Of a stretch of DNA of 6,977 nucleotides, positions 1 to 6,977 are shown in pieces (the first letter of the stretch is position 1; the number at the start of each line of letters is the position of its first letter). The notes beneath the pieces are model-generated. The model was given only the letters and a program-made list of their open reading frames with translations. It had not been told where the DNA came from and ran no database searches. Both the position numbers and the translations under genes were made by a program. The DNA is from Thermodesulfobacteriota bacterium (GTDB taxonomy: Bacteria; Desulfobacterota; Desulfomonilia; Desulfomonilales; Desulfomonilaceae): assembly GCA_030837305.1 (NCBI GenBank), contig JAUPKT010000036.1, positions 1 through 6,977 of the forward strand, read 5' to 3'.

Positions 1-88
1 AATGGATCAGGGAACAGGCCCAAGCGGCAGCGGCCATGGTCATTAGGCCGGCATGGATTCTTGGTCATTATTGACACTTATCTGGGAA
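1..88. other. Left edge, upstream gene end not resolved
   Basis: No gene can be assigned. On the plus strand three frames enter from the edge and stop at 44-46 (His/Gly-rich ending GSGHGH), at 70-72 (ending PAWILGHY) and at about 100-102. Either of the first two could be the true C-terminus of an upstream gene, but too few codons are present to choose. On the minus strand an ATG at 37-35 opens an Ala-rich frame running off the edge, without a Shine-Dalgarno sequence in front. The inverted repeat that follows at 89-120 would fit the end of an upstream transcription unit. Confidence 0.2.
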
Positions 89-120
89 ATGGGTGCCGGT
101 AATTGTTGACGGGCACCCAT
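89..120. terminator. 9-bp inverted repeat, possible terminator of upstream unit
   Basis: ATGGGTGCC at 89-97 is the exact reverse complement of GGCACCCAT at 112-120, with a 14-base loop. It is GC-rich and lies between the left edge and the long untranslated leader, as a terminator of an upstream gene would. No T-run follows, so an intrinsic terminator is only one reading; an operator or mRNA-end stabiliser is also possible. Confidence 0.35.
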
Positions 121-270
121 GGGTCAGCCCAGGCATACGTCTTCCTTCTCTATCTTCCGCGTTATGAATGGTATAGCCCGCCTTGGCTGCGCGGGCGTAC
201 TTTCCTCTCCCAGCATATTGTCTCTCCAAGCACAGAGGGGTGTTATTTGGGGAGAGTACATTGATCTGAC

Positions 271-320
271 AAACACTACTAATTTAATAATAATAAATAC
301 TTCTAAAACTATTGATCCAG
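271..320. promoter_or_regulatory. AT-rich block, possible UP element or weak promoter
   Basis: About 80% A+T over 50 bases; 281-300 is 19 of 20 A/T and built on repeated TAAT/TAATAA. A TTGATC at 261-266 lies 18 bases before TAATAA at 285-290, a weak sigma-70-like pair. The block could equally be a bendable or easily melted upstream element for the promoter candidate near 353. Confidence 0.3.
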
Positions 321-328
321 TAAAGGAC

Positions 329-346
329 ATTGTCGCGCGGGACAAT
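329..346. promoter_or_regulatory. Perfect dyad ATTGTC-N6-GACAAT, operator-like
   Basis: ATTGTC at 329-334 and GACAAT at 341-346 form a perfect 6+6 inverted repeat around GCGCGG. It ends six bases before the candidate -35 box at 353, where a transcription factor site would be expected. I do not recognise the regulator. A short RNA hairpin is possible only if transcription starts further upstream. Confidence 0.35.
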
Positions 347-352
347 TATTTC

Positions 353-382
353 TTGACTTATTTACTGTATCCAAATATCGTA
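353..382 (+). promoter_or_regulatory. Candidate sigma-70-type promoter for the hmcE-hmcF pair
   Basis: TTGACT at 353-358 matches five of six consensus -35 bases. TATCGT at 377-382 matches four of six -10 bases, with an 18-base spacer. The site sits between two dyads and would give a leader of roughly 170 bases before the start at 564. It is proposed from motif match and position only. Confidence 0.33.
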
Positions 383-404
383 TCTATAGGAATGCTATGG
401 AGCA

Positions 405-416
405 TGATAATTATCA
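405..416. promoter_or_regulatory. 12-bp perfect palindrome TGATAATTATCA
   Basis: TGATAA at 405-410 is followed directly by its reverse complement TTATCA at 411-416. It lies about 23 bases downstream of the proposed -10 box, a typical repressor position. The GATAATTATC core resembles part of a Fur-type box, but the full 19-base Fur consensus is not present. Half-sites of the same sequence recur at 2825-2841 with a different spacing. Confidence 0.35.
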
Positions 417-448
417 AGAATTGATGAGTGTCTCGGTTGTCTTAACAG

Positions 449-460
449 CCCCCCCTTTTT
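449..460 (+). other. C7T5 homopolymer tract in the leader
   Basis: Seven C followed by five T lie in the probable untranslated leader of the membrane subunit gene. No matching stem stands before it, so it is not a normal intrinsic terminator. Such a tract may be prone to slippage or bind a protein; nothing in the sequence shows either. Confidence 0.3.
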
Positions 461-544
461 AGACACTGGTACATCATGCGGCTTCCGTATCCAAGATACT
501 TGAAACACCTCCTGATTGTGGGGAGAAAATAAAGGCCATAGCCG

Positions 545-551
545 AAAGGAG
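545..551 (+). promoter_or_regulatory. Ribosome binding site deciding the start at 564
   Basis: AAAGGAG ends 12 bases before the ATG at 564, somewhat long but usable. The in-frame TTG at 516 has only an antisense-like CACCTCCT in front of it, so it is not favoured. The in-frame ATG at 588 has no purine-rich site. Confidence 0.55.
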
Positions 552-563
552 ATCACGTCAGTC

Positions 564-1235
564 ATGGACAATAACGTAAGTCAAGCCATGTGGATTTTGC
601 AGGAGCCGGTGCAGTATGTGTGCCTGGCCTTCATGGCAACCATGTACATCATCAAGATCCGCCAATTGCTTAAGAAACCGTTTCCCCCAGAGAAGGCGGA
701 ACTAAAAGGGGACCGTGTGGCAGGGGCTGTTCATTCTTTGGCGAATGTGCTTCGCCCCTGGGAGATGGAGAGCACGAGAAATCACCTGTATTTTTACGCC
801 GAATTCATGATTTTTCACATTGCAGTGGCACTGACCATTGGTTCCACCTTCTTCATTCCGTTGACCCCATGGCTGATGACTCCCGCTGTGTCCATCGTCA
901 TTATGGTTTTTATGGGTTTGGCATTTCTCATAGGTCTTCGAAGGATCTACCGCAGATTCACCGTGCCTGAGATCAGGATTATAAGCAGCCCGGATGACTA
1001 CTTTGCCGTCATTCTCATGACCACGTTTTTTGCTGTTGGCATGGGGGCGATGTGGAACTGGATTCGCGGCGTTCCGGAGAGTAGCTGGATGTGGGTGTTC
1101 TTTCTCATGACGACCTTCTTCCTTCTTTATGTCCCGTTCAGCAAGATATCTCATTATGTCCTTTACCCGTTCGGCCGCGTCAATTTCGGCATGATATTCG
1201 GTGGTCGCGGGGTGCTGAATAAGAATGTCAAGTAA
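564..1235 (+). CDS. hmcE: HmcE/TmcC-like membrane cytochrome b subunit
   Basis: A 223-residue integral membrane protein resembling HmcE/TmcC, distant relatives of the nitrate reductase gamma subunit. In Hmc/Tmc complexes this subunit anchors the iron-sulfur subunit and carries electrons between periplasmic cytochromes and the cytoplasm or the quinone pool. Five hydrophobic segments are visible near residues 10-32, 75-98, 102-125, 144-164 and 175-192. His85 in the second and His197 after the fifth are plausible haem b ligands; His74 is also near the second helix. A full NarI-type set of four ligands is not obvious, so one haem is safer than two. A basic loop (RRIYRR, 126-131) would face the cytoplasm. 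The length fits HmcE (about 226). The next gene starts 36 bases on, so the two are probably co-transcribed. The E-then-F order favours Hmc over Tmc, where the iron-sulfur gene comes first; the symbol is at family level. Confidence 0.82.
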   Translation: MDNNVSQAMWILQEPVQYVCLAFMATMYIIKIRQLLKKPFPPEKAELKGDRVAGAVHSLANVLRPWEMESTRNHLYFYAEFMIFHIAVALTIGSTFFIPLTPWLMTPAVSIVIMVFMGLAFLIGLRRIYRRFTVPEIRIISSPDDYFAVILMTTFFAVGMGAMWNWIRGVPESSWMWVFFLMTTFFLLYVPFSKISHYVLYPFGRVNFGMIFGGRGVLNKNVK

Positions 1236-1271
1236 ACAATAATCCCAAGAATACTTTTTGGAGGATGAAAA

Positions 1272-2666
1272 ATGGCCGTAGCGGCTGATAAAACAGAAGA
1301 TGTTGCAGAGGTAAAGACTGAGCAGGAGCCGGAGAAGCTCGGGGCTCCCGAACACAGAAAGTGGCCCGTCAAGTCTGAATTTACACCGGAGATGTTGGCC
1401 GAGATGGAGAAGCTTCTCCCCCAGAGGCTGAATAGAGTTGTGGCCACCTCCCTGGCGGGATGTATTCATTGCGGGATGTGCAGCGATGCGTGTCATTACA
1501 GCGTATCCATTCCGGAGGACAAGACCTTGGTGCCTGCCTACAAGGCCGATAGGTTCCGGAAGTGGTATAAGAGCCGTTTTGATTGGATGGCCAAGGTTTT
1601 CCCCTCTTTCGTGGGTGCAAAGGGGCTGTCCAAAGAACTTGCCGAGGAAATGTATGACAAACTGTGGGGTGGATGCACCATGTGCCGTCGGTGTACCTTC
1701 AACTGTCCCATGGGTGTCGATTACGGTCTCACGGTGAGGACGGCGCGCGGCATCATGCAAGCAGTGGGTCGAGTACCCCAGAATTTGCAGGACACCGTGG
1801 ATACGCACTACAACCACGGCAACAATATGGCGGTGCCTCAGGACGAGTTCGTTGAGACCATTGAGTGGATTGAAGAAGAACTTCAGGACGAGGATGGTTG
1901 CGAGAACTTCAAGATCCCTGTGGACAAGAAGGGAGCCAAGTATTTTCTCACCCTGAATCCTCGAGAACCCAAGTATTATCCCCTCACCATTCAAGCCACT
2001 GCGAAGGTCCTGAATGCGGCGGGAGTGGATTTCACCATTTCCTCGCGCTATTGGGATCTTACCAACTACGCCCTTTTTAACGGGAATGATCCGGATGCCA
2101 AGCTGTTTTCTAAATGGCAGGCTGACGACGTTCAGCGGTTGGGCTGTGAGTACTTGCTGTCGGGGGAATGCGGCCACGGGTACCGGGCATTGCGTTGGGA
2201 GCTTTCCAACTGGTTGGGCGGAGTGAATTTCAAGATCACCAGTGTGATGGAACTCATGGCCGACCTGGTTCAGCAGGGCACATTCAAGTTGGACAAGTCC
2301 GTTTGGGCGGGAAAGCGTTTTACCTATCACGACTCATGCAATATCGCACGATCCGGTGGGATCATGGAAGAGCCACGCATCATCATCCGAGCCGCTGTGG
2401 ATGACTTTGCCGAGATGGAACACAACAGAGAACACGGTTTTTGTTGTGGTGGAGGCGGAGGCGCCTTGGCAATGCCTGAATTCAGTCCTCGACGCATAGC
2501 TGCCGGCAAAATTAAGGCTGATGAGATCAGGGCAACGGGTGCAAATGTAGTCTTGCAGTCCTGCCATAACTGCACGGACCAACTCAAAGAGATCTGTGAG
2601 CACTATCACATCAATGCAAAGGTGATGAATTTGGCGGAACTCCTTGCCGCGGCCCTCGTTCTCTAA
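1272..2666 (+). CDS. hmcF: HmcF/TmcB-like HdrD-type iron-sulfur subunit
   Basis: A 464-residue soluble protein related to HdrD, DsrK, TmcB and HmcF; HmcF is about 461 residues. Two ferredoxin-type [4Fe-4S] motifs lie at Cys64/67/70/74 and Cys135/138/141/145, the last followed by Pro. The C-terminal half has a complete CCG motif: Cys356, Cys391-Cys392 in FCCGGGGG, and Cys431/Cys434. This is the type that binds the noncubane [4Fe-4S] cluster of heterodisulfide reductase. An earlier CCG-like module near 225-305 keeps only Cys292 and Cys300, so it is degenerate. No signal peptide or membrane helix is seen, so it should sit on the cytoplasmic face, docked on the preceding membrane subunit and passing electrons to or from an unknown thiol/disulfide or redox partner. 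The start is fixed by GGAGG at 1260-1264, seven bases before ATG. The N-terminal 30 residues are charged and probably disordered. No clear terminator follows. Confidence 0.88.
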   Translation: MAVAADKTEDVAEVKTEQEPEKLGAPEHRKWPVKSEFTPEMLAEMEKLLPQRLNRVVATSLAGCIHCGMCSDACHYSVSIPEDKTLVPAYKADRFRKWYKSRFDWMAKVFPSFVGAKGLSKELAEEMYDKLWGGCTMCRRCTFNCPMGVDYGLTVRTARGIMQAVGRVPQNLQDTVDTHYNHGNNMAVPQDEFVETIEWIEEELQDEDGCENFKIPVDKKGAKYFLTLNPREPKYYPLTIQATAKVLNAAGVDFTISSRYWDLTNYALFNGNDPDAKLFSKWQADDVQRLGCEYLLSGECGHGYRALRWELSNWLGGVNFKITSVMELMADLVQQGTFKLDKSVWAGKRFTYHDSCNIARSGGIMEEPRIIIRAAVDDFAEMEHNREHGFCCGGGGGALAMPEFSPRRIAAGKIKADEIRATGANVVLQSCHNCTDQLKEICEHYHINAKVMNLAELLAAALVL

Positions 2667-2799
2667 GCCATATTTAGGGCATCCTGGGAGATATGCGGTT
2701 ATTCAGCTCACTCCCGATGGGCTGCCGGCGATAGCACGACTGGTTATGAACACACGGCAACGTATGGATAACTTCAAAAGTCTGGATGCTAAGTCTTAA

Positions 2800-2828
2800 T
2801 TGTTTGGTTGAAGCTTCGCGGACATGAT
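2800..2828 (+). promoter_or_regulatory. Weak candidate promoter before the response regulator
   Basis: TTGTTT at 2800-2805 and CATGAT at 2823-2828 are 17 bases apart, matching three and four consensus bases. The 259-base gap after the iron-sulfur gene makes a separate promoter reasonable, but the match is poor and read-through from upstream cannot be excluded. Confidence 0.22.
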
Positions 2829-2841
2829 ATCCTCATTATCA
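2825..2841. promoter_or_regulatory. Dyad TGATA-N7-TATCA
   Basis: TGATA at 2825-2829 and TATCA at 2837-2841 form a perfect 5+5 inverted repeat overlapping the candidate -10 region of the response regulator gene. The half-sites equal those of the palindrome at 405-416 but the spacing is 7 rather than 2, so a shared regulator is only a possibility. Confidence 0.27.
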
Positions 2842-2849
2842 CTTCCAAT

Positions 2850-2870
2850 TCGCCCTCTCCCTTGGGGCGA
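2850..2870 (+). other. GC-rich 6-bp stem-loop in the leader of the response regulator
   Basis: TCGCCC at 2850-2855 pairs exactly with GGGCGA at 2865-2870 across a nine-base loop. It stands 55 bases before the ATG and does not cover the ribosome binding site. There is no T-run, so a terminator is unlikely; mRNA stabilisation or a protein site is possible. Confidence 0.3.
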
Positions 2871-2925
2871 CGGGGATTCGACCGGAGGTCGCAACGATTT
2901 TAAGAACAACTGAAGGAGGCTTGCC

Positions 2926-3315
2926 ATGGGAAAGAAGATACTGGTCATTGATGACGAACCGGACATGGTTACCTATCTGTCCACACTACTGGAAGACAAT
3001 GGCTACGAAGTAGTAACCGCTTCGGACGGTGAAGAGGGTCTGGACAAGGTAAAGGCCGAGAAGCCCGACCTGATTAGTCTTGATCTCCTCATGCCGAATA
3101 AAACGGGAATCAAGATGTATCGCGAGTTGAGAAAAGACCCTGACATAGGCCATATCCCCGTGGTCATGGTGACAGGTTTCGGCAAGGATGATGTTCCGAG
3201 CATGGATTTCAAAAAATGGATTCAGGAACGCTCCATTAAAGGACCCGAGGCATACATTGAGAAGCCGGTACAACCGGAGGTCCTTCTCTCGGCAGTGAAG
3301 AAAGCGATCGGCTGA
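2926..3315 (+). CDS. Single-domain response regulator, Rrf1-like
   Basis: A 129-residue protein consisting of one CheY-type receiver domain and nothing else. The acidic pocket is Asp9-Asp10 with Glu11, the phosphoacceptor is Asp53 (LDLLMP), the switch Thr is Thr83 in MVTGFG, and the conserved Lys-Pro is at 113-114. Tyr110 takes the aromatic switch position. The stretch between strand 4 and strand 5 (about 86-108) is longer than in CheY. No DNA-binding, cyclase or methyltransferase domain follows, so output must be through protein contact or onward phosphotransfer. In Desulfovibrio vulgaris the hmc operon is followed by the regulator gene rrf1, so the position after an hmcF-like gene supports an Rrf1-type role. 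The kinase downstream is the obvious phosphodonor. AAGGAGG at 2913-2919, six bases before ATG, predicts strong translation. Confidence 0.9.
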   Translation: MGKKILVIDDEPDMVTYLSTLLEDNGYEVVTASDGEEGLDKVKAEKPDLISLDLLMPNKTGIKMYRELRKDPDIGHIPVVMVTGFGKDDVPSMDFKKWIQERSIKGPEAYIEKPVQPEVLLSAVKKAIG

Positions 3316-3378
3316 GAGTACGGAAGGAGTTATCGGGTTGCAGAGACGGGTTTCAGACCCGCTCCAACCCGGACTCTC
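3314..3378 (+). other. Three-tier nested stem-loop between regulator and kinase genes
   Basis: Three inverted repeats are nested around one axis. GAGAGT (3314-3319) pairs with ACTCTC (3373-3378). CGGGTTG (3334-3340) pairs with CAACCCG (3365-3371). CGGGT (3347-3351) pairs with ACCCG (3357-3361) around TTCAG. The outer arm overlaps the regulator stop codon. The left bulge holds GGAAGGAG, a strong Shine-Dalgarno-like sequence. The structure ends 11 bases before the kinase ATG. No T-run follows, so processing, stability or control of kinase translation is more likely than termination. Confidence 0.55.
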
Positions 3379-3418
3379 AATCAGGAACCATGGTGAACAA
3401 GGCCTTAACTTTTATTAA
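3338..3418 (+). CDS. Possible 26-codon leader ORF overlapping the kinase start
   Basis: A TTG at 3338 stands eight bases after AAGGAG (3324-3329), a better ribosome site than the one at the kinase ATG. The frame runs 26 codons and stops at 3416-3418, inside the beginning of the kinase gene in a different frame. Such overlap could couple kinase translation to translation through the stem-loop. There is no homology to lean on, the start is TTG, and it may be chance. Confidence 0.2.
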   Translation: MQRRVSDPLQPGLSIRNHGEQGLNFY

Positions 3419-5648
3419 CAAGTTTACCCACAGCCTGCGGTTCAAACTCAGCTTTTACGCAGGGCTTGTAGTCTTTCTCACCATGGTGGCATTTACGTAT
3501 CAGAGTTTAAGAACGCAAGAGACCAATCTCGTTAACGCGAAAGTAGAGGAAGCCTTGAAAGACTCTGAAGTTATCAAGGCAGCCATTTGGAACGGCATGA
3601 TGACAAAGGACCGGGAAGTCATCAGGCAGATAGTGCGCAAGATAGGAGAAAAAGGCGGATTCGCTGAGATCAGCGTGTATGATTGGAACGGTTTGCTTCA
3701 CTATGCGGCTGCCGACCAGCCCGATTTTCGACCTGGCGGCAGGGAGCCGAACCTGGAAATCAAGAATCACCTGGCAGATTTTAAGGACGATTCACGGATT
3801 CGACATGAGTTTGCAGAGGACGGGAAGATGCTCAGGGTTGTCAACCCTCTTCTCAATACCAAGAGTTGCTCCACCGCCGCGTGCCACGCCCACCCTTCGA
3901 CGGAAAAGGTCCTCGGCGTGCTGGAACTGAAGATTCCCGTGGAACCACTCCGGAAAGATATCATCAGTCAGGCACGTAACACCGTGCTGTTCGCCTTTGT
4001 ACTCTTTGTTCTCGTTTCCACAATCATAGGAATCGGAGTAATTCTTCTGGTGAGCAGACCAATGAAAAGATTGTCTGTGAAGGCCAACAGACTCGCAAGG
4101 GGTCAATATACGCCGAGCGCACCGATCGAGGGCAGTGATTCGGTGGCGGCATTGTCCAGGGCCTTTGACGAAATGAGTCGGCAGATAACGAATCGGACCA
4201 TAGAACTCGAGAAGAGTCGCTACATGTACAAGACACTTTTTGAGGAGGTGCCTTGTTATCTCACCGTTGTGAACAAGGATTATGGCTTATCAAGGGTCAA
4301 CACTTCGTTTAAGAACCTTTTTGGGGACCAGCGTGGTCGGAAATGCTTTGTGGCATACAAGGGGCTTGACTCTCGGTGCGCCAAGTGCCCGGTTGAGAAG
4401 ACCTTTGCCGACGGCGCCGCCCATCAATCGGAAGAAACGTGGATGGTGAACAGCCAGAAGATCCACGTCATGGTCAAGACGTCACCCATATTCGATGACA
4501 CGGGCTCCGTAGCCGAAGTTATGGAGATGGCCGTTGATGTGACCCGCATGAAGCGACTCCAAATGGAGTTGGAAAAGAAACAGCAGGAATACAAGTACCT
4601 TTACGAAAATGTCCCCTGTTATATTACCATTGTTGATCCAGATTTCAACATCGTGCAGACCAACAAGCTGTTTGAGCGCGATTTTGGGGCAAACATCGGA
4701 GAAAAGTGCTTTCAGATATACAAAGGTGCGGATTCAAAGTGTGAGAACTGTCCCGTAGAAAAGACATTCCTCGATGGGGAGACCCACACCTCTGAAGAAG
4801 TGTGGCGGAGAGACGGTGAGGACACATATATTATCGTGTACACGGCCCCGGTGTACGACGAACAGGGCCATATAAAGGCCGTCATGGAGATGAGCACCAA
4901 CATTACCGAGGTCAAGCGTCTTCAGGGAGAACTTATGGTGTTGGGGGAAACCATAGCGGGGATGTCCCACACCATAAAGAATATCCTCACGGGACTGCAG
5001 GGTGGTGTTTACGTCGTGGACTCCGGATTGAAGCGCGGAAATGAAGAGAGGACTCGTGTCGGCTGGGACATGGTGAAGAACAATGTCGGAAAGGTCTCTG
5101 AACTGGTCAAAGGTATCCTTTACGCCTCCAAAGAGAGGAAGCCGGAGTACCGTGAGTGCAATCCCGTGGAGATCATTACTGAAGTGTGTGACCTATACGA
5201 CTCTCGTGCCGCATCCGACGGAATAGAACTGGTGAAAGAACTTCAGCCGGAGATGGGCCCTTGCCTGCTTGATCCGACGGGTATTCACAGCGTCCTGTCC
5301 AATCTCATGGCCAATGCAATGGAAGCATGTAGGAATATTGATTCCAAGGAGCGGTCAAGGCGGATTTTGGTGAGGGGACACACTTCTGAAGAGAGTCTTT
5401 TCATCAGCGTCACCGACAATGGGCAGGGGATGCCGCAGGAAGTCAAGAGCAAGCTCTTCAACAAGTTTTACAGCACGAAAGGTGCTCGGGGAACCGGGCT
5501 AGGTCTGGTAATCACGAGAAAGGTGATTGAGGAGCACCACGGACGTATAATTGTGGAGTCGGAACCAGAAAAAGGAACGACTTTCACCATAGAGATTCCT
5601 TTGAGGTACGGACATGAGCATGAGGAAAAGTTTAAGGCAGCCGTATGA
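3390..5648 (+). CDS. Haem-c/tandem Cys-PAS membrane sensor histidine kinase
   Basis: A 752-residue sensor kinase. Order: membrane helix (about 20-38), periplasmic domain (39-196), second helix (198-221), HAMP linker (222-270), PAS1 (about 280-395), PAS2 (about 401-516), and a catalytic core. His527 in MSHTIKN is the phosphoacceptor; the N-box has Asn638 and Asn642, the G1 box Asp676-Gly680, and a GTGLGL box follows. The periplasmic domain ends with Cys160-X4-Cys165-His166, a c-type haem motif with the long spacing known from some cytochromes c3, followed by the VLGVLEL stretch seen in related haem sensors. Each PAS carries four Cys in identical register: 289/319/330/333 and 410/440/451/454, ending CXXCP. 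Together they suggest redox sensing on both sides of the membrane. The ATG has only a weak AGGA close by; GTG at 3393 is the alternative. Its likely partner is the preceding regulator. Confidence 0.92.
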   Translation: MVNKALTFINKFTHSLRFKLSFYAGLVVFLTMVAFTYQSLRTQETNLVNAKVEEALKDSEVIKAAIWNGMMTKDREVIRQIVRKIGEKGGFAEISVYDWNGLLHYAAADQPDFRPGGREPNLEIKNHLADFKDDSRIRHEFAEDGKMLRVVNPLLNTKSCSTAACHAHPSTEKVLGVLELKIPVEPLRKDIISQARNTVLFAFVLFVLVSTIIGIGVILLVSRPMKRLSVKANRLARGQYTPSAPIEGSDSVAALSRAFDEMSRQITNRTIELEKSRYMYKTLFEEVPCYLTVVNKDYGLSRVNTSFKNLFGDQRGRKCFVAYKGLDSRCAKCPVEKTFADGAAHQSEETWMVNSQKIHVMVKTSPIFDDTGSVAEVMEMAVDVTRMKRLQMELEKKQQEYKYLYENVPCYITIVDPDFNIVQTNKLFERDFGANIGEKCFQIYKGADSKCENCPVEKTFLDGETHTSEEVWRRDGEDTYIIVYTAPVYDEQGHIKAVMEMSTNITEVKRLQGELMVLGETIAGMSHTIKNILTGLQGGVYVVDSGLKRGNEERTRVGWDMVKNNVGKVSELVKGILYASKERKPEYRECNPVEIITEVCDLYDSRAASDGIELVKELQPEMGPCLLDPTGIHSVLSNLMANAMEACRNIDSKERSRRILVRGHTSEESLFISVTDNGQGMPQEVKSKLFNKFYSTKGARGTGLGLVITRKVIEEHHGRIIVESEPEKGTTFTIEIPLRYGHEHEEKFKAAV
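4245..4920 (+). repeat. Tandem PAS repeat within the kinase, 121-residue period
   Basis: Two copies of a Cys-containing PAS domain follow each other. Matching landmarks are VPCY (288-291 and 409-412), KCF (318 and 439), the CXXCPVEKTF block (330 and 451) and the E-W pair after it, each exactly 121 residues apart. The copies have diverged in between, so this is an old internal duplication rather than a recent DNA repeat. Retention of all four Cys in both copies implies selection on them. Confidence 0.8.
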
Positions 5649-5680
5649 GGCGACGTTGTCGATAGTTAAGACTGATAGGC

Positions 5681-5686
5681 AGGAGG
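5681..5686 (+). promoter_or_regulatory. Ribosome binding site deciding the start at 5692
   Basis: AGGAGG lies five bases before ATG 5692. The same frame extends upstream to an ATG at 5614 inside the kinase gene, but that start has no such site and would add 26 residues foreign to the Usp fold. Confidence 0.75.
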
Positions 5687-5691
5687 ATACG

Positions 5692-6222
5692 ATGAACGGA
5701 ATCGGTTTGTGCGCAGTTTTTGCGAGACAGGGTGATTGGGCCTTCGATTATGCCCTGGGCCTCGCGCGACACCACAAGACTAAACTGAACATTTTTCATT
5801 TTTTGGAATCTCCCTATGCACTGCGGAGAGATGTGGTCTTTGTGGATGCTGAAAAGACGCGCACCACTCAGGTCACACCCGAGTTTATTGAAAAGAAAGA
5901 CAAGGAAATGAGAGAGATGTTTGATGACCGACTTGGCGATTACGTGGAAGTCGGTTTTCGGCTTTGCGAAGGCAACGACGAATTTGAACTGCGCAAGTGT
6001 TTCAAAAAGGGTGATTATGAAGTGTTGGTCATAGGCTATAAAGAAAAGGGAGCGGCCTTTGGCGGAACCACGACCATAGAGGAGTTTGCCGGAAAGTTTA
6101 AAGGACCTGTGGTCTTGGTAGGTCCGGACTTCCCGGATTCTTATTTCTTGAACGAGGCCGCAGAGAAACGTCTCAGCGACTTGTTGATCCCTGACGGCAG
6201 GTGGAGGCGTATAGAGACATGA
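5692..6222 (+). CDS. UspA-type universal stress protein family member
   Basis: A 176-residue cytoplasmic protein with the outline of a Usp domain. An N-terminal beta strand and helix (ALGLARHHKTKLNIFHFL, about 21-38) are followed by a charged middle. The typical late segment DYEVLVIGYKEKG (108-120) leads to GPVVLVGP (138-145). The nucleotide motif G-X2-G-X9-G(S/T) of ATP-binding Usp proteins is not clean: Gly115, Gly120 and Gly124-Gly125-Thr126 are there but spaced differently, so ATP binding is uncertain. The C-terminal 30 residues go beyond the usual Usp end. It begins 43 bases after the kinase stop and is probably co-transcribed with it. Placement beside a redox phosphorelay suggests a stress or signalling accessory, but no substrate can be named. 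Confidence 0.78.
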   Translation: MNGIGLCAVFARQGDWAFDYALGLARHHKTKLNIFHFLESPYALRRDVVFVDAEKTRTTQVTPEFIEKKDKEMREMFDDRLGDYVEVGFRLCEGNDEFELRKCFKKGDYEVLVIGYKEKGAAFGGTTTIEEFAGKFKGPVVLVGPDFPDSYFLNEAAEKRLSDLLIPDGRWRRIET

Positions 6223-6257
6223 CCGGTTGGGCCGGCACGAGGTCCTTAGGAGTTTTT

Positions 6258-6335
6258 ATGAACGTTTCTTCGAGGTTGCTTCGCTTTATCGGCAATGGGA
6301 CTTCGGGACTGTCGAGGTCCTTCCGGGGCCATTAA
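6258..6335 (+). CDS. Possible 25-residue small ORF after the Usp gene
   Basis: ATG at 6258 is five bases after AGGAG (6248-6252) and 35 bases after the Usp stop. The frame gives 25 residues with five Arg and no acidic residue, and stops at 6333-6335. Its second half overlaps a stem-loop (6297-6321), so it could be a small basic peptide, a translated leader for the gene at 6503, or chance. The good ribosome site is the only positive evidence. Confidence 0.3.
   Translation: MNVSSRLLRFIGNGTSGLSRSFRGH
6297..6321 (+). other. Strong stem-loop between Usp gene and the last small gene
   Basis: GGACTTCG (6298-6305) pairs with CGAGGTCC (6313-6320) over a seven-base loop, with one G-U pair, and 6297/6321 can add another. 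There is no T-run after it. It lies within the possible small ORF at 6258, the arrangement expected of a leader-peptide control element or a processing site; neither is proven. Confidence 0.4.
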
Positions 6336-6502
6336 CACGACGGAGCAATCTCGGAGGCGTTTGGTAATCCAAGTTCGATCCTTTGAATTCCGTAGTCCTT
6401 CAGAGGAGTTCAGCGCAGTATCGTGTCCATTATTTCACGACTTTCGTTTCAAGATCCGTAAACCCCCAGACGCTTTTTAGCGGCCCGAAAGGAATTCTGA
6501 TT
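6336..6502. other. Gap before the last plus-strand gene, no gene seen
   Basis: Apart from the possible small ORF and stem-loop, the 280 bases between the Usp gene and the start at 6503 hold nothing I can name. Frames open through here (for example from 6383) lack ribosome sites and look unlike protein. A weak CGCT-TTTT-AGCG mini-hairpin stands near 6470-6481. Confidence 0.45.
6488..6493 (+). promoter_or_regulatory. Ribosome binding site supporting GTG start at 6503
   Basis: AAAGGA lies nine bases before the GTG at 6503. The ATG at 6383 in the same frame has no comparable site, and the 40 residues it would add do not resemble the charged helical protein that follows. Confidence 0.5.
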
Positions 6503-6841
6503 GTGAAATTTTCAAGCCATGAGGAATTTGAACTTCACGTACACAAATGTTTCGACAAGATTTTCGAGCTGCTCATGAAGGTTGACACCGAGGTGAAGCG
6601 AGAGGCGGAGAAGGAGGAATCAGAGGGCAATTATGGTGTCATGTCCGATCTCAGAGACTGGGTCGAAGAGATCATCCTGCACTGTCATCTGGCCTGGCAA
6701 TATCACAGACTGTCCAAAGGCCCCAGTAGCAGAAACACGTGGGATGCCATGCAAGACAAAACCTCCACAGACGAGAACACGAATAGAGACCACTCGCCGA
6801 ACAGTTCGGCCTGGACTTTAGAAGCTACTGAGACGTTATAA
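6503..6841 (+). CDS. Small His/Cys-containing helical protein, unknown function
   Basis: A 112-residue protein not recognised by family. Residues 3-70 look like two or three amphipathic, strongly charged helices with no membrane segment or signal peptide. Two His/Cys clusters stand out: HVHKC at 12-16 and HCH at 60-62, with His6 and His68 nearby. They could face each other in a helical bundle and bind a metal or haem, but this is inference. The tail from about 71 on is rich in Ser, Thr, Asn and Asp and probably disordered. The GTG start is chosen from the ribosome site at 6488-6493. It is the last plus-strand gene and lies 280 bases after the Usp gene, so co-transcription is uncertain. An iron or redox accessory would fit the setting but is not shown. 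Confidence 0.6.
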   Translation: MKFSSHEEFELHVHKCFDKIFELLMKVDTEVKREAEKEESEGNYGVMSDLRDWVEEIILHCHLAWQYHRLSKGPSSRNTWDAMQDKTSTDENTNRDHSPNSSAWTLEATETL

Positions 6842-6886
6842 ATCGGTCGTTGATGAAGTCGCCTATGGGAGGTCTGGGATTCTTCT

Positions 6887-6977
6887 TCACTCGAGCACGG
6901 CCCCTGCCCTTTTCAACTGTTCTAATGAGTCCGCGGCCCCTTCTGGGGTCACACCCCTACACAAATCAGTGCGAATT
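6887..6977 (-). CDS. C-terminal end of a minus-strand gene, partial
   Basis: Reading from the right edge on the minus strand, a frame of 29 codons is open and stops at 6889-6887. The residues look like real protein: a TDLCRG stretch, then VTPEGAADSLEQLKRAGAVLE, an amphipathic helix with a small hydrophobic end. Codon choice resembles the other genes. The rest of the gene lies outside the window and the family cannot be told from 29 residues. It would converge on the small gene at 6503-6841, with 45 bases between the two stops and no clear terminator there. Confidence 0.5.
   Translation of the reverse strand, partial: IRTDLCRGVTPEGAADSLEQLKRAGAVLE

Follow-up and report, generated by a model that had tools for sequence, protein, structure and literature searches.

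Gene content of the window

Anaerobic energy conservation depends centrally on CCG enzymes such as DsrK, TmcB, HmcF, HdrD and EtfD. The stretch of DNA analyzed here (the window, 6,977 nt) contains genes for a membrane subunit and a CCG iron-sulfur subunit, which we named E and F, followed by genes for a response regulator and a sensor kinase. We wanted to know what kind of electron-transfer enzyme E and F form, and whether the two signaling proteins act on that enzyme, on its genes or elsewhere. The four ORFs were found intact at the positions that an earlier sequence-only reading had assigned to them, all on the + strand. Two more genes follow on the same strand: one for a Usp-like protein (5692..6222, 176 aa; Pfam Usp E-value 0.039, which is below the cut-off), and ORF6 (6503..6841), whose GTG start was chosen from an alignment and which encodes a small conserved protein that matched no Pfam model and no family. 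Upstream of E, the window extends just 563 nt.

A scan of the window for sigma-54-like promoters gave one site with a single mismatch, on the minus strand, versus 2.23 expected, and scans for sigma-70 promoters and terminators were at chance level (6 vs 5.8 and 8 vs 6.8 expected, respectively). The intergenic gap between F and the receiver gene is 259 nt in the window and often about 290 nt in the related Desulfomonilaceae loci (type A, see below), so that separate transcription is possible.

E and F as a predicted one-haem electron wire

The membrane subunit E (564..1235, +, 223 aa) resembles NarI, TmcC and HmcE. It matches the NarI profile (E-value 2.7e-7) and aligns at NarI residues H56 and H205, with no match at H66 and H187. 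Its two conserved histidines, H85 (816-818) and H197 (1152-1154), were kept in 121 of 121 homologues and form the predicted single haem b site. A second transmembrane His pair is present in the TmcC rows shown and missing from the module-type rows shown. The predicted structure of E (pLDDT 90.3) matches NarI and EtfD; a search of the PDB with the single sequence returned only antibody chains, at an E-value of 0.22 or worse. Judged by alignment and structural model, E has a NarI-like fold that retains a single His pair for haem b, as in EtfD/HdrDE-like proteins, and it is predicted to bind one haem b.

The iron-sulfur subunit F (1272..2666, +, 464 aa) contains two Fer4 motifs (C64, C67, C70, C74 and C135, C138, C141, C145) and one CCG domain (C356, C391, C392, C431 and C434, with C300/H302). 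F is predicted by homology to carry two cubane Fe-S clusters and a noncubane one, and the combination of two Fer4 motifs with a CCG cluster motif is again EtfD/HdrDE-like. The profile of F matches the CCG half of the EtfD chain 9ojn_A (residues 408-742, E-value 1.7e-19). EtfD has a second CCG cluster (Cys503, 538, 581 and 584), with which F aligns at Cys581 only (C300); therefore, we say that E-F works like an EtfD, not that it is one.

The sequence-only reading had named the two subunits HmcE and HmcF, names that we do not retain. In NCBIfam, E reached 65 bits with HmcE (NF045716, cut-off 275) and 45.2 with TmcC (NF045723, cut-off 240), and F reached 270.6 bits with HmcF (NF045711, cut-off 750) and 274.9 with TmcB (NF045724, cut-off 735), so that every equivalog cut-off was missed. 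F was placed outside the TmcB and HmcF branches of a 52-protein tree, in which the HmcF rows are named by best match and neighbours and not by cut-off, and naming E and F after Tmc was dropped on the same grounds. Based on the tree, F is a sister group of TmcB/HmcF; the F proteins of locus types A and B were joined with those of types C and D at weak support (85/77).

That the two proteins form an electron conduit across the membrane is improbable, given that E has no second His pair. The solved EtfD structure, as described in the accessible text of PMC13083937, has one haem b at 4-5 Å from menaquinone. Because E lacks the distal His pair, like the one-haem EtfD, and because the CCG half of EtfD matches F, E-F is probably a wire between menaquinone and the cytoplasm and not a transmembrane conduit. 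The one-haem E would also set the E-F modules apart from the Hmc and Tmc conduits.

Recurrence of the gene order

Related loci were counted by tblastn and translation; greedy ORF calling had hidden the receivers in several loci, as well as the fusions in L113 and L114. The type A loci are those of the Desulfomonilaceae (21 loci of 4 to 19.5 kb, 20 of them with sufficient downstream DNA). E adjoins F in all 37 loci having sequence before F. Among the 20 type A loci, the receiver gene adjoins F in 13 and is missing from beside F in seven, and a kinase gene is found near E-F in 16, on the opposite strand in one of these, and is missing in four. The receiver also adjoins F in the three type B loci, and in the five type C loci it comes after two other genes. 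The Usp-like gene is present in 16/20 type A and 5/5 type C loci, some loci (L060) retain E, F and Usp without a kinase, and ORF6 is present in 13/20 type A loci. Across these loci, the conserved core is E, F, the receiver and a kinase with a four-Cys PAS domain.

Thus, the kinase and regulator are far from rare neighbours of EF-like genes in this family, and the gene order is conserved and stands alone, as the sequence-only reading had suggested. That reading had also noted that no multihaem cytochrome gene lies directly upstream. The window itself holds only the short stretch before E; none of the 21 type A loci has an ORF of at least 80 aa with more than one CXXCH, the relatives' flanks contain no complete hmc set, and no gene for TmcA/HmcA, TmcD, HmcB or HmcC was found in the E-F locus. 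Elsewhere, Desulfomonilaceae genomes contain a locus of the Tmc/Hmc type that has its own, paralogous receiver-kinase pair. Regarding possible cytoplasmic partners, dsrA scored above the cut-off in 29 and DsrC in 28 of the 32 genomes with the module, versus dsrA in 58 of 118 genomes of a draw across the phylum; these are raw counts that ignore relatedness.

The receiver and its fusion to F

The single-domain response regulator (2926..3315, +, 129 aa; phospho-acceptor D53 at 3082-3084) consists of one receiver domain (Pfam, 83.9 bits) and has no output domain. The regulator had been called Rrf1; we use no such name, since its best NCBIfam model is DVU0259_DivK (NF045717), on which it scores 112.8 bits where the cut-off is 160. 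D9 and D10 of the acidic pocket and the phospho-acceptor D53 are present in 16/16 aligned receivers, six of which are fused.

In all nine type D loci, F and a receiver are one polypeptide. These fusions come from nine genomes of three Desulfobacterota families other than Desulfomonilaceae, and they contain the phospho-acceptor site. In the two fusions tested, Fer4_8, CCG and Response_reg all scored over the Pfam cut-off in a single chain, and PF00072 and PF02754 are both present in the best 120 homologues listed for the L119 fusion. Because other families have F fused to a receiver, the link between enzyme and signaling is stronger than the sequence-only reading could have seen. The receiver is unlikely to control transcription directly: it carries no output domain, and in type D a receiver belongs to the enzyme polypeptide itself. 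As F and a switch domain are fused in related bacteria, phosphorylation likely controls the E-F enzyme itself and not just its genes. Full-text searches of a collection that leaves out most subscription papers turned up no description of a two-component receiver acting on a CCG enzyme, and the accessible part of PMC2702500 contains nothing on a CCG-receiver fusion.

The sensor kinase

The sensor histidine kinase (3390..5648, +, 752 aa) is composed of a transmembrane segment, a periplasmic Cache-like domain, a second transmembrane segment, a HAMP domain, two four-Cys PAS domains, the H527 box (4968-4970) and a HATPase domain. The sequence-only reading described it as a kinase able to bind haem c and carrying two Cys-PAS domains. 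The latter part is confirmed. PAS1 (4236..4550, +) contains C289, C319, C330 and C333, and PAS2 (4599..4919, +) contains C410, C440, C451 and C454. In an alignment of 121 kinases (the window kinase and the 120 best of 173 database matches), C289 is kept in 119 and the other seven cysteines in all 121. Moreover, a four-Cys PAS domain, the counterpart of PAS2, lies beside the kinase core in 15/15 kinases of types A to D.

The haem-type motif is indeed on the periplasmic side, between the hydrophobic segments at residues 18-36 and 203-221, but it is a CX4CH (C160, C165, H166; 3867..3887, +) and not a CXXCH. It is present in the same 121 of 121 kinases (window plus best 120 of 173) and in 18/18 kinases of another set that includes four paralogues from Tmc/Hmc loci. 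Haem-binding CX4CH sites occur in other cytochromes c. The HmcA proteins of L093, L094 and L101 each contain 16 CXXCH and no CX4CH motifs, so that covalent attachment of haem c at the kinase CX4CH remains a prediction. The periplasmic domain matches 3b42 (E-value 8.6e-7); 3b42 is not among the 50 matches listed in the VIA comparison with the model of this domain, and Pfam Mcp40H-20_sensor gave 22.9 bits on the kinase (cut-off 27). The model, with an overall pLDDT of 74.6 that drops below 60 near the motif, puts the CX4CH (model residues 124-130) in the loop preceding the last strand (138-147). The 14 aligned kinases of types B to D all lack a haem-type domain and any transmembrane segment; hence the haem-type sensor falls outside the conserved core. 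Among the kinases examined, the predicted haem-type domain is confined to Desulfomonilaceae.

A proposed switched electron wire and its alternatives

We propose, with a probability of about 0.5, that E-F is a wire like EtfD and that the adjoining receiver and kinase switch it by phosphorylation. The kinase would sense the redox state (or NO) via its four-Cys PAS domains, and in Desulfomonilaceae additionally via the periplasmic haem-type domain. It would then phosphorylate the receiver, which would dock on F and open or close the electron flow through E-F. Coupling to quinone is predicted from homology, with menaquinone as the electron partner; the cytoplasmic partner would most likely be DsrC and the sulfite-reduction system, and less likely ETF. 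More tentatively, a receiver on, or fused to, the CCG subunit may directly gate the flow between menaquinone and cytoplasmic sulfite reduction, so that a redox-sensing kinase would control respiration immediately, without transcription. The fusion is explained no less well by a kinase that gates the enzyme than by one that would read the redox state of E-F.

Alternatively, the genes could be a co-inherited redox-stress cassette, in which the kinase senses NO or a change of redox state in the periplasm, while the receiver acts on another protein and makes no direct contact with E-F. The resemblance of the periplasmic domain to Cache domains and to the haem-c sensor GSU0935 is consistent with this, as are the NO-sensor properties that the accessible text of PMC12889525 gives for signaling sCache_heme domains, the frequent Usp-like gene and the loci with E-F-Usp that lack a kinase. 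However, the fusion of F to the receiver in every type D locus, and a receiver that adjoins F even where the kinases lack the haem-type domain, make this reading unlikely. Quite unlikely is a reversed flow of information, in which F reports its cluster state to the receiver or kinase, the fused receiver is a docking and reporting part for the kinase, and the output runs via a sigma-54 activator or another receiver. A further single receiver does follow the kinase in L107, L110, L119, L121, L122 and L123, all of them type B or D, and in several loci of types B and C sigma-54 activator-like genes precede E; against this, neither was found beside E-F in the window or at a recurrent place in type A loci, and the receivers retain the full phospho-acceptor site. 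Least probable is an HmcEF-type transmembrane conduit to periplasmic cytochromes, read by a haem-c kinase that tunes hmcE-hmcF expression via an Rrf1-like regulator: the best NCBIfam models include HmcE and HmcF, the kinase has its haem-c-type motif on the periplasmic side, a paralogous receiver-kinase pair accompanies the Tmc/Hmc-type locus of the same family, and Tmc operons without TmcA are reported elsewhere (PMC10553843, accessible text), but the missed cut-offs, the position of F outside both branches, the lack of a His pair aligned to NarI H66/H187, the 21 type A loci without a multihaem gene, the receiver without an output domain and promoter-like signals not above chance all argue against it.

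A CCG protein that is recurrently fused to a receiver and accompanied by a dedicated kinase would make a compact, testable system in which to study how phosphorylation controls the flow of respiratory electrons in sulfate reducers. It also suggests what the single-domain receivers near such complexes may do.

Comparison with known systems

The window receiver and the DVU0259-family receivers are both single receiver domains; the former falls short of the family cut-off and is about 12 residues longer. In D. vulgaris, DVU0259 lies in the neighbourhood of Tmc (DVU0258-0266). The modelled periplasmic domain of the kinase shares with the sCache_heme sensors GSU0935 and Tll0287 a Cache-like fold and a Cys/His motif in the last loop ahead of the final strand (PMC12889525, in its accessible part), and differs in having CX4CH instead of the canonical CXXCH. 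E resembles NarI of NarGHI in fold and in one haem-b His pair (the H56/H205 equivalents), whereas it lacks the equivalents of H66/H187 and has a CCG protein as its partner. TmcC/TmcB and HmcE/HmcF of sulfate reducers are homologous subunits in the same E-F gene order, and the Tmc/Hmc locus of Desulfomonilaceae resembles the E-F locus in its paralogous receiver-kinase pair; however, E-F forms a separate branch, has one His pair versus two and lacks TmcA/HmcA. Like E-F, EtfD of Mycobacterium smegmatis (PDB 9ojn) has, according to the accessible text of PMC13083937, a NarI-like membrane part with a single His pair for haem b, together with Fer4 and CCG motifs, and residues C356, C391, C392, C431, C434 and H302 of F align with the ligands of its noncubane cluster. 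In contrast to EtfD, whose partner is ETF and not DsrC, E and F are the products of two genes, three of the four ligands of the linear [3Fe-4S] cluster are missing from F, and a receiver and a kinase have been added.

Gene content and family assignment

The four open reading frames (ORFs) recognised in the sequence-only reading are intact: E (564-1235), F (1272-2666), the single-domain receiver RR (2926-3315) and the sensor histidine kinase (3390-5648). Two further ORFs come after the kinase, one Usp-like and one small and conserved (ORF6). The window is the entire contig C537 of a metagenome-assembled genome (MAG) that is 81.6% complete. Pfam and NCBIfam searches identified E as NarI/HmcE/TmcC-like (Pfam score under the cut-off), F as a protein with Fer4_8 and CCG domains, RR as a receiver and the kinase as HAMP-PAS-PAS-HATPase. 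The names HmcE and HmcF did not hold, as the curated cut-offs for HmcE, HmcF, TmcB, TmcC, DsrK and DVU0259 were all missed.

Conservation within Desulfomonilaceae

Near relatives of F in named records belong to Desulfomonile/Desulfomonilaceae MAGs and one deltaproteobacterial MAG (9 loci); on this ground, and because the locus is shared by other members of the family, the window is treated as Desulfomonilaceae DNA. A search of 17 other family genomes found one or more F orthologues (58-87% identity) in 13 and none in G001, G009, G013 and G016 (each 82% complete). These loci, which we named type A, number 21 with the window counted in. One locus with 188 nt 3' of F (L056) was left out of the downstream counts, and contig ends cut some of the remaining 20 (L045, L061). 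RR is present 3' of F in 13/20 loci, the kinase in 16/20 (once on the opposite strand), Usp in 16/20 and ORF6 in 13/20, and the complete six-gene order is found on a single strand in 11/20. Among these 11 is L051 (4673-8409) of the near-complete genome G004, where a 464-aa ORF on the opposite strand splits the kinase gene. E adjoins F in all 20 loci having sequence 5' of F. None of the 21 loci contains an ORF of at least 80 aa with more than one CXXCH motif, which agrees with the earlier remark that no multihaem cytochrome gene stands directly upstream.

Over its final 256 bases (6722-6977), the window matches the start of contig C177 of G000 (L098:1-256) at 94%; this contig may continue the window, or the match may be a repeat.

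Architectures across the phylum and F-receiver fusions

The phylum search for F covered 395 genomes, and the positions of its matches were set against those of receiver hits from an equal-size draw. Outside Desulfomonilaceae, matches of >390 bits were obtained in 19 genomes (41-57% identity), and loci were retrieved for 17 of these (G145 and G173 left out), together with three weaker ones. Four architectures, A-D, emerged, type A being that of Desulfomonilaceae. Type B is E-F-RR-kinase (3/3 loci), and type C is E-F-Usp-~209 aa-RR-kinase (5/5), the ~209-aa protein containing HEAT repeats in the one copy checked. In type D (9/9), E is accompanied by a fusion of F to a receiver; the kinase lies 3' of the fusion on the same strand in 7/9 loci and on the opposite strand ~3 kb off in L113, and was not found in L114, whose sequence ends 747 nt past the F part. 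Fer4_8, CCG and Response_reg all scored over the Pfam cut-offs in the two fusions tested; L113 and L114 were recognised by translation and the other five as single ORFs. For the L119 fusion, 2700 homologues were obtained; the best 120 among those listed contain PF00072 and PF02754, and the total takes in further proteins. D9, D10 and the phospho-acceptor D53 are present in 16/16 aligned receivers, six of which are fused.

The weaker loci (L124-L126) contain TmcB-like genes; no receiver was found near that of L124, whereas different RR and Usp-like genes are encoded on the opposite strand in L125 and L126. Among the 38 module loci, one, L113, includes an ORF with 6 CXXCH motifs. In types B-D, Pfam identified genes 5' of E: an Rrf2-type regulator (L112:8417-8956), macro domains (L119:7692-8225 and L123:5263-5853) and TPR proteins (L107:6695-7279 and L111:4630-5199).

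In a tree of 52 proteins, clades A+B (14 rows) and C+D (11 rows) each have 100/100 support. The node uniting these clades and two long rows is only weakly supported (85/77). The program gave a long-branch warning. A separate 18-row branch (100/99) holds the rows named Tmc (10) and Hmc (5) and three TmcB-like ones, the Tmc and Hmc names resting on best match and neighbours, with cut-offs tested for the G002 copy alone. As D_L112 splits off before type C and the remaining D rows, the fusion either had an early origin and was later split, or had several origins.

A separate Tmc/Hmc-type locus

Genomes G002, G003, G004 and G011 contain, apart from E-F, a second locus with the order RR-kinase-~440 aa-TmcC-like-TmcB-like-16-CXXCH cytochrome-~313 aa-411 aa-(RR-)kinase. 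Family cut-offs, applied to the G002 copy only, were exceeded for TmcD (514 bits), TmcC (311) and HmcA (424); TmcB (709; cut-off 735), HmcB (399; 420) and HmcC (479; 550) fell under them. Contig C461 of the window genome carries the left part of such a locus, with RR (63%), kinase (32%) and a protein 54% identical to the TmcD of G002. Over these loci, the paralogues are 57-64% (RR) and 31-33% (kinase) identical to those of the window. Because a Tmc/Hmc-type locus with RR-kinase paralogues sits elsewhere in the genomes, E-F is a distinct, smaller unit. In L093 (4823-16951), L094, L095 and L101, a hybrid order, TmcD-TmcC-TmcB-HmcA-HmcB-HmcC, flanked by two RR-kinase pairs, replaces separate tmc and hmc sets.

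A proposed role for the receiver

What the data directly establish are the F-receiver fusions, the gene linkage and the conserved residues. Of the proposed self-sensing electron-transfer module, the conserved order and the enzyme-signalling link are upheld, but the HmcE/HmcF identity is not, given the missed cut-offs and the separate tree branch. A direct transcriptional role of the receiver is unlikely because it has no output domain. In type D, the phospho-acceptor domain forms part of the enzyme, and the separate receiver of the window occupies the equivalent position after F; the receiver would act on F. Against such action, 7/20 type A loci have no receiver beside F and 4/20 have no kinase. 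Phospho-control of F by the receiver is a bold, testable idea.

Possible partners and comparison with known systems

Among the 32 module genomes, dsrA scored above the cut-off in 29 (missed in G132, G186 and G199) and DsrC in 28 (missed in G131, G132, G186 and G266). In a 118-genome draw from the phylum, which includes module genomes, dsrA is present in 58. With kinship ignored in this comparison, the co-occurrence fits a sulfite-reduction partner for E-F. In a study of D. alaskensis G20 (PMC4215793), loss of Tmc impaired the use of H2, and either DsrC or ferredoxin was suggested as a partner.

Many F-like matches of the phylum search, at 37-42% identity, have exactly one in-frame TGA (e.g., G069:C6 and G265:C38), which may encode selenocysteine in a CCG-type family. 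L100 (7870-13285; G015) has three F-type genes in tandem, and a ~240-aa gene lies before each of two of these. In L104 (9381-11519; G005), another F-like gene (37%) stands directly before one for a Usp homologue (56%), which suggests that CCG proteins may repeatedly be partnered by Usp.

In a 13-row alignment of F residues made without types B-D, the eight Fer4 cysteines and C300, H302, C356, C391, C392 and C431 are invariant (13/13), and C434 is absent only from DsrK. The F profile matches residues 408-742 of the M. smegmatis membrane protein EtfD (9ojn_A; E 1.7e-19). Three of the four ligands of the EtfD linear cluster are missing from F. The D2-type His is also carried by DsrK and TmcB, and hence leaves the partner of F undecided. 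In PMC13083937, the noncubane cluster D2 of EtfD is termed non-catalytic owing to its His, and a single haem b with two His lies 4-5 A from menaquinone. The six D2 ligands given there align with C356, C391, C392, C431, C434 and H302 of F, and for E-F the cofactors and coupling to quinone are predicted.
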